64,000 nucleotides of DNA from Bacteroidia bacterium (GTDB lineage: Bacteria; Bacteroidota; Bacteroidia; Flavobacteriales_D; Cryomorphaceae): contig JAUICL010000005.1 of the NCBI GenBank assembly GCA_030427905.1, positions 62,001 through 126,000 of the forward strand. The letters run 5' to 3'. Positions 1 through 64,000 of the stretch are shown here, piece after piece. The notes under the pieces were generated by a model, which was not told where the DNA came from, searched no databases, and worked only from the letters and a program-made list of their open reading frames with translations. The number at the start of each line of letters is the position of its first letter. Positions within the stretch are counted from its first letter, which is position 1. Position numbers and translations under genes: made by a program.

Positions 1-2061
1 ATATCGGTCACAAATGAAAAAAATACACGCTCATTCTCGAGTAAGTTCGAGAAAGACGGGATGACTTTTGAAATCCCAACAGAGCACTTCTTCACCTTCA
101 ATAATCCAGTAGGTGCATGTAAAACCTGCGAAGGATTTGGAAGCGTGATTGGAATTGATCCCGACGCAGTCATTCCCAATAAGCAGCTTAGCGTGTATGA
201 AGATGCTGTGGTGGCTTGGCGCGGTGAAAAAATGAGCGAGTGGAAGAATCAATTTATCGCACATGCTGGAAACGAATTTCCCATTCACCGACCGATAAAA
301 GATTTGAGTGAAAGTGAGCTGGATCTGCTTTGGACGGGAAAAGGCCGAATGAAGGGACTGAATGCCTTCTTCAAATACCTCGAATCAAAATCTTATAAAA
401 TCCAATACCGCGTGATGCTCTCGCGCTACCGCGGAAAAACAGTTTGTCCGGATTGCAAAGGATCGCGTATCAGGAAGGATGCGCAATATGTGAAGATTGA
501 TGGTTACTCGCTGATCGATATCATCAGAATGCCGGTCTCACAAAGCGGCCCAATCTTCAAGGATCTCAAATTGAATGAATTTGAAGCGTCAATTGCCAAA
601 CGACTATTGGTGGAAATCCAAAACCGATTGGGCTATCTATGCGATGTAGGACTCGGATATTTGACCCTCGACCGCATGTCGAACACCCTTTCGGGAGGCG
701 AATCGCAGCGCATCAGGCTGGCCACATCACTCGGAAGCAGCTTGGTTGGATCAATGTACGTTTTAGACGAACCGAGCATAGGGCTCCACCCACACGACAC
801 ACAGAAACTCATCGGTGTATTAAAATCACTTCAAAAAATTGGCAATACGGTTATCGTCGTTGAACACGATGAAGAGATCATGCGCGCTGCCGATGAGATC
901 ATCGATATTGGGCCCATGGCCGGGAACCTCGGCGGCGAAGTGGTTTTTCAAGGGGGGCACGCTGAGCTTTTAACAGCTCAAAATTCACTGACAGCCGATT
1001 ATCTTACTGGGAGGAAGTCCATCCACATCCCTGCTAAAAAGCGGACTTGGAAGGATTCTATCGTGATAAAAGGAGCTCGAACCAATAATCTCAAAAACAT
1101 CGATGTAGCATTTCCGCTTAATTGCCTCGTCACCGTTTCAGGAGTCAGCGGCAGTGGTAAATCGACCTTGGTGACTCAGGTGGTCAAACCAGCCTTGGAA
1201 AAGAAGCTCGACATTTTCGGCACTAAGCTCGGCGATTTTGATTCCATTGAAGGAGAATACGGGATGGTGAAAGCCCTGGAGTTTGTCGATCAGAACCCAA
1301 TCGGAAAATCGTCGCGATCCAACCCCGTCACCTACGTCAAAGCCTTTGATGAGATCAGATCGCTTTTTGCGAGTGAAAAACTCTCTCAGGTACGCGGATA
1401 CAAGCCGAGTCACTTTAGTTTTAATGTAAAAGGTGGGCGCTGCGAGACCTGTGAAGGCGAAGGTGTGGTGAAAATTGGCATGCAGTTCATGGCCGACATC
1501 CATCTAAAGTGCGAAGCATGCAACGGAAAGCGTTACAAGAAAGAAACGCTCGAAATAAAGTACCGCGGGAAGGATATTTCTGAAGTGCTCGAGATGACGG
1601 TAGATGAAGCCGTCGATTTCTTTGCAAGCGACAGCAAATCGAGACTTGCTAAAAAGGTATGGACAAAACTCCTTCCCCTACAAAAAGTTGGTTTGGGGTA
1701 CGTTCAGCTCGGGCAATCGTCTAGTACGTTGAGCGGCGGTGAAGCACAACGAACCAAATTGGCGGCCTTTCTAGCCAAAGGAGAGCAAGAACCACACACA
1801 CTTTTCATTTTTGATGAACCCACTACCGGCCTGCATTTTGACGATGTAGGCAGATTACTCGATAGCTTCAATGAATTACTCAACCGCGGACACAGCATTT
1901 GGGTGATCGAACACAATCAAGACGTCATTCGCGCTTCAGACTGGGTCATTGACCTTGGGCCGGGCGGTGGAAAAGCTGGTGGAAATTTGGTCTTCACAGG
2001 TACTCCTGAAGACATTGTCAACTCGGAAGAATCACTAACGGGAAAGTACTTGAGAAAATAA
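1..2061 (+). CDS. uvrA: UvrA excinuclease ATPase subunit, 5' truncated by window edge
   Basis: Damage-recognition ATPase of UvrABC nucleotide excision repair. The reading frame is open from base 1, so the first in-frame ATG at 61 is internal; about 686 residues are visible of a family usually near 940. Seen: zinc-binding CxxC pairs (CKTCEGFG, CPDCKGSR), the first ABC signature LSGGESQRIRLA with Walker B YVLDEPSIGLHP, a second P-loop GVSGSGKSTLV, a second zinc module (CETCEGEG, CEACNGKRY), a second signature LSGGEAQRTKLA and Walker B FIFDEPTTGLH. The first P-loop lies upstream of the window. The 3' end faces the ABC exporter on the other strand with a single base between the two genes. No frame disruption is seen. 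Confidence 0.95.
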   Translation: MSVTNEKNTRSFSSKFEKDGMTFEIPTEHFFTFNNPVGACKTCEGFGSVIGIDPDAVIPNKQLSVYEDAVVAWRGEKMSEWKNQFIAHAGNEFPIHRPIKDLSESELDLLWTGKGRMKGLNAFFKYLESKSYKIQYRVMLSRYRGKTVCPDCKGSRIRKDAQYVKIDGYSLIDIIRMPVSQSGPIFKDLKLNEFEASIAKRLLVEIQNRLGYLCDVGLGYLTLDRMSNTLSGGESQRIRLATSLGSSLVGSMYVLDEPSIGLHPHDTQKLIGVLKSLQKIGNTVIVVEHDEEIMRAADEIIDIGPMAGNLGGEVVFQGGHAELLTAQNSLTADYLTGRKSIHIPAKKRTWKDSIVIKGARTNNLKNIDVAFPLNCLVTVSGVSGSGKSTLVTQVVKPALEKKLDIFGTKLGDFDSIEGEYGMVKALEFVDQNPIGKSSRSNPVTYVKAFDEIRSLFASEKLSQVRGYKPSHFSFNVKGGRCETCEGEGVVKIGMQFMADIHLKCEACNGKRYKKETLEIKYRGKDISEVLEMTVDEAVDFFASDSKSRLAKKVWTKLLPLQKVGLGYVQLGQSSSTLSGGEAQRTKLAAFLAKGEQEPHTLFIFDEPTTGLHFDDVGRLLDSFNELLNRGHSIWVIEHNQDVIRASDWVIDLGPGGGKAGGNLVFTGTPEDIVNSEESLTGKYLRK

Positions 2062-2062
2062 C

Positions 2063-3820
2063 CTAGTCTTCGTCCTTAAACTGAAGATCGAAGAGTTTCT
2101 TGTAGTGACCGTCGAGTTCGAGTAATTCGGTATGCGATCCTTGTTCCGCTATGCGTCCTTTCTCCATCACAATAATGCGATCGGCTTTCTGTATGGTACT
2201 CAATCGGTGAGCAATTACGATACTCGTTCTGTTCTCAGTAAGCTTGTCGATGGCTTGCTGAATAAGCAGCTCCGACTCGGTGTCGACCGAAGAAGTTGCT
2301 TCGTCGAGAATCAAAACTTTTGGGTTGTAGACATAGGCTCGAATAAAACTGATCAGCTGACGCTGGCCAACGCTCAGCATTCCTCCCCGCTCCTTCACGT
2401 CGTAGTCGAAACCGCCTGGAAGCTTTTCGATAAACTCATCGGCGCCAACTACCTTAGCCGCAGCCAAAATGCTCTGGTCGCTGATTTCTGGGTTATTGAG
2501 TGAAATATTATTTCGAATGGAATCAGAAAATAAGAAGACATCCTGAAGGACCACTGCCACTTCGCTTCTCAAATAGTCGAGATCGTATTCGCGGATATCC
2601 ACTCCGTCGATGGTGATTCTCCCCTTCTGAAACTCGTAAAAACGGTTGATCAAATTGATCACCGAACTCTTACCAGCTCCCGTAGCACCGACAAATGCGA
2701 GAGTTTCTCCTTCATTTACTTCAAAAGAAACATCTTTCAATATCCACTCATCAGCATCGTCGCTGTAGGCAAACCACACATTCTCAAACTTGATCTGCCC
2801 TCGGATTCCACTACTGCGGTTTCCAGCATCTTCAATGGTCGACTCCGTATCCAAAATTTTAAAAACACGCTCCGATCCTACCATCCCCATTTGAAGAACA
2901 TTAAATCGATCGGCTAATTGTCTGATAGGCCGGAAAAGCATGTGGATAAAGAGAATGAACATAAACAGGTCTCCATACGATACTTCTTCGTTGATGACCC
3001 CACCAACGCCCCACCACACCAAGAATGAGAGAGAAATAGCCGATAATATTTCGACCACCGGGAAGAAAATGGAATAGGCCCAAACCGAATGGATGTGTGC
3101 CGCGCGGTGCTCCCGGTTTATCTTTTCAAACTTCTCTTTTTCCTTCTTCTCTCGATTGAAGACCTGAACGATCGACATCCCCACCACGTGTTCCTGCACA
3201 AAAGAACTCATGACTGATACCTGCGTTCGCACCCGCTGAAACGCTTTTTTGATAGCGTTCTTGAATATGATCATCGAGAAGATGAGCAATGGAATCGGCA
3301 CGAGACTGTAAAGGGTCAACTTCCAATTGATCACAACCATAGCCACAATCACCACAATCAGTTTGATAATCTCACCGATGATGTTCAACAATCCTTGTGA
3401 AAACACCTGATTAATAGTTTCAATATCGCTGATACACCGAGCTACCAATGCTCCAATAGCGGTATTGTCAAAATATTTGAGTCTGAAAGAAGTGATATGG
3501 CGAAACAATTTTGCACGGAGATCAATGGTGACAGTCTGCCCGAGCCAGTTGCTCAAGTAGGTCTGGTAGTATTGGCCAGCCGCTTCTAGAAATAAAATTC
3601 CACAGATCAGGAGTATGATCATGAGCAGCCCATGGGCATCACCGCTCATCACGTACTTGTCAATGGCATCTCCGATCAAAATGGGCCTGGCTACTGCGAG
3701 CCCTGCTAAAATGAGCGTGAGAAATAGCGCCATATAAAACGTCGACATGTAAGGCTTGGCATAGCCGAACATTCTCGAAAACAAATTGATATCAAACGCC
3801 TTTCCGGATACCTTAGCCAT
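2063..3820 (-). CDS. ABC multidrug/lipid exporter, fused permease-ATPase (MsbA/MdlB-like)
   Basis: A half-transporter of 585 residues that would act as a dimer in the inner membrane. The N-terminal half (about 1-320) has six hydrophobic segments typical of type I ABC exporters. The C-terminal half is the nucleotide-binding domain with Walker A GATGAGKSS, signature LSVGQRQ (a variant of LSGGQ), Walker B VLILDEATSSVD and the switch histidine in IVIAHRLST. The start codon lies inside the end of truA (8-base overlap), so the two are probably one transcript. Substrate cannot be read from sequence; lipid-linked and drug substrates are both common in this family. Confidence 0.9.
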   Translation of the reverse strand: MAKVSGKAFDINLFSRMFGYAKPYMSTFYMALFLTLILAGLAVARPILIGDAIDKYVMSGDAHGLLMIILLICGILFLEAAGQYYQTYLSNWLGQTVTIDLRAKLFRHITSFRLKYFDNTAIGALVARCISDIETINQVFSQGLLNIIGEIIKLIVVIVAMVVINWKLTLYSLVPIPLLIFSMIIFKNAIKKAFQRVRTQVSVMSSFVQEHVVGMSIVQVFNREKKEKEKFEKINREHRAAHIHSVWAYSIFFPVVEILSAISLSFLVWWGVGGVINEEVSYGDLFMFILFIHMLFRPIRQLADRFNVLQMGMVGSERVFKILDTESTIEDAGNRSSGIRGQIKFENVWFAYSDDADEWILKDVSFEVNEGETLAFVGATGAGKSSVINLINRFYEFQKGRITIDGVDIREYDLDYLRSEVAVVLQDVFLFSDSIRNNISLNNPEISDQSILAAAKVVGADEFIEKLPGGFDYDVKERGGMLSVGQRQLISFIRAYVYNPKVLILDEATSSVDTESELLIQQAIDKLTENRTSIVIAHRLSTIQKADRIIVMEKGRIAEQGSHTELLELDGHYKKLFDLQFKDED

Positions 3821-4589
3821 CTATCTGTGGGTATTTTACCTGATCTAAAAAAAGTCCTTGGGGATGTGCCGATTTTCCAGCCTTACTCCGATCCATTTCT
3901 TCTACAATCGCCTTCACTTCTTCGGGAGCCATTTTGCCTTCTCCTACTTCGAGCATAGTCCCCACCATTGCACGTACCATGTTTCTCAAGAAGCGATTGG
4001 CCGACACCCGAAATACCACGCCGCTTTCAATTTCTTCCCAATTAGCTGAAGTCAAATCGCATAAATTGGTTTTGGTCTGCATCGGTCCTTTTGAAAAAGA
4101 AGTAAAATCGTGCGTTCCCAACAACAAATCGCAAGCTTTGTTCATAGCTTCTACATCGAGTTGCTTGTGGTGAAACACCGAGTAAGCATTGCGGAAGGGA
4201 TTCTTTTCAAAATGGATGAAATACGAATACGATCGCGAAGTAGCACTAAATCTGGCGTGCGTATCGGAATCAACTGAAAATACGTCCTGAATAGCGATAT
4301 CCAGTGGGAGTATCCGATTCATTTTGTACACCAAATTGTCTGGAAGGTCGAGCTCAGACTCAAAGTGAGCGTAGAATTGGCTGGCATGCACCCCGGCATC
4401 CGTCCTACCACAGCCCAAAATTCCCGAAACGTCGGGCAAAATGATTCGGATAGCCTTCTCAATTCTCTCTTGTACAGTATCTACTTCGGGCTGTATTTGC
4501 CATCCGCTGTAGTTGGTTCCATCATACGCGAGCTTGAGAAAATATCGCTGCAAATCCTGTAAGTTTGGTGCAAAAATAGCATTACCCAT
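3813..4589 (-). CDS. truA: tRNA pseudouridine(38-40) synthase TruA
   Basis: Converts uridines 38-40 of the tRNA anticodon stem to pseudouridine. Seen: FLKLAYDGTNYSGWQ near the N-terminus, catalytic Asp in GCGRTDAGVHA, and FLRNMVRAMVGTMLEVG near the C-terminus; 258 residues is normal. The ATG at 4589 gives about 12 residues more than usual before RYFLKLAYDGT and overlaps the divergent phosphoesterase start by one base. An in-frame TTG at 4553 would begin MQRYFLK and fits the family better, leaving 35 bases between the divergent starts. Cotranscribed with the ABC exporter (8-base overlap). Confidence 0.92.
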   Translation of the reverse strand: MGNAIFAPNLQDLQRYFLKLAYDGTNYSGWQIQPEVDTVQERIEKAIRIILPDVSGILGCGRTDAGVHASQFYAHFESELDLPDNLVYKMNRILPLDIAIQDVFSVDSDTHARFSATSRSYSYFIHFEKNPFRNAYSVFHHKQLDVEAMNKACDLLLGTHDFTSFSKGPMQTKTNLCDLTSANWEEIESGVVFRVSANRFLRNMVRAMVGTMLEVGEGKMAPEEVKAIVEEMDRSKAGKSAHPQGLFLDQVKYPQIDG

Positions 4590-5083
4590 TGAAAAGAGTC
4601 GGTATAATTTCAGACACGCACAGCTATATGGATGAGCGAATTCTAGTTCATCTCAAAGACCTTGACCAAATCTGGCATGCTGGAGACATTGGCGATCTAA
4701 AAGTGACCGACCAACTGGCCGAAGTAGCGGACCTAAAAGCTGTTTATGGAAACATCGACGACCATCAAGTTCGGGCTACATTTCCGCTAGATCTGCATTT
4801 CGAGATAGAAGGGCTCAAGGTGTACATGACACATATAGCGGGAAGACCAGGAAAATACCCTGAACGAGTCTGGAAGCAAGTCAGAGCCGAAAAGCCCGGT
4901 TTGATCGTCTGCGGCCATTCTCATATTTGCTTGGTAGGCAAAGTGCCCGGAACCGACATGCTTCACATTAATCCCGGAGCTGCGGGGCGCCATGGCTTTC
5001 ATCAAAAAAGGACTTTAATCAGAATGCACGTAGATCAAGGTCTGATCTCAAACTTAGAAGTGGTGGAACTCGGCCCGAGGTGA
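4589..5083 (+). CDS. YfcE/MJ0936-type metallophosphoesterase
   Basis: Small single-domain calcineurin-like phosphoesterase (164 residues), probably a cytosolic phosphodiesterase of unknown substrate. Metal ligands are visible in order: DTHS near the N-terminus, HAGDIGD, YGNIDDH (the GN[H/D] motif), then HIAGRPG and CGHSHI. The start is TTG at 4589 because no ATG precedes the first conserved motif VGIISDTH. The gene is divergent from truA with overlapping start codons and its stop codon abuts the stop of the DUF4293 gene (TGA directly followed by the reversed TAA). Confidence 0.88.
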   Translation: MKRVGIISDTHSYMDERILVHLKDLDQIWHAGDIGDLKVTDQLAEVADLKAVYGNIDDHQVRATFPLDLHFEIEGLKVYMTHIAGRPGKYPERVWKQVRAEKPGLIVCGHSHICLVGKVPGTDMLHINPGAAGRHGFHQKRTLIRMHVDQGLISNLEVVELGPR

Positions 5084-5560
5084 TTACCGCAATCTGTCGA
5101 GCGATCGTACCAGCTCTTCGTCTTTCTTGATACCGCGAATTGCCAAAAACAAAAACACAAGTGCAATCAAGGGCATGTAAAACCCGGCGTGATACAGAAT
5201 TCGAATAGACCCCGCGTAGAGCGTATCATTGATGGAGTCGATGGCAAAAAATGCAAACACCAACCAGGCCAGGTTCAGAAAAAACGAAAGCCGAACAACC
5301 TTGATTTGCTTCTTTCTTTCCTTGTAAAAGAAGATACTCAACAAGGTAGACAAAATGGAAATGGTAGCCAGAATCCACATTGGGAAGCCCATTGGGTTTG
5401 TCATTTCAAGGGTATCGCTTTGAATATTGAAGACACCAAACATGGCGTACTCTCCTACCTGCAAATCGCCGGCGTAAAAATGCGTGACGGGTAGAAAAAA
5501 CGTGAGACACCCAGCTATAACAGCAAGGACGAGATAGACAGTTTGGATTCGTTGGATCAT
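5084..5560 (-). CDS. DUF4293 family membrane protein
   Basis: A 158-residue protein with four predicted transmembrane segments (about residues 5-25, 55-78, 85-108, 118-145) starting MIQRIQTVYLVLAVIAG, the hallmark of the Bacteroidota family DUF4293. In many Bacteroidota it lies next to rho, as here, divergent across a 211-base gap. Function is unknown. The C-terminus is charged (KKDEELVRSLDRLR). Confidence 0.8.
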   Translation of the reverse strand: MIQRIQTVYLVLAVIAGCLTFFLPVTHFYAGDLQVGEYAMFGVFNIQSDTLEMTNPMGFPMWILATISILSTLLSIFFYKERKKQIKVVRLSFFLNLAWLVFAFFAIDSINDTLYAGSIRILYHAGFYMPLIALVFLFLAIRGIKKDEELVRSLDRLR

Positions 5561-5688
5561 ATCAATTTTGGGTATTGTGGGTCAAATATAGAACTTAATC
5601 AACCTTTAGGATATCCACTTTGCAGTGTTATTTTTTTTTTGCGTCCAACTTTCCGTTTGTTCAATTTGTCGTATTATTGCAACATCAC

Positions 5689-5719
5689 TGGGAGATAGTT
5701 TAAAGAATCTCAACTCCCA
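5689..5719 (+). promoter_or_regulatory. rho leader with two mutually exclusive hairpins
   Basis: In the divergent gap before rho, TGGGAG (5689-5694) can pair with CTCCCA (5714-5719), while the overlapping GAGAT (5692-5696) can pair with ATCTC (5707-5711). The two stems share GAG and cannot both form. This resembles a switchable leader, but the stems are short and could be chance. A T10 run lies at 5631-5640 in the same gap. Confidence 0.3.
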
Positions 5720-5771
5720 TTTCCAACGAAGTAAGATTTCAAAATATACATTCTAATTTCATCATTCTTCG

Positions 5772-7547
5772 ATGTACGATATCATTGAATTGAACGGTAA
5801 AAAAGTAGCAGAGCTACGATCTATTGCCAAAGAGCTCAATATCAAAAAGACAGAGTCTCTCAAAAAACAAGACCTGATCTACAAGATTCTTGACGAGCAA
5901 GCCGTTAACCCCATCGCGAAAAGCAAACCAGTAGCTGAGACAGTGAGCTCAGACTCTAACAAGGAAGGCGAAAGAAAGCCTCGTGGACGACGCCCAAAAT
6001 CAGTAAAAGTGACCGCTACCGAAGTGGAAGCACCTAAGGTCGAATCATCTGATTCGAAACCAAAGGCTGAAAATTCTGCTAAGGCTTCTTCAGATAGTAA
6101 CGAAGACAAAAAACAACGTCCAAGAAGAACTCGCACCGAATCTTCTGATAAGAACACGGAAGCAAGGGCTGAGAAAAGCAATCAGAACAACCGTTCTGAA
6201 AACCGCCCTGAAAACCGTCCTGACAACCGCGAAAGACGTGAGAATCAGAAAAATCAGGAAGGTGGCGAAAGAAAATTCGAAAAGCGCCAAAACAACGATA
6301 GAAGAAACGAGCGTAGCGACTCAAACAATGAGCGTAGCAATGACCGCAATAACGACAGAAACAACGATCGAAATAACGACCGTCAGCGTGAGCGTCAGGA
6401 GCCGAAGCAAAAACGCGACGACTTCTACAATTTCGATGGGCTCGTGAGTTGTGAAGGAGTTTTGGAGCTTATGCCTGATGGCTACGGCTTTATGCGATCT
6501 TCAGATTACAACTACCTCAACTCACCTGACGACGTTTACGTTTCGCAATCTCAAATCAAATTGTTCGGTTTGAAAACAGGTGATACCGTTGTCGGTTACG
6601 TTCGTCCACCAAAAGAAGGTGAAAAATACTTCCCGCTTATTAAGGTAGAGGAGATTAATGGACGCCATCCTGATTTTGTTAGAGACCGCGTTCCGTTTAA
6701 ATACTTGACACCGCTTTTCCCAAAGGAAAAATTCAACCTGGCTGGTAAAAACGATAATTTGAGCACACGCGTTATGGACCTATTCTCTCCTATCGGGAAA
6801 GGACAGCGTGGACTAATTGTTTCGCAGCCGAAGACAGGTAAGACAACACTTTTGAAAGATGTGGCGAATGCAATTGCAGCAAACCACCCTGAAGTGTATT
6901 TGATTATCCTTTTGATCGATGAGCGTCCGGAAGAAGTAACGGACATGAAGCGTTCTGTAAATGCAGAAGTTGTGGCTTCTACGTTCGACGAGCCTGCTGA
7001 CCGCCACGTAAAAATCGCCAACATCGTTCTCGAGAAGGCGAAGCGCATGGTAGAATGTGGACACGATGTGTGTATCCTACTCGATTCGATCACGCGTTTG
7101 GCACGTGCCTACAACACGGTTTCTCCTGCATCAGGTAAGGTACTTTCGGGTGGAGTTGACGCCAACGCCCTTCACAAGCCGAAACGTTTTTTCGGAGCGG
7201 CCAGAAAAATTGAAAATGGTGGATCTCTTTCCATCCTGGCTACAGCCTTGATCGACACGGGTTCTAAAATGGACGAAGTAATCTTCGAAGAATTTAAGGG
7301 AACTGGTAACATGGAACTTCAATTGGATAGAAAAATATCGAACAGAAGAATCTACCCAGCTATCGACATTATTACGTCTGGTACGCGTCGCGAAGATCTT
7401 CTTATGCCAAAAGACATGCTTCAGCGCATCTGGATTCTTCGCAAGCACATTGCCGACATGAACCCAGTAGAAGCCATGGAATTCATCAAAGGAAGAATGG
7501 AGCAAACCACTTCAAACGAAGAGTTCCTGATTTCGATGAATGGCTAA
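5772..7547 (+). CDS. rho: Transcription termination factor Rho with disordered insert
   Basis: RNA-dependent hexameric helicase that ends transcription. Residues 1-45 form the Rho N-domain helical bundle, followed by about 165 residues (50-215) of low-complexity Ser/Lys/Glu then Asn/Asp/Arg-rich sequence. The RNA-binding cold-shock-like domain (from about 220, [15 protein letters not shown]) and the RecA-like ATPase follow, with P-loop [13 protein letters not shown], Walker [13 protein letters not shown]-loop [20 protein letters not shown] and the R-loop region [11 protein letters not shown]. The insert is typical of Bacteroidota Rho. It contains four tandem [S/N]NDR units at 6336-6383 that use a different Arg codon each time, arguing for selection at protein level. 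A membrane protein overlaps its 3' end by 8 bases. Confidence 0.97.
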
Positions 7548-8043
7548 GTCGATGACCAGTCATCCATCATTAAAAATATCACTACGAGCCGCAATTGCAT
7601 TTATTGTAATTCGGCTCGTGGTTTTTTATGCCGGAATCCGTTTCGAGCAGATCGATATGATCATGGTATTCCTTGGCCTATTCGGGTTGATTCCATTGGC
7701 TATCTATGCCTTATGGCCGCGTAACAAGGTCACAACTCTCCTTGAAGACATAAGCGGTGCACTGAGAATAATGGGGCTCTACGTCATCATTATTACATTT
7801 TACACGTACATCCACTACAGCTTCATTGATACGGCTTACTTTTCTGCTACGCAGGCAGATATCATAGAAGCAGCCGTGCTTTCGGAGTCGGAAGATAAAC
7901 GTGCTGAGATTACAGAAAATGTGCAAGCCTTCTTTTCGGTTCGAAATGCATCAGTCATGCTCCTGCTTTTGAGCATAGCACTGAGCATTTTTTATGCGCT
8001 GCTTTTCTCGGCTATTAAGCGGTTGGCTTTTAGGAAGGGGTAA
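7540..8043 (+). CDS. Four-TM membrane protein, DUF4199-like
   Basis: A 167-residue protein with four hydrophobic segments (about 12-32, 38-60, 73-93, 138-160) and a polar, acidic loop between segments 3 and 4. The layout (paired TMs, charged loop of about 45 residues, last TM) resembles the Bacteroidota family DUF4199, but I do not see a decisive motif. The ATG at 7540 overlaps rho by 8 bases; ATG 7552 is an alternative. The 3' end overlaps the convergent Mur-ligase gene by 14 bases. Confidence 0.6.
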
Positions 8044-9391
8044 TTTCACCACCTAACTTCTCGAAATCAATTCCATCGAAATTTCCACTGCTCATCATAA
8101 GCAGGTTTTTTCCATCCCACTCTTCCGTTTGAAGTCGACCTAAGAGAACAGATGAATCTGTGAAAACTTCAACATTGGCAGTACCAAATGCTTCTCTGAC
8201 ATCTTCTGCGCTAATAGGTGCCAATCTCTTGTGTGCGACAACATCTGGAGAAAAGTAAACATAGGCGCGATCAGCCTTTTCCATAGCACCTTCGTACTGC
8301 GGCAAGAATTCCTTGTTGAGACTACTAAAGGTGTGGAGCTCCATACACGCGATCAATGTTCTATCTGGATATTGCTCTTTGATGGCAGAAGTGGTGGCTT
8401 TGAGCTTGCTCGGTGCATGAGCAAAGTCTTTGTAAAAGGAAAAGTTCGCCGTTTCTGCCACTTTCTCAAGACGTTTTGACGCACCCGTAAATGAAGCAAT
8501 GGCCCGGTAAAAATCGGTGTCACTCACCCCTATTTCATTCAAGACCAATCGGGCTCCGTTCAGGTTTTGAATGTTGTGCTTTCCGAAAACGCTGATTTCT
8601 ACTTCGCCCGATTCGGATGTCAAATAAGTCTTGCCATCACGAATTTCGTGAGCATGCGTATTGTACGGGAAAACGCGAATTTCCTTCGGCGCTCCTTTTG
8701 CCAGGTCGCGGAGAATTTCATCGCCATCATAGTACACCAAAGCACCATCTGCTTCAATTAAGTGAACGAACTTCTCAAACTGCTCCACGTAGTTTTCAAA
8801 AGTGGGAAATACATTGATGTGATCCCATGCCACCCCGGTAAGCAAAGCGATATTGGGCTTGTACAGATGAAATTTGGGTCGCGGATCGAGCGGAGAACTC
8901 AGGTATTCGTCACCTTCAATTATGGCGATGTCGTTTGCTTCAGAAAGATTCACCATACAGTCGTACCCTTCTAATTGCGCCCCCACAAGGTAGTCTGCTT
9001 CAATATTCAACTCATTCAGAACGTGAAGGATCATACTTGTAATAGTCGTCTTTCCGTGACTACCACCGATAACCACACGCTTCTTGTTTCGCGTTTGTTC
9101 GTAAACGTACTCGGGGTATGAGAATATCGGGATATTGAGCGATTTCGCTTTTGCGAGCTCAGGGTTGTCCTTGCGGGCGTGCATCCCTACTACTACAGCA
9201 TCCAGATCGGCGGTAATCATATCGGGATTCCAGCCAGAATACAGGGGCAAGATACCGTCTCGCTCAAGTCGTGATCGGGATGGCTCAAAGATTTCATCAT
9301 CGCTTCCAGTTACTACATCTCCCTTTCTATGCAGCGCTATTGCCAGATTGTGCATGGCGCTTCCCCCAATTGCTATAAAGTGAATTCTCAT
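8030..9391 (-). CDS. mpl: Mpl-type Mur ligase (UDP-MurNAc:tripeptide ligase)
   Basis: Peptidoglycan-recycling ligase that joins L-Ala-gamma-D-Glu-meso-DAP to UDP-MurNAc using ATP. Seen: Rossmann start HFIAIGGSAMHNLA, ATP P-loop GGSHGKTTITSMI, central-domain EGDEYLSSPLD, a histidine/asparagine motif WDHINVFPTFENY, and C-terminal domain FKDFAHAPSK with MELHTFSSLN. Length 453 matches Mpl; MurC is similar in length but differs in the DFAHAPSK / ELHTFSSLN region. The 3' end overlaps the convergent membrane-protein gene. Confidence 0.87.
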   Translation of the reverse strand: MRIHFIAIGGSAMHNLAIALHRKGDVVTGSDDEIFEPSRSRLERDGILPLYSGWNPDMITADLDAVVVGMHARKDNPELAKAKSLNIPIFSYPEYVYEQTRNKKRVVIGGSHGKTTITSMILHVLNELNIEADYLVGAQLEGYDCMVNLSEANDIAIIEGDEYLSSPLDPRPKFHLYKPNIALLTGVAWDHINVFPTFENYVEQFEKFVHLIEADGALVYYDGDEILRDLAKGAPKEIRVFPYNTHAHEIRDGKTYLTSESGEVEISVFGKHNIQNLNGARLVLNEIGVSDTDFYRAIASFTGASKRLEKVAETANFSFYKDFAHAPSKLKATTSAIKEQYPDRTLIACMELHTFSSLNKEFLPQYEGAMEKADRAYVYFSPDVVAHKRLAPISAEDVREAFGTANVEVFTDSSVLLGRLQTEEWDGKNLLMMSSGNFDGIDFEKLGGEITPS

Positions 9392-9483
9392 ACTGTGAAC
9401 TTAGCCAGGATACCTGCTCCGAGATGGGAAACCGACTTTCCTTTATACACACGGTATTGTTACTTTAGCACAAAGTTTTGACT

Positions 9484-10347
9484 ATGCGCATTTACCCAAT
9501 AGAAACTGGAAATTTTAAACTCGATGGCGGGGCCATGTTCGGCGTCGTTCCAAAATCGCTCTGGTCTCGTACCAACCCGCCTGATGCCAATAACATGTGC
9601 GAATGGTCTATGCGCTGCATGTTAGTGGAATATGGCGACAAGCTCGTTCTTATCGACACGGGGATTGGCGACAAGCAAAGCGAAAAGTTCTTTAGTTACT
9701 ACTATCTATTTGGTGAGAACACGTTAAAATCTTCGATTGAAAAACTGGGGTTTGGTTTGGATGAAATTACCGATGTATTCTTAACGCATCTCCATTTTGA
9801 TCACTGTGGTGGAGCCATCCAGTATAATAGGTCTACTCAGCGATACGAGCCTACTTTTCCCAATGCCAAATACTGGTCGAACGAGCTACACTGGAAATGG
9901 GCAACAGAGCCTAACCCGAGAGAGAAAGCTTCTTTCCTAAAAGAGAACATTCTACCAATCGAAGAATCTGGCCAACTTAATTTTGTAAAACGAAATGGCG
10001 ATTGGAGCGATGGGGAAATCTTCCCGGGTTTTAAGGCGTTTTTTGCCGATGGCCATACGGAGAGTCAGATGATTCCTTACATCGATTACAAAGGAAAGAC
10101 GGTAGTATTTTCGGCTGATTTACTGCCATCGTCTAGTCATGTACCTATGCCCTATGTAATGGGCTATGACGTTAGGCCCCTTCAAACGATGACAGAAAAA
10201 GAAGTATTCTTAACTGCTGCCGCAGAAAAGGAACACATCCTGTTTTTGGAACATGACCTTGCTACAGAATGTATCACAGTTCATCAGACCGAGAAGGGAA
10301 TCAGGCTCCATCAGTCTGCGAAATGGGCCGATATCTTTGGGGGATAA
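9484..10347 (+). CDS. MBL-fold metallohydrolase (AHL-lactonase-like)
   Basis: Zinc hydrolase with the metallo-beta-lactamase fold, 287 residues. Ligands seen: THLHFDHCGG (HxHxDH), a histidine in DGHTESQM, an aspartate in FSADLLPSSSH, and a terminal histidine in LEHDLATE. The spacing and the early LIDTGIGDK motif match AHL-lactonase-like and related thioester/lactone hydrolases; the substrate is not predictable. ATG 9484 was preferred over the TTG at 9478 because MRIYPIETG is the usual type of start. Confidence 0.85.
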   Translation: MRIYPIETGNFKLDGGAMFGVVPKSLWSRTNPPDANNMCEWSMRCMLVEYGDKLVLIDTGIGDKQSEKFFSYYYLFGENTLKSSIEKLGFGLDEITDVFLTHLHFDHCGGAIQYNRSTQRYEPTFPNAKYWSNELHWKWATEPNPREKASFLKENILPIEESGQLNFVKRNGDWSDGEIFPGFKAFFADGHTESQMIPYIDYKGKTVVFSADLLPSSSHVPMPYVMGYDVRPLQTMTEKEVFLTAAAEKEHILFLEHDLATECITVHQTEKGIRLHQSAKWADIFGG

Positions 10348-10353
10348 AAACAA

Positions 10354-10382
10354 ACAATCCCGCGCCACCAACACGGGATTGT
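10354..10382 (-). terminator. Intrinsic terminator, minus strand
   Basis: ACAATCCCG (10354-10362) and CGGGATTGT (10374-10382) form a 9-bp perfect stem with an 11-nt loop. Read on the minus strand the stem is followed by TTGTTTTTATCC, a good U-tract, so it most likely ends the small-secreted-protein gene upstream. On the plus strand (3' of the MBL gene) no T-run follows, though it may act weakly in both directions. Confidence 0.7.
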
Positions 10383-10462
10383 AACATTGTTGTCTCCATA
10401 AAGCCTATGAAATTCGGAACAACAAATGTGTTTTAATTTTAGCTAACTAATTGTTCTGACAA

Positions 10463-10753
10463 TTAGAAGAAAAAATTAATGAGAATGAAGGTCCAATCGT
10501 ATTGGAATGGCTCTGATTCTTCAGCGTTGATATTGCCGTTTTGATGGTCTGTTTCGCTCATCTCTTGCAAATCGCCGTCTGGCTTCAGCATCACCCCATT
10601 CTGAGTTGGAGTTTTAGTTTCAACCACGAACTTTGATTCAAGATGTGGGGTTTTAACTTGGTGTTTGTTAAGACCAAAAGTTGTTTGAGCGTTAGCTGCT
10701 GATACAGCAAAAAGCAGTGCTCCAGCCAGGAGTAGTTTTGATAGAGTTTTCAT
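10463..10753 (-). CDS. Small secreted protein of unknown function
   Basis: A 96-residue protein with a clear signal peptide (MKTLSKLLLAGALLFAVSAANAQ, cleavage after ANA). The mature part is polar and acidic, low in predicted order, and ends in the aromatic stretch WTFILINFFF. I recognise no domain. An 8-bp inverted repeat (CTAATTGT/ACAATTAG, 10447-10466) spans the stop codon and the stronger terminator lies about 80 bases downstream. Confidence 0.6.
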   Translation of the reverse strand: MKTLSKLLLAGALLFAVSAANAQTTFGLNKHQVKTPHLESKFVVETKTPTQNGVMLKPDGDLQEMSETDHQNGNINAEESEPFQYDWTFILINFFF

Positions 10754-11074
10754 GTTGCCTACGTTTAGTTTGTTTAATGTTTAACTTCATACTGAAGGTG
10801 ATCGCGATGATCGAGTTTGTTTGTTGTTTGTTTGTCTGACGACTAATCTATCGAATTTGTTACTTGACCCTACCGCGATTTACATTCTTTAACTTTGATT
10901 AACATCAGAAACAAGCTGATTTAGAAGGGGCTACAAACCCTGTAAGAGCCAGAAAACAAGCAATATTGAAATTCTAGCGGGCTAGAAAATCAAAAAATCT
11001 TTTTAGCGTTTGTTTAGAGATGATAATTTCTCCGTTCTTAGCACTTCTGCGCATACTATCATTAAATTTGCCAA
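10754..11074. other. 321-base intergenic region between small secreted protein and recR
   Basis: No ORF of note. It holds a T/G-rich tract around 10815-10838 with four TTTG units, a candidate plus-strand promoter (TTG at 10864-10866, 23 bases, TAACTTTG at 10890-10897), a 16-base palindrome at 10972-10987 and a second TAAATTTG at 11063-11070 only four bases before the recR ATG. None of these is firmly supported. Confidence 0.35.
10972..10987. promoter_or_regulatory. Palindrome upstream of recR (operator-like)
   Basis: TTCTAGC GG GCTAGAA is a perfect 7+7 palindrome with a 2-base centre. The centre is too short for an RNA hairpin loop, so a dimeric DNA-binding protein site is the more natural reading. 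It lies about 88 bases before the recR ATG. Single occurrence; could be chance. Confidence 0.3.
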
Positions 11075-11689
11075 ATGATCACTTCCAAGTACATTGAGAG
11101 AGCTGTGGATGAATTAGCCTCCCTTCAAGGAGTTGGTAGAAAGACGGCCCTTCGTTACGCTTTAGATTTGATGGGAAGAAGTGAAGATGATATCGAGCGC
11201 TTTGCCCAAGCCATTATCGAAATGCGACAGAAAATTCAATTCTGTTCAACTTGCTTCAATCTCTCCGATCAGGCTCAATGTGAAGTTTGCCAAAACCCGA
11301 ATAGGGAACACGACACAATTTGCATCGTTGAAGACATTCGCGACATAATGGCCATTGAGGCCACGCAGCAATACAAAGGTGTATATCACGTCTTAGGCGG
11401 GAAAATATCGCCGATGGATGGGATTGGCCCATCTGACTTGAAGATTGATCAGTTGCTAACCAGAGTCGTGGGACACAAACCAAAAGAGATCATTCTGGCT
11501 CTTTCACCAACTATGGAAGGCGATACCACGGCATTTTATCTTTTCAGAAAACTGGAGAAGCAAGGGATTGAAAAAATCTCGACCCTATCGCGAGGTGTGG
11601 CCGTTGGTGATGAATTGCAGTATGCAGATGAAGTTACTTTGGGGCGATCCATTCTTCACCGTACACCTTATGAAAATGCTGTGACTTGA
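11075..11689 (+). CDS. recR: Recombination protein RecR
   Basis: Works with RecF/RecO in RecA loading and gap repair. Seen: HhH region LQGVGRKTALRYAL at the N-terminus, a four-cysteine zinc motif (CSTCFN..CEVC), then the Toprim domain starting CIVEDIRDIMAIE and LGGKISPMDGIGP. 204 residues is the usual length. The stop TGA shares one base with the ATG of the following glycosyltransferase (TGATG), so translation is probably coupled. Confidence 0.95.
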   Translation: MITSKYIERAVDELASLQGVGRKTALRYALDLMGRSEDDIERFAQAIIEMRQKIQFCSTCFNLSDQAQCEVCQNPNREHDTICIVEDIRDIMAIEATQQYKGVYHVLGGKISPMDGIGPSDLKIDQLLTRVVGHKPKEIILALSPTMEGDTTAFYLFRKLEKQGIEKISTLSRGVAVGDELQYADEVTLGRSILHRTPYENAVT

Positions 11690-13635
11690 TGGTTCAACTC
11701 TCTGTCATTATTGTCAACTACAACGTATCCTACTTTCTTGAACAGTGCCTTCATAGTGTGATCAAGGCAAGTGAAGGCTTGAACATTGAGACCTTCGTCG
11801 TTGACAATAACTCCGTGGATGGATCGGTAGATATGGTCCGGGAAAAGTTTCCAGACGTAAAGCTTATCGCCAATAAAGACAATGTGGGATTTAGCCGAGC
11901 CAACAATCAGGCGATCCGCATTTCGAATGGGAAGTACGTTCTGCTTCTCAACCCCGATACACTAGTAGAAGAAGATACCTTCGCTAAGACCATCGCCTAT
12001 CTGGATGAACATCCCGATGTGGGAGGCCTGGGCGTGCGAATGATCGATGGTCAAGGTCAGTTTCTTCCGGAAAGCAAGCGAGGGCTCCCTACTCCACTCG
12101 TAGCGTTTTACAAGATTTTTGGACTATCAGCTATGTTTCCGAAGTCGCGAACATTTAGCGAATACCACCTGGGTTATCTCTCCAAAGAAGAAAACCATGA
12201 GATTCCAATTTTGTCTGGAGCCTTTATGATGATGCGGAAGGAAACACTCGACAAAGTGGGCTTGCTCGACGAAGATTACTTCATGTATGGCGAAGACATA
12301 GATCTTTCATATCGGATAACGCTGGGCGGTTACAAAAATGTCTACTTCTCAGAAACACGCATCATCCACTACAAAGGCGAAAGCACAAAGAAAAGTAGTG
12401 TAAACTATGTCTTCGTTTTCTATAGAGCCATGCTGATATTTGCCAAGAAGCACTTCAGCAAGCGTCTGGCCAAAACCTTTTCATTTTTGATTAATCTGGC
12501 AATCTATTTAAGAGCCGGTGTGGCTATCTTGAACAGGTTTATCAAAAAAGCGATCGTACCTGTACTCGATGGAATTCTGATTCTGGCGATCTTGTTTTTT
12601 ACCAAAGAGATTTACGAAGCATATGCAAGTAAGTCTTACGACTATACCTTAAGCTCAGTTGCCTTTGCAACGTACACAGGCATTTGGATGTGGGCTATTT
12701 ATCTATCTGGCGGATACGACAAACCAATACGCCTCGGCAACATTTTCAAAGGGCTAGCCCTGGGCACTGTGGCCATCTTAGCGCTATATGGGCTGCTCCC
12801 AGAATCACTGCGGTTCTCTCGGGCACTCATTTTGATCGGTGCAGTTGGTGCTGGCCTGAGCTACGCACTCACCAGAGGGCTATTCCACATGGCTGGATTC
12901 AAGAATTACCGGCTCGGTAGTCCTCCGCCGCAGCGAGTAGGCATTATCGGTGGTGAGCAGGAATTCAAACGCATTCAAAACTTGCTTCAAGAAGTTGATG
13001 ATCGATCTAAAGACAAGGCATTTCACATCGACTTAAATAAAGGTGACTTTGACGAATCACCAGCCGAACGGCTTTCACAAATCATCGAAGTATACGCGCT
13101 AAACTCAGTGATCTTCAGCGGAGAAGACATCCCATCGCATCAAATCATTTCGTTGATGTCGGCCGTTAACGCATCCCGAATCAACTTTAAAATTGCTCCG
13201 CCAGAGAGCTTGTACATCATAGGAAGTGAATCGATCGAAAAAGGTGGCGATCTCTTCATCATGGATCTCAACGCGATTAGCAATCCAAAAAACAAGCGAA
13301 AGAAACGATCGCTCGATGTTCTCTTGGCAACCACCATGCTCCTGACCAGCCCTATTCTCGTGTGGTTCGTCAAAAAGAAATGGGGGTTCATTAAAAACAT
13401 ATTTCAGGTACTGAGCGGAAAAAAATCGTGGGTGGGCTATGCCAACACAACTGAGTTGAGCCCTGAGCTACCAAAAATAAAACCCGGTGTACTCAACCCT
13501 ATTGACAGGCTCAGCAGGGTAAAGCACCCGTTGGACACAGGCAAAAAACTCAACGCCGTATACGCCAGAGCCTATAGCACCAGAAACGACCTGGCTATAA
13601 TTGGGTCGGGGTTTAAAAGATTGGGACGTTTATAA
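11689..13635 (+). CDS. GT2 glycosyltransferase fused to a phosphoglycosyltransferase-like tail
   Basis: A 648-residue chimera. Residues 1-235 are a GT-A family 2 domain (SVIIVNYN, VDNNSVDGS, LNPDT as DxD equivalent, GEDIDLSYR), like rhamnosyltransferases. Three to four TM segments follow (about 275-395), then a nucleotide-fold-like stretch (VGIIGGEQEFKRI onward), then a C-terminal part (about 540-648) that resembles WcaJ/WbaP-type polyprenyl-phosphate sugar transferases (KRSLDVLLATTML, GKKSWVGY, LPKIKPGVL). That part lacks the catalytic core normally found between those motifs. The start is ATG 11689 rather than TTG 11686. Likely an inner-membrane enzyme of surface polysaccharide assembly; the tail may be structural only. 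Confidence 0.8.
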   Translation: MVQLSVIIVNYNVSYFLEQCLHSVIKASEGLNIETFVVDNNSVDGSVDMVREKFPDVKLIANKDNVGFSRANNQAIRISNGKYVLLLNPDTLVEEDTFAKTIAYLDEHPDVGGLGVRMIDGQGQFLPESKRGLPTPLVAFYKIFGLSAMFPKSRTFSEYHLGYLSKEENHEIPILSGAFMMMRKETLDKVGLLDEDYFMYGEDIDLSYRITLGGYKNVYFSETRIIHYKGESTKKSSVNYVFVFYRAMLIFAKKHFSKRLAKTFSFLINLAIYLRAGVAILNRFIKKAIVPVLDGILILAILFFTKEIYEAYASKSYDYTLSSVAFATYTGIWMWAIYLSGGYDKPIRLGNIFKGLALGTVAILALYGLLPESLRFSRALILIGAVGAGLSYALTRGLFHMAGFKNYRLGSPPPQRVGIIGGEQEFKRIQNLLQEVDDRSKDKAFHIDLNKGDFDESPAERLSQIIEVYALNSVIFSGEDIPSHQIISLMSAVNASRINFKIAPPESLYIIGSESIEKGGDLFIMDLNAISNPKNKRKKRSLDVLLATTMLLTSPILVWFVKKKWGFIKNIFQVLSGKKSWVGYANTTELSPELPKIKPGVLNPIDRLSRVKHPLDTGKKLNAVYARAYSTRNDLAIIGSGFKRLGRL

Positions 13636-13676
13636 ATTCTGGTCCTTTGTCAGGCAGTAGTTCTGGAAGAAACCAC

Positions 13677-13684
13677 TATTTTTG
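13677..13684 (+). promoter_or_regulatory. Candidate -7 element for the E2 gene
   Basis: TATTTTTG fits the Bacteroidota -7 consensus TAnnTTTG and would place the start of transcription near 13691, 18 bases before the ATG. The nearest TTTG upstream (13646-13649) is 27 bases away, longer than usual, so only half the promoter is supported. Confidence 0.35.
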
Positions 13685-13708
13685 CACCGCCAACCAGATA
13701 ACAACAAT

Positions 13709-15049
13709 ATGTCAGAACTTGAAGTTCTTCTTCCCAAAATGGGAGAAAGCGTAGCAGAAGCAACAATTGTACAATGGGTAAAAAATGAAGGCGATGCTGT
13801 AGAAGCAGATGAGCCGATCATTGAGATTGCCACAGATAAAGTTGACAGCGAGGTTCCTGCTCCTGAGGATGGTATCCTGATCAAGAAACTTTGTGAAGAA
13901 GGTGATGTGGTAGAAGTAGGTCAACCAATAGCCATCATTCAAACCGAAGGTAGCGGTACATCTACCGTTTCTGCACCATCTGCAAGTGAAGCTGCCCCGA
14001 AGGCTGAGCCCGTTTCGAATGGTACTCCTGACTTGGCTGACATACCGGGGATGGAAAGTCTGGAAGAATTGAGCAAAGAAGGCCCATCAGGCCGCTTTTA
14101 CTCTCCATTGGTGAGAAACATTGCCAAAACAGAAGGTGTTTCAATGACCGAGCTTGAATCTATTTCTGGAACTGGGAAGGATGGCCGCGTTACTAAAAAA
14201 GACATTTTAGATTACCTACCGAATAGAACGGCAAAAGGCGCAGCGCCTGTGGCAGAAAAGCCAGCTCCAAAGCCTGCGGCCAAAGCCGCTGAGCCTGCAA
14301 ATGCTCCAGCCATCAAAGGCCCACAAGTCAGCGTTGGTGGCGACGACGAAATCGTGGAAATGGACAGAATGAGAAAGCTCATTTCTGAACACATGGTGAT
14401 GTCAAAGCACGTTTCTCCACACGTTACATCGTATGTCGAAGCCGACATGACGAACATTGTAAACTGGAGAAACAAGTGGAAAAACAAATTTGAAGAACGC
14501 GAAGGTGAAAAGCTCACGTTCACTCCTATCATCATGGAAGCTGTGATCAAGGCTATCAAGGATATGCCGATGATCAATGTTTCGACGGATGGCACCAATA
14601 TCATCAAGCGCAAGCACATCAACATTGGGATGGCCGCAGCTTTGCCAACGGGTAACCTGATCGTACCAGTTATTCACGATGCTGACCAACTCAATATGGT
14701 AGGGCTTGCCAAGAAAGTGAATGATCTTGCTAATAGAGCGAGAAACAACCAGTTGAAGCCCGAAGAAATTCAAGGTGGTACCTATACAATCACCAACGTT
14801 GGAACCTTCGGAAACGTGATGGGTACGCCGATCATTAACCAACCACAAGCGGCCATTATGGCTGTTGGGGCAATCCGAAAGAAGCCAGCTGTGATCGAAA
14901 CACCGCAAGGTGACTTCATTGGAATTCGCCATATGATGTTCCTTTCTCACTCCTACGATCACCGCATTGTAGACGGAGCTCTAGGTGGTACGTTCGTAAG
15001 AAAGGTAGCTGATTACCTCGAGCAGTTCGACGTCAATCGAGAAATTTAA
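13709..15049 (+). CDS. 2-oxo acid dehydrogenase E2 (dihydrolipoamide acyltransferase)
   Basis: Acyltransferase core of a 2-oxo acid dehydrogenase complex (pyruvate, branched-chain or 2-oxoglutarate). Domains: lipoyl domain at 1-78 with the lipoylated lysine in IATDKVDSEV, Ala/Pro linker, E1/E3-binding domain at about 125-165 (YSPLVRNIAKTEG), second Ala/Pro linker, and catalytic domain from about 210 with the active-site HSYDHRIVDGALGG. 446 residues. ATG 13709 starts MSELEVLLPKMGESV; the TTG 27 bases upstream is ignored. No E1 or E3 gene is adjacent. DKVDSEVPAP resembles branched-chain E2 more than succinyltransferase. Confidence 0.92.
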   Translation: MSELEVLLPKMGESVAEATIVQWVKNEGDAVEADEPIIEIATDKVDSEVPAPEDGILIKKLCEEGDVVEVGQPIAIIQTEGSGTSTVSAPSASEAAPKAEPVSNGTPDLADIPGMESLEELSKEGPSGRFYSPLVRNIAKTEGVSMTELESISGTGKDGRVTKKDILDYLPNRTAKGAAPVAEKPAPKPAAKAAEPANAPAIKGPQVSVGGDDEIVEMDRMRKLISEHMVMSKHVSPHVTSYVEADMTNIVNWRNKWKNKFEEREGEKLTFTPIIMEAVIKAIKDMPMINVSTDGTNIIKRKHINIGMAAALPTGNLIVPVIHDADQLNMVGLAKKVNDLANRARNNQLKPEEIQGGTYTITNVGTFGNVMGTPIINQPQAAIMAVGAIRKKPAVIETPQGDFIGIRHMMFLSHSYDHRIVDGALGGTFVRKVADYLEQFDVNREI

Positions 15050-15059
15050 GCTCTCAAGA

Positions 15060-15091
15060 TTGAGTTAAGACGCACGTTTATGTTAGCTTTG
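15060..15091 (+). promoter_or_regulatory. Bacteroidota-type promoter for the PorE-like operon
   Basis: TTG (15060-15062), 21 bases, then TAGCTTTG (15084-15091), matching TTTG/TTG-N17-23-TAnnTTTG. Predicted start of transcription is near 15098, leaving a leader of about 15 bases before the ATG at 15113. Confidence 0.5.
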
Positions 15092-15112
15092 GGTAAACAA
15101 CTTTTTTAGTAA

Positions 15113-17158
15113 ATGTATCCCAAGCCCCTTACACTGACGTCGATACTGGCGCTGAGCTTTTTATGCTTTTTCAACATCAGCATTGCTCAGGATGCAAAAT
15201 TTGCAGAGAAGTTCCAGGAAGCCAATAGGTTGGATGAAGAAACGGAACTGAATCAATCATTCTTGATTTGGACTGAGCTCGCTACAGAGTATCCCACCAA
15301 TGCCAATGTAAATTACAAGGCGGGACGTGCATACCTCAACTCTTACAATCTCAAAACAGCAGCCCTCCCCTTTTTAGAGCGCGCAGTGGAGATTGGAAAA
15401 ATAGACCGGAACTACGACCCATTCAGCCCCTTCGAAAAAAATGTTCCCGTAGAAGTTTACTACTACTACGCCAAGGCACTTCATCTCAATTACAAACTTT
15501 CGGAAGCACAAGAGAATTACGAGAAGTTTCTTCAAGGAGCCCCAGGAAAGCACTTTCTGTATATCGAAGCTGAGTTGGGAATGGAGCAGGTCGATAACGC
15601 CAAAATCTTAACCAAAATTCCTGTTGAGTTTGAGATTGAGAATCTCGGGCCACTGATCAATACGGAGTTTAACGACATGGCCCCATCAGTTTCGGTTGAT
15701 GAAAATGCGCTGTTTTTTACCTCTGCCCGTTTGCGAGATGACTCATCGAATTACGCAGTATCCGACAAGACTACAGGATACTATTTTGATGACATCTACG
15801 TCTCTTACAAGGACAGAAATGGGGCCTGGCAGCGCCCTGAACTTCTGAGCATCAACACCCCCGACCACTCTGCGTCGCTCAATGTATCGGTAGATGGGCA
15901 AACGCTCTATATCTACAAAGCCGATGGCGGTAATGGCGACATTTATCGCTCCAAACTAGTTGGTGAAGTGTGGTCAGAGCCCGAACCTATGCCCGAACCT
16001 ATCAATTCGTCAGCGTGGGAAACGCACCTGACTACCACAGCTGATGGTAGAACCATCTATTTTGTAAGCGATCGAAAAGGAACTCTGGGTGGACGAGATA
16101 TCTTCCAGACAAAATTGCTACCCAACGGAAAGTGGGGTGACGCCAAGAACCTAGGTGATGCCATTAATACCATTCACGATGAAGATGCCGTATTTATGGC
16201 ACCCGATGGAAAAACGCTCTACTTCAGTTCAGAAGGTCACTCGAGTATGGGTGGGTTTGATGTGTTCTCTACGGAGTTACAGGAAAATGGTGAATGGAGT
16301 ACCCCTAAGAATATTGGATACCCGATCAACACGGTAGATGACGACTTGTTTTTTGTAACCAGTGCAGATGGTAAAAGAGCATATTTCTCTTCCGAGCGAA
16401 AAGAAGGGCTGGGAAAACAAGACTTGTATATGATCAGCCTTCCAGAGCCTAAAGAAGTTAAGCTTGCCGTGCTCCAGGGAACTGTTGTTCCAGCTGATGG
16501 CGAAAATATTCCCGAAGACCTCGTGGTTATTGTGACCAATAGAGAAACAGGTGAAGCGCAAATGTATACGCCGCGCAAAAGGGATGGAACCTTCGTTGCA
16601 ATCCTCCCACCCTGCTTCGATTACGAAGTCGACTACCTAATCGGTGGAACCACCGCTGCTTCTGACACCTTCTCAATAGACTGTGAAAGTGCATATCAAG
16701 AAATATACAAACAACTTCTCTTAGCACCTGTTGTACTAGGTGAGAGTGGAGCAGTGATGGTCGAGTCTACAGGTGGAGATGCCGTTCCTGCTGATTTCAT
16801 GCGTAATTTCGGTTACAACGAAAACATCGTTAGTGCCGAAGAGGAGATATTCAAAAAATTCATGGCATCAGTGAAAGCCATCTCTGAAAAGAATGGTGTA
16901 GCTAAAGTGGAAATTGTGGGAAGCTCATCTAAAGTTCCCACAAATACCTATGGTAGCAACCAAGAGTTGGCCAATATGAGAGCCAACAATGGTAAGGCTA
17001 GAATTTTAAAATATGCTCCCGAATTTGGCATTGACCCGAGTAAAATTGAGTTTGTGCGTGTACAAGGGCTTGTGCAAGGCCCCGAATACAAAGGAGATGC
17101 GCAAGCTGGAAGAGAGAAATACAAAAAGTATCAATATATTGAACTTATTGCCCATTGA
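15113..17158 (+). CDS. PorE-like TPR / PD40 propeller / OmpA-like envelope protein
   Basis: Secreted envelope protein of 681 residues with the order described for PorE and its paralogues: signal peptide (1-25, ending SIAQ), TPR-like helices (30-160), a WD40-like PD40 propeller (about 175-445, repeats such as LYFSSEGHSSMGGFDVFST), a carboxypeptidase-regulatory-like domain (about 455-540) and a C-terminal OmpA-like region (about 570-681). The OmpA part keeps NQELANMRANNGKARIL but the usual GHTD motif is replaced by GSSSKVP, so the aspartate that contacts peptidoglycan DAP looks absent. Overlaps the next gene by four bases, likely one operon. Paralogues are common, so a T9SS role is inference. 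Confidence 0.78.
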   Translation: MYPKPLTLTSILALSFLCFFNISIAQDAKFAEKFQEANRLDEETELNQSFLIWTELATEYPTNANVNYKAGRAYLNSYNLKTAALPFLERAVEIGKIDRNYDPFSPFEKNVPVEVYYYYAKALHLNYKLSEAQENYEKFLQGAPGKHFLYIEAELGMEQVDNAKILTKIPVEFEIENLGPLINTEFNDMAPSVSVDENALFFTSARLRDDSSNYAVSDKTTGYYFDDIYVSYKDRNGAWQRPELLSINTPDHSASLNVSVDGQTLYIYKADGGNGDIYRSKLVGEVWSEPEPMPEPINSSAWETHLTTTADGRTIYFVSDRKGTLGGRDIFQTKLLPNGKWGDAKNLGDAINTIHDEDAVFMAPDGKTLYFSSEGHSSMGGFDVFSTELQENGEWSTPKNIGYPINTVDDDLFFVTSADGKRAYFSSERKEGLGKQDLYMISLPEPKEVKLAVLQGTVVPADGENIPEDLVVIVTNRETGEAQMYTPRKRDGTFVAILPPCFDYEVDYLIGGTTAASDTFSIDCESAYQEIYKQLLLAPVVLGESGAVMVESTGGDAVPADFMRNFGYNENIVSAEEEIFKKFMASVKAISEKNGVAKVEIVGSSSKVPTNTYGSNQELANMRANNGKARILKYAPEFGIDPSKIEFVRVQGLVQGPEYKGDAQAGREKYKKYQYIELIAH

Positions 17159-18717
17159 CCTTATCGCAAATAAATAGATCAACGACTTTACTCGTATTTG
17201 CCACGACTCTGGTAAATTGCCTATTCAGTTTCGATTGCTACGCTCAAAACGAAAAAAAGGCTGAAGAAGCATTCGCTATGGGCAATTATTTCATGGCAAT
17301 TGATCAGTACTCATTAATCGTTCAAAAGGAGCCTGAAAATGTCAATGCCCATATCAATTTGGGAATTAGTTATCTCAGAACCAATATCGACCCAAAAGCA
17401 GCGTTAGATTATTTGCTCATAGCTGAAGGACTTGGAAAATATCCCGACTTTATTTTGGTTGAGATCGCACGAGCTTATATGTATCACCTCGATTACGATC
17501 AAGCCAAAATTTACCTTGCACGGTTCGAAGAATCTGGTGGGGTGAACAAAAAGAATCAAGACGACTTCGAGAGGATGGTGGCCAATTGTGATGCAGCCTT
17601 AGATTTGATTAAGTACCCTGTGGATGTGAAGTACAAAAACCTGGGGCCCTTGGTCAACTCAACCTACTCAGATTATCACCCTTTCATTACTAGCGACGGA
17701 AAATCAATCTTGTTTACTACACGGCGAAAAGTTCGTCCAGGAACACAACCCGAGTTTGATGGATATTTCCCATCCGACATCTTTCAGACCAAGCTGGTGG
17801 ATGGGGAATGGGAAGAGAGCCGCAAACTAGGCGACCGGATCAACTCCGTTTACGACGAACAATCTGTAGGACTCACTCAATCAGGGGATACCCTTTTCTT
17901 TTATGTAGACCACGTAGAAGACTACGGCGACATCTACACGAGCACAAAGAAAGGCGAAGCGTATACAAATCCTAAGCGGCTGGAAAATGAAGTTAACAGT
18001 CCGTTTATCGAGTCTGCTTGCTCTATTTCTCGCGATGGCAAAACCATCATATTTAGTTCCAATCGGCCGGGAGGTTACGGAGGCATGGATATCTGGATGG
18101 TTCGGAAGCAAGAAAATGGAATTTGGGGTGAAGCCGTAAATCTTGGCCCCGAGATCAACTCGAGATTTGACGAGGACTTCCCTACCCTTTCGATCGATGC
18201 AGAAGTGCTTTACTACTCATCCGACGGACATCCAGGTATGGGTGGTTACGATCTCTATTTCAGTACGTGGGATAATCAAAGTAAAATTTGGACAAAGCCC
18301 CAAAATCTTGGCTACCCAATCAACGGCCCCGCCGACGATAAAACGATTTCATTTGCCGGTGATGGCGAGTTTGCCGTTGTCTCAGGCAGAAGAGATGATA
18401 CCGTAGGCGATTTGGACATTTACACCTTGCAGTACGTCAAAAAAGTAGATGATACCCCAGCTATTTTTCTTCTCAACATTCCTACGAATGAGAAGAATCC
18501 AGCCGCGAAAGTGGAGATCAGGAATGAATTTGATGAAAAGGTAGGCGAATACTTACCAAACCGAATAACAGGTCGATACACCATCGCCCTACCGGTTGGA
18601 AAATACTTCATATACGTTGATGCCGAAGGTTTTCGACCTTACAATGAAGTACTCGTTGTAAACGACTTCCACAAGCGACAACTGCACAACGTAAAGTTGA
18701 TCAAACTGAAAAAATAG
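17155..18717 (+). CDS. TPR / PD40 propeller protein without OmpA domain
   Basis: A 520-residue sister of the preceding protein: signal peptide (about 1-30, ending CYAQ), TPR helices (33-150), PD40 propeller (about 165-425, with ISRDGKTIIFSSNRPGGYGG and LYYSSDGHPGMGGYDLYFS) and a short Ig/CarboxypepD-like domain to the end. It lacks the OmpA-like domain. The start is TTG at 17155, the only start before the signal peptide, and overlaps the previous stop (TTGA). Tandem arrangement suggests that the two proteins work together at the outer membrane or periplasm. Confidence 0.75.
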   Translation: MTLSQINRSTTLLVFATTLVNCLFSFDCYAQNEKKAEEAFAMGNYFMAIDQYSLIVQKEPENVNAHINLGISYLRTNIDPKAALDYLLIAEGLGKYPDFILVEIARAYMYHLDYDQAKIYLARFEESGGVNKKNQDDFERMVANCDAALDLIKYPVDVKYKNLGPLVNSTYSDYHPFITSDGKSILFTTRRKVRPGTQPEFDGYFPSDIFQTKLVDGEWEESRKLGDRINSVYDEQSVGLTQSGDTLFFYVDHVEDYGDIYTSTKKGEAYTNPKRLENEVNSPFIESACSISRDGKTIIFSSNRPGGYGGMDIWMVRKQENGIWGEAVNLGPEINSRFDEDFPTLSIDAEVLYYSSDGHPGMGGYDLYFSTWDNQSKIWTKPQNLGYPINGPADDKTISFAGDGEFAVVSGRRDDTVGDLDIYTLQYVKKVDDTPAIFLLNIPTNEKNPAAKVEIRNEFDEKVGEYLPNRITGRYTIALPVGKYFIYVDAEGFRPYNEVLVVNDFHKRQLHNVKLIKLKK

Positions 18718-18718
18718 G

Positions 18719-19543
18719 ATGAAACTTAATCTAAAGAAGCCCTTGGCTTTTTTTGATCTAGAAACCACAGGAGTGAATGTGGCTTCGGATCGAATTGTAG
18801 AAATTGCCATACTCAAAGTTCACCCAGACGGGCGGATAGAACGCAAACCTGATGACTCGACGGGAAAAACCAGATTGCTCGTCAACCCAGAGCGGCCGAT
18901 CCCGGTAGAGACTTCTGAAATACACGGCATCTACGATGCTGATGTAAAAGACGCCCCTACTTTCAAAGATATAGCCAATAAGCTGTTCAAGTTCTTATAC
19001 GATGCCGATCTGGCGGGATACAATTCAAACAAATTTGACGTGCCCATCCTGGCCGAAGAGTTTTTGCGCTGTGGAATTGATTTCAGCATTGAAGATCGAA
19101 ACTTGATTGATGTGCAGAACATTTTTCACTTGATGGAGCAGCGCACACTAAAGGCTGGCTACAAATTCTACTGCGGCAAAGATCTTCTCAATGCCCATGA
19201 AGCTATGGTAGATGTAGAAGCGACATACGAAGTATTCTTGGCGCAGATTGAGAAATATAAAGATCAGGCCATTGAAGATAAAGATGGGAAGAGCTATGTT
19301 CCGGTCGTGAATGACATGGATGCTTTACATACCGTGTCTCAACGGCATCGAAATGTGGACATGCTTGGTAGAATCGTTTACAATGACAAGGATCAGGAAG
19401 TCTTTAATTTCGGAAAACACAAGGGCAAAACCGTTGAAAGTGTACTCAAATCAGAGCCGGGTTATTATGGGTGGATGATGAATGGGGACTTTCCACTTTA
19501 CACCAAAAAAGTACTCAAGGAGATCAAGGAAAGACTGGATTAA
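18719..19543 (+). CDS. DnaQ-family 3'-5' exonuclease
   Basis: DEDD exonuclease of 274 residues. Seen: ExoI FFDLETTGVN, ExoII-like YNSNKFDVPIL, and ExoIII HEAMVDVEATYE, so the acidic residues and the catalytic histidine are in place. After the nuclease domain (about 1-185) comes a short tail with FNFGKHKGKTVESVL and GYYGWMM, a DUF3820-type module often attached to such nucleases in Bacteroidota. It starts one base after the previous stop and its own stop is followed at once by the next ATG, so it sits in a tight gene run. Role in replication proofreading or repair is not decidable. Confidence 0.87.
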   Translation: MKLNLKKPLAFFDLETTGVNVASDRIVEIAILKVHPDGRIERKPDDSTGKTRLLVNPERPIPVETSEIHGIYDADVKDAPTFKDIANKLFKFLYDADLAGYNSNKFDVPILAEEFLRCGIDFSIEDRNLIDVQNIFHLMEQRTLKAGYKFYCGKDLLNAHEAMVDVEATYEVFLAQIEKYKDQAIEDKDGKSYVPVVNDMDALHTVSQRHRNVDMLGRIVYNDKDQEVFNFGKHKGKTVESVLKSEPGYYGWMMNGDFPLYTKKVLKEIKERLD

Positions 19544-20158
19544 ATGAAGATCATCTGCATTGGAAGAAACTATGCGGCCCACGCTGCAGAGCTTAAAAAT
19601 GAAGTACCCAAGGAACCCGTGGTTTTTCTAAAACCCGAAACGGCACTTCTACCAAAGAATCACCCCTTCTTCTACCCTGACCACACCAACGATCTACATT
19701 TTGAAGTTGAGCTGGTTGTGCGGATATCGCGCTTGGGAAAGCATATCGACGAAAAGTTTGCTCCCAAATACTACAAGGAGATTGGGATAGGAATCGATTT
19801 TACCGCTCGCGATGTACAGCAGGCGTGTAAGGAGAAAGGCCTGCCCTGGGAAAAGGCAAAAGGGTTTGACCACTCTGCCCCAGTAGGCAAAAAATTCATT
19901 CCTATCGAAAGCTTTAGGGATCCAAAATCAATCCAGTTCTCGCTCCAAAAGAATGGTGAAACCGTGCAACGAGGAGACTCATCTCTAATGCTCTTCAACA
20001 TCGATCAAATAATAGCCTACGTATCTCAATTTTACACACTCAAAATTGGCGATCTCATTTTCACCGGAACTCCTGCGGGAGTTGGCCCTGTAGTGAAAGG
20101 AGATGTTTTGGATGCCTACATTGGCGACCAAAAACTCTTGCATGTGGCAATAAAATAG
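19544..20158 (+). CDS. Fumarylacetoacetate hydrolase (FAH) family protein
   Basis: A 204-residue FAH-fold enzyme, probably a decarboxylase/hydrolase of small 2-oxo acids such as acylpyruvates or oxaloacetate. Seen: CIGRNYAAHAAEL, KPETALLP, metal-binding HFEVELVVRI with downstream GIDFTARD, and the C-terminal GDLIFTGTPAGVGPV. Begins directly after the nuclease stop codon. Length matches the short YcgM-like subfamily. Confidence 0.9.
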   Translation: MKIICIGRNYAAHAAELKNEVPKEPVVFLKPETALLPKNHPFFYPDHTNDLHFEVELVVRISRLGKHIDEKFAPKYYKEIGIGIDFTARDVQQACKEKGLPWEKAKGFDHSAPVGKKFIPIESFRDPKSIQFSLQKNGETVQRGDSSLMLFNIDQIIAYVSQFYTLKIGDLIFTGTPAGVGPVVKGDVLDAYIGDQKLLHVAIK

Positions 20159-20252
20159 CTTTCGACATTGGTAGATTCGATTCTATTTCCCAAATTCAAA
20201 TTCCACTTGCTCAGGGAATTAAATCTCCTGAGTTATATCTGGAAATTGGCCT

Positions 20253-22193
20253 ATGGGGGATTTGAACGTATTTATTGTTGAGAGTAAAGAGCAGCGCAAA
20301 GAGTTTATCGGTGCTATTCTGAAAGATATGCGGGCACTCGATGCCATGTTAGCAAAAGACCTTTTCGAAAAGGACATCATTCGAATAGGTGCCGAACAAG
20401 AGTTCTGCTTTATCGACAAAAGGTACCGCCCCGCGATGATCGGAATGGATGTTTTGGAAGACCTCGACGATGAGCATTTCACGACTGAGCTTGCCAAATT
20501 CAACCTCGAAGCCAATCTCGATCCCCTCGTGTTTGAAGGCGATGGCCTGAGCAAGATGGAAAACCAACTACGAAACCTGCTGGACAAAGCGGTTGAAAAA
20601 GCCAAAAAACGTGGCTGTTCAATTTTGCTGACAGGGATCCTTCCCACCGTTCAGAAAGCCGACTTGGAGTTTGAGAACATAACCCCGTACGATCGGTATA
20701 GAGCCTTAAACCAATCGATGATCAGGCAGCGCGGAGGCGATTTTGAGTTTAATATAAAAGGCACTGATGAATTGGTTACCAAGCACAACACTATGTTGTT
20801 TGAAGCTTGCAACACCAGCTTTCAAGTGCATTTACAAATCCATCCGGATCAATTTGTAGATAAATACAATTGGGCGCAAGCCATTGCAGGCCCTGTGCTC
20901 GCTGCTTGTTCCAATTCATCTCTTTTATTTGGTCGTAGGCTATGGGATGAAACGCGTATTGCCGTTTTCGAACAAACTGTAGACCTGAGAAATGTCAACA
21001 ATCCGGAGCGCGAAACGAAAAGCCGTGTCGATTTTGGAAATGACTGGTTGGATGAAAGCATCACCGAGATATTCAAATACGATATTGCGTTTTACAAACT
21101 ACTACTCGCGAGCGAAGTACAGGAAGATGCGATCGAAAGATTAAAGAAGGGTGAGATCCCTAAGCTAAAAGCCCTGTCGCTTTTCAATGGGACCATTTAC
21201 AAATGGAACCGGCCTTGTTACGGAATCACCAACGGGAAGCCGCATCTCAGAATTGAGAATAGATATATTCCTGCTGGACCAACCATCATTGATGAAATGG
21301 CCAATATGGCCTTTTGGTTGGGGCTGATGGAAGGCATGCCAGAAGACATAGCCGAGATTAAGAATGACCTCGACTTTGATCATGCCAAGTCCAATTTTAT
21401 TAGAGCCGCCCAAGGCGGTTTGAGCGCGCAATTTAAGTGGCGAAATGGAGAGCGCCATACGGCCCAAGACTTACTCCATTACATCCTACTCCCTATGAGT
21501 CGAAAGGGACTAGAATCGCGCGGCATCAACAAAGCGGACATAGACCGATACCTTGGTGTAATCGAAGGCCGGATAAACAATCACCAGACGGGTTCAATTT
21601 GGACTAACCAGGCTTTCACCAAGATCAAGAAAAGTTCTTCGCGCGAAGAAGCGGTTGTAGAAGTAACAGCGGGAATGCTCAAACGACAGAACACCGGACA
21701 GCCCGTACACACTTGGTCGCTACCAGCTAAGAGCGAAAGCGGATCGTGGGCCAATAAGTACAAATACGTGCGGCAAGTGATGCGCACCGAGCTATACACG
21801 GTTCAAGAAGAAGATCTACTCGAGCTCGCAACCAACGTAATGAATTGGAGAAGTATCAACCACATTCCCGTGGAAAACGATCACGGAGAAGTAGTGGGAA
21901 TAATTTCATCAGCCGATATTTTGAAGTACTATTGCAAAAACCACGACTTCGAAGAAGAGAATCACGCTACCGTAAACGATATCATGATCTCAAACCCGGT
22001 GACCGTTTCGGGTGCCACCACAACGATAGAAGCATTGAAATTGATGAAAAGAAGCAATATTGGCTGCCTTCCAGTTGTCAAAAACAAAAAACTTATCGGC
22101 ATATTGACCGAACACGATTTCGTGTACATGGCTGAATATTTTCTCGAAGAGCTCATGCATATTGAAGCCACAGAAGAATCTTCTAAAAACTAG
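20253..22193 (+). CDS. GCS2-type carboxylate-amine ligase fused to CBS pair
   Basis: A 646-residue protein. The N-terminal 1-470 belongs to the glutamate-cysteine ligase 2 superfamily (RIGAEQEFCFID, NTSFQVHLQI, LRIENRYIPAGPT), ATP-dependent enzymes that join an amine to a carboxylate. The C-terminus carries two CBS motifs (about 515-570 INHIPVENDHGEVVGIIS; 580-640 IMISNPVTV, IGCLPVVKNKKLIGILTEHDF), which usually bind adenine nucleotides and regulate activity. It lies nine bases upstream of an AstE-like deacylase gene. Actual substrates are unknown; gamma-glutamyl peptide formation is only one option. Confidence 0.8.
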   Translation: MGDLNVFIVESKEQRKEFIGAILKDMRALDAMLAKDLFEKDIIRIGAEQEFCFIDKRYRPAMIGMDVLEDLDDEHFTTELAKFNLEANLDPLVFEGDGLSKMENQLRNLLDKAVEKAKKRGCSILLTGILPTVQKADLEFENITPYDRYRALNQSMIRQRGGDFEFNIKGTDELVTKHNTMLFEACNTSFQVHLQIHPDQFVDKYNWAQAIAGPVLAACSNSSLLFGRRLWDETRIAVFEQTVDLRNVNNPERETKSRVDFGNDWLDESITEIFKYDIAFYKLLLASEVQEDAIERLKKGEIPKLKALSLFNGTIYKWNRPCYGITNGKPHLRIENRYIPAGPTIIDEMANMAFWLGLMEGMPEDIAEIKNDLDFDHAKSNFIRAAQGGLSAQFKWRNGERHTAQDLLHYILLPMSRKGLESRGINKADIDRYLGVIEGRINNHQTGSIWTNQAFTKIKKSSSREEAVVEVTAGMLKRQNTGQPVHTWSLPAKSESGSWANKYKYVRQVMRTELYTVQEEDLLELATNVMNWRSINHIPVENDHGEVVGIISSADILKYYCKNHDFEEENHATVNDIMISNPVTVSGATTTIEALKLMKRSNIGCLPVVKNKKLIGILTEHDFVYMAEYFLEELMHIEATEESSKN

Positions 22194-22202
22194 ACAAGCC
22201 AT

Positions 22203-23351
22203 TTGAAGTACCCTCGAGAACTCTTTCGAATAGAAGGAAATACCAACGGAGTAAACCTTGTTTTTATTGGCGGAATGCACGGGAATGAACCAAGTGGTGT
22301 CGAAGCCCTGCTCCATTTTGAGTCCGCGTATTCCCAAAGCCCCTTTCCGATAGATGGAAATATCTACGCTTTTACTGGAAATCGAAAAGCTCTGGAGCGA
22401 AATGTCAGGTACATTGATGAAGATCTGAACCGAATTTGGCAGGTGAGTCACGTCGACTTAGTGATGCGTGGCGAAATTCCCGAACACACGCAAACGGCTG
22501 AAGACAAAGAACTGTTTGAGCTTTGGACCGAGATCAAAAAACTGATGGACGAGAGATCAGGTCCCTTTATTTTCATCGATTTGCACACCACTTCGGTCGA
22601 TACGGTTCCCTTTATCACCATGAGCGATACGCTTATGAATCGATCCTTCGCCCGACACATACCTGTACCGGTGGTAATCGGCATCGAAGAGTTTCTCAAC
22701 GAGCCATTTTTGAGCTTCGTCAATGAACTGGGCTGCATTTCCTTTGCCTTCGAAGCGGGACAGCACGAAGCAAAATCGTCGGTAGAAAATCACGTCCATC
22801 TCATCTGGATGAGCATTTTTCAGGCTGGTCTCTCAGCTGACAAGCAGAATCTAAAACTTAAAGACCACTCGCGCTCACTTTACAAAAACGCAGACAAAAA
22901 CCACCAGATCTACGAAATTCGCTCGCGATGTGGAATTGACACCTACGATAGGTTTAAGATGAACCCAGGCTTCAAGAATTTCTCCCCAATAAGCCAAGGA
23001 GAACACCTTGCGTACTTAAATAATGAGAAGCTCTACGCTGAAGAAAACGGGTATATTTTTATGCCACTTTACCAGAAACAGGGAAGTGATGGATACTTTA
23101 CCATTCGACCATTCTCAAAGTTTTGGCTCGGTGTTTCTTGGATTTTTCGAAGGGCAAAACTCCACAATATTTTACCGACACTACCCGGTGTGACTAGAAG
23201 CAGTGAACCCGATCAATTGCTGGTAGATCCGCAAGTTGCGAAATGGTATTCCACTGAAGTCCTTCACCTGATGGGCTACAGGAGAAAAGTCGAGGCTAAA
23301 CACCATACCGTTTTTCTCAAAAGAACCTACGATTTTAAAGGGCCGCGCTGA
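22203..23351 (+). CDS. Succinylglutamate desuccinylase / aspartoacylase family (M14-like) protein
   Basis: Zinc carboxypeptidase-fold deacylase of 382 residues. Zinc ligands: GGMHGNEPSG (H and E) and FIDLHTTSVD (H); catalytic glutamate probably in FAFEAGQHEAK. The C-terminal third is a beta-rich domain typical of AstE-like proteins, longer than average. The start is TTG at 22203; the first ATG comes after the zinc motif begins. It follows the GCS2-CBS gene by nine bases, suggesting that the two act on the same acyl or gamma-glutamyl amide. Confidence 0.82.
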   Translation: MKYPRELFRIEGNTNGVNLVFIGGMHGNEPSGVEALLHFESAYSQSPFPIDGNIYAFTGNRKALERNVRYIDEDLNRIWQVSHVDLVMRGEIPEHTQTAEDKELFELWTEIKKLMDERSGPFIFIDLHTTSVDTVPFITMSDTLMNRSFARHIPVPVVIGIEEFLNEPFLSFVNELGCISFAFEAGQHEAKSSVENHVHLIWMSIFQAGLSADKQNLKLKDHSRSLYKNADKNHQIYEIRSRCGIDTYDRFKMNPGFKNFSPISQGEHLAYLNNEKLYAEENGYIFMPLYQKQGSDGYFTIRPFSKFWLGVSWIFRRAKLHNILPTLPGVTRSSEPDQLLVDPQVAKWYSTEVLHLMGYRRKVEAKHHTVFLKRTYDFKGPR

Positions 23352-23500
23352 GTTTTCAACGAATAAAACCTTTGAACAATAATCGCGTAGAATCTCGTTT
23401 AAGACTACGCTCGATATTAAACAATGACTGTGGGCATTTCTTTTGATAAGGCCCGCTTTATAGCTTATTCAAGGTGTATGTTTGGAAAATGGTCAGAATT

Positions 23501-24361
23501 ATGAAAAAGGCTGTAACGCTCATCCTACTCTTCATCTCTATTGCTGCATTGGGGCAATCCCAAATAGCGGAAACCGAAACGGTGGATGAAGTCAGCCCAC
23601 TGATTGCCAGAGAAGTTGAGACAGTCAAAATTCTTGAATGGACTGTGAATGATTCCATTTTCGCCATTCCAAGCTATGACGATTACTGCTCATGGAACAA
23701 TGATAAAATTCACCCTTACAAGGTGAGTTTGACTGGAATGAAGGATACGGTAGTGATACCGCTCGCCATGGATTCCTGCAGTTTCACGCCGCCTTTTACA
23801 GGTCGCATTACATCCAGCTTTGGGTACCGCCGCTACCGCTATCACTACGGTGTAGATGTGAAGCTCTACACAGGCGACCCCGTGGTTTCCGCATTTGACG
23901 GGATGGTGCGAATAGCCCAGTACGACGCATCTTATGGGCGTGTGGTGGTGGTCAGACACAACAATGGTCTCGAAACGCTCTACGCTCACTTGTCAAAAAT
24001 TGAAGTAGAGGAAGGAGACTGGGTAGAATCTGGTCAACTTCTGGGTCTGGGTGGAAATAGCGGAAGAAGCACCGGAAGCCATTTACACTTCGAAGCGCGG
24101 TATCTGGGTGAGCCCATAAATCCGCATGAGTTGATCGACTGGGAACTAGGGATGCTTTGCTCGGACACACTTTACCTAAACCAAGAGCACTTTGAGTACC
24201 TCGTGGAAGTTCGAAAGCGAAAATACCACACCATTCGCAGCGGCGACACCCTTTCGGGCATTGCAAGAAGATACGGTACGAGCGTGAGTTCGCTATGTCG
24301 CCTCAATGGAATCAGAAGCAGTACAACGCTTCGAATCGGTCGAAAACTGAGATACAATTAA
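23501..24361 (+). CDS. M23 metallopeptidase with LysM domain
   Basis: Secreted cell-wall endopeptidase, 286 residues. Signal peptide (1-20, ending ALGQ), then the LytM/M23 domain at about 95-215 with zinc ligands in HYGVDVKLYTGDP (HxxxD), and the catalytic HLHFEARYLGEP (HxH). A LysM module at about 240-286 (YHTIRSGDTLSGIARRYGTS) binds glycan strands. ATG 23501 gives the signal peptide; the ATG at 23474 would put extra residues before it. PBP1A follows after only five bases, pairing a hydrolase with a synthase. Confidence 0.9.
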   Translation: MKKAVTLILLFISIAALGQSQIAETETVDEVSPLIAREVETVKILEWTVNDSIFAIPSYDDYCSWNNDKIHPYKVSLTGMKDTVVIPLAMDSCSFTPPFTGRITSSFGYRRYRYHYGVDVKLYTGDPVVSAFDGMVRIAQYDASYGRVVVVRHNNGLETLYAHLSKIEVEEGDWVESGQLLGLGGNSGRSTGSHLHFEARYLGEPINPHELIDWELGMLCSDTLYLNQEHFEYLVEVRKRKYHTIRSGDTLSGIARRYGTSVSSLCRLNGIRSSTTLRIGRKLRYN

Positions 24362-24366
24362 GCCGC

Positions 24367-26757
24367 ATGGCTCAAAAAAAGTCTTCTGGAAAAGCGAAGG
24401 GCAAGGCTAAGTCTTCCCCAGCCAAAAAGCGAACGAAAAAGAAAAAATCACCTTCTTGGAAATCGCGAATTTTCAAGTTTAGTTTCCTCCTTTTACTTAT
24501 CGGTACTTTGGGCTGTTTCGGACTCTTCGGTATGGTTTACCTCGGGTTGTTTGGCCCGCTACCATCTACCGATGAACTCTCAAACTTAAGCAGAGCGAAT
24601 GCCAGCGAAGTATATAGCTCCGATGGCATGCTTTTGGGCAAGTACTTTCGGGTAAATCGATCGGATGCGCAATTTGAAGAAATCCCAAAAATCGTAATCG
24701 ATGCTCTGGTGTCTACCGAAGACAACCGCTTCTTTGAGCACGACGGGATTGACTTCTACAGCATACCGCGTGTAGTGATTCGCACGGTGATTCTCGGCGA
24801 TCGTCGTGGCGGTGGTGGGTCCACAATCTCACAACAGCTCATCAAAAACATATACGGAAGATCGGACTTCGGTACCCTTTCCATCCCCGTAAACAAGCTG
24901 AAAGAGAACATAACGGCGCTGAAGCTCGAAGAAGTTTACTCGAAAGAAGAAATCATCACCTTGTACCTGAATACGGTGAGCTTTGGCGAAAACGTGTACG
25001 GTATCAAAGCAGCTAGTTCGAGGTATTTCAGCAAGGCTCCTGAGTCGCTTACGGTGCCAGAAGCGGCCACGCTGGTAGGCATGCTCAAGGCCAATACTTC
25101 TTATAACCCCAGGCTTAATCCAGAGCGATCGAAAGAACGCCGCAACACGGTAATCGAACTCATGGAGAAAGAAGGCGTCATCACTTCTGCAGAAGCCGAT
25201 GCCTTTCAAGCCGAACCGCTGGAGCTCAAGTACAAAAACGTAGTTGGCAACGGGAGCATTGCACCCTATCTCCTATCCCACTTAAAGCGAGAAATCGAAG
25301 AAATTGTAGAATCGAAACTCAAGCCCGACGGTACCCCATACAATCTGGACAGCGATGGATTACGCATAAAGCTAACTGTGGATGGGAAGGCCCAAGTGAG
25401 CGGTGAAAAGGCCGTTCGCAACCACATGAAAAAACTCCAAAAGCTGTTTTTCGAGCATTGGGAAGGGCGAGAAATCTGGAAGAAAGATTCTGATTTTGTT
25501 TGGGGTGAAGCCAAGAAATCGGTGCGTTATAAGCGCCTAAAATCGGCAGGGAAATCAGATGCCGAAATTGAGAAGGTCTTCTCAACTCCGCAGGAGATCA
25601 GCGTTTTTACGTACGATGGCTTGAAAACGACCAAGATGAGTCCCCTCGATTCGATCGTCTATCACCAGATGATTTTACAAGCATCGCTCGTGGCTATGGA
25701 TCCCCGAACCGGTGAGGTGAAAACATACGTCGGTGGGGTTGATTTCTCCCAGTTTCCATACGATCATTGCTTTTCGAAAAGGCAAGTGGGATCGGTGTTT
25801 AAACCCTTCGTGTATCTCACCGCTTTGATAGATGAGTACGAACCTTGTGACTACATCGAAAACGAGGTGACCACCTACCCCGAATACGATGACTGGGCTC
25901 CTGAGAACTCAGGCGGAAGTTACGGTGGGTATTTCTCTCTGGCCGGTGCAATGGCCAAATCGGTCAACACCGTAGCGGCGCATCTCATTGTAGATCTGGG
26001 GCCCAATAGTGTGATCGCCACGGCTAAAAATGCAGGTATTCAATCAGATATTCCGAGCAATCCATCCATCGCTCTTGGCGCTGTAGAGCTCTCACTTTTC
26101 GAAATGGTACGTGCCTATGCGCCATTCGCCAATATGGGTTACCGCGTTCAACCTTATTTTATTGAAGAGATTACCGATAAGCATGGCGAAATCATTTATC
26201 AGCATGAGAAAGCTGGTCTTCAAAGAGCTTTCGATAGCTACCAGGTTGATCAACTGAACCGAATGCTACAGCTCGTGGCAGATAGCGGTACAGCGCGAAG
26301 CCTTCAAACCCAATACCGCGTCAGGACAGATATTGGAGGCAAAACTGGTACAACTCAAAACAACGCCGATGGCTGGTTTATCGGAGTCACGCCAAACCTC
26401 GTGTTTGGTGCATGGGTGGGCGGCGAACTGCCAGCCGTACGTTTTCGTTCTACTCGCTTGGGGCAAGGGGCGGCCACCGCTCTACCCATCGTCGGTAATT
26501 GGATTCACGATCTTGAATCTGCTGGTCAGAAATCACTCTTTGATGCAAGCGGCAGAGGGTTTACCAATGAGTCCGATGAAATCGATTGCCTGATCTATCG
26601 AGATGATAAACCGGGGCTTCAATTATTTGAAAACTGGCGCAAAAAGGACAAGGAAAAGGATCGGGAGAAGGATCAGTCAGATAATGATGAAGCCGAGGAA
26701 GAAGAAGGTGGCTGGATGAAGAAGCTTCTCAAAAAGCTGAAGAAGAAAAAGAAGTAG
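24367..26757 (+). CDS. Penicillin-binding protein 1A (bifunctional transglycosylase/transpeptidase)
   Basis: Class A PBP of 796 residues in the inner membrane. A basic Lys-rich cytoplasmic tail (1-35), one TM (about 37-62), GT51 transglycosylase (about 80-255: STEDNRFFEHDGID with the catalytic Glu, GGGGSTISQQLIKN), a linker, then the transpeptidase with SVFK (within RQVGSVFKPF), SVN and KTGTTQN. The tail ends in a very Lys/Glu-rich stretch. ATG 24367 chosen; the ORF extends upstream into the M23 gene but that part is not PBP-like. Stop lies four bases from the convergent gene. Confidence 0.94.
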   Translation: MAQKKSSGKAKGKAKSSPAKKRTKKKKSPSWKSRIFKFSFLLLLIGTLGCFGLFGMVYLGLFGPLPSTDELSNLSRANASEVYSSDGMLLGKYFRVNRSDAQFEEIPKIVIDALVSTEDNRFFEHDGIDFYSIPRVVIRTVILGDRRGGGGSTISQQLIKNIYGRSDFGTLSIPVNKLKENITALKLEEVYSKEEIITLYLNTVSFGENVYGIKAASSRYFSKAPESLTVPEAATLVGMLKANTSYNPRLNPERSKERRNTVIELMEKEGVITSAEADAFQAEPLELKYKNVVGNGSIAPYLLSHLKREIEEIVESKLKPDGTPYNLDSDGLRIKLTVDGKAQVSGEKAVRNHMKKLQKLFFEHWEGREIWKKDSDFVWGEAKKSVRYKRLKSAGKSDAEIEKVFSTPQEISVFTYDGLKTTKMSPLDSIVYHQMILQASLVAMDPRTGEVKTYVGGVDFSQFPYDHCFSKRQVGSVFKPFVYLTALIDEYEPCDYIENEVTTYPEYDDWAPENSGGSYGGYFSLAGAMAKSVNTVAAHLIVDLGPNSVIATAKNAGIQSDIPSNPSIALGAVELSLFEMVRAYAPFANMGYRVQPYFIEEITDKHGEIIYQHEKAGLQRAFDSYQVDQLNRMLQLVADSGTARSLQTQYRVRTDIGGKTGTTQNNADGWFIGVTPNLVFGAWVGGELPAVRFRSTRLGQGAATALPIVGNWIHDLESAGQKSLFDASGRGFTNESDEIDCLIYRDDKPGLQLFENWRKKDKEKDREKDQSDNDEAEEEEGGWMKKLLKKLKKKKK

Positions 26758-26761
26758 AGAT

Positions 26762-27625
26762 CTATTCTTTCGATTCTAAACCGTAAAGGCGTCTACGTAC
26801 TTGAAGGCGAATGATGTGATCGGCAACATCGAAGCTATCATTAGGCCCCGTTTTAGATCGTTGCCAATTGTAATTTATCTCAAAGGTCCATTTCCGCGAC
26901 TGCTGGTAACCTGCACCCACAGTCAGCCTAGTTCTATTTCGATAAACTTCATCTACTTCGCTGATTACCGGGTGAAAAGCTTCACCTCTTGCCTGCGCAT
27001 ACCAATACTCATCACCACAAGGCTGACAAAATAAGTACTTGGCACTGAGCTGGTACCTAAAACGCAATTCGAAAGTATAGCCATCATCCACACTCTGCTC
27101 CCAAACAGAACGCTCCTCGAATCGCACGTAGTGAATGAATCGTAAGCGTCCTAGCACCGGCCACCTGGCATGGATCCCTTGATAGGGCGAGAATTCGAAC
27201 GTATTCGTCTGAATTTTATTATCGTCGTAAAAGACACCCAATCCACCTCTTAACTCTACTCGATCAGAAAGCAGGTATCTCACTCCTGGTCTGAAATAAT
27301 ATCTTTTCCAAGTATCATCATCCACTCGAGTACGAAATCCAATATCACCATCGTAAATCCAGCCTTCTTTGATAAAGAAATGCGGAAAAAAATCCAGCCA
27401 TAATTGGGTCGTGCTCACTTCAGTGGAACTACTTTCACTAACCTGCGCAACCAGATGTTCAGTGCGAAACAAACTGAGTAGCATCAAGCTTATAACTCCC
27501 AGGCCATATTTTATGTTTCCGAATCTACTCAATGGTGAAATTTCGGCCACAATATCCAAATATTTCAGGATCAATAATTCATTCTCAATAAATAAGAACG
27601 TAAATATTCTGAGGGATTCAGACAT
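26762..27625 (-). CDS. DUF2490-like outer-membrane beta-barrel protein
   Basis: A 287-residue (from ATG 27625) protein whose mature part has alternating aromatic beta-strands ending in charged turns, e.g. YYFRPGVRYLLSDRVELRGG and LTVGAGYQQSRKWTFEINYN, typical of DUF2490 outer-membrane proteins. The ATG puts about 40 odd residues before the signal-like stretch GLGVISLMLLSLF...VAQ; a TTG at 27532 would give a normal signal peptide. No enzymatic motif. Function unknown. Confidence 0.65.
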   Translation of the reverse strand: MSESLRIFTFLFIENELLILKYLDIVAEISPLSRFGNIKYGLGVISLMLLSLFRTEHLVAQVSESSSTEVSTTQLWLDFFPHFFIKEGWIYDGDIGFRTRVDDDTWKRYYFRPGVRYLLSDRVELRGGLGVFYDDNKIQTNTFEFSPYQGIHARWPVLGRLRFIHYVRFEERSVWEQSVDDGYTFELRFRYQLSAKYLFCQPCGDEYWYAQARGEAFHPVISEVDEVYRNRTRLTVGAGYQQSRKWTFEINYNWQRSKTGPNDSFDVADHIIRLQVRRRLYGLESKE

Positions 27626-27674
27626 ATTTTGTGAAATTAGGCACTGCTAAATTGATTCAAAGCTTGTCACAAAT

Positions 27675-28235
27675 ATGCCTATTGAAAAAACATATGAAGA
27701 CCTTGAAATACAGAACTTAAATCAAGCGGATATAGACTATGTGGAATGCGAATTCCTGAACTGCCAATTCAAATCTGCTGATTTCTCTCAAAAGTCATTT
27801 GAAGAGTGTGTTTTCGATGGATGCGATTTGAGCATGATAAACGTGGCCGATACCGCGTTCAAAGACGTTGAGTTCCGCAATTGCAAGATGATGGGCATTC
27901 GCTTTGACGCCTGCCGTACCTTCTTGCTGAAGATGGACTTTAGTGGATGTAATCTCGACCATTCGAGTTTTTTTGAACTCCCGCTAAAAAAAGCGCGCTT
28001 TGCTCATTCTAGTATGAAGGAAACAGAATTTGAGCTTGCAGACCTTTCGGCAGCGGTTTTTAACAGTTGTGATCTCGCCGATGCCCATTTCTTAGAGAGC
28101 AATCTCGAAAAAGTCGACTTTTCGGGAAGCACGAATCTCACATTCTCACTTGATCAAAATAGATTGAACGAAACAAAAATCCCAGCCACTTTGACTTCAG
28201 GGCTTCTCAGTCCTTATGGAATAAAAGTTGTTTGA
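27675..28235 (+). CDS. Pentapeptide repeat protein
   Basis: 186 residues with A(D/N)LxX-type five-residue periodicity through most of the length (DLSMINVADTAFKDVEF, NLDHSSFFELPLKKARF), folding into a right-handed quadrilateral beta helix. The LTFSLDQNRLNETKIP closing segment is usual for the YjbI/Mcbg-like group found in Bacteroidota. Some members mimic DNA and protect gyrase, but nothing here specifies that. Divergent from the DUF2490 gene across 49 bases. Confidence 0.82.
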   Translation: MPIEKTYEDLEIQNLNQADIDYVECEFLNCQFKSADFSQKSFEECVFDGCDLSMINVADTAFKDVEFRNCKMMGIRFDACRTFLLKMDFSGCNLDHSSFFELPLKKARFAHSSMKETEFELADLSAAVFNSCDLADAHFLESNLEKVDFSGSTNLTFSLDQNRLNETKIPATLTSGLLSPYGIKVV

Positions 28236-28297
28236 TAAAGCCCTAGATTTATCTCGACATATAAATTTGTCGTCAAATAAAATTCAATTGCCATTCC

Positions 28298-29716
28298 ATG
28301 AAAAAGCTTGTTCTAACCTTGGCCAGTCTATTCCTAGTTTCAGCGTTAACCACTGCCCAAAAAGTGGATTATGACAAAGAAAAAGGAAAAGAGTATGCCG
28401 ACCAGGTGGAAGAAACGATGGGAGTATACGACAATGCCGAAATGACGGCTTATGTAAACAAGATCGGAGAGCGACTCGTTGCTCAGCTTGAAGAGCCCCT
28501 TTTCGACTTTCAGTTTAAAATGGTACCCACATCGGTGCCTAATGCCTTTGCGTTGCCAGGTGGCTACTTGTACGTGACCACGGGACTAATTCCGCTTTTG
28601 GAGTCGGAAGACGAATTGGCCTGCGTTATGGCCCACGAAATCATTCACGCCCAAAACAGGCATGCGGTAAAGTCAATGCGTCGCGGAATCTTGCCCGCTA
28701 TTCTTCAGATCCCTGGGAATATTGTTGGTGCTTTTAATAGTCAGCTCGGAAATTCAATCAACAACCCCATTCAAGCCATCAGCTCGCTAGGTATGGCCAG
28801 CTATAGCCGCAAGCAAGAAACGGAAGCCGATACGGAGGGTGTAGCTCTTGCTGCCAAGGCTGGATATGATCCCCAAGCGCTAAAATCGGCGTTGACACGG
28901 CTTGCCGGAGCGACCGAAATCATGTCGGGTGAAGCTGAAACAAAAAGCTACCTAAGCGACCATCCCTACACCCCTGACCGCGTCGCGAAAATCGATAAGC
29001 TCATCTCATCGTTCGACTACCCAAAATCGGCTGGTGTTTCATCAGATTTCTTGCGCGAGTTTGATGGCGTCCTGATTGGAGATGATCCAACCCATGGTGT
29101 AGTGAGTGAGCAGCTCTACATCCACCCAGAGTTCAACTTTAGAATGCTTTTTCCAGATGAGTGGGAAATAGAAGCTCAAAGAGATATGGTAGCAGCCCAA
29201 TCTAAGGACGAAAAATCGGGTGTAATCGGTAGTTTCGAAATTAGTGACGTGAGCCCAGATTCGGCAGGACAAGCCTTCTTGGCAGAACTCAACCCCCAGT
29301 ACCACTCCTACATCCACGGAAACGAAAAGGTGATGATATCTGGAAGACCGGGGTATATGGTCTCGTTTCAAGGCGATTCAGGGAAAGAGACGGTCTATGG
29401 GTTCAGACTTTGGATTAAGTACGACAATGTACTCCAATCGTTTTACGCTGTAGGCTACCTCGATCAACGCAAGACCTTAGAAGAAATCATGTATTCTATC
29501 AGACACTTGAGCGATGAAGAGCGCAGTAAGGTTGAAATCTCTCACCTCAACATAGTTAATGCCACGGGTGATGAAAATCTGGAAGCCGTTAACAAACGTA
29601 CCAATAGCGACATAGACCCAAAGCTATCTGCACTAATAAACGGCGTAGAACTGGATGCGAAGTTAGAACAGGGTACACAGATCAAAACGGTAGTCTCAAC
29701 GCCTTATTTCGAATAA
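28298..29716 (+). CDS. Secreted M48 family metallopeptidase
   Basis: Periplasmic zinc protease (472 residues) of the BepA/YfgC-like group. Signal peptide 1-21 (ending TTAQ), zinc motif MAHEIIHAQNRH (HExxH) near 110, third ligand in ETEADTEGVALA, and a C-terminal domain of about 200 residues with an alpha/beta look (FNFRMLFPDEWEIEAQRD). A TAAATTTG -7-like box lies at 28262-28269, without a well-spaced -33. The 3' end overlaps the convergent AI-2E exporter by 13 bases. Confidence 0.87.
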   Translation: MKKLVLTLASLFLVSALTTAQKVDYDKEKGKEYADQVEETMGVYDNAEMTAYVNKIGERLVAQLEEPLFDFQFKMVPTSVPNAFALPGGYLYVTTGLIPLLESEDELACVMAHEIIHAQNRHAVKSMRRGILPAILQIPGNIVGAFNSQLGNSINNPIQAISSLGMASYSRKQETEADTEGVALAAKAGYDPQALKSALTRLAGATEIMSGEAETKSYLSDHPYTPDRVAKIDKLISSFDYPKSAGVSSDFLREFDGVLIGDDPTHGVVSEQLYIHPEFNFRMLFPDEWEIEAQRDMVAAQSKDEKSGVIGSFEISDVSPDSAGQAFLAELNPQYHSYIHGNEKVMISGRPGYMVSFQGDSGKETVYGFRLWIKYDNVLQSFYAVGYLDQRKTLEEIMYSIRHLSDEERSKVEISHLNIVNATGDENLEAVNKRTNSDIDPKLSALINGVELDAKLEQGTQIKTVVSTPYFE

Positions 29717-30774
29717 ACTTCGCTAGCATCCGTTGTATCTTCGTTCATCCAAACGATGAAGAGCTTGTACATCAAGCTCAGCACGATGGCGCCCACAAAA
29801 AGGCCGATAAAGCCAAAGGCAATAAACCCACCGATGGAGCCAAGAAAAATAACGAGCATAGGTACGGCCGCACCCTTACCTAGCAAAATAGGCTTCAAAA
29901 CATTGTCGGAAAGGCCAGCCAGCATAAAGTAAATGGCCCAAAGAATGGCGCCAATGGCCGACATGTCACCAAAAAGGTAGATGATAACGGGTATGGTAAT
30001 GATGGTGACTGGCAGCTGCATGATTGCCAGAATCAATACGATTATGGTCCAAACGCCAGCGTAGGGAACTCCAGCCAGCATCATCCCAATACCGACTAAG
30101 ATGGCCTGAATCACTGCTACTCCTAGTATGCCTTTTACCACATTCTGAATAGTCTTCTCAGAGATACGGGCAAACTCGAGCCCTGTGTTTCCAGCTAGGC
30201 GCTTGAAGATTAAATCGGTTGATTGTCGAGTGCCTTTAGCTGCCAGCAATACACCAGCAATTATCAAAGCCAAAACAAACTGGAATATATCAGCTCCTGT
30301 ACCTGCAATCGCTTTAAAGATGGCTCGACCGACCATTAAAAGCTGGTCTTGATACGTTACTATAAATGACTCAAAATTTGATGCGGCCGATGTCCAAAGA
30401 TCGTAAAGACGATCGCCAATCACAGGCCAATCGGCAATACTCTCTGGTGGTTCAGAAACCGAAATCTCACCCGAATGGTATAAATCCCGAATTTCAAGTA
30501 GGCCCATAGCCGCCGATTTGAACAAGAAATAGGAAGGAACCAAAATCAAGACGACTAGAATAAAAGTCAGAATAAAAGAGGTGAGTTTCACCTTTCCCTT
30601 CACGCGTTTGTTGATCCATTGGTAAATGGGATCCAAGGCCACAGCCAAGATTATTCCCCATAAAAACGGATTGATAAAAGGGGCTAAAATTTGAAAGCAC
30701 CATCCGATCATCAGACCCAGAACGGCAATTTTCAAAATGATATCGACTACGGTTTTGGTTTCGACCCGGCTCAT
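29704..30774 (-). CDS. AI-2E (PerM) family transporter
   Basis: A 356-residue inner-membrane protein with seven to eight hydrophobic segments and the family pattern of an N-terminal TM pair (GWCFQILAPFINPFLWGIILA), an amphipathic central region and a C-terminal TM cluster rich in Gly (IFLGSIGGFIAFGFIGLFVG). ATG 30774 (MSRVETKTV) was chosen; the longer ORF from 30891 adds 39 residues that do not look like the family. Substrate is unknown: members export AI-2, Na+ or peptide-like compounds. Confidence 0.83.
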   Translation of the reverse strand: MSRVETKTVVDIILKIAVLGLMIGWCFQILAPFINPFLWGIILAVALDPIYQWINKRVKGKVKLTSFILTFILVVLILVPSYFLFKSAAMGLLEIRDLYHSGEISVSEPPESIADWPVIGDRLYDLWTSAASNFESFIVTYQDQLLMVGRAIFKAIAGTGADIFQFVLALIIAGVLLAAKGTRQSTDLIFKRLAGNTGLEFARISEKTIQNVVKGILGVAVIQAILVGIGMMLAGVPYAGVWTIIVLILAIMQLPVTIITIPVIIYLFGDMSAIGAILWAIYFMLAGLSDNVLKPILLGKGAAVPMLVIFLGSIGGFIAFGFIGLFVGAIVLSLMYKLFIVWMNEDTTDASEVYSK

Positions 30775-30909
30775 GATTGGTAGTTTTTGAGTTGGAAAAG
30801 ATAAGGCAGTTCGCCATAAGTCCAAGCGAAAAGACACGGAAATACAGGTAAAATCTAGAAGTGGAATCAAGATTCGGGAAATATCTGGCAATGCATAACT
30901 TTGGGCGCC

Positions 30910-32766
30910 ATGAACGCTATCAAAGGGATGTATAGGTCATTGTTCTCAAAGCTTGCCATAGCGTTTGGGACCCTTCTCCTCTTTCGCATTCTTTTTATCC
31001 TGTTTAATTTCAATGCCTTCGACGGATTAAGTTTCAACACTTTCTTGGGTGGTGCACGGTTCGACATCATGACCATGGGCATCCTTTTTCTTCCTTTCAT
31101 TTTTGGACATTTTGTTGATGTAAAAGGACGAAGCCTGGTCTTGAAAATCCTGTACTTTCTAGCCTATGTTCCAATGGTCTTGCTCTCAACACTTGATTTG
31201 GAGTATTATAAATTCACCCAAAAGAGAACGGGCTCAGAACTTTTCCAAACCCAAGGGCTAGGCGATGATGTACAACGCATCAGTGGTAGTTTATTGACCG
31301 ACTTCTGGTATCTCTTCATAGTGGCAGGAGTAATAATCTGGTGTGCCTTCAAACTGTACCAGAAATCTGTAGTCTCATTCGAGAGCCCCAATTGGCGACA
31401 GTATCTCTTGTTCTTGATTCCGGTTTTCGGACTCGAATTTGCCGCATATCGTGGCGGAGTTCAGCTAAAGCCGCTCAAGGTGATCGACGCGGGGAGCTAC
31501 GCCAACGCCGAGAACATCCCCGTGGTTGTCAATACGCCTTTTGTCTTTATCAAGTCGTTCTCGAAAAAGGGGCTGACCGAAGCGAAGTACTTTCAAGCGG
31601 AAGAGTTGAATCTTTATTTCAACCCAGTTCAAGTACTCGAACCTTCAAAGGCTCTTTCCAAAAAGAATGTTGTCCTCATCATCGCTGAAAGCTTCAACAA
31701 AGAATACATCGGCACTTTTAACCCGCCTGGCTATACTCCCTTTCTCGACACATTAATCTCAAAGAGTCTTGTTTTCCCTTACGCTTTTGCCAATGGAAAG
31801 AAGTCGATCGAAGCGCTTCCAGCCATTCTCTCTTCCGTTCCCAGTCTGATGGAATCGCCTTACATCGCCAGCAAGTACGGTAGCAACAAGGTGGAAAGCT
31901 TGGCAAGCATTCTGAACGAGCAGGGTTATACCACTTCTTTCTTTCACGGTGGAGCGAATGGCACTATGGGCTTCGATAGTTTTACCGAAATCGCTGGAGT
32001 TGACCAGTACTTCGGCCTCGATGAATACGACTCTAAAAATGGTCACGACGGGAGTTGGGGGATTTTTGACGAACCTTATTTGGCCTACGTGGTAGATGAG
32101 CTCAGTGAAATGCAAGAGCCTTTTTTCTCATCCGTATTCACCTTGTCGTCTCATCATCCCTACGCAGTTCCAGATTCGCTTGAATCGCGCTTTCGGGGTG
32201 GGCCAATTCCGATTCTAAAAAGCGTAGAATATGCCGATCACGCCATCCAACGTTTCTTTGAAAAAGCTCAAAAACAGCCGTGGTTTAACGAGACGCTTTT
32301 TATCATCACCGCCGATCACACATCGCAGTTTATTTCCCCTGCTTTCAACAATCGCGTTGATCAATACGCCGTGCCGCTTATTTTCTACGCGCCAAAGTAC
32401 ATTGCCCCAGGAATGGATGAGCGCGTAGCCCAGCAAGCCGACATCTTTCCATCGGTGCTCGACTGGATGGGAATTCCAGCCACTTTTGTAGGGTTTGGGC
32501 AAAGCGTTTTTTCTCCTGATACAAGTCAGGCTTTTGCTGTGAACTACATCAATGGGGTGTATCAAATTATTGACAACAACTTTCTGCTACAGTACGACGG
32601 TGAACGCGCGATTGGATTATTTGAGTATCGCAAGGATAAGCTCCTTTCTCTAAATTTAGCTGGAAAAGGTCTGCCAAGTGAAAAAGCCCTAGAAACCAAG
32701 CTCAAAGCCATTATCCAGCAATATCAACGCCGCTTGATTTATAACCAACTCACCAAACTTGACTAA
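30910..32766 (+). CDS. LtaS-like sulfatase-fold membrane phosphotransferase
   Basis: A 618-residue protein with five N-terminal TM segments (to about residue 190) and a large extracytoplasmic sulfatase-fold domain as in lipoteichoic acid synthase, OpgB and EptA. Metal and catalytic residues: NVVLIIAESF (Glu), a candidate nucleophile Ser in GKKSIEALP where Gram-positive LtaS has Thr, the WGIFDE motif, SSHHPY and ITADHTSQ (Asp-His). Such enzymes move glycerol-phosphate or phosphoethanolamine from a phospholipid and can release diacylglycerol. The next gene, a diacylglycerol kinase, overlaps its end by eight bases. ATG 30910 is preferred over TTG 30901. Confidence 0.82.
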   Translation: MNAIKGMYRSLFSKLAIAFGTLLLFRILFILFNFNAFDGLSFNTFLGGARFDIMTMGILFLPFIFGHFVDVKGRSLVLKILYFLAYVPMVLLSTLDLEYYKFTQKRTGSELFQTQGLGDDVQRISGSLLTDFWYLFIVAGVIIWCAFKLYQKSVVSFESPNWRQYLLFLIPVFGLEFAAYRGGVQLKPLKVIDAGSYANAENIPVVVNTPFVFIKSFSKKGLTEAKYFQAEELNLYFNPVQVLEPSKALSKKNVVLIIAESFNKEYIGTFNPPGYTPFLDTLISKSLVFPYAFANGKKSIEALPAILSSVPSLMESPYIASKYGSNKVESLASILNEQGYTTSFFHGGANGTMGFDSFTEIAGVDQYFGLDEYDSKNGHDGSWGIFDEPYLAYVVDELSEMQEPFFSSVFTLSSHHPYAVPDSLESRFRGGPIPILKSVEYADHAIQRFFEKAQKQPWFNETLFIITADHTSQFISPAFNNRVDQYAVPLIFYAPKYIAPGMDERVAQQADIFPSVLDWMGIPATFVGFGQSVFSPDTSQAFAVNYINGVYQIIDNNFLLQYDGERAIGLFEYRKDKLLSLNLAGKGLPSEKALETKLKAIIQQYQRRLIYNQLTKLD

Positions 32767-33631
32767 GCCCGAAAAGCGCATATGGTTTATTCTCAACCCC
32801 AATTCGGGTACGGGAAAGCCCCAAGAGCTGGAAACCATGATCCATCTCGGGCTGCCTAAGTCGATACACGTCGAATTTAGAAAAACCGAACGCGCGGGAC
32901 ATGCCGTAGAGCTCACCAAAGAAGCCGTAGCTGCAGGGGCAGATGCTGTGGTAGCCATCGGTGGCGATGGAACCGTCAACGAAATCGGTGGGGCACTAGT
33001 CAATACCAATACCGCCTTGGGTGTATTGCCATCCGGCTCGGGAAATGGTTTTGCTCGTCATTTGGGTATTCCGATGAAAATGGTCGATGCCATCGAGTGC
33101 ATCCGTCGGTTTAATGTTCAGATCATTGACACCGCTTCGATCAACGGAACCCCGTTTATGGCCACGGCTGGGCTGGGCTTCGACGCCCATGTGGGTTGGA
33201 AGTTTGCCAATTTCGGAAAGCGCGGCTTCCTTTCCTATATGAAGGTGACTACCCTTTCCTTCTTTAGCTTCAAACCCAAGAAGTACAAGCTTATTATCGA
33301 TGGAGTAGAACGTGAAACCGAAGCCTTTATCATCAATTTTGCCAATGCGGGGCAGTATGGAAATAATGCCTGGATTGCGCCACATGCGTCTATTTCCGAT
33401 GGAAAGCTGGATGTTTGCATTCTCAAGTCCTTCCCTGCCCTTCAAGTTCCGGGAATTGTCTTCAAGCTCTTTAGCAAGACCCTCGATCAGTCGAAGTACT
33501 ACGAAGTGATCACTGCCGAAGAGATCCGCGTGATCGATCCAGCCATCTATCATATGGATGGAGAGCCGAGCAAGGCCGATAGCGATATCCTGATCAAAGT
33601 GGTGCCGAAGTCGCTGAAGGTGATCTGTTAA
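32759..33631 (+). CDS. Diacylglycerol/lipid kinase (DgkB/YegS family)
   Basis: Cytosolic, membrane-associated lipid kinase, 290 residues. Seen: WFILNPNSGTGKP at the N-terminus, the nucleotide-binding GGDGTVNEIGGAL, PSGSGNGFARHLG, and DGEPSKAD near the C-terminus. Phosphorylates diacylglycerol to phosphatidic acid or a related lipid. The start is TTG at 32759, inside the LtaS-like gene, and no ATG precedes the first motif. The tight coupling suggests recycling of diacylglycerol made by its neighbour (inference). Confidence 0.86.
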   Translation: MTKPEKRIWFILNPNSGTGKPQELETMIHLGLPKSIHVEFRKTERAGHAVELTKEAVAAGADAVVAIGGDGTVNEIGGALVNTNTALGVLPSGSGNGFARHLGIPMKMVDAIECIRRFNVQIIDTASINGTPFMATAGLGFDAHVGWKFANFGKRGFLSYMKVTTLSFFSFKPKKYKLIIDGVERETEAFIINFANAGQYGNNAWIAPHASISDGKLDVCILKSFPALQVPGIVFKLFSKTLDQSKYYEVITAEEIRVIDPAIYHMDGEPSKADSDILIKVVPKSLKVIC

Positions 33632-33767
33632 GAGCCTTTACGATAAACGGGTGGCACTAAGAGCTTCGCCATTTCTATATTTTGATATTGTAGTTTCAAA
33701 TATGCCCTATCACGAGGCTTAAAGCCTGACAAGCAAACTCACGTACGAATCGTTCAGAAATAAAACT

Positions 33768-35234
33768 TCAACTACTTATCCGCTTTATTTCCTCGATATA
33801 CTCCTTCGCATTCGTATTTGATGGATCCAACTTTAGAGACATTTCAAAGTTGGCCTTCGACTCCTTGTAGTTCTTTGCCATAAAGTAGGCTTCTCCAAGG
33901 CTGTCGTACAAGTTAGAGTTTTCGGGATCGGCAGAAACGGCTAGTTCAAAAACCCCAATCGCCATATCGGTGTCTTCATTATACAGGTAGCTGTACCCTA
34001 CGTTATTTAGGTATTCGGAACTGGCAAAATACTGCGCTGTATCGCTCAAAAGGCGCGTATATTGCTCTTTCCCTTTAGCTCGATCTTCTCGAAATATTGG
34101 TTCCACCAAGGACCATAAGTTGATCTTGGGATACTTAATTAAGTCATACTCGATGCGATTGTACAAGCTGATCCAATCGCTGGTTGCTTCATCAGAAGTA
34201 TTGTTCATAAGCAATATTTGCCCGTAATCTGCGTCTGGGCACAGCAGAATAATGCTTTGAGTTCCGTTGGATGTACCCGATTTGTAATAGTAAAAGCCTT
34301 CCACCTCGGCAAAACCTAAATCCCAGAAATACCCCGTTAACTCGTCTTCATCTTCAAAGAGTATTTTGGTGGACTCAGTAATCAGCGGGTCTTCTGATTC
34401 AAGTTGATACTTCATGAATTTCACCAAGTCGGGTAGCGTGGTGATGATGCCTGATGCTCCGCCGATGAGCGGGTTTCCATCAATCGTGGCGAGCTCACCT
34501 TCTTCTGTATATCCGGTTACCAATCGCCCTTTATGCCGCTCGTAATCTTGAAGGTATGTATTTTCCATTCCCAAATCTTTGAGAAATAGTGCGAGCATTT
34601 CGCGGTACGTCTTCCCATAGACTTGTTCCAAAATATAAGCTGCGATTTCGGGCCCTACGTTATTGTAATCATAATAGGTTCCTGGACTATAGCTAAGTTC
34701 CACCATTTCCAATTCATCGAAAAGGTCATCCATATCGTATAGGGAAATGGTTTCATCGTAATTTCCAGCGAAAATGCTTTTGTAAACTGAATCGAGTCGT
34801 GCCGGGGTATCGAAGCCAAGGGTATGTGTTACGACATCCCTGATGGTTACCGGCCGTCCTTCAAATTCCAAATTCGGAAAATCTCCAGGCAGATATACTC
34901 TAATGTCATCGTCGAGATTAATTTTTTTATCTACCACTGCTCTAGCCACTAGAGAGCCTGTGAAAATCTTGGATATAGATGCGATCTCGAAGAGCGATTG
35001 ATCGTTGGGTTTCTCCCCCGATCCAGAAGTCATCTCTCCGTAATAATTGTGGTAGGCCCTCCCACTTCTATACACCGCCACAGACATCGAGTTGACGTTG
35101 CCTTGACTCACCGTAGCTTCGCTGTATTGATCTACAAATCTGGCTACATGCTCAAATGGATCCTTGGTGGGTTGCTCTTCCGGCTGACAGCCGAATAAAC
35201 CGAGAATAAAGATAAGAGCGAGGGTACGATTCAT
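33768..35234 (-). CDS. Serine hydrolase (class C beta-lactamase fold) lipoprotein with TPR tail
   Basis: A 488-residue lipoprotein: signal with lipobox LFGC (Cys16). The penicillin-recognising domain has S-I-S-K (residues 86-89), a Y-N-N motif in YYDYNN, and KSGT in place of the third HxG/KTG box. After about residue 400 come TPR-like helices (SEYLNNVGYSYLYNEDTD, NLYDSLGEAYFMAKNYKES). Probably a periplasmic D-aminopeptidase or esterase; beta-lactamase activity need not follow. Faces the lipid kinase across a 136-base gap with no clear terminator. Confidence 0.87.
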   Translation of the reverse strand: MNRTLALIFILGLFGCQPEEQPTKDPFEHVARFVDQYSEATVSQGNVNSMSVAVYRSGRAYHNYYGEMTSGSGEKPNDQSLFEIASISKIFTGSLVARAVVDKKINLDDDIRVYLPGDFPNLEFEGRPVTIRDVVTHTLGFDTPARLDSVYKSIFAGNYDETISLYDMDDLFDELEMVELSYSPGTYYDYNNVGPEIAAYILEQVYGKTYREMLALFLKDLGMENTYLQDYERHKGRLVTGYTEEGELATIDGNPLIGGASGIITTLPDLVKFMKYQLESEDPLITESTKILFEDEDELTGYFWDLGFAEVEGFYYYKSGTSNGTQSIILLCPDADYGQILLMNNTSDEATSDWISLYNRIEYDLIKYPKINLWSLVEPIFREDRAKGKEQYTRLLSDTAQYFASSEYLNNVGYSYLYNEDTDMAIGVFELAVSADPENSNLYDSLGEAYFMAKNYKESKANFEMSLKLDPSNTNAKEYIEEIKRISS

Positions 35235-35327
35235 AAGAATGTGGATTCGGCTAATTGCATTGGTTGAATGTCAAATAAAAGAAGAAGTGCTTGAATTGCC
35301 TCCATTATTTCTTCTATTCCCATTTAA

Positions 35328-36593
35328 TCAAATTAATGAGACGATATTCTGCCCAATCTTCTCCGAAATAAATGGTGGAATCGCATGAATCTTAAAGAGC
35401 TCCATCAATTCATCTTTAAGTGTTTGAACTTCTCTGATCACCTTTTCTGGGTTCTTTATGGTGAACTCATCTGCGAGTTTTAAGAGATCTTTAGCTGTGA
35501 TGCCATTTCTCTTTCCGTTGATTGACAGTGCTCTTTTGGGGTTTCTAAAGTCCAACAAAGGGTTGAGTTCAAAGGTAAGGTCATAGGCAGGCGACAACTG
35601 CCAACTATCGACTTCCCTAGAGTAGATGAACGAGTGATTTTTAAGATGATCATCTACATTGCCATAGATTACATTAAAGACAGTTCTTTTAAAAAGTTCT
35701 TCAATTTGCGAATGTGGGACTTTCAAAAAGGAAGCGAGCTTAAACAAGTTTTCATAGGAAGAATGTTCTGTGCTTTTAAAGTCCCATCCCGTGATTCCAG
35801 AAGCAGTCAAGACATGTTGTTTCTCACCGTTTTGCCTGTCGAATCTCAATGTTGCAAAATGCTTGTCATCAATTAGTTTCGAATCCATCATTCGAATTCC
35901 AGCTTTTCGTGCAGTGAGATAGTAGCAATATTCCACGATCTCGCGAGGATACTTTAATTCCTCTTCGACAGCGAGTTTCACTAGGAAGTGATTGTACTTG
36001 TCCGAATACTCCAAATCGCCTGGAATAATTCTTCCCGTTTCTTTTTCTTCCGAGATCAAGATTTTCGGTCTAGCTCCACCTGCTGATGTACCTATCTTAA
36101 AAATATTAATCAAGGCTTCGCTGTTCAAGTTCTTCTGCGTTGTCGTCTTTTTTAGATCAAGAACTTCTTGTAATACTTTAATGATCTCGTCTAAATCTAT
36201 AACCGAATCCCCTTCGATGTCGATACTCGGTTTGTACTCAAGTGCTCCCATCCCACGATTACCTACATAAGCCAACTGCTCTAGTACAGAAATGTGACTT
36301 TGCCCTTTCCGTTCAAGCCATTCCTTGAATATAATGGAACCAAACATGTCGGGAAGCGAGTCGGCAAATTGGGGAGGAATCCCCCTGAAACTTCTATTAT
36401 CGAACTGACTATACAATTGAACGTACTCCGTTCGCTTGATTATCCCGGTATCGGGAAAAACGTTTTTAAATGAATCATACTTGAGAAATGCTGGATTGAA
36501 TTGAAAGGACGATTTCCTTCCATTCTCATCTAAGCCAAGCCTTCCCAATTCTTGCCCAAATAAGTTGACGTTGATTATTCGATTCGAAGCCAT
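35328..36593 (-). CDS. hipA: HipA-family serine/threonine kinase toxin
   Basis: 421-residue kinase toxin of a type II toxin-antitoxin module. Seen: N-subdomain 1 (FGQELGRLGLDENGRKSSFQ, with RGIPPQFADSLPD), the Ser-containing glycine loop GTSAGGARPK, catalytic loop NVDDHLKNHSF and the metal-binding SPAYDLTF (DFG equivalent). All elements for kinase activity look intact. E. coli HipA phosphorylates glutamyl-tRNA synthetase; the target here is not known. ATG 36593 shares one base with the antitoxin stop (TGATG); the TTG at 36596 is less likely. Confidence 0.9.
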   Translation of the reverse strand: MASNRIINVNLFGQELGRLGLDENGRKSSFQFNPAFLKYDSFKNVFPDTGIIKRTEYVQLYSQFDNRSFRGIPPQFADSLPDMFGSIIFKEWLERKGQSHISVLEQLAYVGNRGMGALEYKPSIDIEGDSVIDLDEIIKVLQEVLDLKKTTTQKNLNSEALINIFKIGTSAGGARPKILISEEKETGRIIPGDLEYSDKYNHFLVKLAVEEELKYPREIVEYCYYLTARKAGIRMMDSKLIDDKHFATLRFDRQNGEKQHVLTASGITGWDFKSTEHSSYENLFKLASFLKVPHSQIEELFKRTVFNVIYGNVDDHLKNHSFIYSREVDSWQLSPAYDLTFELNPLLDFRNPKRALSINGKRNGITAKDLLKLADEFTIKNPEKVIREVQTLKDELMELFKIHAIPPFISEKIGQNIVSLI

Positions 36594-36859
36594 CAATAAA
36601 GCGATTTTGAATAATTCACTTGATCTTTGGTTTCAGTTATCTCCCCATATAGCTGATCGAGAAGATCCATTTCTTTTAAGACTTTTAAAAGAGTATCGAT
36701 GTTGGCATTTCTACCAAGCTCCAAATTCTGAACGGTGGTCCGAGAAACGTTCAACTTCTCAGCTAGCTGGGTCTGCGATAAACTTCTTTGCTTGCGTAAG
36801 GCTCTTACTAGCTGACCCAACTCTCTCTTCACATCCTTGATTTCAACTGTTTCAAACAT
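36593..36859 (-). CDS. hipB: HipB-like XRE-family antitoxin/repressor
   Basis: An 88-residue Cro/C1-type helix-turn-helix protein. The HTH is at about residues 18-60 (RKQRSLSQTQLAEKLNVSRT, then VQNLELGRNANIDTLLKVL), followed by a short polar tail. Directly upstream of and coupled to hipA, as in canonical hipBA, so it would neutralise the kinase and repress its own promoter. A 12-bp inverted repeat beginning two bases before the ATG is the likely operator. Confidence 0.9.
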   Translation of the reverse strand: MFETVEIKDVKRELGQLVRALRKQRSLSQTQLAEKLNVSRTTVQNLELGRNANIDTLLKVLKEMDLLDQLYGEITETKDQVNYSKSLY

Positions 36860-36860
36860 A

Positions 36861-36924
36861 TTTTGACCATTATACTATGCAATATACGAAATATCGCTCG
36901 AAATGATGCTTTTAATGGTCAAAA
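36861..36924. promoter_or_regulatory. hipBA operator: 12-bp inverted repeat with 40-bp spacer
   Basis: TTTTGACCATTA at 36861-36872 is repeated in perfect inverted orientation as TAATGGTCAAAA at 36913-36924. The arms flank the region where the hipBA promoter should lie, one just before the start codon and one 54 bases upstream. HipB proteins bind paired palindromic operators and bend the DNA between them, so this fits autoregulation. The exact start of transcription is not evident. Confidence 0.65.
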
Positions 36925-37053
36925 CAGGATCTGTAGCGTGTCCATATTACGCGCTACTATTCCAATTCAATCTAAATGCTATGATCAAGCAAAAGCGATT
37001 AAAAATGAAGATTGGACAAATTATTCTTTCGGCATTAGACAAGGCCTCAAAGT

Positions 37054-37527
37054 CTATAGCTTCTTCCCATATATCTCACGGACCGTACCGCTTCCAAGGC
37101 TTCCAAATCTTTGCCTCATATATAAGCTGTCTGTCCCAATGAATTCTCCAAAGAAAGAAATCGAACCTCCCGGCAACTCGGGTTGAGTTAATTGGCCTAA
37201 ACTATCAACGATCGGGTCTGGTGACTCAGTAACAATCAGAGAGTTTGTTACGCCTATCGTATCTTCTCCGTATTCAATAATGAGTCGAACCATACTTGTA
37301 TCCTGCTTTCGAACTTCACCAATGAAATACGAAGTATCATACTCCGACTCATCGAATATTAAAAAGGATTCTTTGTAAATCACAAATTCATAAGTACCGA
37401 GATACTTGTCGCGATAATCTGATGTCACAGTCGGTTCCGAATCACTCTCGTCATCCTTGGTACAAGAACTAAATGCAAACAACACGACCAACAGGACTAT
37501 CAACGGGTTTTTACTCACTTCTTCCAT
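37054..37527 (-). CDS. Small lipoprotein of unknown function
   Basis: 157 residues with a lipoprotein signal (lipobox FSSC at about residue 22) followed by an acidic linker (TKDDESDSEP) and a beta-rich domain with the stretch YLGTYEFVIYKESF that resembles lipocalin-like or calycin folds seen in Bacteroidota lipoproteins. No motif gives a function. Downstream of the hipBA promoter region on the same strand, but separated by 194 bases, so probably independent. Confidence 0.6.
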   Translation of the reverse strand: MEEVSKNPLIVLLVVLFAFSSCTKDDESDSEPTVTSDYRDKYLGTYEFVIYKESFLIFDESEYDTSYFIGEVRKQDTSMVRLIIEYGEDTIGVTNSLIVTESPDPIVDSLGQLTQPELPGGSISFFGEFIGTDSLYMRQRFGSLGSGTVREIYGKKL

Positions 37528-37705
37528 ATTCTAAAACTAGTCATCATTCCATGTTCTGCAACCTAGAATTCAGCCGAGTTTATTGCCTTATTGGAATCCT
37601 TTCGACGATATATCAGATATGATAGAGAGTGAACATTCATTAAGTTCATCCTCGAAACCAATACAGCTCTGAGTTGTTTCAACCCTTATTATTACTTTCA
37701 AACCC

Positions 37706-40700
37706 ATGAAATCACTTTATCACCGATCATTTCTCTTGGCGCTTTTATTTATAGCGGCCACTTTCACCACCAATACATCTCAAGCTCAAGAAGATAGCTT
37801 ATGGACTGAAGCCAATTTCAAAGGGCTCGAGTTTAGAAGCATAGGCCCGGCCTTCATGGGCGGACGAATTGCCGACATTGCCATTCATCCCGAAGATGAA
37901 GGTACTTGGTATGTGGCTGTGGGTTCGGGGGGTGTTTTTAAAACGGAAAATGCCGGAACCACCTGGAAGCCGATTTTTGAAGATTACAGCTCCTACTCTA
38001 CGGGCTGCATCACCATTGATCCGAACGATCACGAACGCATCTGGCTCGGAACGGGTGAGAATGTCGGTGGGCGCCATGCCGGATACGGTGATGGAATCTA
38101 CCTTTCGGAAGATGGTGGTAGCTCTTGGAAGAATATGGGCTTGAAGACATCAGAGCATATTTCAAAAATCATCGTCCACCCTTCATACTCTAACATCATT
38201 TGGGTTGCTGCCCAAGGACCACTCTGGAGTGAAGGCGGGGAGCGCGGTGTCTATAAATCGACCGATGGCGGAGAAACCTGGAAACGCACCCTTGGAGATG
38301 ACAAATGGATGGGCGCTACCGATATGGTGATAGACCCGAGAGACCCCAACCGAATCTACGCAGCCACATGGGAGCGACACCGCACCGTAGCGGCGTACAT
38401 GGGCGGCGGACCCGGCTCGGGCATACATCGAAGCACTGATGGCGGTGAGACCTGGACAAAGCTGACGTCAGGGCTTCCAAATTCAAATATGGGAAAAATC
38501 GGCCTAGCCATTTCCCCGCAAAGACCCGACGTTCTTTACGCAGCCATCGAGCTAGATCAGCGAAAAGGCGGCCTCTACAAATCGACAAACCGCGGATCGA
38601 GCTGGGCCAAGCAGTCAGATGCCGTTTCTGGAGCTACCGGGCCGCATTACTACCAAGAACTTTACGCATCTCCACACCAGTTCGATCGACTCTATCTGAT
38701 GGATGTTCGGGTGCAAGTATCAGACGACGGTGGAAAGTCTTTTCGCACCATGAAAGAGAACGACAAACACTCCGACAATCACTCCCTGGCATTCAAAAAG
38801 AGCGACCCGGACTACTTACTCGTTGGAACTGATGGTGGTATTTACGAATCCTACGACCTCGCCGAGAACTGGCGGTTCATCAACAACTTACCGATCACCC
38901 AGTTTTACAAGCTGGCACTTGATGATGCAGAACCTTTTTACAACGTGTATGGTGGAACCCAGGACAACTCTACCGAAGGTGGGCCATCGCGCACAGACAA
39001 CCGACAGGGTATTCAAAACTCAGACTGGAAAGTGGTGCTGGGCTGGGATGGACACCAACCTGCTACCGAACCCGGCAACCCCAACATCATGTACGGCCAG
39101 CGACAGGAAGGAAATCTCACCCGAATAGATTTGGCCACTGGCGAAGTGGTACAAATTCATCCGCAAGCTGGGCCCGACGATCCCCACGAAAGATACAATT
39201 GGGATGCCCCAATTTTGGTGTCGCCACACTCCCCTACTCGGATTTATCACGGCTCGTACCGCCTATGGAAATCGGATGATCGAGGAGATAGCTGGGACAC
39301 TATTTCGGGTGATCTGACGAATGGCTACGAGCGGATGGAACTGCCTATCATGGGCCGGAAGCAAAGCATTGACAATGCCTGGGATTTACTCGCCATGTCA
39401 AATTACTCTACCATCACGTCTATCGCGGAGTCACCAGTTCAAGCCAACCTGCTCTACGTGGGCACAGACGACGGACTGATTCAAGTTTCGGAAGATGGCG
39501 GGGATAATTGGAGAAAAATTCGCGTAGGCTCGATGCCGGGAGTTCCGCCGACAGCCTATGTCAACAATATTGTAGCCGACCTTTTCGACGCCAATGTGGT
39601 GTATGCTGCCTTGGACAATCACAAATACGGCGACTACAAGCCCTACCTTTTGAAGAGTACCAACAAAGGAGAAACCTGGAAGTCTATTTCTGCGGGAATT
39701 CCCGATAGGCATCTCGTTTGGCGCTTGGTGCAAGATACCGAGAAAGCTGATGTCTTGTTTATCGGAACCGAATTCGGCGTTTTCTTTACCCACGATGGCG
39801 GCTCCACTTGGACCAAACTTAAAGGTGGTATGCCCAACATCCCCGTTCGCGATATAGCCATTCAACGAAGAGAAGACGACTTGGTAGCGGCGACTTTTGG
39901 GCGAAGTTTTTACGTGTACGACGATATTGCCGTATTCAGAGAAGTGGATGATGAAAGTTTGAAAGCCGAAGCAAAATTGTTTAGCGCAAGAGATGCCTGG
40001 TGGTACATTCCCAAGTCGCACCTGGGCTTCTACGGCAAACGCGGATCGATGGGTGGAGCACACTACGTGGCCGACAACCCACCTTTTGGAGCGGTTTTCA
40101 CCTACCACCTTGGTGAAGGATACGAATCGATGGCTGCCGAGCGGAAGAAAGAAGAGAAGGAGAAAACAAAGACTGGTGAAGACATCGCCTTCCCAGGTTG
40201 GGATGTGCTGCAAGATGAGAAAGATGAAATTGGAACCAAAGTGTGGCTTGTGGTCTCAGATGAAGCTGGAAATGAAATCAGGAAGATCAAAGGACCAAAT
40301 GGAAAAGGGTTTCACCGGATAGCTTGGGATCTGCGCTACCCCGGCAGCAATGCCTTGCTTCTCGATACGAGTCGCTCATCCATCGGTCAGGGCCCACTTG
40401 TGATGCCCGGTAATTACCAAGTGGAACTTTTTAAGGAAGAAAACGGAGAGATGACTTCCCTTTCTGAAAAGCAAAGTTTTGAAGTGAAGAAACTCTACGA
40501 AGGAAGCGTCGAAAACCCAATGGCTGATCAACTCGCCAGCTTTTGGGACGAAATCGCCGATGTGAGTCGCAGGAGAAGCGCCCTGGTTCAAGACTTGGCC
40601 ATTTCCACCAAGGCCGTGGCTGCTCTCTACGAAGGAGCCGATGGAACCACAGGTCTGTCAGCCGAATTTGGAACTCGACTTAATACATTGAGAGCGAAAA

Positions 40701-40978
40701 CTCTGGATCTCAATCACCAGATGTACGGGAATGAAATCAGAAATCAAATTGGCGAGAAAAACCCACCAATACTGGGAGATCGCATGTTTGACCTCTATCT
40801 TTCGGGCGTTGATAATACGTATGGACCTACGCCACGGGCGATGGACAATTTGACCGAGATTAAAAACCTGCTGGATGAGTTTGAAGGCGAAGAAGATTCC
40901 ATTCGAACGGAAGTAGATCAGTTAGCCAGCGAGCTCTACAAGGCAGGAGGTCCAGCGATTCAAGGAATAAACAGATAA
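37706..40978 (+). CDS. Sortilin/VPS10-like beta-propeller exported protein
   Basis: Large secreted protein (1090 residues). Signal peptide 1-28 (ending SQAQ). From about 40 to 740 there are repeated BNR/Asp-box units (STDGGETWKR, SEDGGSSWKNM, STNKGETWKS, THDGGSTWTK) that build a ten-bladed VPS10-type or glycosidase-like propeller. The C-terminal 300 residues carry an Ig-like beta domain (KGFHRIAWDLRYPGSNA) and a helical tail. No T9SS sorting domain and no catalytic pair typical of sialidases, so the common label glycosyl hydrolase is not supported by what can be seen. YajQ follows after four bases. Confidence 0.8.
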   Translation: MKSLYHRSFLLALLFIAATFTTNTSQAQEDSLWTEANFKGLEFRSIGPAFMGGRIADIAIHPEDEGTWYVAVGSGGVFKTENAGTTWKPIFEDYSSYSTGCITIDPNDHERIWLGTGENVGGRHAGYGDGIYLSEDGGSSWKNMGLKTSEHISKIIVHPSYSNIIWVAAQGPLWSEGGERGVYKSTDGGETWKRTLGDDKWMGATDMVIDPRDPNRIYAATWERHRTVAAYMGGGPGSGIHRSTDGGETWTKLTSGLPNSNMGKIGLAISPQRPDVLYAAIELDQRKGGLYKSTNRGSSWAKQSDAVSGATGPHYYQELYASPHQFDRLYLMDVRVQVSDDGGKSFRTMKENDKHSDNHSLAFKKSDPDYLLVGTDGGIYESYDLAENWRFINNLPITQFYKLALDDAEPFYNVYGGTQDNSTEGGPSRTDNRQGIQNSDWKVVLGWDGHQPATEPGNPNIMYGQRQEGNLTRIDLATGEVVQIHPQAGPDDPHERYNWDAPILVSPHSPTRIYHGSYRLWKSDDRGDSWDTISGDLTNGYERMELPIMGRKQSIDNAWDLLAMSNYSTITSIAESPVQANLLYVGTDDGLIQVSEDGGDNWRKIRVGSMPGVPPTAYVNNIVADLFDANVVYAALDNHKYGDYKPYLLKSTNKGETWKSISAGIPDRHLVWRLVQDTEKADVLFIGTEFGVFFTHDGGSTWTKLKGGMPNIPVRDIAIQRREDDLVAATFGRSFYVYDDIAVFREVDDESLKAEAKLFSARDAWWYIPKSHLGFYGKRGSMGGAHYVADNPPFGAVFTYHLGEGYESMAAERKKEEKEKTKTGEDIAFPGWDVLQDEKDEIGTKVWLVVSDEAGNEIRKIKGPNGKGFHRIAWDLRYPGSNALLLDTSRSSIGQGPLVMPGNYQVELFKEENGEMTSLSEKQSFEVKKLYEGSVENPMADQLASFWDEIADVSRRRSALVQDLAISTKAVAALYEGADGTTGLSAEFGTRLNTLRAKTLDLNHQMYGNEIRNQIGEKNPPILGDRMFDLYLSGVDNTYGPTPRAMDNLTEIKNLLDEFEGEEDSIRTEVDQLASELYKAGGPAIQGINR

Positions 40979-40982
40979 GAAA

Positions 40983-41471
40983 ATGGCATCATTAGATATC
41001 GTATCAGAAGTAGATATGCAAACGGCCGACAATGCGGTAAACGCGGCCAAGAAGGAGATTGAAACCCGCTACGATTTTCGTGGTACGGGTTCGGAGATCG
41101 ATTTTGACAAAAAGAACATGGTATTGAGTCTCACCACTGAAAACGATTTCCGAATCGATCAGATGGAAAAGGTTTTGATCGGTCGGTTTGTAAAAGCGAA
41201 GCTCGACCCCATGAGTCTGGACTTGAGCAAGGAAGCTTTTGCCTCGGGGAAAGTGGTGAAAAAGACCATCCCGATCAAGCACGGAATCAGTCGTGAGCAA
41301 GCGAAGAAGATTGTAAAAGCCATCAAGGCAGAAAAGCTCAAGGTGGAACCGCAGATCATGGATGAGCAAATCAGAGTGACAAGCAAATCTATCGACGCAC
41401 TACGCCAGGTGATGGATATCTGCAAGAAGGGCGATTTTGAAGTGCCCTTGCAGTTTACGAATATGAAGTAA
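40983..41471 (+). CDS. YajQ family nucleotide-binding protein
   Basis: 162-residue cytosolic protein with the YajQ pattern MASLDIVSEVDMQ, AVNAAKKEIETRYDFRG, MDICKKGDFEVPLQFTNMK. Two ferredoxin-like halves. Family members bind cyclic di-GMP or tRNA/ATP. The ORF follows the sortilin-like gene by four bases, which may be simple read-through. Confidence 0.92.
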   Translation: MASLDIVSEVDMQTADNAVNAAKKEIETRYDFRGTGSEIDFDKKNMVLSLTTENDFRIDQMEKVLIGRFVKAKLDPMSLDLSKEAFASGKVVKKTIPIKHGISREQAKKIVKAIKAEKLKVEPQIMDEQIRVTSKSIDALRQVMDICKKGDFEVPLQFTNMK

Positions 41472-41490
41472 GGCGGCAGTCATTTCGAGT

Positions 41491-41552
41491 GACGCTAATC
41501 GACGGAAGGAAGATTAGAGTTGTATCGAGTTTCAATCCCGACCAATAGCGTC
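41491..41552. repeat. REP-like intergenic hairpin, 3' of yajQ
   Basis: GACGCTA (41491-41497) and TAGCGTC (41546-41552) are inverted around a 48-base interior, preceded by GTCATTTCGAGTGACG. Sequences beginning GTCATTTCGA are frequent dispersed intergenic repeats in Bacteroidota genomes. This copy looks degenerate. It fills much of the 150-base gap between yajQ and the YccF gene. Confidence 0.35.
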
Positions 41553-41621
41553 GGGGAAAGAGACGTCAATATAAGACCTGTCGTCCTACCTTTCCTTTCT
41601 CAATTCAAAGCCCAACCACGA

Positions 41622-41999
41622 TTATCTCCTTTCCACAATATCCTTCCCGAATGGAGCCAGCGCCAAACCGGCCAACTTAAAATGCTGTTTCCCAAAGGGG
41701 ATCCCGATAATGGTTATGCAAAGTAAGATTCCGAAGAAGAGATGTGTCAAGGCCGTGCAGATACCGCCTGTGAGCAGCCAGAGCAGATTCATCAATATGT
41801 AAAGACAGCCCCCTGCCCTTTCGTGGGTAACGACTTCCTTTCCAAAAGGCCAGAGAGCGAGAATTCCCATGCGCATAGTGGCCAAGCCAAAGGGAATTCC
41901 AACAATGGTGATCATCAAGAGCAAACTCCCGATAAAATACTCGATGGCGGTGATTATTCCCCCGAAAACCAGCCAGATTACGTTCCCAATTAGCCTCAT
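41622..41999 (-). CDS. YccF domain membrane protein
   Basis: 125 residues with the duplicated YccF motif: NVIWLVFGGIITAIEYFIG and MNLLWLLTGGICTALTHLFFG, each followed by IGIPFGLATMRMGILALWPFG or IGIPFGKQHFKLAGLALAPFG. Four TM segments. Function unknown; the family is widespread. Divergent from the next gene across 38 bases. Confidence 0.9.
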   Translation of the reverse strand: MRLIGNVIWLVFGGIITAIEYFIGSLLLMITIVGIPFGLATMRMGILALWPFGKEVVTHERAGGCLYILMNLLWLLTGGICTALTHLFFGILLCITIIGIPFGKQHFKLAGLALAPFGKDIVERR

Positions 42000-42037
42000 G
42001 TCGTTTGTTTTACCTAAAAGTATAATTTTGGGGCGAG

Positions 42038-43639
42038 ATGAAGCAGAAAGCTATTGTATTAGGTCTATCTATTTTGACCTTCATATTCGGGCAAACAGGA
42101 GCGGTCAGAGCACAAGATTCAGAAGCGTCCATGGAACTGATCCAAACTAATGGACTCCAGTACACCCAGTATACAAAGAAAGTAAGCGAAAACATTAGTG
42201 ATGTGTTTTGGTTCCCGGAGAAAAGGCAGGTAAGCATTTCTTTCCCTGACAAGTCAATTGGGACTGATAAGAATCAAGAGTATTACTCCAGATTACAAAC
42301 CTTCGAACTTCAGTCTGACACCCTCCTTTGGGAACAGATATTCGACAGCCGCCACAAAGTTTTTAGCCAGTATAAGGGACAGATTTATGAAACGATTGCA
42401 AATCGAACAAACTGCCTAGATGCTGAATCAGGCGATCGAAAATGGTCTAAAATTGGAAACTTTGTAGGTCAGACACAGGGTGTAGGGTTCTATTTTGGGT
42501 ATAAATCTGGCCGTAGACCCCGCAATGAATTGACGGCATTTGATCTTGAAAATGGTATTGACCTATGGACAAATAGTATGAAGTACCACGATGGATGGGA
42601 AGAAATTCAGCCAAGTGGAGACGATGGATTCATGGTAATAAGTGAAGGAATTCACAAGATCAATCCAACTGAAGGAATAAAGTGGACTTACGAAGCATCG
42701 TGTAGTACCAAAGATGCCTTTTACGCTGAATATTTAGCTGCAGGCATGGCATTCGGTTTGGTAGGATTCTTTGCTACAGGCGGAATGGTAATAGCATATC
42801 CGACATACACCGGAGGAACCCCCACTATATCTGGGCTGCACTCAAATATTGCTGAAATTGACGAGCACATCTACTTCGCGTCCAAAAACTATGTCTTTAA
42901 AATTGATCCTGAGAGCGGTCATCTTTTTTGGAAGGAACCGATTTACCCAATGGGTGTTATTTCAGAAGTCCACGATTGGGGCGACGATATCGTGTTTATA
43001 AGTAAAGGCTTTGGCATGCTTTACAATGAGCAGGTGAGCTATAAGAAGCCCTTAATCAGACTTTACTCAAAAGCTGAAGGAAAAGAGCGCCATTTTCAAA
43101 AAATCAAGAAATATGGCGCATTGGACGATGTAGTAGTTGATGAAAATGGGTTGTCTATCATTTATCCAGACCGTGTTCTTCTATTCAATCAAGAAAATAA
43201 TCCTACGCCAGAAGTTACCTACACTACAGAAGAACCAACAACGCTGAACGACTACAACGATTATTCAAACACCCATATATCGCAAATCACCCATCTCGTC
43301 GATCTAGAGAACGATTACGTCAAGGAGTTGTTGCCAACCGAATACGTTTTTGAGAATGGAAGGGGTGAATACTTTATTTACAATTCTACAGAGCGAACAA
43401 GCGAGTTTGTAGACGCTGGAATCCTGTACTCACTGTGTTCGACATACAATGGCTACCAATTTGTCACAAACCCATATCTACAAGGGTATATCATAGACCC
43501 AGATTTAAACGCCGTTCTTGAATTGAGCTTCTCCCCCAAAGCCAAAATAGAAGATGGTTGGTTGGTAGATCACTACGGACAGTACTTTCAAGCTACCCAT
43601 ATCGATCAGATCATTGATCAGCTGAACTCAGAAGAGTAA
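42038..43639 (+). CDS. Secreted PQQ-like beta-propeller protein of unknown function
   Basis: 533 residues. Signal peptide about 1-25 (ending VRAQ). Weak propeller repeats of the PQQ/YVTN type with LYSKAEGKERHFQKIK, FKIDPESGHLFWKEP, CLDAESGDRKWSKI and FDLENGIDLWTNS (a D.E.G...W pattern that recurs four times). One hydrophobic stretch near 230-265 (YLAAGMAFGLVGFFATGGMV) interrupts the propeller, which is unusual for a soluble propeller. A TAATTTTG box at 42023-42030 lies eight bases before the ATG. No known partner is adjacent. Confidence 0.6.
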   Translation: MKQKAIVLGLSILTFIFGQTGAVRAQDSEASMELIQTNGLQYTQYTKKVSENISDVFWFPEKRQVSISFPDKSIGTDKNQEYYSRLQTFELQSDTLLWEQIFDSRHKVFSQYKGQIYETIANRTNCLDAESGDRKWSKIGNFVGQTQGVGFYFGYKSGRRPRNELTAFDLENGIDLWTNSMKYHDGWEEIQPSGDDGFMVISEGIHKINPTEGIKWTYEASCSTKDAFYAEYLAAGMAFGLVGFFATGGMVIAYPTYTGGTPTISGLHSNIAEIDEHIYFASKNYVFKIDPESGHLFWKEPIYPMGVISEVHDWGDDIVFISKGFGMLYNEQVSYKKPLIRLYSKAEGKERHFQKIKKYGALDDVVVDENGLSIIYPDRVLLFNQENNPTPEVTYTTEEPTTLNDYNDYSNTHISQITHLVDLENDYVKELLPTEYVFENGRGEYFIYNSTERTSEFVDAGILYSLCSTYNGYQFVTNPYLQGYIIDPDLNAVLELSFSPKAKIEDGWLVDHYGQYFQATHIDQIIDQLNSEE

Positions 43640-43648
43640 ATCGGAGCT

Positions 43649-44053
43649 TCAATACTTTTCAAACTTGGCTTCGGCTACTACTTGTTGCTCATCTATCTGA
43701 CGGATCAAGTAGACTCCTTTGGGTAAATCTTTGACATCGATGGTCGCAAACTCCTTTGTAAACGATTCGGAAGTTTGAACTTTAGTCCCCAAGGCGTTGT
43801 AAATCTCGAAGGTGTTGAGTTTAAACTCATCAGCAGTTTTTACAGAAATGTACTCGGTAGCTGGATTGGGATAGGGCTTTAGCACTGCCTTGTCGGCTAC
43901 AGCGGCATCTACCGCGGCATTCAGGCTGGCCAGATCGAATTCCGAAAAAGGTACCACAGATGGGCTTTTGCTCTGCCAGGGATTTCCGGGAAAAGCGTTT
44001 AAAGCTGAATCTGAAATGGCAAGAAAACTGAGAATTAGGAGAAATCCTTTCAT
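43649..44053 (-). CDS. Minimal T9SS cargo: signal peptide plus type A sorting domain
   Basis: 134 residues. Signal peptide about 1-20, a spacer of about 40 residues with no recognisable fold, then a type A C-terminal sorting domain from about 58 (KPYPNPATEYISV, FEIYNALGTKV, DLPKGVYLIRQI, EAKFEKY at the end). Type IX secretion normally exports a folded cargo in front of this domain; here almost nothing precedes it. Could be a decayed remnant or a small secreted peptide carrier. Confidence 0.75.
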   Translation of the reverse strand: MKGFLLILSFLAISDSALNAFPGNPWQSKSPSVVPFSEFDLASLNAAVDAAVADKAVLKPYPNPATEYISVKTADEFKLNTFEIYNALGTKVQTSESFTKEFATIDVKDLPKGVYLIRQIDEQQVVAEAKFEKY

Positions 44054-44152
44054 TTATAGGGGAGAATGTGGAACGAATCTAATAAAATGTCTTTCCTTTC
44101 AAACCCCTTGATTCGAATAAATCAAAACGGTCTTTGTTGAAAACCCAGTGGA

Positions 44153-44881
44153 CTACTCCCCATAGAATTCCCTGAGCTTACGCTCCATGCGGATCACCGT
44201 CTCTTCATCGGTTCGATTCAAGCCAAAAGGCATTCCCTTAAAACTCCGCACATAATACGGAAATGGCGAATCGAGCTGGATAAATTGGTCACTCTTAATC
44301 ACCAAGGCCGAGATACCATTATTGGAATTGCTGTAGTAAGTAGTACCCGTAGGGTGATAATCAGAAGCGAGTTTGTAGTCCTTGTACTTGGCTGTATCCT
44401 TACTCAAGGTGGTAAACTCGGCAACCAGGAATGAAGAACCCGCCAACTGATCAAGATCAACGGCATTCTGCGACTTATCTATAATGGGCAACTTATCGAA
44501 ATGGTGGCCACGCACCAGATCAGAGTGCTGGGCCGAGAAGAAGTAAACCGGTGCAAATCTGAAGTTTAGCTTAAACGCATCGATTATGGATTGGTTCTTT
44601 TGAGCAATTTCCTTCTCGTACTTTTCTGCTCGTTCTGTTTGACCCAATTCGCGGAGTTTCTCAATACTGTTCTCGCGATAGCTCAGCCTCACGAGCAAAA
44701 CACCCTCCTTCAAGCTATTGATTTGCCAGGCTGCCAGGTCGCGTTTCCATGCGCCAGAATTCTTGTAGTCTGATGGGTGCGGCCGATCTGCGGTAAAATC
44801 GGCTTCCTGCGCCATAACAACACTCGTAAAAAGCAAAAATACCAGAACGTGAAGGGATGCTGTGCGCTGTCGATTTCTCAT
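44153..44881 (-). CDS. Secreted protein of unknown function
   Basis: 242 residues from ATG 44881 (the TTG at 44884 adds one residue). Signal peptide about 1-25 (ending VMAQ). The mature protein has a helical, charged first third (LRELGQTERAEKYEKEI, a possible coiled coil) and a mixed C-terminal part with FRFAPVYFFSAQHSDLV. I do not recognise a family. Same strand as the T9SS mini-protein, 99 bases apart. Confidence 0.55.
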   Translation of the reverse strand: MRNRQRTASLHVLVFLLFTSVVMAQEADFTADRPHPSDYKNSGAWKRDLAAWQINSLKEGVLLVRLSYRENSIEKLRELGQTERAEKYEKEIAQKNQSIIDAFKLNFRFAPVYFFSAQHSDLVRGHHFDKLPIIDKSQNAVDLDQLAGSSFLVAEFTTLSKDTAKYKDYKLASDYHPTGTTYYSNSNNGISALVIKSDQFIQLDSPFPYYVRSFKGMPFGLNRTDEETVIRMERKLREFYGE

Positions 44882-45022
44882 CAATAGTGTATCCTAAAAT
44901 TTGACTGCCAAGATACCAAAGTGGTTTCTGCAAAATCAGTGAATTTACTCAGATTTTCGATGACCACTTAGGAATTAAAGCCGAACAGGCTGAAAGCATA
45001 GCCCACCATGTTTAACTTATAT

Positions 45023-45054
45023 TTTGGTCATCTCGACAAAATCAGCTAATTTTG
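45023..45054 (+). promoter_or_regulatory. Bacteroidota-type promoter in intergenic region
   Basis: TTTG (45023-45026), 20 bases, TAATTTTG (45047-45054): a full match to TTTG-N17-23-TAnnTTTG on the plus strand. No protein-coding gene lies downstream in this orientation, and the hairpin at 45076-45114 follows about 20 bases after the predicted start. The rest of the 315-base gap (44882-45196) shows no ORF; another short stem, CTAAAA/TTTTAG, lies near 45162-45180. Confidence 0.6.
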
Positions 45055-45060
45055 TGACAT

Positions 45061-45125
45061 TCTGTTTCATAGCATGAGATCCCCGTGACCTTCTTCCCTG
45101 GTTGTGGGGATTTCTTGTTAACGAC
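45061..45125 (+). ncRNA. Candidate small RNA with 15-bp hairpin
   Basis: Predicted transcript from the promoter at 45023-45054. GAGATCCCCGTGACC (45076-45090) pairs with GGTTGTGGGGATTTC (45100-45114) over 15 positions with a 9-nt loop, without a bulge. Four of the pairs are G-U wobbles on the plus strand and would be A-C mismatches on the minus strand, so the structure belongs to a plus-strand RNA. The tail TTGTTAACG is a weak U-tract, so the 3' end is uncertain and could extend to about 45190. No ORF is possible in the hairpin (ATG at 45074 meets TGA after three codons). Confidence 0.45.
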
Positions 45126-45196
45126 CTTTGGCATTTACAGCCAATAGGTTTCCAAGGTGTGCTAAAACTGCAACTTTTAGGAGCGGTTAGCGGTTT

Positions 45197-45682
45197 TTAC
45201 ATGAAATAAGCGCCAATCGAATAGGTTGGAATGAAATCGTCTTGTTGTACCGAATAATTCGTCGGCGCGTTATCGCGGTCAACATCCAGCACACGTGCAA
45301 ATCCAAGCGAACAGGTAAACCACTTCTTGCTGCGGTACACAAAACTCGGCCCTATCATGCTCTGGATGTAGGACTCACCAATTCCCTGATGGAAATACTG
45401 GAGTGAAAGAAAAGAAGATCTCAGCTGCTTCTTGAAGTGGAAGTTAATTCCTCCGCCATACCCAACAAATCCAGCTCCTGCTTGTATACCGACATGATCA
45501 ATAATCTTCACTTCCAAATCGGCACCTACCAGGGCACCACCACCATTTAATATTCCTACGGTAATACAGATTTTCTCAAAATCTGGTTCTTTCTCATTTC
45601 CAGTATTTGCGGTGTAAATCTCCGTTTGCGCCTGCCCCATTATGCACAGCGCCAATGCCAAACTCGTCAAAAATGTTTTCAT
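45197..45682 (-). CDS. Outer-membrane beta-barrel-like protein, unknown function
   Basis: 161 residues: signal peptide 1-19 (ending GQAQ), then Gly-rich amphipathic strands (VGIQAGAGFVGYGGGINFHF, SMIGPSFVYRSKKWFTCSLG) and a C-terminal aromatic/Met residue, consistent with a small outer-membrane barrel. Upstream CAAATATA (45723-45730) is a -7 element on the minus strand. No family recognised. Confidence 0.5.
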   Translation of the reverse strand: MKTFLTSLALALCIMGQAQTEIYTANTGNEKEPDFEKICITVGILNGGGALVGADLEVKIIDHVGIQAGAGFVGYGGGINFHFKKQLRSSFLSLQYFHQGIGESYIQSMIGPSFVYRSKKWFTCSLGFARVLDVDRDNAPTNYSVQQDDFIPTYSIGAYFM

Positions 45683-45773
45683 GATCTCTCATCTAAATCA
45701 GGCTTCACCTGAAGGTCCGTTGCAAATATAGAATTCTGGGGAAATGATGTTATCGAAATGGATTTCTCTTAGT

Positions 45774-45815
45774 CGTTGCTACGTGATTAGTTGAAGGTGT
45801 ATGCTGCGACTTCAC
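45774..45815. repeat. Mosaic repeat, degenerate copy D (tail part only)
   Basis: GCTACGTGATTAG then TTGAAGGTGTATGCTGCG then ACTTCACGA corresponds, with substitutions and a small deletion, to the tail module of the larger repeats at 46671-46866 and 48952-49190 (GATTAGCTGAAGGCGTAT, GCGTGGTTTCTT, CGAGCG). It sits directly at the 3' side of the following minus-strand gene. Confidence 0.5.
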
Positions 45816-45827
45816 GAACAACTAACA

Positions 45828-46634
45828 TCAATAGACATACTCAACTCCAGTTTTATAATTCCAGGTATTTCCGCTGTCCAATGGCAGCTCGTGCCACGAC
45901 CCCGTTTGTCGTACAAAGAAAAATGATCTCGGATCATGAGAATCAAAGGTAATGAGCAAGTCTGGAAACTCTTTTCGATTTCTTAAACTATCTGAGTTAT
46001 CGACCCAATCAAACACCACGGCAATCTCTTGATCTCCCACCCAGACTGGTTCGCTGAGTTCCAATTCTAATTGATCCTTTCCATTTAACGATACAAGTTC
46101 TTCTGAGTAAATGAGATTTTCGGGCATTCCAGAATTGTCGATTGAAAAGACGCTAAACCGATATGCCAAGCCTTTCTTATTTCCATTTACATGCGCATAG
46201 ATTTTCGATATCGATGCATTTCCTGGCAGATCCGAAAAACGAACCCCTAAGCCATTCATGATTTTTCCAACCGTTCGACCATTCGTTTTGGATTTATGAA
46301 ATCCAGTTGAAGCATATTTTTTATCGGGTGAAACATCAACCATTTCTAACTGAACTGGGCTGGGATTGAGAAACAACGTGTCTGTATTGTTCAGCTTGTA
46401 AAAAGTAGAATCTGAATACCCTATTCTATGCGTGGAGATGGAATCGCATTCAGCAGAGAAACTCATTTTGCCATGTGAATCTGAAAACAATAGAGTGGAA
46501 CCTGCTTTTACAGAAACGTAAGGAATGGCTTGCCCTGTCTGGCTATCGACAAAAATCATTCGCTTCAGATCTTGACCAAAACATCCGGCAAAAGCGAGCA
46601 GTTGGAGAAATAAAAGAAATGTAATTCTCGTCAT
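45828..46634 (-). CDS. Secreted CarboxypepD_reg-like (TonB-plug-like) domain protein
   Basis: 268 residues from ATG 46634, which gives a clean signal peptide (TRITFLLFLQLLAFAGCFGQ; the Cys could also be a lipobox). Residues 25-100 are a carboxypeptidase-regulatory-like beta sandwich (VDSQTGQAIPYVSVKAGSTL, FSDSHGKMSFS). The rest is beta-rich with no clear motif (GLGVRFSDLPGNASISKIYA). The longer ORF to 46703 reads into repeat A and is not coding. Function unknown; such proteins are often surface or nutrient-receptor accessories in Bacteroidota. Confidence 0.65.
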   Translation of the reverse strand: MTRITFLLFLQLLAFAGCFGQDLKRMIFVDSQTGQAIPYVSVKAGSTLLFSDSHGKMSFSAECDSISTHRIGYSDSTFYKLNNTDTLFLNPSPVQLEMVDVSPDKKYASTGFHKSKTNGRTVGKIMNGLGVRFSDLPGNASISKIYAHVNGNKKGLAYRFSVFSIDNSGMPENLIYSEELVSLNGKDQLELELSEPVWVGDQEIAVVFDWVDNSDSLRNRKEFPDLLITFDSHDPRSFFFVRQTGSWHELPLDSGNTWNYKTGVEYVY

Positions 46635-46670
46635 TGCGTTAAATATAGGAATCAGACTGAGTGAGAGGGC

Positions 46671-46866
46671 TACGCTGCGCCGCATTTGCAATGCTGCGCT
46701 CAATTTAAACCAACACTAAGTAGCAGCTCTTGAAATTCGATCCATTCCGCAGCACTCTTGTGCAAACTGATCTAACTCGTTTCCACGCTGCCGCGCGATT
46801 AGCTGAAGGCGTATTGCGTGGTTTCTTGGGCGAGCGTTTTTTTCCAAAGCCGCTGCGCTGCATTTA
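46671..46866. repeat. Mosaic intergenic repeat, copy A
   Basis: Starts with the head module (CGCTGCGCCGCATTT, GCAATGCTGCGC), an inverted repeat centred near 46687. The short middle follows (ACCAACACTAAGTAG, AATTCGATCCATTCCGC), then the tail (TTGTGCAAACTGA, CGCGATTAGCTGAAGGCG, GTGGTTTCTT, CGAGCGTTTTTTTCCAAA). At 46850 a second head begins (CGCTGCGCTGCATTT) and breaks off, so the units sit in tandem. The head to 46757 is nearly identical to 48227-48314 and the tail to 49100-49190. Most of the 358-base gap 46635-46992 is this element. Confidence 0.85.
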
Positions 46867-46957
46867 CTTCCTACGAGGATTGAAAGTCAGGTTTGTTGCA
46901 TACTGTGAAGAAAAATCGAAATTAGGTTGATAAATTCCAAAAAACTGACTTGTCGTC

Positions 46958-46982
46958 AATTGTACCTTTGATAGGTACAATT
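46958..46982. promoter_or_regulatory. Perfect 10-bp palindrome over the DUF2971 promoter
   Basis: AATTGTACCT (46958-46967), spacer TTGAT, AGGTACAATT (46973-46982). It covers a -7-like TACCTTTG (46963-46970) and ends 10 bases before the ATG at 46993. Either a repressor site on DNA or a hairpin in a very short leader. No regulator gene is adjacent. Confidence 0.6.
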
Positions 46983-46992
46983 ATCTAGATCA

Positions 46993-47874
46993 ATGAAATT
47001 TGTTCAAATTGAATCAGACAAAGTCAAAGGCTTGCCTTTATTTAAAAAGGATCAGAAACTATACAGATACTTAACCCAGGCAAAGTTTCTCGATCTAGTT
47101 CTTCGAAAAGAAATATCCTTTACCCCTCTAAAATATTTCGAAGATCCTTTGGAAGGGTACACCGAAAGGGATTTGTATAATCTACTTCACTTTACTCCCA
47201 ATCAGACAGGAGATAATGACATTGATGAGCGCTTACAGATTATTGCGGACGGTAAAGTCAATAGTGCAATCACCATTGGTAACCTATACAAAAACTTGTG
47301 CCAAGCATCTTGTTGGAACTACGGTCATTTCGAATCCATATTAATGTGGAAGACTTATTGCCCACAGGGCAATGGTGTTCTAATCGAAATTGATGCGAAG
47401 ATTGCATTAGAACATTTTAAAAGTACGATTGAATCGATTACAGACCAACCCGGCTTTAATGGTTATGTATATTATGGGTGTACTGAATACAAGAATGTTC
47501 TACAGAAAGGATATAAGCCTCCAAAACCTGACGAGTATTTTGGGAAAACTAAACCATTAATTGGGTTTGTAAAAGATAAGGCTTACCGTTCCGAAAAGGA
47601 GTTTAGGATGCTCATTGAAAAGAACTACGACTACTTGTATAAAGATTCAAGTTGCAGCTTGTATGATGATTCAATTGTATTTTCGATTGATATGACTGCC
47701 ATCTTGAAGAAGTGCACCTTAAGAGCGAGTCCGTATATGAGCGATCGCGAGATTGAATCTTTGAAGAAACTCTCTGAAGAAAAGCTAGGTCTACAAGTTG
47801 AAAAATCTGAAATAAGACTAGGTGACTTCACTCCTAGGCAAAGAAGAGCGAGTGAAAGTTTTATGAATCAATAG
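46993..47874 (+). CDS. DUF2971-like accessory protein
   Basis: 293 residues, no signal peptide. Matches the DUF2971 pattern: YRYLTQAKFLDLVLRKEISF, LKYFEDPLEG, a conserved core SCWNYGHFESILMWKTYCPQ and GVLIEID, then KDKAYRSEKEFRMLIEK. DUF2971 proteins are found scattered in accessory regions and next to phage-defence genes; their activity is not established. The gene is AT-rich compared with neighbours, has its own palindromic promoter region and is flanked on both sides by the mosaic repeats, so recent acquisition is plausible. Confidence 0.75.
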   Translation: MKFVQIESDKVKGLPLFKKDQKLYRYLTQAKFLDLVLRKEISFTPLKYFEDPLEGYTERDLYNLLHFTPNQTGDNDIDERLQIIADGKVNSAITIGNLYKNLCQASCWNYGHFESILMWKTYCPQGNGVLIEIDAKIALEHFKSTIESITDQPGFNGYVYYGCTEYKNVLQKGYKPPKPDEYFGKTKPLIGFVKDKAYRSEKEFRMLIEKNYDYLYKDSSCSLYDDSIVFSIDMTAILKKCTLRASPYMSDREIESLKKLSEEKLGLQVEKSEIRLGDFTPRQRRASESFMNQ

Positions 47875-47934
47875 TGATGAAAGTGAAAAGAAAACAGCTC
47901 TCCAGCATTCACTTCCTTCGGTCGTGCTATCGAC

Positions 47935-48150
47935 ACGCTGCGCTGCATTTAAAATGCTGCGCCCAATTTATCCGACACATTAAGTCTTAGATTCATAATG
48001 GATCAGGTATTTAGGCTGTTAGTTTTCGTCGTATTCAAAATTGCGGAAAGCGCAGGATTACAAATCCAGCGCAGCCCTGTTGTGCAAACTGAGTTAATTC
48101 GATTCTCCGCTGCGGCGCGATTAGCCGATTGTGTATCGCGTGGTTTCTTA
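47935..48150. repeat. Mosaic intergenic repeat, copy B1 (long form)
   Basis: Head (CGCTGCGCTGCATTTAAAAT, GCTGCGCCC) with inner arms GCATTT/AAATGC. The long middle (GACACATTAAGTCTTAG, GGATCAGGTATTTAGGC) contains a second hairpin GGATT-ACA-AATCC flanked by GCGC, and the tail follows (TTGTGCAAACTGAG, GCGTGGTTTCTT). By my count only about a dozen of roughly 215 bases differ from 48952-49165. Copies B1 and B2 with the joining sequence fill most of the 458-base gap 47875-48332. Short minus-strand ORFs inside it change amino acids at nearly every difference and are not treated as genes. Confidence 0.9.
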
Positions 48151-48226
48151 TAAAGGATCACACCGCGTGTCGCCATAGCTTTAGCGGCGGCGCAAGGGGA
48201 CTCCACGCACTCATGAAAACCACGCT

Positions 48227-48314
48227 CCGCTGCGCTGCATTTGCAATGCTGCGCTCAATTTAAACCAACACTAAGTAGCAGCTCTTGAAATTCGATCCAC
48301 TCCGCAGCAATCTT
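48227..48314. repeat. Mosaic intergenic repeat, copy B2 (head and short middle)
   Basis: CGCTGCGCTGCATTTGCAAT through TCCACTCCGCAGCAATCTT, almost identical to 46673-46757 in copy A. The head hairpin here is GCATT-TGC-AATGC. It breaks off before the tail, at the 3' end of the DUF4468 gene. The joining sequence before it (48192-48225, GACTCCACGCACTCATGAAA) recurs at 49250-49284. Confidence 0.85.
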
Positions 48315-48332
48315 AATGATGCGAAATATGAG

Positions 48333-48869
48333 TTACCAATCACTGTTATCACCCGTGCGCTTCAAATAGTCCGAATAATCTTTGACAATATGGTTCAAGC
48401 TGCTCTTAAATTCTTTCATCATCTCAATAGCCTTTTTCTTCGGAAGACCTGGAGCGCTCATGGTACCAGTTTTAGGACAGTTATCCCCGTCAAATGGCTG
48501 AATTAAAGTAATATCAGCACCACTCGACATCCGAGCTGATTCACAGTAAACATCATATAAGTCGATGCGACATTTTCGCTCCTTCATTCTGAACATGACA
48601 GTATACCGATAAACATATTCATACTCTCCGCCCATAAAAGGAACTATCTCTACCGAGATACCCTTTAACAAAATGACCCCTTCTTCTTTGTCATCATTCT
48701 GAATAACATCTTGAGCTGATTTCCAGGTTTCAGCAATGTAAAGTTTTGTCAAAGAGTAAATCTTCGACTTGCTTAAGCTTACAGAATCTGTTTTTTCCCA
48801 GACGAAATTATGTTGACCATAGCAGAAAGTAAGACCGAATAATAAGAGAAAAGTGAAAAGGAACTTCAT
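48333..48869 (-). CDS. Secreted DUF4468 domain protein
   Basis: 178 residues: signal peptide 1-18 (ending CYGQ) and a DUF4468 domain with the motif KIYSLTKLYIAETWKSAQ, VIQNDDKEEGVILLKG, YTVMFRMKERKCRIDLYDVY. These are common single-domain Bacteroidota proteins with a TBP-like fold and no known function. It lies between repeat copies B2 and C, on the minus strand. Confidence 0.8.
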   Translation of the reverse strand: MKFLFTFLLLFGLTFCYGQHNFVWEKTDSVSLSKSKIYSLTKLYIAETWKSAQDVIQNDDKEEGVILLKGISVEIVPFMGGEYEYVYRYTVMFRMKERKCRIDLYDVYCESARMSSGADITLIQPFDGDNCPKTGTMSAPGLPKKKAIEMMKEFKSSLNHIVKDYSDYLKRTGDNSDW

Positions 48870-48951
48870 AGCGTATTTAATAAGGTGTGGTAAAAGTTAC
48901 GTAACACTCTATAAAATGAGCCTAAATCTTGGCAAAAAACATTGGTGAGCA

Positions 48952-49190
48952 CCGCTGCGCTGCATTTAAAATGCTGCGCCCAATTTATCCGACACATTAA
49001 GTCTTAGATTCATAATGGATCAGGTATTTAGGCTGTTAGTTTTCGTCGAATTCAAAACTGCGCAAAGCGCAGGATTATAAATCCGGCGCAGCCCTGTTGT
49101 GCAAACTGAGTTAATTCGATTCTCCGCTACCGCACGATTAGCTGAAGGCGTATCGCGTGGTTTCTTCGACGAGCGTTTTTTTCCAAACCC
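48952..49190. repeat. Mosaic intergenic repeat, copy C (long form with full tail)
   Basis: Long form with the head, long middle (second hairpin GGATT-ATA-AATCC) and the most complete tail, ending CGAGCGTTTTTTTCCAAACC. The hairpin arms are conserved against copy B1 while the loop and outer base differ (ACA/ATA). The 526-base gap 48870-49395 holds this copy, then a Gly/Cys-rich palindrome-like stretch (GCCGACCGCTGCGCTAGTCGGC near 49220), the shared 34-base module at 49250-49284, and stacked terminators. Confidence 0.9.
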
Positions 49191-49282
49191 GCTTGAAAGC
49201 GAGCTAGCCACAAGGGATTATGCCGACCGCTGCGCTAGTCGGCATGATAGCAAGAGGGACTCCATGCACTCATGAAAACTAC

Positions 49283-49307
49283 GCGCCATGCTGGCGCATG
49301 TTTTTTT
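49283..49307 (+). terminator. Intrinsic terminator, plus strand
   Basis: GCGCCA (49283-49288) TGC TGGCGC (49292-49297), then ATG and a run of seven T (49301-49307). Stem of six G-C-rich pairs with a U-tract. No plus-strand gene is directly upstream, which suggests that a transcript (perhaps from repeat C) enters from the left. Confidence 0.6.
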
Positions 49308-49362
49308 ATTCCCCCAAATCCACTTGAAAGCACGCTTTCGCGGATTTGGGGGAATAAAAAAA
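49301..49362. repeat. 21-bp perfect inverted repeat with nested hairpin
   Basis: Arms 49301-49321 and 49342-49362 are perfect inverse complements (T-run, then ATTCCCCCAAATCC, and its complement). The 20-base interior contains a further stem GAAAGC/GCTTTC. Each outer arm carries a T or A run, so the structure has U-tracts on both strands and overlaps the terminators on either side. Confidence 0.75.
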
Positions 49363-49388
49363 CCGCCCCGATATCTCGGGGCGGTTTT
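49359..49388 (-). terminator. Terminator of tRNA-Ser
   Basis: AAAACCGCCCCGA (49359-49371) pairs with TCGGGGCGGTTTT (49376-49388) around a TATC loop. Read on the minus strand the stem begins eight bases after the tRNA 3' end and runs into a T-rich stretch (TTTTTTTATT), a strong intrinsic terminator. Confidence 0.85.
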
Positions 49389-49395
49389 CATGGTG

Positions 49396-49480
49396 CGGAG
49401 AGGGAGGGATTCGAACCCCCGGTACCTCTCGGTACGCCGGTTTTCAAGACCGGTGCATTCGACCACTCTGCCACCTCTCC
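49396..49480 (-). tRNA. tRNA-Ser(UGA)
   Basis: Class II tRNA of 85 bases on the minus strand. Acceptor stem GGAGAGG/CCTCTCC with G73, D-arm GTGGCAGAGTGGTCGAATGC, anticodon stem-loop CCGGT-CTTGAAA-ACCGG giving anticodon TGA, a long variable arm CGTACCGAGAGGTACCG, and T-arm GGGGGTTCGAATCCCTC. CCA is not encoded. Decodes UCA (and UCG/UCU by wobble). Confidence 0.96.
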
Positions 49481-49674
49481 TTTTATATAATCCTGAACTA
49501 AGCCAGGGCAAACCTTCAGGGCTCAAACGCAGATGGTCGTATCTGCTTACCCGTCCGGGGCGGCAAATTTACACCTTTTGTTTAATTCGCAAAAGTCAGG
49601 GTGACAATTTTCGAAAAAACTTCTCATCTTCTCTCCCGCCCTATTTCTTAACTTCGCACTATCAATAGATTTCA

Positions 49675-51141
49675 ATGAATTTTAAGTCCGGATTTTTTAC
49701 GACGCTCTGCTCATTTTTTATCGTGTTGTCGTGCCTGGCATCCCCACGCGCTTCCTTTAATTACAAGATTTTCTACATCCCCAACAAAAGTCCTGTCATC
49801 GAAACCTACTTCGATTTTGCTGGGAATTCGGTGATTCTCACCGAAAACAAGGATGGCGAACTTCAAGGGCAAGTGCAGCTCACATTGATCTTTAAGCGAA
49901 ACGAAGAAATCATCACCTTCGACAAGAAAATGATCGAATCGCCCGTGATGACACCTGCCAATCGGGTTGATTTTATCGATGTGCAACGCTTTGCCATGAA
50001 ATGGGGCGAATACGATCTGGAGATACAACTCCGCGATCTAAACGACCCTGGCGACCCGGGTTCGACTAATATCATACCCATTCGCATTCCTGCCGCACCA
50101 GTCGACATTTTCATATCTGACATAGAGTTGGTACACGGCTACCAAAAAGCCACCCGCCCTGGCCCGCTCACCAAATCGGGATACGACCTACTGCCCATGG
50201 TCAACGATGATCGCATTCCAAACGAAATGGAAGAAGTGCTGCTCTACACCGAAATCTACAACACCAGCGATTTTCTATTCGACGAGAAATTCCTAGTAAA
50301 AGCCTACCTGGCCGACACCATCTCGAGTACCCCCGTAGCGAGTACGCAGAAGTTCTTGCGCCGCGATACGGCTACGGTCATCCCCATTCTACTCACCCTT
50401 CCACTCGATCAGGTCAATGATGGGTTTTACAACATCATCGTAGAAGCAGTGACCAAAGAAAATCGCCTTCTTGCACGACAGGCTTTGGGCGTGTACCGCC
50501 AGCGCGATCTGCTCAAAATGAAATTTGAAGAACTCACCTACGAGGCCATGGAAACCACTTGGGTGTACGAGATTACCGACAAAGCGCGTATGTACGAGTA
50601 CGTGAAGTGTCTTCGTCCCATTGCATCAGATCGGGAGCGCATGTCGCTCGACAATGCTTTCAGAACCTTTGATGGCTCCGACTTGGGCAATATGCAGCGT
50701 TTCTTCTTCGCATTCTGGGAAAACCGATCCGAAAAAGAACGCGAGAGCGAAAAACTCTGGAACGAATACAAAGCCAAAGTCAATTTTGTGCAAGATGAGT
50801 TTGGAACGCGAAACAAACGCGGCTACGAAACCGATCGCGGACGCGTGTATCTGCGCTATGGTGCACCCGACGATATCACCGATCGCCCCAACGATCCAAA
50901 TACCTACCCCTACGCCATCTGGCGCTACTACCGTACTGGTCAATTCAATAATGTGCGATTCGTATTCTATGACCCAGCTCTTATGGGAACGGATTATGAA
51001 CTCCTACACTGCGAGTACATTCCAGGGGAGCTCAATAACCCCAACTGGCGCAATATGCTGATGCAGCGAACGGGAGGAACTAACACGAATCCGCAGCAAA
51101 CCATCGATCGAATAGACGACAATTTCGAGAATCCGCGTTAA
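49675..51141 (+). CDS. GWxTD domain-containing secreted protein
   Basis: 488 residues; signal peptide about 1-24. The N-terminal part (30-260) is beta-rich. The C-terminal GWxTD region (from about 330) has ENRSEKERESEKLWNEYKAK, GYETDRGRVYLRYGAPDD, YPYAIWRYYRTG and FVFYDPALMGTDYELLHCEY. This domain is widespread in Bacteroidota outer-envelope proteins; function unknown. Here the GW of the name is replaced by GYETD. A GT2 gene follows after 31 bases on the same strand. Confidence 0.82.
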   Translation: MNFKSGFFTTLCSFFIVLSCLASPRASFNYKIFYIPNKSPVIETYFDFAGNSVILTENKDGELQGQVQLTLIFKRNEEIITFDKKMIESPVMTPANRVDFIDVQRFAMKWGEYDLEIQLRDLNDPGDPGSTNIIPIRIPAAPVDIFISDIELVHGYQKATRPGPLTKSGYDLLPMVNDDRIPNEMEEVLLYTEIYNTSDFLFDEKFLVKAYLADTISSTPVASTQKFLRRDTATVIPILLTLPLDQVNDGFYNIIVEAVTKENRLLARQALGVYRQRDLLKMKFEELTYEAMETTWVYEITDKARMYEYVKCLRPIASDRERMSLDNAFRTFDGSDLGNMQRFFFAFWENRSEKERESEKLWNEYKAKVNFVQDEFGTRNKRGYETDRGRVYLRYGAPDDITDRPNDPNTYPYAIWRYYRTGQFNNVRFVFYDPALMGTDYELLHCEYIPGELNNPNWRNMLMQRTGGTNTNPQQTIDRIDDNFENPR

Positions 51142-51172
51142 TGCGTAAATTCACGTTCGAAACAAAACTATC

Positions 51173-52219
51173 TTGAAAGCAGCTGTCGTTATTCTCAATT
51201 TCAACGGTAAGAACCACCTTGAGCGATTTCTACCTTCTGTAGTGACCTACACGCCTACGTGGGCCGAGATCATCGTAGCCGATAATGCATCAACTGATGA
51301 CTCTATCGCTTTTATGGAAGCGAATTATCCAGAGATCAAGCTGATCAAACTGAGCGAGAATACGGGCTATGCGGGTGGCTACAACCGAGCGCTTGAGCAT
51401 CTTGATCACCCCTACTTCGTTTTGCTGAATAGCGATATTGAAGTGACTCACGGGTGGCTCGACAGCTTGATAGCCTTTATGGATACGCGTGAAGACGTCA
51501 TGTGCGCTCAACCCAAAATTAAAGATCTCAAAGACAAGGCGCGGTTTGAATACGCAGGTGCCAGCGGTGGATTTATCGACAAATACTGGTTTCCGTTTTG
51601 CCGCGGTCGGATTTTTGATCACTGTGAGAAAGACATTGGGCAGCACGATAAATCGCGGGAAGTGTTTTGGGCCAGTGGTGCGTGTTTTGTGGTTCGAAAG
51701 GAAGCATTTTGGTCGGTGAAAGGATTTGATGAAAACCTTTTCGCCCACATGGAAGAGATAGACTTGTGCTGGCGATTGAAAAATCAGGGTGCGCGGGTGT
51801 ACTGTATTCCCGAATCTACGGTCTACCACCTTGGCGGCGGTACGCTCGATGCGCAGAATCCGCGAAAAACCTATTTAAACTTCCGAAACAATCTGTACAT
51901 CGCGGTCAAGAACGAATACCGATCGGGCTTGTTTCGCAAGATGTTTGTGCGGATGAGTCTCGATGGAATGGCGGCATTCCACTTCCTTTTCACCAAAGGC
52001 ATTGGGCATTTTATGGCTGTGATGAAGGCTCACTTCCACTTTTACATCAATCTCCCATCCACCATTCGAAAACGGAAGTACTGGAGATCTCAAGTCAAAA
52101 CGCCAAACCAAACTGGAAGCTACAAGGCGAGTATTGTCAAGGAGTTTTACTTCAATCGCAAAAGGGCTTTCAGCGCCTTGACCACACGGCTATTCGTGCG
52201 CCAACATCACAAAAAATAG
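51173..52219 (+). CDS. GT2 glycosyltransferase (rhamnosyltransferase-like)
   Basis: 348 residues. GT-A family 2 signature: VVILNFNGKNHLERF, ADNASTDDS, VLLNSDIEVT (DxD equivalent), GACFVVRKEAFW, MEEIDLCWRLKNQG. The C-terminal 90 residues are basic with an amphipathic or membrane-associated helix. The start is TTG at 51173, six bases before the first conserved residues. Probably adds a sugar to a lipid-linked surface glycan. Its 3' end overlaps aroQ (convergent) by 13 bases. Confidence 0.85.
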   Translation: MKAAVVILNFNGKNHLERFLPSVVTYTPTWAEIIVADNASTDDSIAFMEANYPEIKLIKLSENTGYAGGYNRALEHLDHPYFVLLNSDIEVTHGWLDSLIAFMDTREDVMCAQPKIKDLKDKARFEYAGASGGFIDKYWFPFCRGRIFDHCEKDIGQHDKSREVFWASGACFVVRKEAFWSVKGFDENLFAHMEEIDLCWRLKNQGARVYCIPESTVYHLGGGTLDAQNPRKTYLNFRNNLYIAVKNEYRSGLFRKMFVRMSLDGMAAFHFLFTKGIGHFMAVMKAHFHFYINLPSTIRKRKYWRSQVKTPNQTGSYKASIVKEFYFNRKRAFSALTTRLFVRQHHKK

Positions 52220-52626
52220 CTCAGAGCCAGCTCGTAAGATTTCACCCCAAACCCCTGGATTACTCCAGCGGCATGTGGCGATATCAAGGACTTTTGGCGG
52301 ATCCACTCTCTTCCTGCTACATTGCTGATGTGCACTTCTACCACTGGGGTGGAAATAGCTCTCACGGCATCAGCCAAAGCTAGGGATGTGTGCGTGAATG
52401 CCCCGGGATTGAAGACGATGCCGTCAATTTCACCCGTGCTGGACTTATGGAGGGCATCGATCAGTTCATCCTCCGATTGACTCTGGAAATAGGAAATTTC
52501 AAGATCGGGAAACTTGGCTCGTAGACCGCTCAAAACATCTTCAAACGTCTCGCTGCCGTACAGCGTCGGCTCGCGCTTTCCCAATAAATTCAAATTAGGC
52601 CCGTTGATAACAAATACCTTCGCCAC
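52207..52626 (-). CDS. aroQ: 3-dehydroquinate dehydratase type II
   Basis: Shikimate-pathway enzyme, dodecamer, 139 residues. Seen: INGPNLNLLGKREPTLYG with the catalytic Arg/Tyr loop, FNPGAFTHTSLALADAV with the catalytic His region, and EVHISNVAGREW. Starts with GTG at 52626. No other shikimate gene is adjacent. Confidence 0.95.
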   Translation of the reverse strand: MAKVFVINGPNLNLLGKREPTLYGSETFEDVLSGLRAKFPDLEISYFQSQSEDELIDALHKSSTGEIDGIVFNPGAFTHTSLALADAVRAISTPVVEVHISNVAGREWIRQKSLISPHAAGVIQGFGVKSYELALSYFL

Positions 52627-52681
52627 GTGATGGAGTTTAAATTCTAGTCAAATTTACACAACCATCTATACTGCCCTAATT

Positions 52682-53584
52682 GTGGATTGGAATTCACTCG
52701 AAAAAGGATTTGCAAATTACCTCTTGCTCGAACGCGGATTGAGCCAAAACTCCATTGATGCCTACCGCAACGACGTAGCCAAGCTCCGCACTTTTTTCAC
52801 GGTCGATCAGCCCAAAAAAGCTACTCAGATCCAATACGCCGACCTTTCGGAATTTATCCAAACTATTGCCCAATCGGGACAGGAAGCTGGCACCCAGGCT
52901 CGGCTCATTTCAGGGGTGAAGGCCTTCTTCAAGTACCTGTTTATGGAAGGAATTCGCGATGACGACCCTTCTGAACTGCTCGAAGCACCCAAACTGATGC
53001 GGAAGCTTCCCGACACACTGAGCTATGGCGAAATTCTGGACTTGATAGACGGGCTGGACCTAAGCAAACCAGAAGGAACGCGAAACAAAGCCATGCTCGA
53101 AACCATGTACAGTTCTGGCCTGCGGGTTTCTGAACTTATCACCTTGCTGATCTCCTACATCCACGAGAAAGAAGGGTTTATACGTGTTATTGGTAAAGGC
53201 GACAAGGAACGGCTCGTACCCATCGGGCAACGCGCCCTGAAATACATCGCTATCTATCGCGATCAAGTCCGAAACCATATGGACATCATGGATGAACACA
53301 GTGATGTGTTGTTCTTAAATCGCCGAGGAAAACCGCTAAGTCGGGTTATGGTATTCAACATTGTGAAAGACGCAGCTATGCACGCGGGTATCACCAAAAA
53401 CATCAGTCCCCATACCTTCCGACACTCTTTTGCGACCCACTTGGTGGAAAATGGCGCTGATTTGCGGGCGGTTCAGGAAATGCTGGGCCACGAGAGCATT
53501 ACCACCACAGAGATTTACACCCACCTCGATCGCTCCTACCTGCGAGACAATATTCTCAAGTATCATCCGCGAAATGCGGACTGA
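52682..53584 (+). CDS. xerD: Tyrosine recombinase XerD/XerC
   Basis: Site-specific recombinase that resolves chromosome dimers at dif. 300 residues: N-terminal SAM-like DNA-binding domain (FANYLLLERGLSQNSIDAYR) and catalytic domain with R in SGLRVSELITL, K in GKGDKERLVPIG, HTFRHSFATHL (HxxR), LGHESITTTEIYTH (His and the nucleophile Tyr). GTG start at 52682. No mobile-element context; the short length and single copy fit housekeeping Xer. Overlaps the convergent GT-C gene by 22 bases. Confidence 0.92.
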   Translation: MDWNSLEKGFANYLLLERGLSQNSIDAYRNDVAKLRTFFTVDQPKKATQIQYADLSEFIQTIAQSGQEAGTQARLISGVKAFFKYLFMEGIRDDDPSELLEAPKLMRKLPDTLSYGEILDLIDGLDLSKPEGTRNKAMLETMYSSGLRVSELITLLISYIHEKEGFIRVIGKGDKERLVPIGQRALKYIAIYRDQVRNHMDIMDEHSDVLFLNRRGKPLSRVMVFNIVKDAAMHAGITKNISPHTFRHSFATHLVENGADLRAVQEMLGHESITTTEIYTHLDRSYLRDNILKYHPRNAD

Positions 53585-54867
53585 AGCCAGGGTTTCTTCT
53601 TTTGCTCGATAAGCAGGGCAACCAAAAGGCCAGTGTATTCTACCGCGATATAGCCCCACTTCGGGCCAATCACACCGACATAGTGGGAGTAGCTCAAAAC
53701 GACTAGTCCGGCCCAAGCCAATACGGCAAACCTCCGCGACAGCAAGGCGAAGAAAACCACGGGAATCACATACCAGGGGTGCACCGTAGGTGATAAAACC
53801 AAAAAGATCAAAAAGGCCACCAGTACCAACTCAAAGAGATTAGCCTGCCGATACCGAAACGAAATCCAGGTAATCTTAACCGCAATCAGTGCTCCGAGTA
53901 TGGGGGAAACGACCTGGATGGGGTTATAGCCGAGAATGGCCGTACCGATCTGTTGGGCAATGTAATATACAGAAGCATTAAACTCAAAAATGCCGTAGTA
54001 AATCCCCAGCCCATTGGTGAATGCTGAAAGGGTGTCGCCGGGTAGCCACATCAAAGCCGTGATGGTCAAAAGCCCCAAACTCACCGCTGCGAATTTCCAC
54101 AGACCCTTTTTCAAAAGCTGAAAAAGAACGATGGGACCAGTGATCAAGGGAACGAACTTCATCAACACCGCCGAAGTCCAGCCAATGGCGCTACCAATGG
54201 CCTTCCTGCGGTGAAGCTCAATAAAAGCCACACCGAGAATCGGCACCCAGATGGCTTCAAAATGTAGATTTCCGAATCCTTCGAGCACCACGAGTGGATT
54301 GAGCAAGTACATCAGTCCAAAGGGCAAGAGCGAGCGAGCTCCTCGATACATGTACAAAACCAAGAGCAACTCGAAAGCGAGAATGATCAAGCGAAGGCTC
54401 AAGACTCCCTGCGCAATGCTTCCACCCGATAGAAAATACATCAAGCCAAAAATGGCCTGATGATACGGCGGGTAGATGCTCGGGTACTGCGGCGAATTCA
54501 TCTTTTCGAAAAGCTCCTTCGCAAGCGCTTGATTCTTGAATTGCTCAATCGGAACTTTCATCGGGATATTCCCGAGTGAATTGAAGCCTTCGTTGAGCAT
54601 CATTCCATCCCACAAAAACCGGTAAAAGTCGTCGCTGAGAAGGGGAAGCTCAAAAAGAAAAGGGAGTCGAACGATCAGGACCAAAGCCAATGCCGGTTTG
54701 ATCGGTACGTTTTTCAATCCGTACAAGGGCACCATATAGGCCACGGTAGAAACCAAAAACAAGATCGAAAGCAAAGCGAATTGTTCTCGCTGCATGAACC
54801 CGAGCGCCGACATGGCAGCCAAATAAATGACCAGGAATAGCCAACTCAAGTTTCGGCTTGCAATCAT
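53563..54867 (-). CDS. GT-C polyprenyl-phosphate-sugar mannosyltransferase-like membrane protein
   Basis: 434 residues with about ten TM segments. The first luminal loop carries LSDDFYRFLWDG, the acidic motif typical of GT-C enzymes, and a later loop has the SPTVHPWY motif common in DUF2029/MptB-like mannosyltransferases. Such enzymes take a sugar from a polyprenyl-phosphate donor on the outer side of the inner membrane; the DPM1-like gene two places upstream could make that donor. Last gene of the five-gene operon; its ATG overlaps the previous stop (ATGA). Confidence 0.72.
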   Translation of the reverse strand: MIASRNLSWLFLVIYLAAMSALGFMQREQFALLSILFLVSTVAYMVPLYGLKNVPIKPALALVLIVRLPFLFELPLLSDDFYRFLWDGMMLNEGFNSLGNIPMKVPIEQFKNQALAKELFEKMNSPQYPSIYPPYHQAIFGLMYFLSGGSIAQGVLSLRLIILAFELLLVLYMYRGARSLLPFGLMYLLNPLVVLEGFGNLHFEAIWVPILGVAFIELHRRKAIGSAIGWTSAVLMKFVPLITGPIVLFQLLKKGLWKFAAVSLGLLTITALMWLPGDTLSAFTNGLGIYYGIFEFNASVYYIAQQIGTAILGYNPIQVVSPILGALIAVKITWISFRYRQANLFELVLVAFLIFLVLSPTVHPWYVIPVVFFALLSRRFAVLAWAGLVVLSYSHYVGVIGPKWGYIAVEYTGLLVALLIEQKKKPWLQSAFRG

Positions 54868-56333
54868 GGCGCTTGCGTATGCTTAACGGAGTAGTAAAAC
54901 ACAGAAGCAAAGCCAAAGATGAGCATCAGGTGCATCAGGACAAAGCCCCATTCGCCATTGTAGAAATCGTAGAAAAGAGCGAGGCTAAAGTAAAGAGCCA
55001 TCATCCCTTCCATCCAGGTGAGAGCTGGTACCTTCCCACTCGTGTATCGCTTGTTTTTGAGCGTTCCTGCCTGCCCCACCAGGTTCCATTTTGGCGTCCG
55101 CACAAAGGGTGTACGTCTACCGAAATAGCCAGACATGGCTGCTCGGGCATTGTGGAGACTCATCCCCATTGAGATGCTCAAAAAAGCTGCATACATCCAC
55201 AAGAAACTGCGCCAATCCGACTTGGGTTTCACTCGCATGAAAGCCGTGAAATACATGGCTGCAAGAATGAAAAAACTGAAAACCAGTACTGATCCAGCGA
55301 TAAAAACACCTGCGTAACCGGGGTTGTTGGTTTTGATGAAAACCAAAGGAAACGAAAGCAGTGAGCAAACCACGATCCAAAGAAAAACGGACGAGTTCAT
55401 GAGGTGAAACAAGGCGTGAACACGGGTAGAAAAAGGGATTTTGCGCTGCTTGAAAACGGTTGGAACGTGCTTTACAGCACATTCGGCAGCCCCTTTATTC
55501 CAGCGGTACTGCTGACTTTTCAAGGCGATCATCTCGGCGGGCAGCTCAGCGGGAGAAACAATGTGTTCCAAAAATCTAAAATCCCAGCCAGCCATCTGCG
55601 CACGGTAGCTCAAGTCCAGATCTTCGGTGAGCGTATCGGCGCACCACCCCCCAGCTTCTTCGATGCAGGTCCGGCGCCACACTCCCGCCGTTCCATTAAA
55701 ATTGATAAAGTGAGCTCCCTGATTTCTTCCCTTCTGCTCCACGGTAAAATGAGCGTCAAGTGCGAAAGCCTGAATCTGGGTTAGAAGGGAATAATCTCGA
55801 TTCAAATGACCCCAGCGCGTTTGGACCATACCCACATGCGATCCCATGAAGTAGGGTATCGTTTCTTTCAGGAATGAAGGTGGCGGAATAAAATCGGCAT
55901 CGAAAATGGCGACGAAGGGAGCCGTTGAATGATTCAAACCATATTGCAATGCCCCAGCCTTAAACCCTTTTCGCTCGGGGCGCTTCACATGGGTGATGCG
56001 GTAGCCTTTTTCACGCCAATACTCCACCTTTCGGGCAGCCAACTCAAAACTCTCGTCGGTGCTATCGTCCAATACTTGCACCACCAATTTCTCCTTCGGA
56101 TAATCGAGACTTACAGCGGCATCAATCAATCGCTCCACGACGTAGTATTCGTTGAAAACAGGCAGTTGGATCAGAACTTCGGGCAATTCGTCCGGTAGAG
56201 CAGGCATCTCTTCGACCTTCTTCCTTGACTTGAGATACTTCAAAAGCAAGTTGAGCTGCACCAAGCTGTACGCGAAGATGAACAGCATGGAAACGCCGTA
56301 AATCCCAATGACTATCCAAGCCCAACTATGCAT
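54864..56333 (-). CDS. Membrane GT2 glycosyltransferase, cellulose-synthase-like
   Basis: 489 residues: TM (5-27), a GT2 domain with VLIQLPVFNE, VLDDSTDES, FDADFIPPP (DxD), TEDLDLSYRAQMAGW and QQYRWNKGAAE (QxxRW, the processive-enzyme motif), then four further TM segments. Resembles CESA/glucomannan-synthase-like enzymes and glucosylceramide-synthase-type GT21. Product unknown. Overlaps the DPM1-like gene by eight bases and the GT-C gene by four. Confidence 0.83.
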   Translation of the reverse strand: MHSWAWIVIGIYGVSMLFIFAYSLVQLNLLLKYLKSRKKVEEMPALPDELPEVLIQLPVFNEYYVVERLIDAAVSLDYPKEKLVVQVLDDSTDESFELAARKVEYWREKGYRITHVKRPERKGFKAGALQYGLNHSTAPFVAIFDADFIPPPSFLKETIPYFMGSHVGMVQTRWGHLNRDYSLLTQIQAFALDAHFTVEQKGRNQGAHFINFNGTAGVWRRTCIEEAGGWCADTLTEDLDLSYRAQMAGWDFRFLEHIVSPAELPAEMIALKSQQYRWNKGAAECAVKHVPTVFKQRKIPFSTRVHALFHLMNSSVFLWIVVCSLLSFPLVFIKTNNPGYAGVFIAGSVLVFSFFILAAMYFTAFMRVKPKSDWRSFLWMYAAFLSISMGMSLHNARAAMSGYFGRRTPFVRTPKWNLVGQAGTLKNKRYTSGKVPALTWMEGMMALYFSLALFYDFYNGEWGFVLMHLMLIFGFASVFYYSVKHTQAP

Positions 56334-57015
56334 ACTTCAAAATGGTTGTAATAATCTTGTATCCCGCCATAACCGTACCCTTCACCGTACCCGTAATCTT
56401 TGAAACGCCAATGCGCTTTCGGTATCGTACGGGCACTTCTGTATAGCTAATCTTCTTCTTCAAAACCTTGACCTGCATCTCGACTGTCCAACCAAAATTT
56501 CGGTCTTCCATGCCGATTTCTTCCAGCGCTCGCCACGTGATGGCCCGAAACGGACCGAGATCAGTGAACTGCGCCCCGTAAATCATTTTCATCATCGTGG
56601 TCGCGAGCCAGTTCCCAAAAATCTGCTGGGGCATCATAGCTCCTTTTTCGCGATTCCCGAGCGCCCTACTCCCGATCACCAATTCGGCTCTGCCTTCTGA
56701 GATGGGCTGAATCAAATCGACCATCTCTTCGGGGTAATCTGAATGATCGGCATCGATAAACACCACCACATCGGGCTGGGCATCCAATGATCGCAATTCG
56801 GCCAAACCACGCAAACATGCCGCTCCGTAACCTTGCTCCGATTCGGAAACCACTTTGGCTCCGGCCTTCGCTGCAAAATTAGCAGTTTGATCGGTCGAGT
56901 TATTATCGACCACAATCACATGCCTTACAAGGTTTTGTGGAATTTCTCCAATTACTTCTCCAATAGCATCCGCTTCGTTGAAAGCGGGAATTATCACATC
57001 AATGATTTGCCCCAT
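56326..57015 (-). CDS. DPM1-like GT2 (polyprenyl-phosphate glycosyltransferase)
   Basis: 229 residues without C-terminal TMs. Seen: VIIPAFNEADAIGEVI, VVDNNSTDQTA, GYGAACLRGL, FIDADHSDYPEEM (DxD), GSRALGNREKGAM, FTDLGPFRAITWRALEEI, WTVEMQVKVLKK and VRYRKRIGVSKITGT. These match dolichyl-/polyprenyl-phosphate mannose or glucose synthases. It begins just before the polyferredoxin stop (abutting) and overlaps the next gene. Confidence 0.86.
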   Translation of the reverse strand: MGQIIDVIIPAFNEADAIGEVIGEIPQNLVRHVIVVDNNSTDQTANFAAKAGAKVVSESEQGYGAACLRGLAELRSLDAQPDVVVFIDADHSDYPEEMVDLIQPISEGRAELVIGSRALGNREKGAMMPQQIFGNWLATTMMKMIYGAQFTDLGPFRAITWRALEEIGMEDRNFGWTVEMQVKVLKKKISYTEVPVRYRKRIGVSKITGTVKGTVMAGYKIITTILKYA

Positions 57016-58785
57016 TTACTCCGATAGATTGAGTTTGGCGCCCTCGCTGCCTATAATGATTGGATTCTCGTTGATCCTTCCTTCTTCTGGTCCGTTCTCC
57101 AACTTGAGTACACCCCGTGGACAAACCGACGAGCAAACGCCACAGCCCACACAGCTCGAACGCACGATGTTCTGGCCGCGCTGGGCATACCACCTGACGT
57201 CGATTCCCATTTCGCAGTAGGTAGAGCAGTTGCCACAAGAAATGCACTGACCGCCGTTTGTGGTAATTCGAAACCGGCTCTTGAATCGCTGGACGAATCC
57301 AAGATATGCCGCCAAAGGACATCCAAACCGGCACCACACACGGCTTCCCATCACGGGGTAAAAACCCGTCCCCACGGCCCCAGCAAAGACAAATCCGATC
57401 AGGAATCCATAAGTCGAACGGATGGAGTAGGAACTAATTCCGAGTAACTCAGAAGTTCCTGTAAATGCCGTGTACGCTACCCAAACGGTCATAACCACAG
57501 CAAATACCAAGACGGAGTGAATCAGGTAGCGCTCTATCTTCCAAGCGCCCAATCGTTTGTCGCTAAGGTGGCGGTATGGATCGCCAACGGTCTCGGCCAA
57601 ACCACCGCAGCCACAGACCCAGGAGCAATACCAGCGCTTTCCGTAGAAGTAAGTGAAAACCGGAACTCCGATGGCGAATAGGATAATACCCCAGAAGAGT
57701 AAAAACAAGCCGAGCGTTCCTTCCTGCAGATACTCGTCGATGCGGTAGTCAAAAAAGAAGGTATATTCCAGCGGCCAGGCGCTTTTTAAGTCGTAAGCCG
57801 GCAATTGAAGGCGCGTAAGAATTTGCGGAAGCGTAAAGGCAAATACCACTTGAAAGAAGAAGACCGAAGCGGTTCGGACCTGTTGGTACTTGTTGCCGCG
57901 GTACTTCAAAAACATCCGAAGCCCCATGATAAACATGGTCAAGGTGTAGAGAAAACCGTAGAGAAACCACTGGCTAGACGCTCCGCCAGACATCCACTCA
58001 GACAGTGGATCGAGGAGCACAGATTGATTGACCAGAAAGGCGGGGAACTTATACAGCACGATATAAAACGCCACAAGCGCAGCAAAGACGAGCAGAGCTG
58101 AGCCCTTTCCCGTTTGACTCTTTCGGTGGTAGATGTGGTCGTTTTTGATTCCCGGGCTCGATTGCGCCAAAGGAACGAGATAGATAAAGCTCCCGAGGGT
58201 AGCCAATCCAAAAATCAACCAGGCGGCCATTCCCGAGCGGAGCCAATCAGGAGTTCCGGCCTTCATCACTTCCATTCGGAAATTTTCACGCCCCCCGTCT
58301 CCTACACCAAATTCATTGACGACAGCGGCATTCACATCGCTCACCTTGGCTTTGAATTCACCTTCAAAAGCTTCAAAACTCTCCCAATCGCGCCCAATCA
58401 TCCAACTGGTGTACTCGGTGAGCTTTTCTTTAGCCCAATCCTTTTTCTTCAAGGAATTCTCGATCACATCTTCGGAGTAGGTAGCAGCTTTTCCGTCCAA
58501 TTCAGCCAATATGGCTTTTTGCTCTTCGCTTGAAATCCCCTTTTGAGAAACCATGTCATGATTGTACTGGTTTATCTTTTCCCCAACTTGAGAAAACATG
58601 ATAGCCGGCGGGGCATCATCCAAACTGGTGAGCATTCGCGTAAAATCTGGCCCTTTGATTTTGTCTAACTCAGATGCATCAGTCTTTTGAAAGGAGTTAT
58701 CGACTAGAAAAGTCAAGCCGATATAGGCAAAAGTCGCCAGCAAAATTAGTGAAGCCCCTATTTTTTCGATCATTCTGTTCTTCAT
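57016..58785 (-). CDS. NosR/NapH-like membrane polyferredoxin (4Fe-4S)
   Basis: 589 residues from ATG 58785 (the longer ORF to 58872 reads into the upstream gene). A TM near the N-terminus, a soluble domain of about 150 residues, then six or so TM segments. Cysteine motifs: YCSWVCGCGGLAE (about 383-395) and VWCRFGCPLA (about 481), the paired CxxxCx motifs of the NosR/NapH group, then two 4Fe-4S ferredoxin sites, CISCGNCSTYCE (Glu for the usual Pro) and CVGCGVCSSVCP. Probably moves electrons between the membrane quinone pool and an unknown partner. ATGA overlap with the flavoprotein upstream. Confidence 0.85.
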   Translation of the reverse strand: MKNRMIEKIGASLILLATFAYIGLTFLVDNSFQKTDASELDKIKGPDFTRMLTSLDDAPPAIMFSQVGEKINQYNHDMVSQKGISSEEQKAILAELDGKAATYSEDVIENSLKKKDWAKEKLTEYTSWMIGRDWESFEAFEGEFKAKVSDVNAAVVNEFGVGDGGRENFRMEVMKAGTPDWLRSGMAAWLIFGLATLGSFIYLVPLAQSSPGIKNDHIYHRKSQTGKGSALLVFAALVAFYIVLYKFPAFLVNQSVLLDPLSEWMSGGASSQWFLYGFLYTLTMFIMGLRMFLKYRGNKYQQVRTASVFFFQVVFAFTLPQILTRLQLPAYDLKSAWPLEYTFFFDYRIDEYLQEGTLGLFLLFWGIILFAIGVPVFTYFYGKRWYCSWVCGCGGLAETVGDPYRHLSDKRLGAWKIERYLIHSVLVFAVVMTVWVAYTAFTGTSELLGISSYSIRSTYGFLIGFVFAGAVGTGFYPVMGSRVWCRFGCPLAAYLGFVQRFKSRFRITTNGGQCISCGNCSTYCEMGIDVRWYAQRGQNIVRSSCVGCGVCSSVCPRGVLKLENGPEEGRINENPIIIGSEGAKLNLSE

Positions 58786-60131
58786 CGCGTCAAGAGGGAT
58801 TTTAAGATGTTCGACTTCTTCGGCTTGATTCCCGTTTGCGCATGGAAGGAAGCGATAAATTCCTTCACCCACCTGCGTTGAAATTCGGCATCAAAGTTTG
58901 CTGCCGGCATTCCCCCTACCACATCGGCCACTGATTTTTCTGCACGGATCATGCGATCGAAGTATTCGTGTCGCAAACGCACCCCGAAGGCATTAATCCC
59001 TTGAAAAATCTGGCTCTCTGGATGATAAGCCACCGTTATAAACTGATTTGCTCCATCCTGCTTCCAGAAAAAATGCTTTTGATTCTTTGATTCTTTGGCT
59101 TCGACCAAACCGTACGTCTGGTATTCGATATCGAAGAACTTTGCCGAGTTATACCAAGGTCCAGGTCTATAGGCCGTCTTTTTTCCGGCTAGTGTGAGCC
59201 CGAGCGCTTCGCCCATCATCCGACCTACGTACCAAACTGGCTCAATGGCTTTTCGCCCATTTATTGGGCTTCTCATTTCAGCACAATCGCCTACAGCATA
59301 GATATTTGAGAAATTGGTTTGAAGAAACTCATCAACCCAAATCCCGCGATTGAATTCAATTCCCGATCCTGTCAAAAACTCCACATTCGGGGTGACTCCG
59401 GTGGTGACTCCAACAATTTCGCATGGTAGCTCTTCGCCGTTTGAGAGTTTCACTCCGCGAACCCTACCTTCTTCATCACCAAAAATCTCTTCCAATTCGG
59501 TATCGTAACGTAAATCCACCCCATGCGAAGCGATATGCTTTCCAATCCACTCCCCTTCAGAAGCTGTGATCACATTGCCCCAAAAATGGCCACCGCGCAC
59601 TAAAATGGTTACATGAATATCTCTAGTCAAAAGCATTTCGGCCAACTCCACTCCAATTAGTCCCGCTCCTACGATCACCGCACGCTTTGTGGGATGTCCT
59701 TTCTCGAACGGTTTTGGTGTTTGCTTTTCGAGCGCTTCAAGATCTTGGTAGCTAAAAAGCCCCTGTACCCCTTTCAAATCCTGACCCGGCCAATCGAAGT
59801 ATTTGGTACGCGAACCCGTGGCGATCACCAGATTGTCGTAGTCAATAACTTCACCGGACTTTAGAGAGATTTGATTCGACTTTGGGTCAATTCTCTCGAC
59901 ATAGTCTTGAATCAATTCGATCTTATTCTTCTCCCAAAACCAATTCTCGTATGGTTGAGTGTGCTCGAATTTCATATGCCCCATGTACACGTACATCAAC
60001 GCAGTGCGTGAGAAGAAATAAGGCGTTTCGGAAGAAATGACGCGAATCCGTTGACTATCGTTTTTTCGGAGATGGCGAGCTGTCGTGATACCCGCTATCC
60101 CATTTCCAATAATCACAGTACCGTTTTTCAT
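58782..60131 (-). CDS. NAD(P)/FAD-dependent pyridine nucleotide-disulfide oxidoreductase-like protein
   Basis: 449 residues: FAD-binding GNGIAGITTARHL at the N-terminus, ATGSRTKYFDWPG, NAD(P)-binding GAGLIGVELAEML, and the second FAD motif NIYAVGDCAE. Resembles rubredoxin/nitrite-reductase-type single-flavin reductases; no redox-active CxxxxC. First gene of the operon with the polyferredoxin and three glycosyltransferases, so it likely feeds electrons from NAD(P)H to the 4Fe-4S protein. Divergent from the subtilase across 153 bases. Confidence 0.86.
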   Translation of the reverse strand: MKNGTVIIGNGIAGITTARHLRKNDSQRIRVISSETPYFFSRTALMYVYMGHMKFEHTQPYENWFWEKNKIELIQDYVERIDPKSNQISLKSGEVIDYDNLVIATGSRTKYFDWPGQDLKGVQGLFSYQDLEALEKQTPKPFEKGHPTKRAVIVGAGLIGVELAEMLLTRDIHVTILVRGGHFWGNVITASEGEWIGKHIASHGVDLRYDTELEEIFGDEEGRVRGVKLSNGEELPCEIVGVTTGVTPNVEFLTGSGIEFNRGIWVDEFLQTNFSNIYAVGDCAEMRSPINGRKAIEPVWYVGRMMGEALGLTLAGKKTAYRPGPWYNSAKFFDIEYQTYGLVEAKESKNQKHFFWKQDGANQFITVAYHPESQIFQGINAFGVRLRHEYFDRMIRAEKSVADVVGGMPAANFDAEFQRRWVKEFIASFHAQTGIKPKKSNILKSLLTR

Positions 60132-60284
60132 TCAAGACCTTTAGAACTTTCAAATTACGGCTTTTTGATACGCAATTTCGGGTCGGATCGGCGACAGATT
60201 CGAAATCAATCCACGAATCGGGCAAATTTGGGGGTATTCAATCCAAGACGATTCCCTAAATTGCACCTTGCGAAAATCACAATT

Positions 60285-62900
60285 ATGAGAAAAATCTATA
60301 CGCTTTTGGCCGGACTGGCTGTACTCATTTCTTTTCCCACATTTTCTCAACATGCTTTCTTAGAGCAGGGTCTCATCGATATGCTTGACAGCACTGATGA
60401 TGGCGAGTTGATTCCCATCATGTTTTTGGTGGAAAACGCGGTGGATATGGGAGCCTTGAAAGAAGAGTTTCGAATCAACCAAACGCCCGTTTCGGAGCGA
60501 CCCAAAATCGTGATGCAGCGTTTGAAAACTGCAGCGAGAGAAAACCAACCACAGGTAATTTCAGCTATTCGCAATTCGGGCTATGCCTACGATAATCTTC
60601 AGGAATTTTGGTTGGCTAACGCTATTTCGCTCGAAGCAGAACCCGCATTGATCGAGGTTCTGGCTAATCATTCGGCAATAGAGCACATCGGGTTGAATAT
60701 GCCAGAATACGCCTTGCAAAAGCCGACTCGCGGAAGTGGTGACGCCAAAATAGAAGGTGGTAATGAGCCAGGTCTGGAAGCCATTGGAGCCCCTTTTATG
60801 TGGGCTATGGGCTATACCGGCCACGGGCGTGTTGCCATGACCTTTGACACGGGTGTAGTAACTGATCACCCCGCGCTTCAAGAGCGGTATTTGGCTAATC
60901 TTATGCCGATTCAGTCCACGTGGTTTGGCTACGACAGCGAACTTCCAACCGATAAGCCTAGCAGCCACGGTACCCACGTTACGGGTATTATGCTCGGTCT
61001 CGACGATGCCACAGCCGATACCATTGGCGTGGCGCCAGAAGCGTACTTTATCGCAACTGATCCCATCGTTTCGAATTTGGCTGATATTAAGCCCCTTTCT
61101 GAGCTAATGCTGGCGTATGAGTGGGCCCTGAACCCCGACGGCGATGAATCAACGACAAACGACATCCCCGATGTGATCAATAACTCTTGGGGTCGCGACA
61201 ACAGCGTGATAGACCAAGGTTGGACCGTTTGTCCGGAGCTCGTGGTTCCCTTTCTTGACGCTGTTTTGGCTGCGGGAATTGCCAACGTCTTTAGCGCAGG
61301 TAATGAAGGACCAGATGCTGAGACAATCGGCGTGCCGCACAACATCAACACGGGTCTTGTAAATTCATTCACTGTAGCTGCCACATCGGCTACAGGCAGC
61401 CATACGGTTGCCGACTTCTCGAGCCGTGGGCCAAGTCTTTGCGGTGGTGAAGGAAGTATTTTGATCAAACCCGAAGTAGCTGCTCCAGGTGTCAATATCC
61501 GCTCTGCCATTGGTGGTGGCGACTACGATTTCTTCAGCGGGACTTCGATGGCCGCGCCGCATACATCGGGAGCTGTGCTATTGCTCAAAGAAGCTTTCCC
61601 TATGGTGACTGGTGAAGAGATCCAATTAGCTCTGTACAACACGGCACTCGATCTTGGTATACCTGGCGAAGACAACACCTATGGAATGGGCTTTATTAGC
61701 ATCCCCGATGCATACGATTACTTGTCTGAAACCTACGAACCCGTTCCCCCAGCGGTTTTGGTCAACGACCTAGCCATCACAGCAATCACTTCACCAAACT
61801 TGGATTTCGGTTGTTCGCCCGATGGGAATACCACTGTGGTACCAGTAATCGAAGTAACCAATTTCGGAACAACGGCAATCGATGAGTTTACCGTGAGATA
61901 CGATATCAACGGTGAAGGTGAAGTCGAGATGGATTTCTCGCAAACTATTGCCGTTGGTGAAACAGTAGAAATTACCCTTTCTGAAATTTCCACTTCGACT
62001 CAAGGACTCGCAGAACTCCACATCCGCATTGATGAGTTGGACGAGGAGTACGACCTTTGGAATAACCACCGCGTAACGCGCTGGTATCAATTGCCGAATT
62101 TCGAAGACGACCTACTCACTTTTGGTGAAACCTTCGACAATGGTATCGATCCTGATCTTTGGATTGTAAGCAATCCCGATGGGGAGATTACATGGGATAC
62201 GATCAACGCCATACAAATAGATGATCAAGTGGGGCCAACTGCCTGGATGAATCACCCGGACTACAGCAATATCAACAGCCAAAAAGACCAGCTTGTTTCT
62301 CCCGTTTTTGATTCGGAGAGCTTTAATGGTACCTTGTTTGTCGTACTCGATTACTTCTACCGTAAGCGCGGAAACAATTCGTTTACACAAGATACGATGA
62401 GTGTCTATGTAAATCAAGGCTGCTCTGAAGATCAACAACTTCTTTGGACGGCAGGTGGTGAAGAACTCTGGACTAATTCCGATGGGGAACAGAATGCCTT
62501 CCCAGAATCATCGAGCGATTGGAACACCTTGGCTTTGCCTTTTGAAGTGGAAGAATCGAGTTTCTACTTTACCATTGAAACCAAGAACCGACGAGGAAAC
62601 AATATTCTGGTTGACAATATTTACGTTGCCACTCATGTTGGCGTAAGAGATCAAGGACCAGATGTCAAGTTCTCGGTATTCCCCAACCCTAGCTCTGGTG
62701 AGATCACCATTATTCCAAACGAAGCTCAGGAAGTAACGAGCATTTCAATCCGCGATATTCAGGGCCGAACGATTGAGCAAATCACAGGCTACCAACAGGC
62801 CTACCAACTCAATCTAAACGTAGAATCGGGCGTTTATCTGATCACCTTAAATTATGCTTCTGGACAGACGAGTACGCAGAAGTTGGTACTGCATGAGTAG
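60285..62900 (+). CDS. T9SS-exported subtilisin-like S8 protease
   Basis: 871 residues. Signal peptide 1-21 (ending TFSQ), a propeptide-like region (25-155), then the catalytic domain with FDTGV (Asp), SSHGTHVTG (His), NNSWG and SAGNEGP (oxyanion Asn), and SGTSMAAPHTSG (Ser). A CARDB-like beta domain follows (about 565-670), then a jelly-roll-like domain, and a type A T9SS sorting domain from about 795 (FSVFPNPSSGEITI, RDIQGRTIE, VESGVYLITL, STQKLVLH). ATG 60285 yields the signal peptide; the ORF extends upstream to 60051 through the divergent gene and that part is not coding. Confidence 0.92.
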   Translation: MRKIYTLLAGLAVLISFPTFSQHAFLEQGLIDMLDSTDDGELIPIMFLVENAVDMGALKEEFRINQTPVSERPKIVMQRLKTAARENQPQVISAIRNSGYAYDNLQEFWLANAISLEAEPALIEVLANHSAIEHIGLNMPEYALQKPTRGSGDAKIEGGNEPGLEAIGAPFMWAMGYTGHGRVAMTFDTGVVTDHPALQERYLANLMPIQSTWFGYDSELPTDKPSSHGTHVTGIMLGLDDATADTIGVAPEAYFIATDPIVSNLADIKPLSELMLAYEWALNPDGDESTTNDIPDVINNSWGRDNSVIDQGWTVCPELVVPFLDAVLAAGIANVFSAGNEGPDAETIGVPHNINTGLVNSFTVAATSATGSHTVADFSSRGPSLCGGEGSILIKPEVAAPGVNIRSAIGGGDYDFFSGTSMAAPHTSGAVLLLKEAFPMVTGEEIQLALYNTALDLGIPGEDNTYGMGFISIPDAYDYLSETYEPVPPAVLVNDLAITAITSPNLDFGCSPDGNTTVVPVIEVTNFGTTAIDEFTVRYDINGEGEVEMDFSQTIAVGETVEITLSEISTSTQGLAELHIRIDELDEEYDLWNNHRVTRWYQLPNFEDDLLTFGETFDNGIDPDLWIVSNPDGEITWDTINAIQIDDQVGPTAWMNHPDYSNINSQKDQLVSPVFDSESFNGTLFVVLDYFYRKRGNNSFTQDTMSVYVNQGCSEDQQLLWTAGGEELWTNSDGEQNAFPESSSDWNTLALPFEVEESSFYFTIETKNRRGNNILVDNIYVATHVGVRDQGPDVKFSVFPNPSSGEITIIPNEAQEVTSISIRDIQGRTIEQITGYQQAYQLNLNVESGVYLITLNYASGQTSTQKLVLHE

Positions 62901-63102
62901 GCACCGTTTTTTCACCCAAAATTCGCGATTGCCGGCCTAGAAAGTGGACATATTAAACACTCATATTCTGCGACTTAAGGTCGAATGACGCAGTATTTCA
63001 GAAAGCGCGACTAAACGCACTTAAGGATGAAGTCACTATATTGCTAAATTCGACTTTCAAGATGGCTCAAGCAAGAGCTTGACCTTGATAAAATAGTATT
63101 TT

Positions 63103-64000
63103 ATGAGACTGACACTATTCATCATTCTATTGTGCCAAATACTTCCACTTTATAGTAGTTCTCAGACCGATCAGACCCTCGATTGGTTTACCTATTACGG
63201 TGCTCAAGGTGGAGAAAACATTGCTTTTATTGATCAATTATCTAACGGTAGTATTGTATCTGTTGGTATTGGCTATGATAGTGGTTTAGCCGCAGGCGAT
63301 GATATACACCAGTCTTTTTCGAATGGAGAAGGTGATGTGTTTTTGGCCCTTTGGTCTAGCGATGGTGAGTTGATATGGGGTACCTACTTTGGCGGAGAAG
63401 CAATAGAATTAGTAGAGGGTATTGTGATTGACCAAGATGACAATATACTTATCGCTGGATTGACCCATTCTAGCGATCATATTGCCTTCGGTGACTCCGA
63501 TCTGGATGAATTCCTGGGTTATAACTGTGGGTTTCTTGCGAAATTCAATCAAGAAGGGCAAATTCTTTGGTCAACCTATATCGGGGGAGAAAATGCCGAC
63601 TTTATAGCTGATCTAGCTATCGATTCTTCAAACAATATATACGTGTTAGGTGGAAGTACATCTGAGAATTTATCTGAATTAAATGAATATCAGGGAGACG
63701 GGGATGCGATTATAGCGCGATATAGCCCCGATGGAACGAAGGAATGGCTCAAATACCGAGGGGGAAACATGGATGAAAGAGGGCGTTCGATATCCATAAA
63801 CTCAAACGATGAAATCTACATTCTCTTTGCGACCAAAGATCAAGAAACTCTTGCATCGGCCGATGCCGAACAAACCACAGGCGGAGGTGATTGGAGCTTG
63901 ATCTTAGAAAGGCTCAACCTAGCAGGAGATGTCGCTTGGTCAAGGTATATCGGTGGAGATGGGAAGGAGTCTATAGGACACGTCGTATCTACAGAAAATG
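63103..64000 (+). CDS. SBBP (beta-propeller repeat) surface protein, 3' cut by window edge
   Basis: Open from ATG 63103 to the end of the window without a stop (299 residues visible). Signal peptide about 1-20 (LLCQILPLYSSSQ). At least five repeats of the SBBP type, built on W-(S/G)T-Y-(I/F)GG: DWFTYYGAQGGEN, IWGTYFGGEAIE, LWSTYIGGENAD, WLKYRGGNMDER, AWSRYIGGDGKES, each followed by IxIDxxNNIYVxG-type strands. Such proteins are usually large secreted adhesins with a T9SS domain beyond this edge. The 202-base gap 62901-63102 before it shows no clear promoter box. Confidence 0.85.
   Translation, partial: MRLTLFIILLCQILPLYSSSQTDQTLDWFTYYGAQGGENIAFIDQLSNGSIVSVGIGYDSGLAAGDDIHQSFSNGEGDVFLALWSSDGELIWGTYFGGEAIELVEGIVIDQDDNILIAGLTHSSDHIAFGDSDLDEFLGYNCGFLAKFNQEGQILWSTYIGGENADFIADLAIDSSNNIYVLGGSTSENLSELNEYQGDGDAIIARYSPDGTKEWLKYRGGNMDERGRSISINSNDEIYILFATKDQETLASADAEQTTGGGDWSLILERLNLAGDVAWSRYIGGDGKESIGHVVSTEN

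Follow-up and report, generated by a model that had tools for sequence, protein, structure and literature searches.

The recognition of REP repeats has been worked out for GTAG-tagged elements, mainly those of Proteobacteria, whereas the Bacteroidetes group is described, in the portion of the literature drawn on here, only as atypical and without GT[AG]G. For the RAYT transposases of subclass 2.6 (group 5), the motifs NH[LIV]H, YIH[QN]NP and YSS and a HuH-Y distance of about 82 amino acids are given as diagnostic, and the corresponding REPs are reported to be devoid of GT[AG]G and atypical in structure (PMC6006769); the main text of that study names no tag for the REPs of subclass 2.6, and 'GCT' does not occur in it. 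In E. coli, it is established that the RAYT cleaves REPs in single-stranded form and requires the foot tag (PMC8266576), and no evidence of this kind was found in the literature for subclass 2.6. The main new point of the present analysis is a GCT mark at the foot of the hairpins, common across Bacteroidota.

The window, a stretch of 64,000 nucleotides, belongs to a genome of 3.81 Mb placed in Cryomorphaceae, Flavobacteriales, and contains a cluster of repeats adjoining the 3' end of the tRNA-Ser(TGA) gene (49396-49480, minus strand), which forms its right border. The repeats lie on the plus strand. Copy A (46665-46855) is a short form of head and tail ending in a T run; its head hairpin (46673-46699) bears a CGCT tag at the 5' foot, and its tail hairpin (CCGCGCGAT..ATTGCGTGG, 46791-46821) is preceded by GCT. 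Copies B1 (47936-48149) and C (48948-49186), the latter being the reference element, are long forms of head, middle and tail. The hairpin alignment places those of B1 at 47936-47962, 48050-48076 (inverted, minus strand, with the GCT tag on that strand) and 48113-48143, and the equivalents in C are at 48953-48979, 49067-49093 (inverted, minus strand) and 49130-49160. Copy B2 (48224-48314; hairpin 48228-48254) consists of a head only. Identity amounts to 94% over 214 nt between B1 and C (48953-49166), to 96% over 91 nt between the heads of A and B2, and to 87% over 107 nt between the tails of A and C. A fragment of a loop module, recognised by comparison with C2:109905-109968, stands immediately ahead of the B1 head (47905-47935, plus strand).

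The sequence-only reading had counted at least four copies, D, A, B1/B2 and C, and all of these except D are confirmed. The supposed copy D (45773-45802, plus strand) is a 30-nt stretch which has lost the hairpin, is identical to the tail at 23 of 30 positions, scarcely over the window background, and is covered by no match of the covariance model of middle and tail; at best it is a decayed tail. The partial head said to follow a tail is exact behind the tail of A (46851-46871, plus strand), which it abuts with the left arm and the start of the loop module, without a mismatch. The tail ending CGAGCGTTTTTTT, a poly-T run, is present in A and C but in no other member of the family. The 34-base joining module does recur on the plus strand (48192-48228 and 49250-49287) at 89% identity, or 89-91% as aligned to the first copy, but no other significant copy was recorded genome-wide. 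Since both modules lie in the window, and B1 and C form a pair of 94% identity, it seems that about 1 kb was duplicated locally (B1-join versus C-join), which points to duplication as the source of a part of the copies in the cluster.

Head and middle are one hairpin in opposite orientations, their reverse complements being 85-89% identical; the outer stem (GCGC) is 4 bp long and is separated by one mismatch from an inner stem of 5 bp, which closes a loop of 3 nt. About 90 nt lie between the two hairpins in the long form. The tail is a third, different hairpin (CCGCGCGAT..ATCGCGTGG). Neither the reversal of the head in the middle nor the hairpin nature of the tail had been noticed earlier. The head arms GCATT/AATGC inside GCGC agree with the earlier description, with varying loop and outer bases, and the same holds for the middle arms GGATT/AATCC inside GCGC, except that the latter are not strictly kept; in three copies they are changed, in a compensatory manner, to GAATT/AATTC.

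GCT is found at, or one base off, the 5' foot of all three hairpin types: as CGCT-head, as (N)GCT on the other strand of the middle, where it is invariant among the aligned middles, and as CGCT-R-tail in nearly all tails displayed. Of the 22 hairpins aligned from this genome, 21 have it, and the canonical GTAG is not the tag. A head, an inverted middle of the same type and a different GCT-tagged tail thus give the order REP(+), REP(-), REP'(+), and the long copy is a REPIN/BIME plus one additional REP. The unit hairpin resembles a REP in being short (27 nt), imperfect by one internal mismatch, present in about 30 copies, nearly all extragenic, and preceded by a conserved unpaired 5'-foot tag, here GCT; head and middle form the two inverted REPs of a REPIN/BIME and align gap-free.

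Similar to the REPIN/BIME of E. coli and Pseudomonas, the family has one imperfect, tagged hairpin that occurs twice in inverted orientation, the two separated by a linker that varies, and is intergenic, non-coding, mosaic and clustered. It differs from them in the tag (GCT, not GTAG), in the third, unrelated tagged hairpin kept downstream, and in having about 30 copies rather than hundreds. The CGTC-tagged REPs (PMC3733652) are likewise short tagged palindromes, known in Bacteroidetes among others, but carry another tag and, unlike the present hairpin type, flank no RAYT. The loops of several hairpins hold a second repeat, ACTTCCTTCGGTCGTGATATCGCTTCACTAAGTT, which occurs outside this hairpin type in two relatives, including Cryomorpha ignava, and is thus a separate family.

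When the 3.81 Mb genome was searched with element C (48948-49186), 31 matches on nine contigs were returned by sequence (best non-self E-value 5e-92), and 28 with E-values up to 0.022, 18 of them below 1e-7, by the covariance model of the C middle and tail; copy numbers given here are the matches returned by these searches. The family therefore extends far beyond chance, and the expectation of further copies throughout the genome is borne out. The copies occur as full, middle-and-tail, head-and-middle, short A-type and tail-only forms, the full ones being B1, C, two at C2:144k, one at C8, and one at C6 with a truncated tail. Module exchange, as proposed earlier, is evident from copies that are full, lack the head or the tail, or consist of the tail alone, and from the loop module inserted in some hairpins. 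The elements are without a recognisable open frame or RAYT coding sequence, and the sole full RAYT lies elsewhere, so a decayed protein gene was discarded as their source. For REPs, a total of about 30 is low and was counted against the best explanation. Full elements were detected in none of the 60 relatives searched, a set without a congeneric genome, and a search of GTDB genomes, a set that possibly does not include the record of this genome, gave no match to the tail pattern. REPs are expected to be species-specific (PMC6006769).

With identities of 71-94%, most copies are old, and active multiplication of the element, as put forward earlier, is no more than putative. The divergence of the copies was likewise counted against the best explanation. 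An explanation as inert debris, spread solely through recombination and local duplication, draws on the 1 kb duplication of B1-join and C-join and on the common direction of all copies in six of seven multi-copy clusters. It is nevertheless unlikely, as the copies are far apart on nine contigs, without common flanks, and their hairpins are kept by compensatory changes.

Nearly all copies are intergenic, and convergent gene pairs are the commonest setting (12 of 27). This setting, together with the T run behind the tails of A and C, would suit an element that is transcribed, acts in regulation or termination and is under selection for its RNA hairpins. Such a role is improbable: no copy other than A and C has the T run, for which reason a terminator was rejected; the orientation of copies relative to genes is mixed; covariation in the middle-and-tail alignment alone is barely, or modestly, above that of shuffles; and the elements match no Rfam family, tRNA alone having reached the gathering score, so that a known RNA family was set aside as well.

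Within the cluster, single accessory genes alternate with the repeats, namely a DUF2971 gene (PF11185; 46993-47874, plus strand) between A and B1 and a DUF4468 gene (PF14730; 48333-48869, minus strand) between B2 and C. In relatives' genomes, all from other genera, the block of tRNA-Ser, a GWxTD-like gene and a glycosyltransferase-like gene is kept, with all three present in five genomes, and synteny runs from the tRNA-Ser gene rightwards. None of the window genes to its left was found in the relatives where up to 11 kb of sequence could be compared. These genomes of other genera yielded no empty site, which counts against the best explanation. Alternation with single genes, seen also as small genes between hairpins around the RAYT, and a position at the tRNA-Ser 3' end where synteny breaks, recall the recombination sites of an integron-like cassette array. 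This is very improbable: gene orientations are mixed, and the array was ruled out by a profile search of the genome, in which no integron integrase exceeded the TIGR02249 cut-off and the best matches, like those in each of the 14 control genomes, were to ordinary tyrosine recombinases.

The search for a RAYT in the same genome, as proposed with the original description, disclosed a single RAYT-type Y1 transposase gene (C5:152549-153118; L044:3050-3622). Its product scores above the cut-offs of NCBIfam REP_Tyr_transpos (NF047646, 96.8 versus 80 bits) and PF01797 (31.1 versus 23 bits), and its profile search retrieves TnpArep 4er8. With NHIH at 60-63, YIHQNP at 145-150, YSS at 164-166 and a HuH-Y distance of 82 amino acids (63 to 145), it fits subclass 2.6 (group 5, Bacteroidetes), an assignment made from motifs and spacing. 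The gene is bounded by CGCTCCGCAGCATTTGCAATGCTGCGG and an inverted CCGCAGCATTGCAAATGCAGCGGAGCG, hairpins of the head/middle type. A 172-nt element with the same ends and no RAYT adjoins it, and an 87% copy of this element lies nearby. Three other candidates were discarded as partners, since the flanks of the 225-aa Y1 proteins at C3:204502 and C1:425468 and of an IS200-like gene at C3:167786 are without window-type hairpins. The tail hairpin adjoins none of the RAYTs examined.

A gap-free alignment unites the RAYT-flanking hairpins with the heads and the reversed middles as one 27-nt hairpin in which 99.3% of cells pair, a value somewhat flattered because the alignment omits the long-loop middles and three middles in which one base is inserted. 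Among the distinct sequences, nine have G-C and eight C-G as the outer pair, an inner pair varies between C-G, G-C and A-T, and the covariation score was reached by none of 500 shuffles. As the repeats are built from the hairpin type that frames the RAYT, a non-autonomous mobile family is the most likely explanation, and the earlier reading as a non-autonomous REP-like element gains support from the additional copies, the presence of a RAYT and the common hairpin type. It is thus probable that the family consists of non-autonomous REP-derived repeats, presumably spread by a subclass-2.6 RAYT and later altered by duplication, truncation and insertion.

The outer pair divides the two sets cleanly, every window-type hairpin having G-C (GCGC) and every RAYT-type hairpin C-G (CCGC), and in this genome GCGC-stem hairpins flank no RAYT. 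This difference makes it possible that the partner of the window family was another subclass-2.6 RAYT, with GCGC-stem ends and since lost, the resident enzyme serving CCGC-stem REPs only. The unrelated linkers of the RAYT element and the window family, the age of the copies and the reported co-evolution of REPs and RAYTs in pairs (PMC6006769, PMC8266576) agree with such a loss, which is a credible, though less than even, prospect. However, no remnant is present besides the intact gene and the two distant 225-aa Y1 proteins, and the GCT foot and inner stem are identical in both sets. Moreover, a Brumimicrobium RAYT (L176) has a GCGC stem in the hairpin on one flank and a CCGC stem in that on the other, so one RAYT can own both stem types. 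The loss of a second RAYT is a variant of the best explanation and differs from it only in which RAYT acted.

The reach of the GCT foot was evaluated with 79 RAYT relatives from named genomes, including Cryomorpha ignava; hairpins were located on each side only where a clear inverted repeat joined the flanks, which gave 57 loci and 104 hairpins. GCT stands at the 5' foot of 82 of the 104 hairpins, as compared to 22 of 104 for the mirrored 3'-foot control, and on at least one side of 51 of the 57 Bacteroidota loci, while a GTA foot was found in none of the 104. The inner stems are genome-specific (GCATT, GGATT, GGGC, GCAGT, AAGTC), and CCGC and GCGC predominate among the outer stems. The present system agrees with subclass 2.6 as described in PMC6006769 in the transposase motifs (NH[LIV]H, YIH[QN]NP, SS), the 82-aa HuH-Y distance, and gene-flanking hairpins without GT[AG]G that have copies elsewhere in the genome, and departs from that description in its subclass-wide GCT foot and in the many copies that combine three hairpins instead of consisting of one. 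The MITEs of IS200/IS605 are comparable as deletion derivatives with the ends of an autonomous Y1 element (L044:4850-5012 versus the RAYT element), but the ends are here inverted REP hairpins and the linkers of the window family do not match those of the resident autonomous element.

For a non-autonomous REP-derived family, the RAYT, a single-strand HuH-Y1 nuclease, would recognise the hairpin with its GCT foot, and would cut and join the strand so as to copy or move segments into intergenic sites. The mosaic may have arisen later, as segments were duplicated locally (B1-join versus C-join), were truncated or received another repeat in their hairpin loops, and most copies, now old, are probably immobile. 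From sequence comparison we infer the putative mobilisation in trans by a RAYT, the role that GCT would have in it and which RAYT may have acted. A bolder proposal, tentative and rather doubtful, is that the GCT 5' foot may serve as the general guide of Bacteroidota subclass-2.6 (group 5) RAYTs, the counterpart of GTAG, and that the compound of REP, inverted REP and second REP type may move as one single-stranded unit. The GCT foot and the covarying stems, recorded in dozens of species, provide a testable recognition rule for the Bacteroidetes group and a simple means of finding its repeats, and the compound elements offer an example of different tagged hairpins chained into larger units.

The loop module GGTCGTGATATCGCTTCGCTAAGTTG, inserted in the loops of several hairpins, constitutes a repeat family of its own in the host genome (contig positions C8:149390, C4:112295, C1:146997 and C8:138443). 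A pattern search showed this module five times in Cryomorpha ignava and once in a relative genome (G002), and the reversed control pattern gave no matches in the same search. The sequence CTTAGATTCATAATGGATCAGG in the linker located 3' of the head (47985-48010 and 49002-49027 of the window) is present in the long copies B1 and C only. It bears a faint resemblance to the start of RAYT (REP transposase) genes (ATG xxx CAG G). An autonomous element since lost might have left it behind, or the resemblance might be a product of chance. A perfect 22-nt inverted repeat, GTTTTTTTATTCCCCCAAATCC, with arms 20 nt apart, adjoins tRNA-Ser (window 49300-49363) and looks like a two-way terminator.

Additional short palindromic repeats, AGCCCTGTAAGGGCG and CAGCCGGTGAAACCGGGTGCATT, along with CACAGAG runs, occur in loci L047 (C1:4-24 kb) and L054, where tail-only copies preceded by GTGTTGACCTACTCCGCTG cluster with them. 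Several GACCCTGAAGGGGTCGCAT palindromes surround an IS200-like gene (153 aa; NF033573 match above cut-off) at L045:2900-4100 (C3:167-168 kb), apparently forming a second REP-like system within the genome.

Around RAYT (L044:2300-5100; C5:151.8-154.6 kb), small genes are placed singly between REP hairpins, encoding proteins of 93 aa, 154 aa (SUKH/SMI1_KNR4) and 156 aa, with most of the small genes lying ~10-60 nt from the hairpins. A comparable alternation of genes and hairpins is seen at C5:518.6-520.1 kb (L159). This arrangement may be a hint that accessory genes are co-transported, or it may simply reflect a permissive region.
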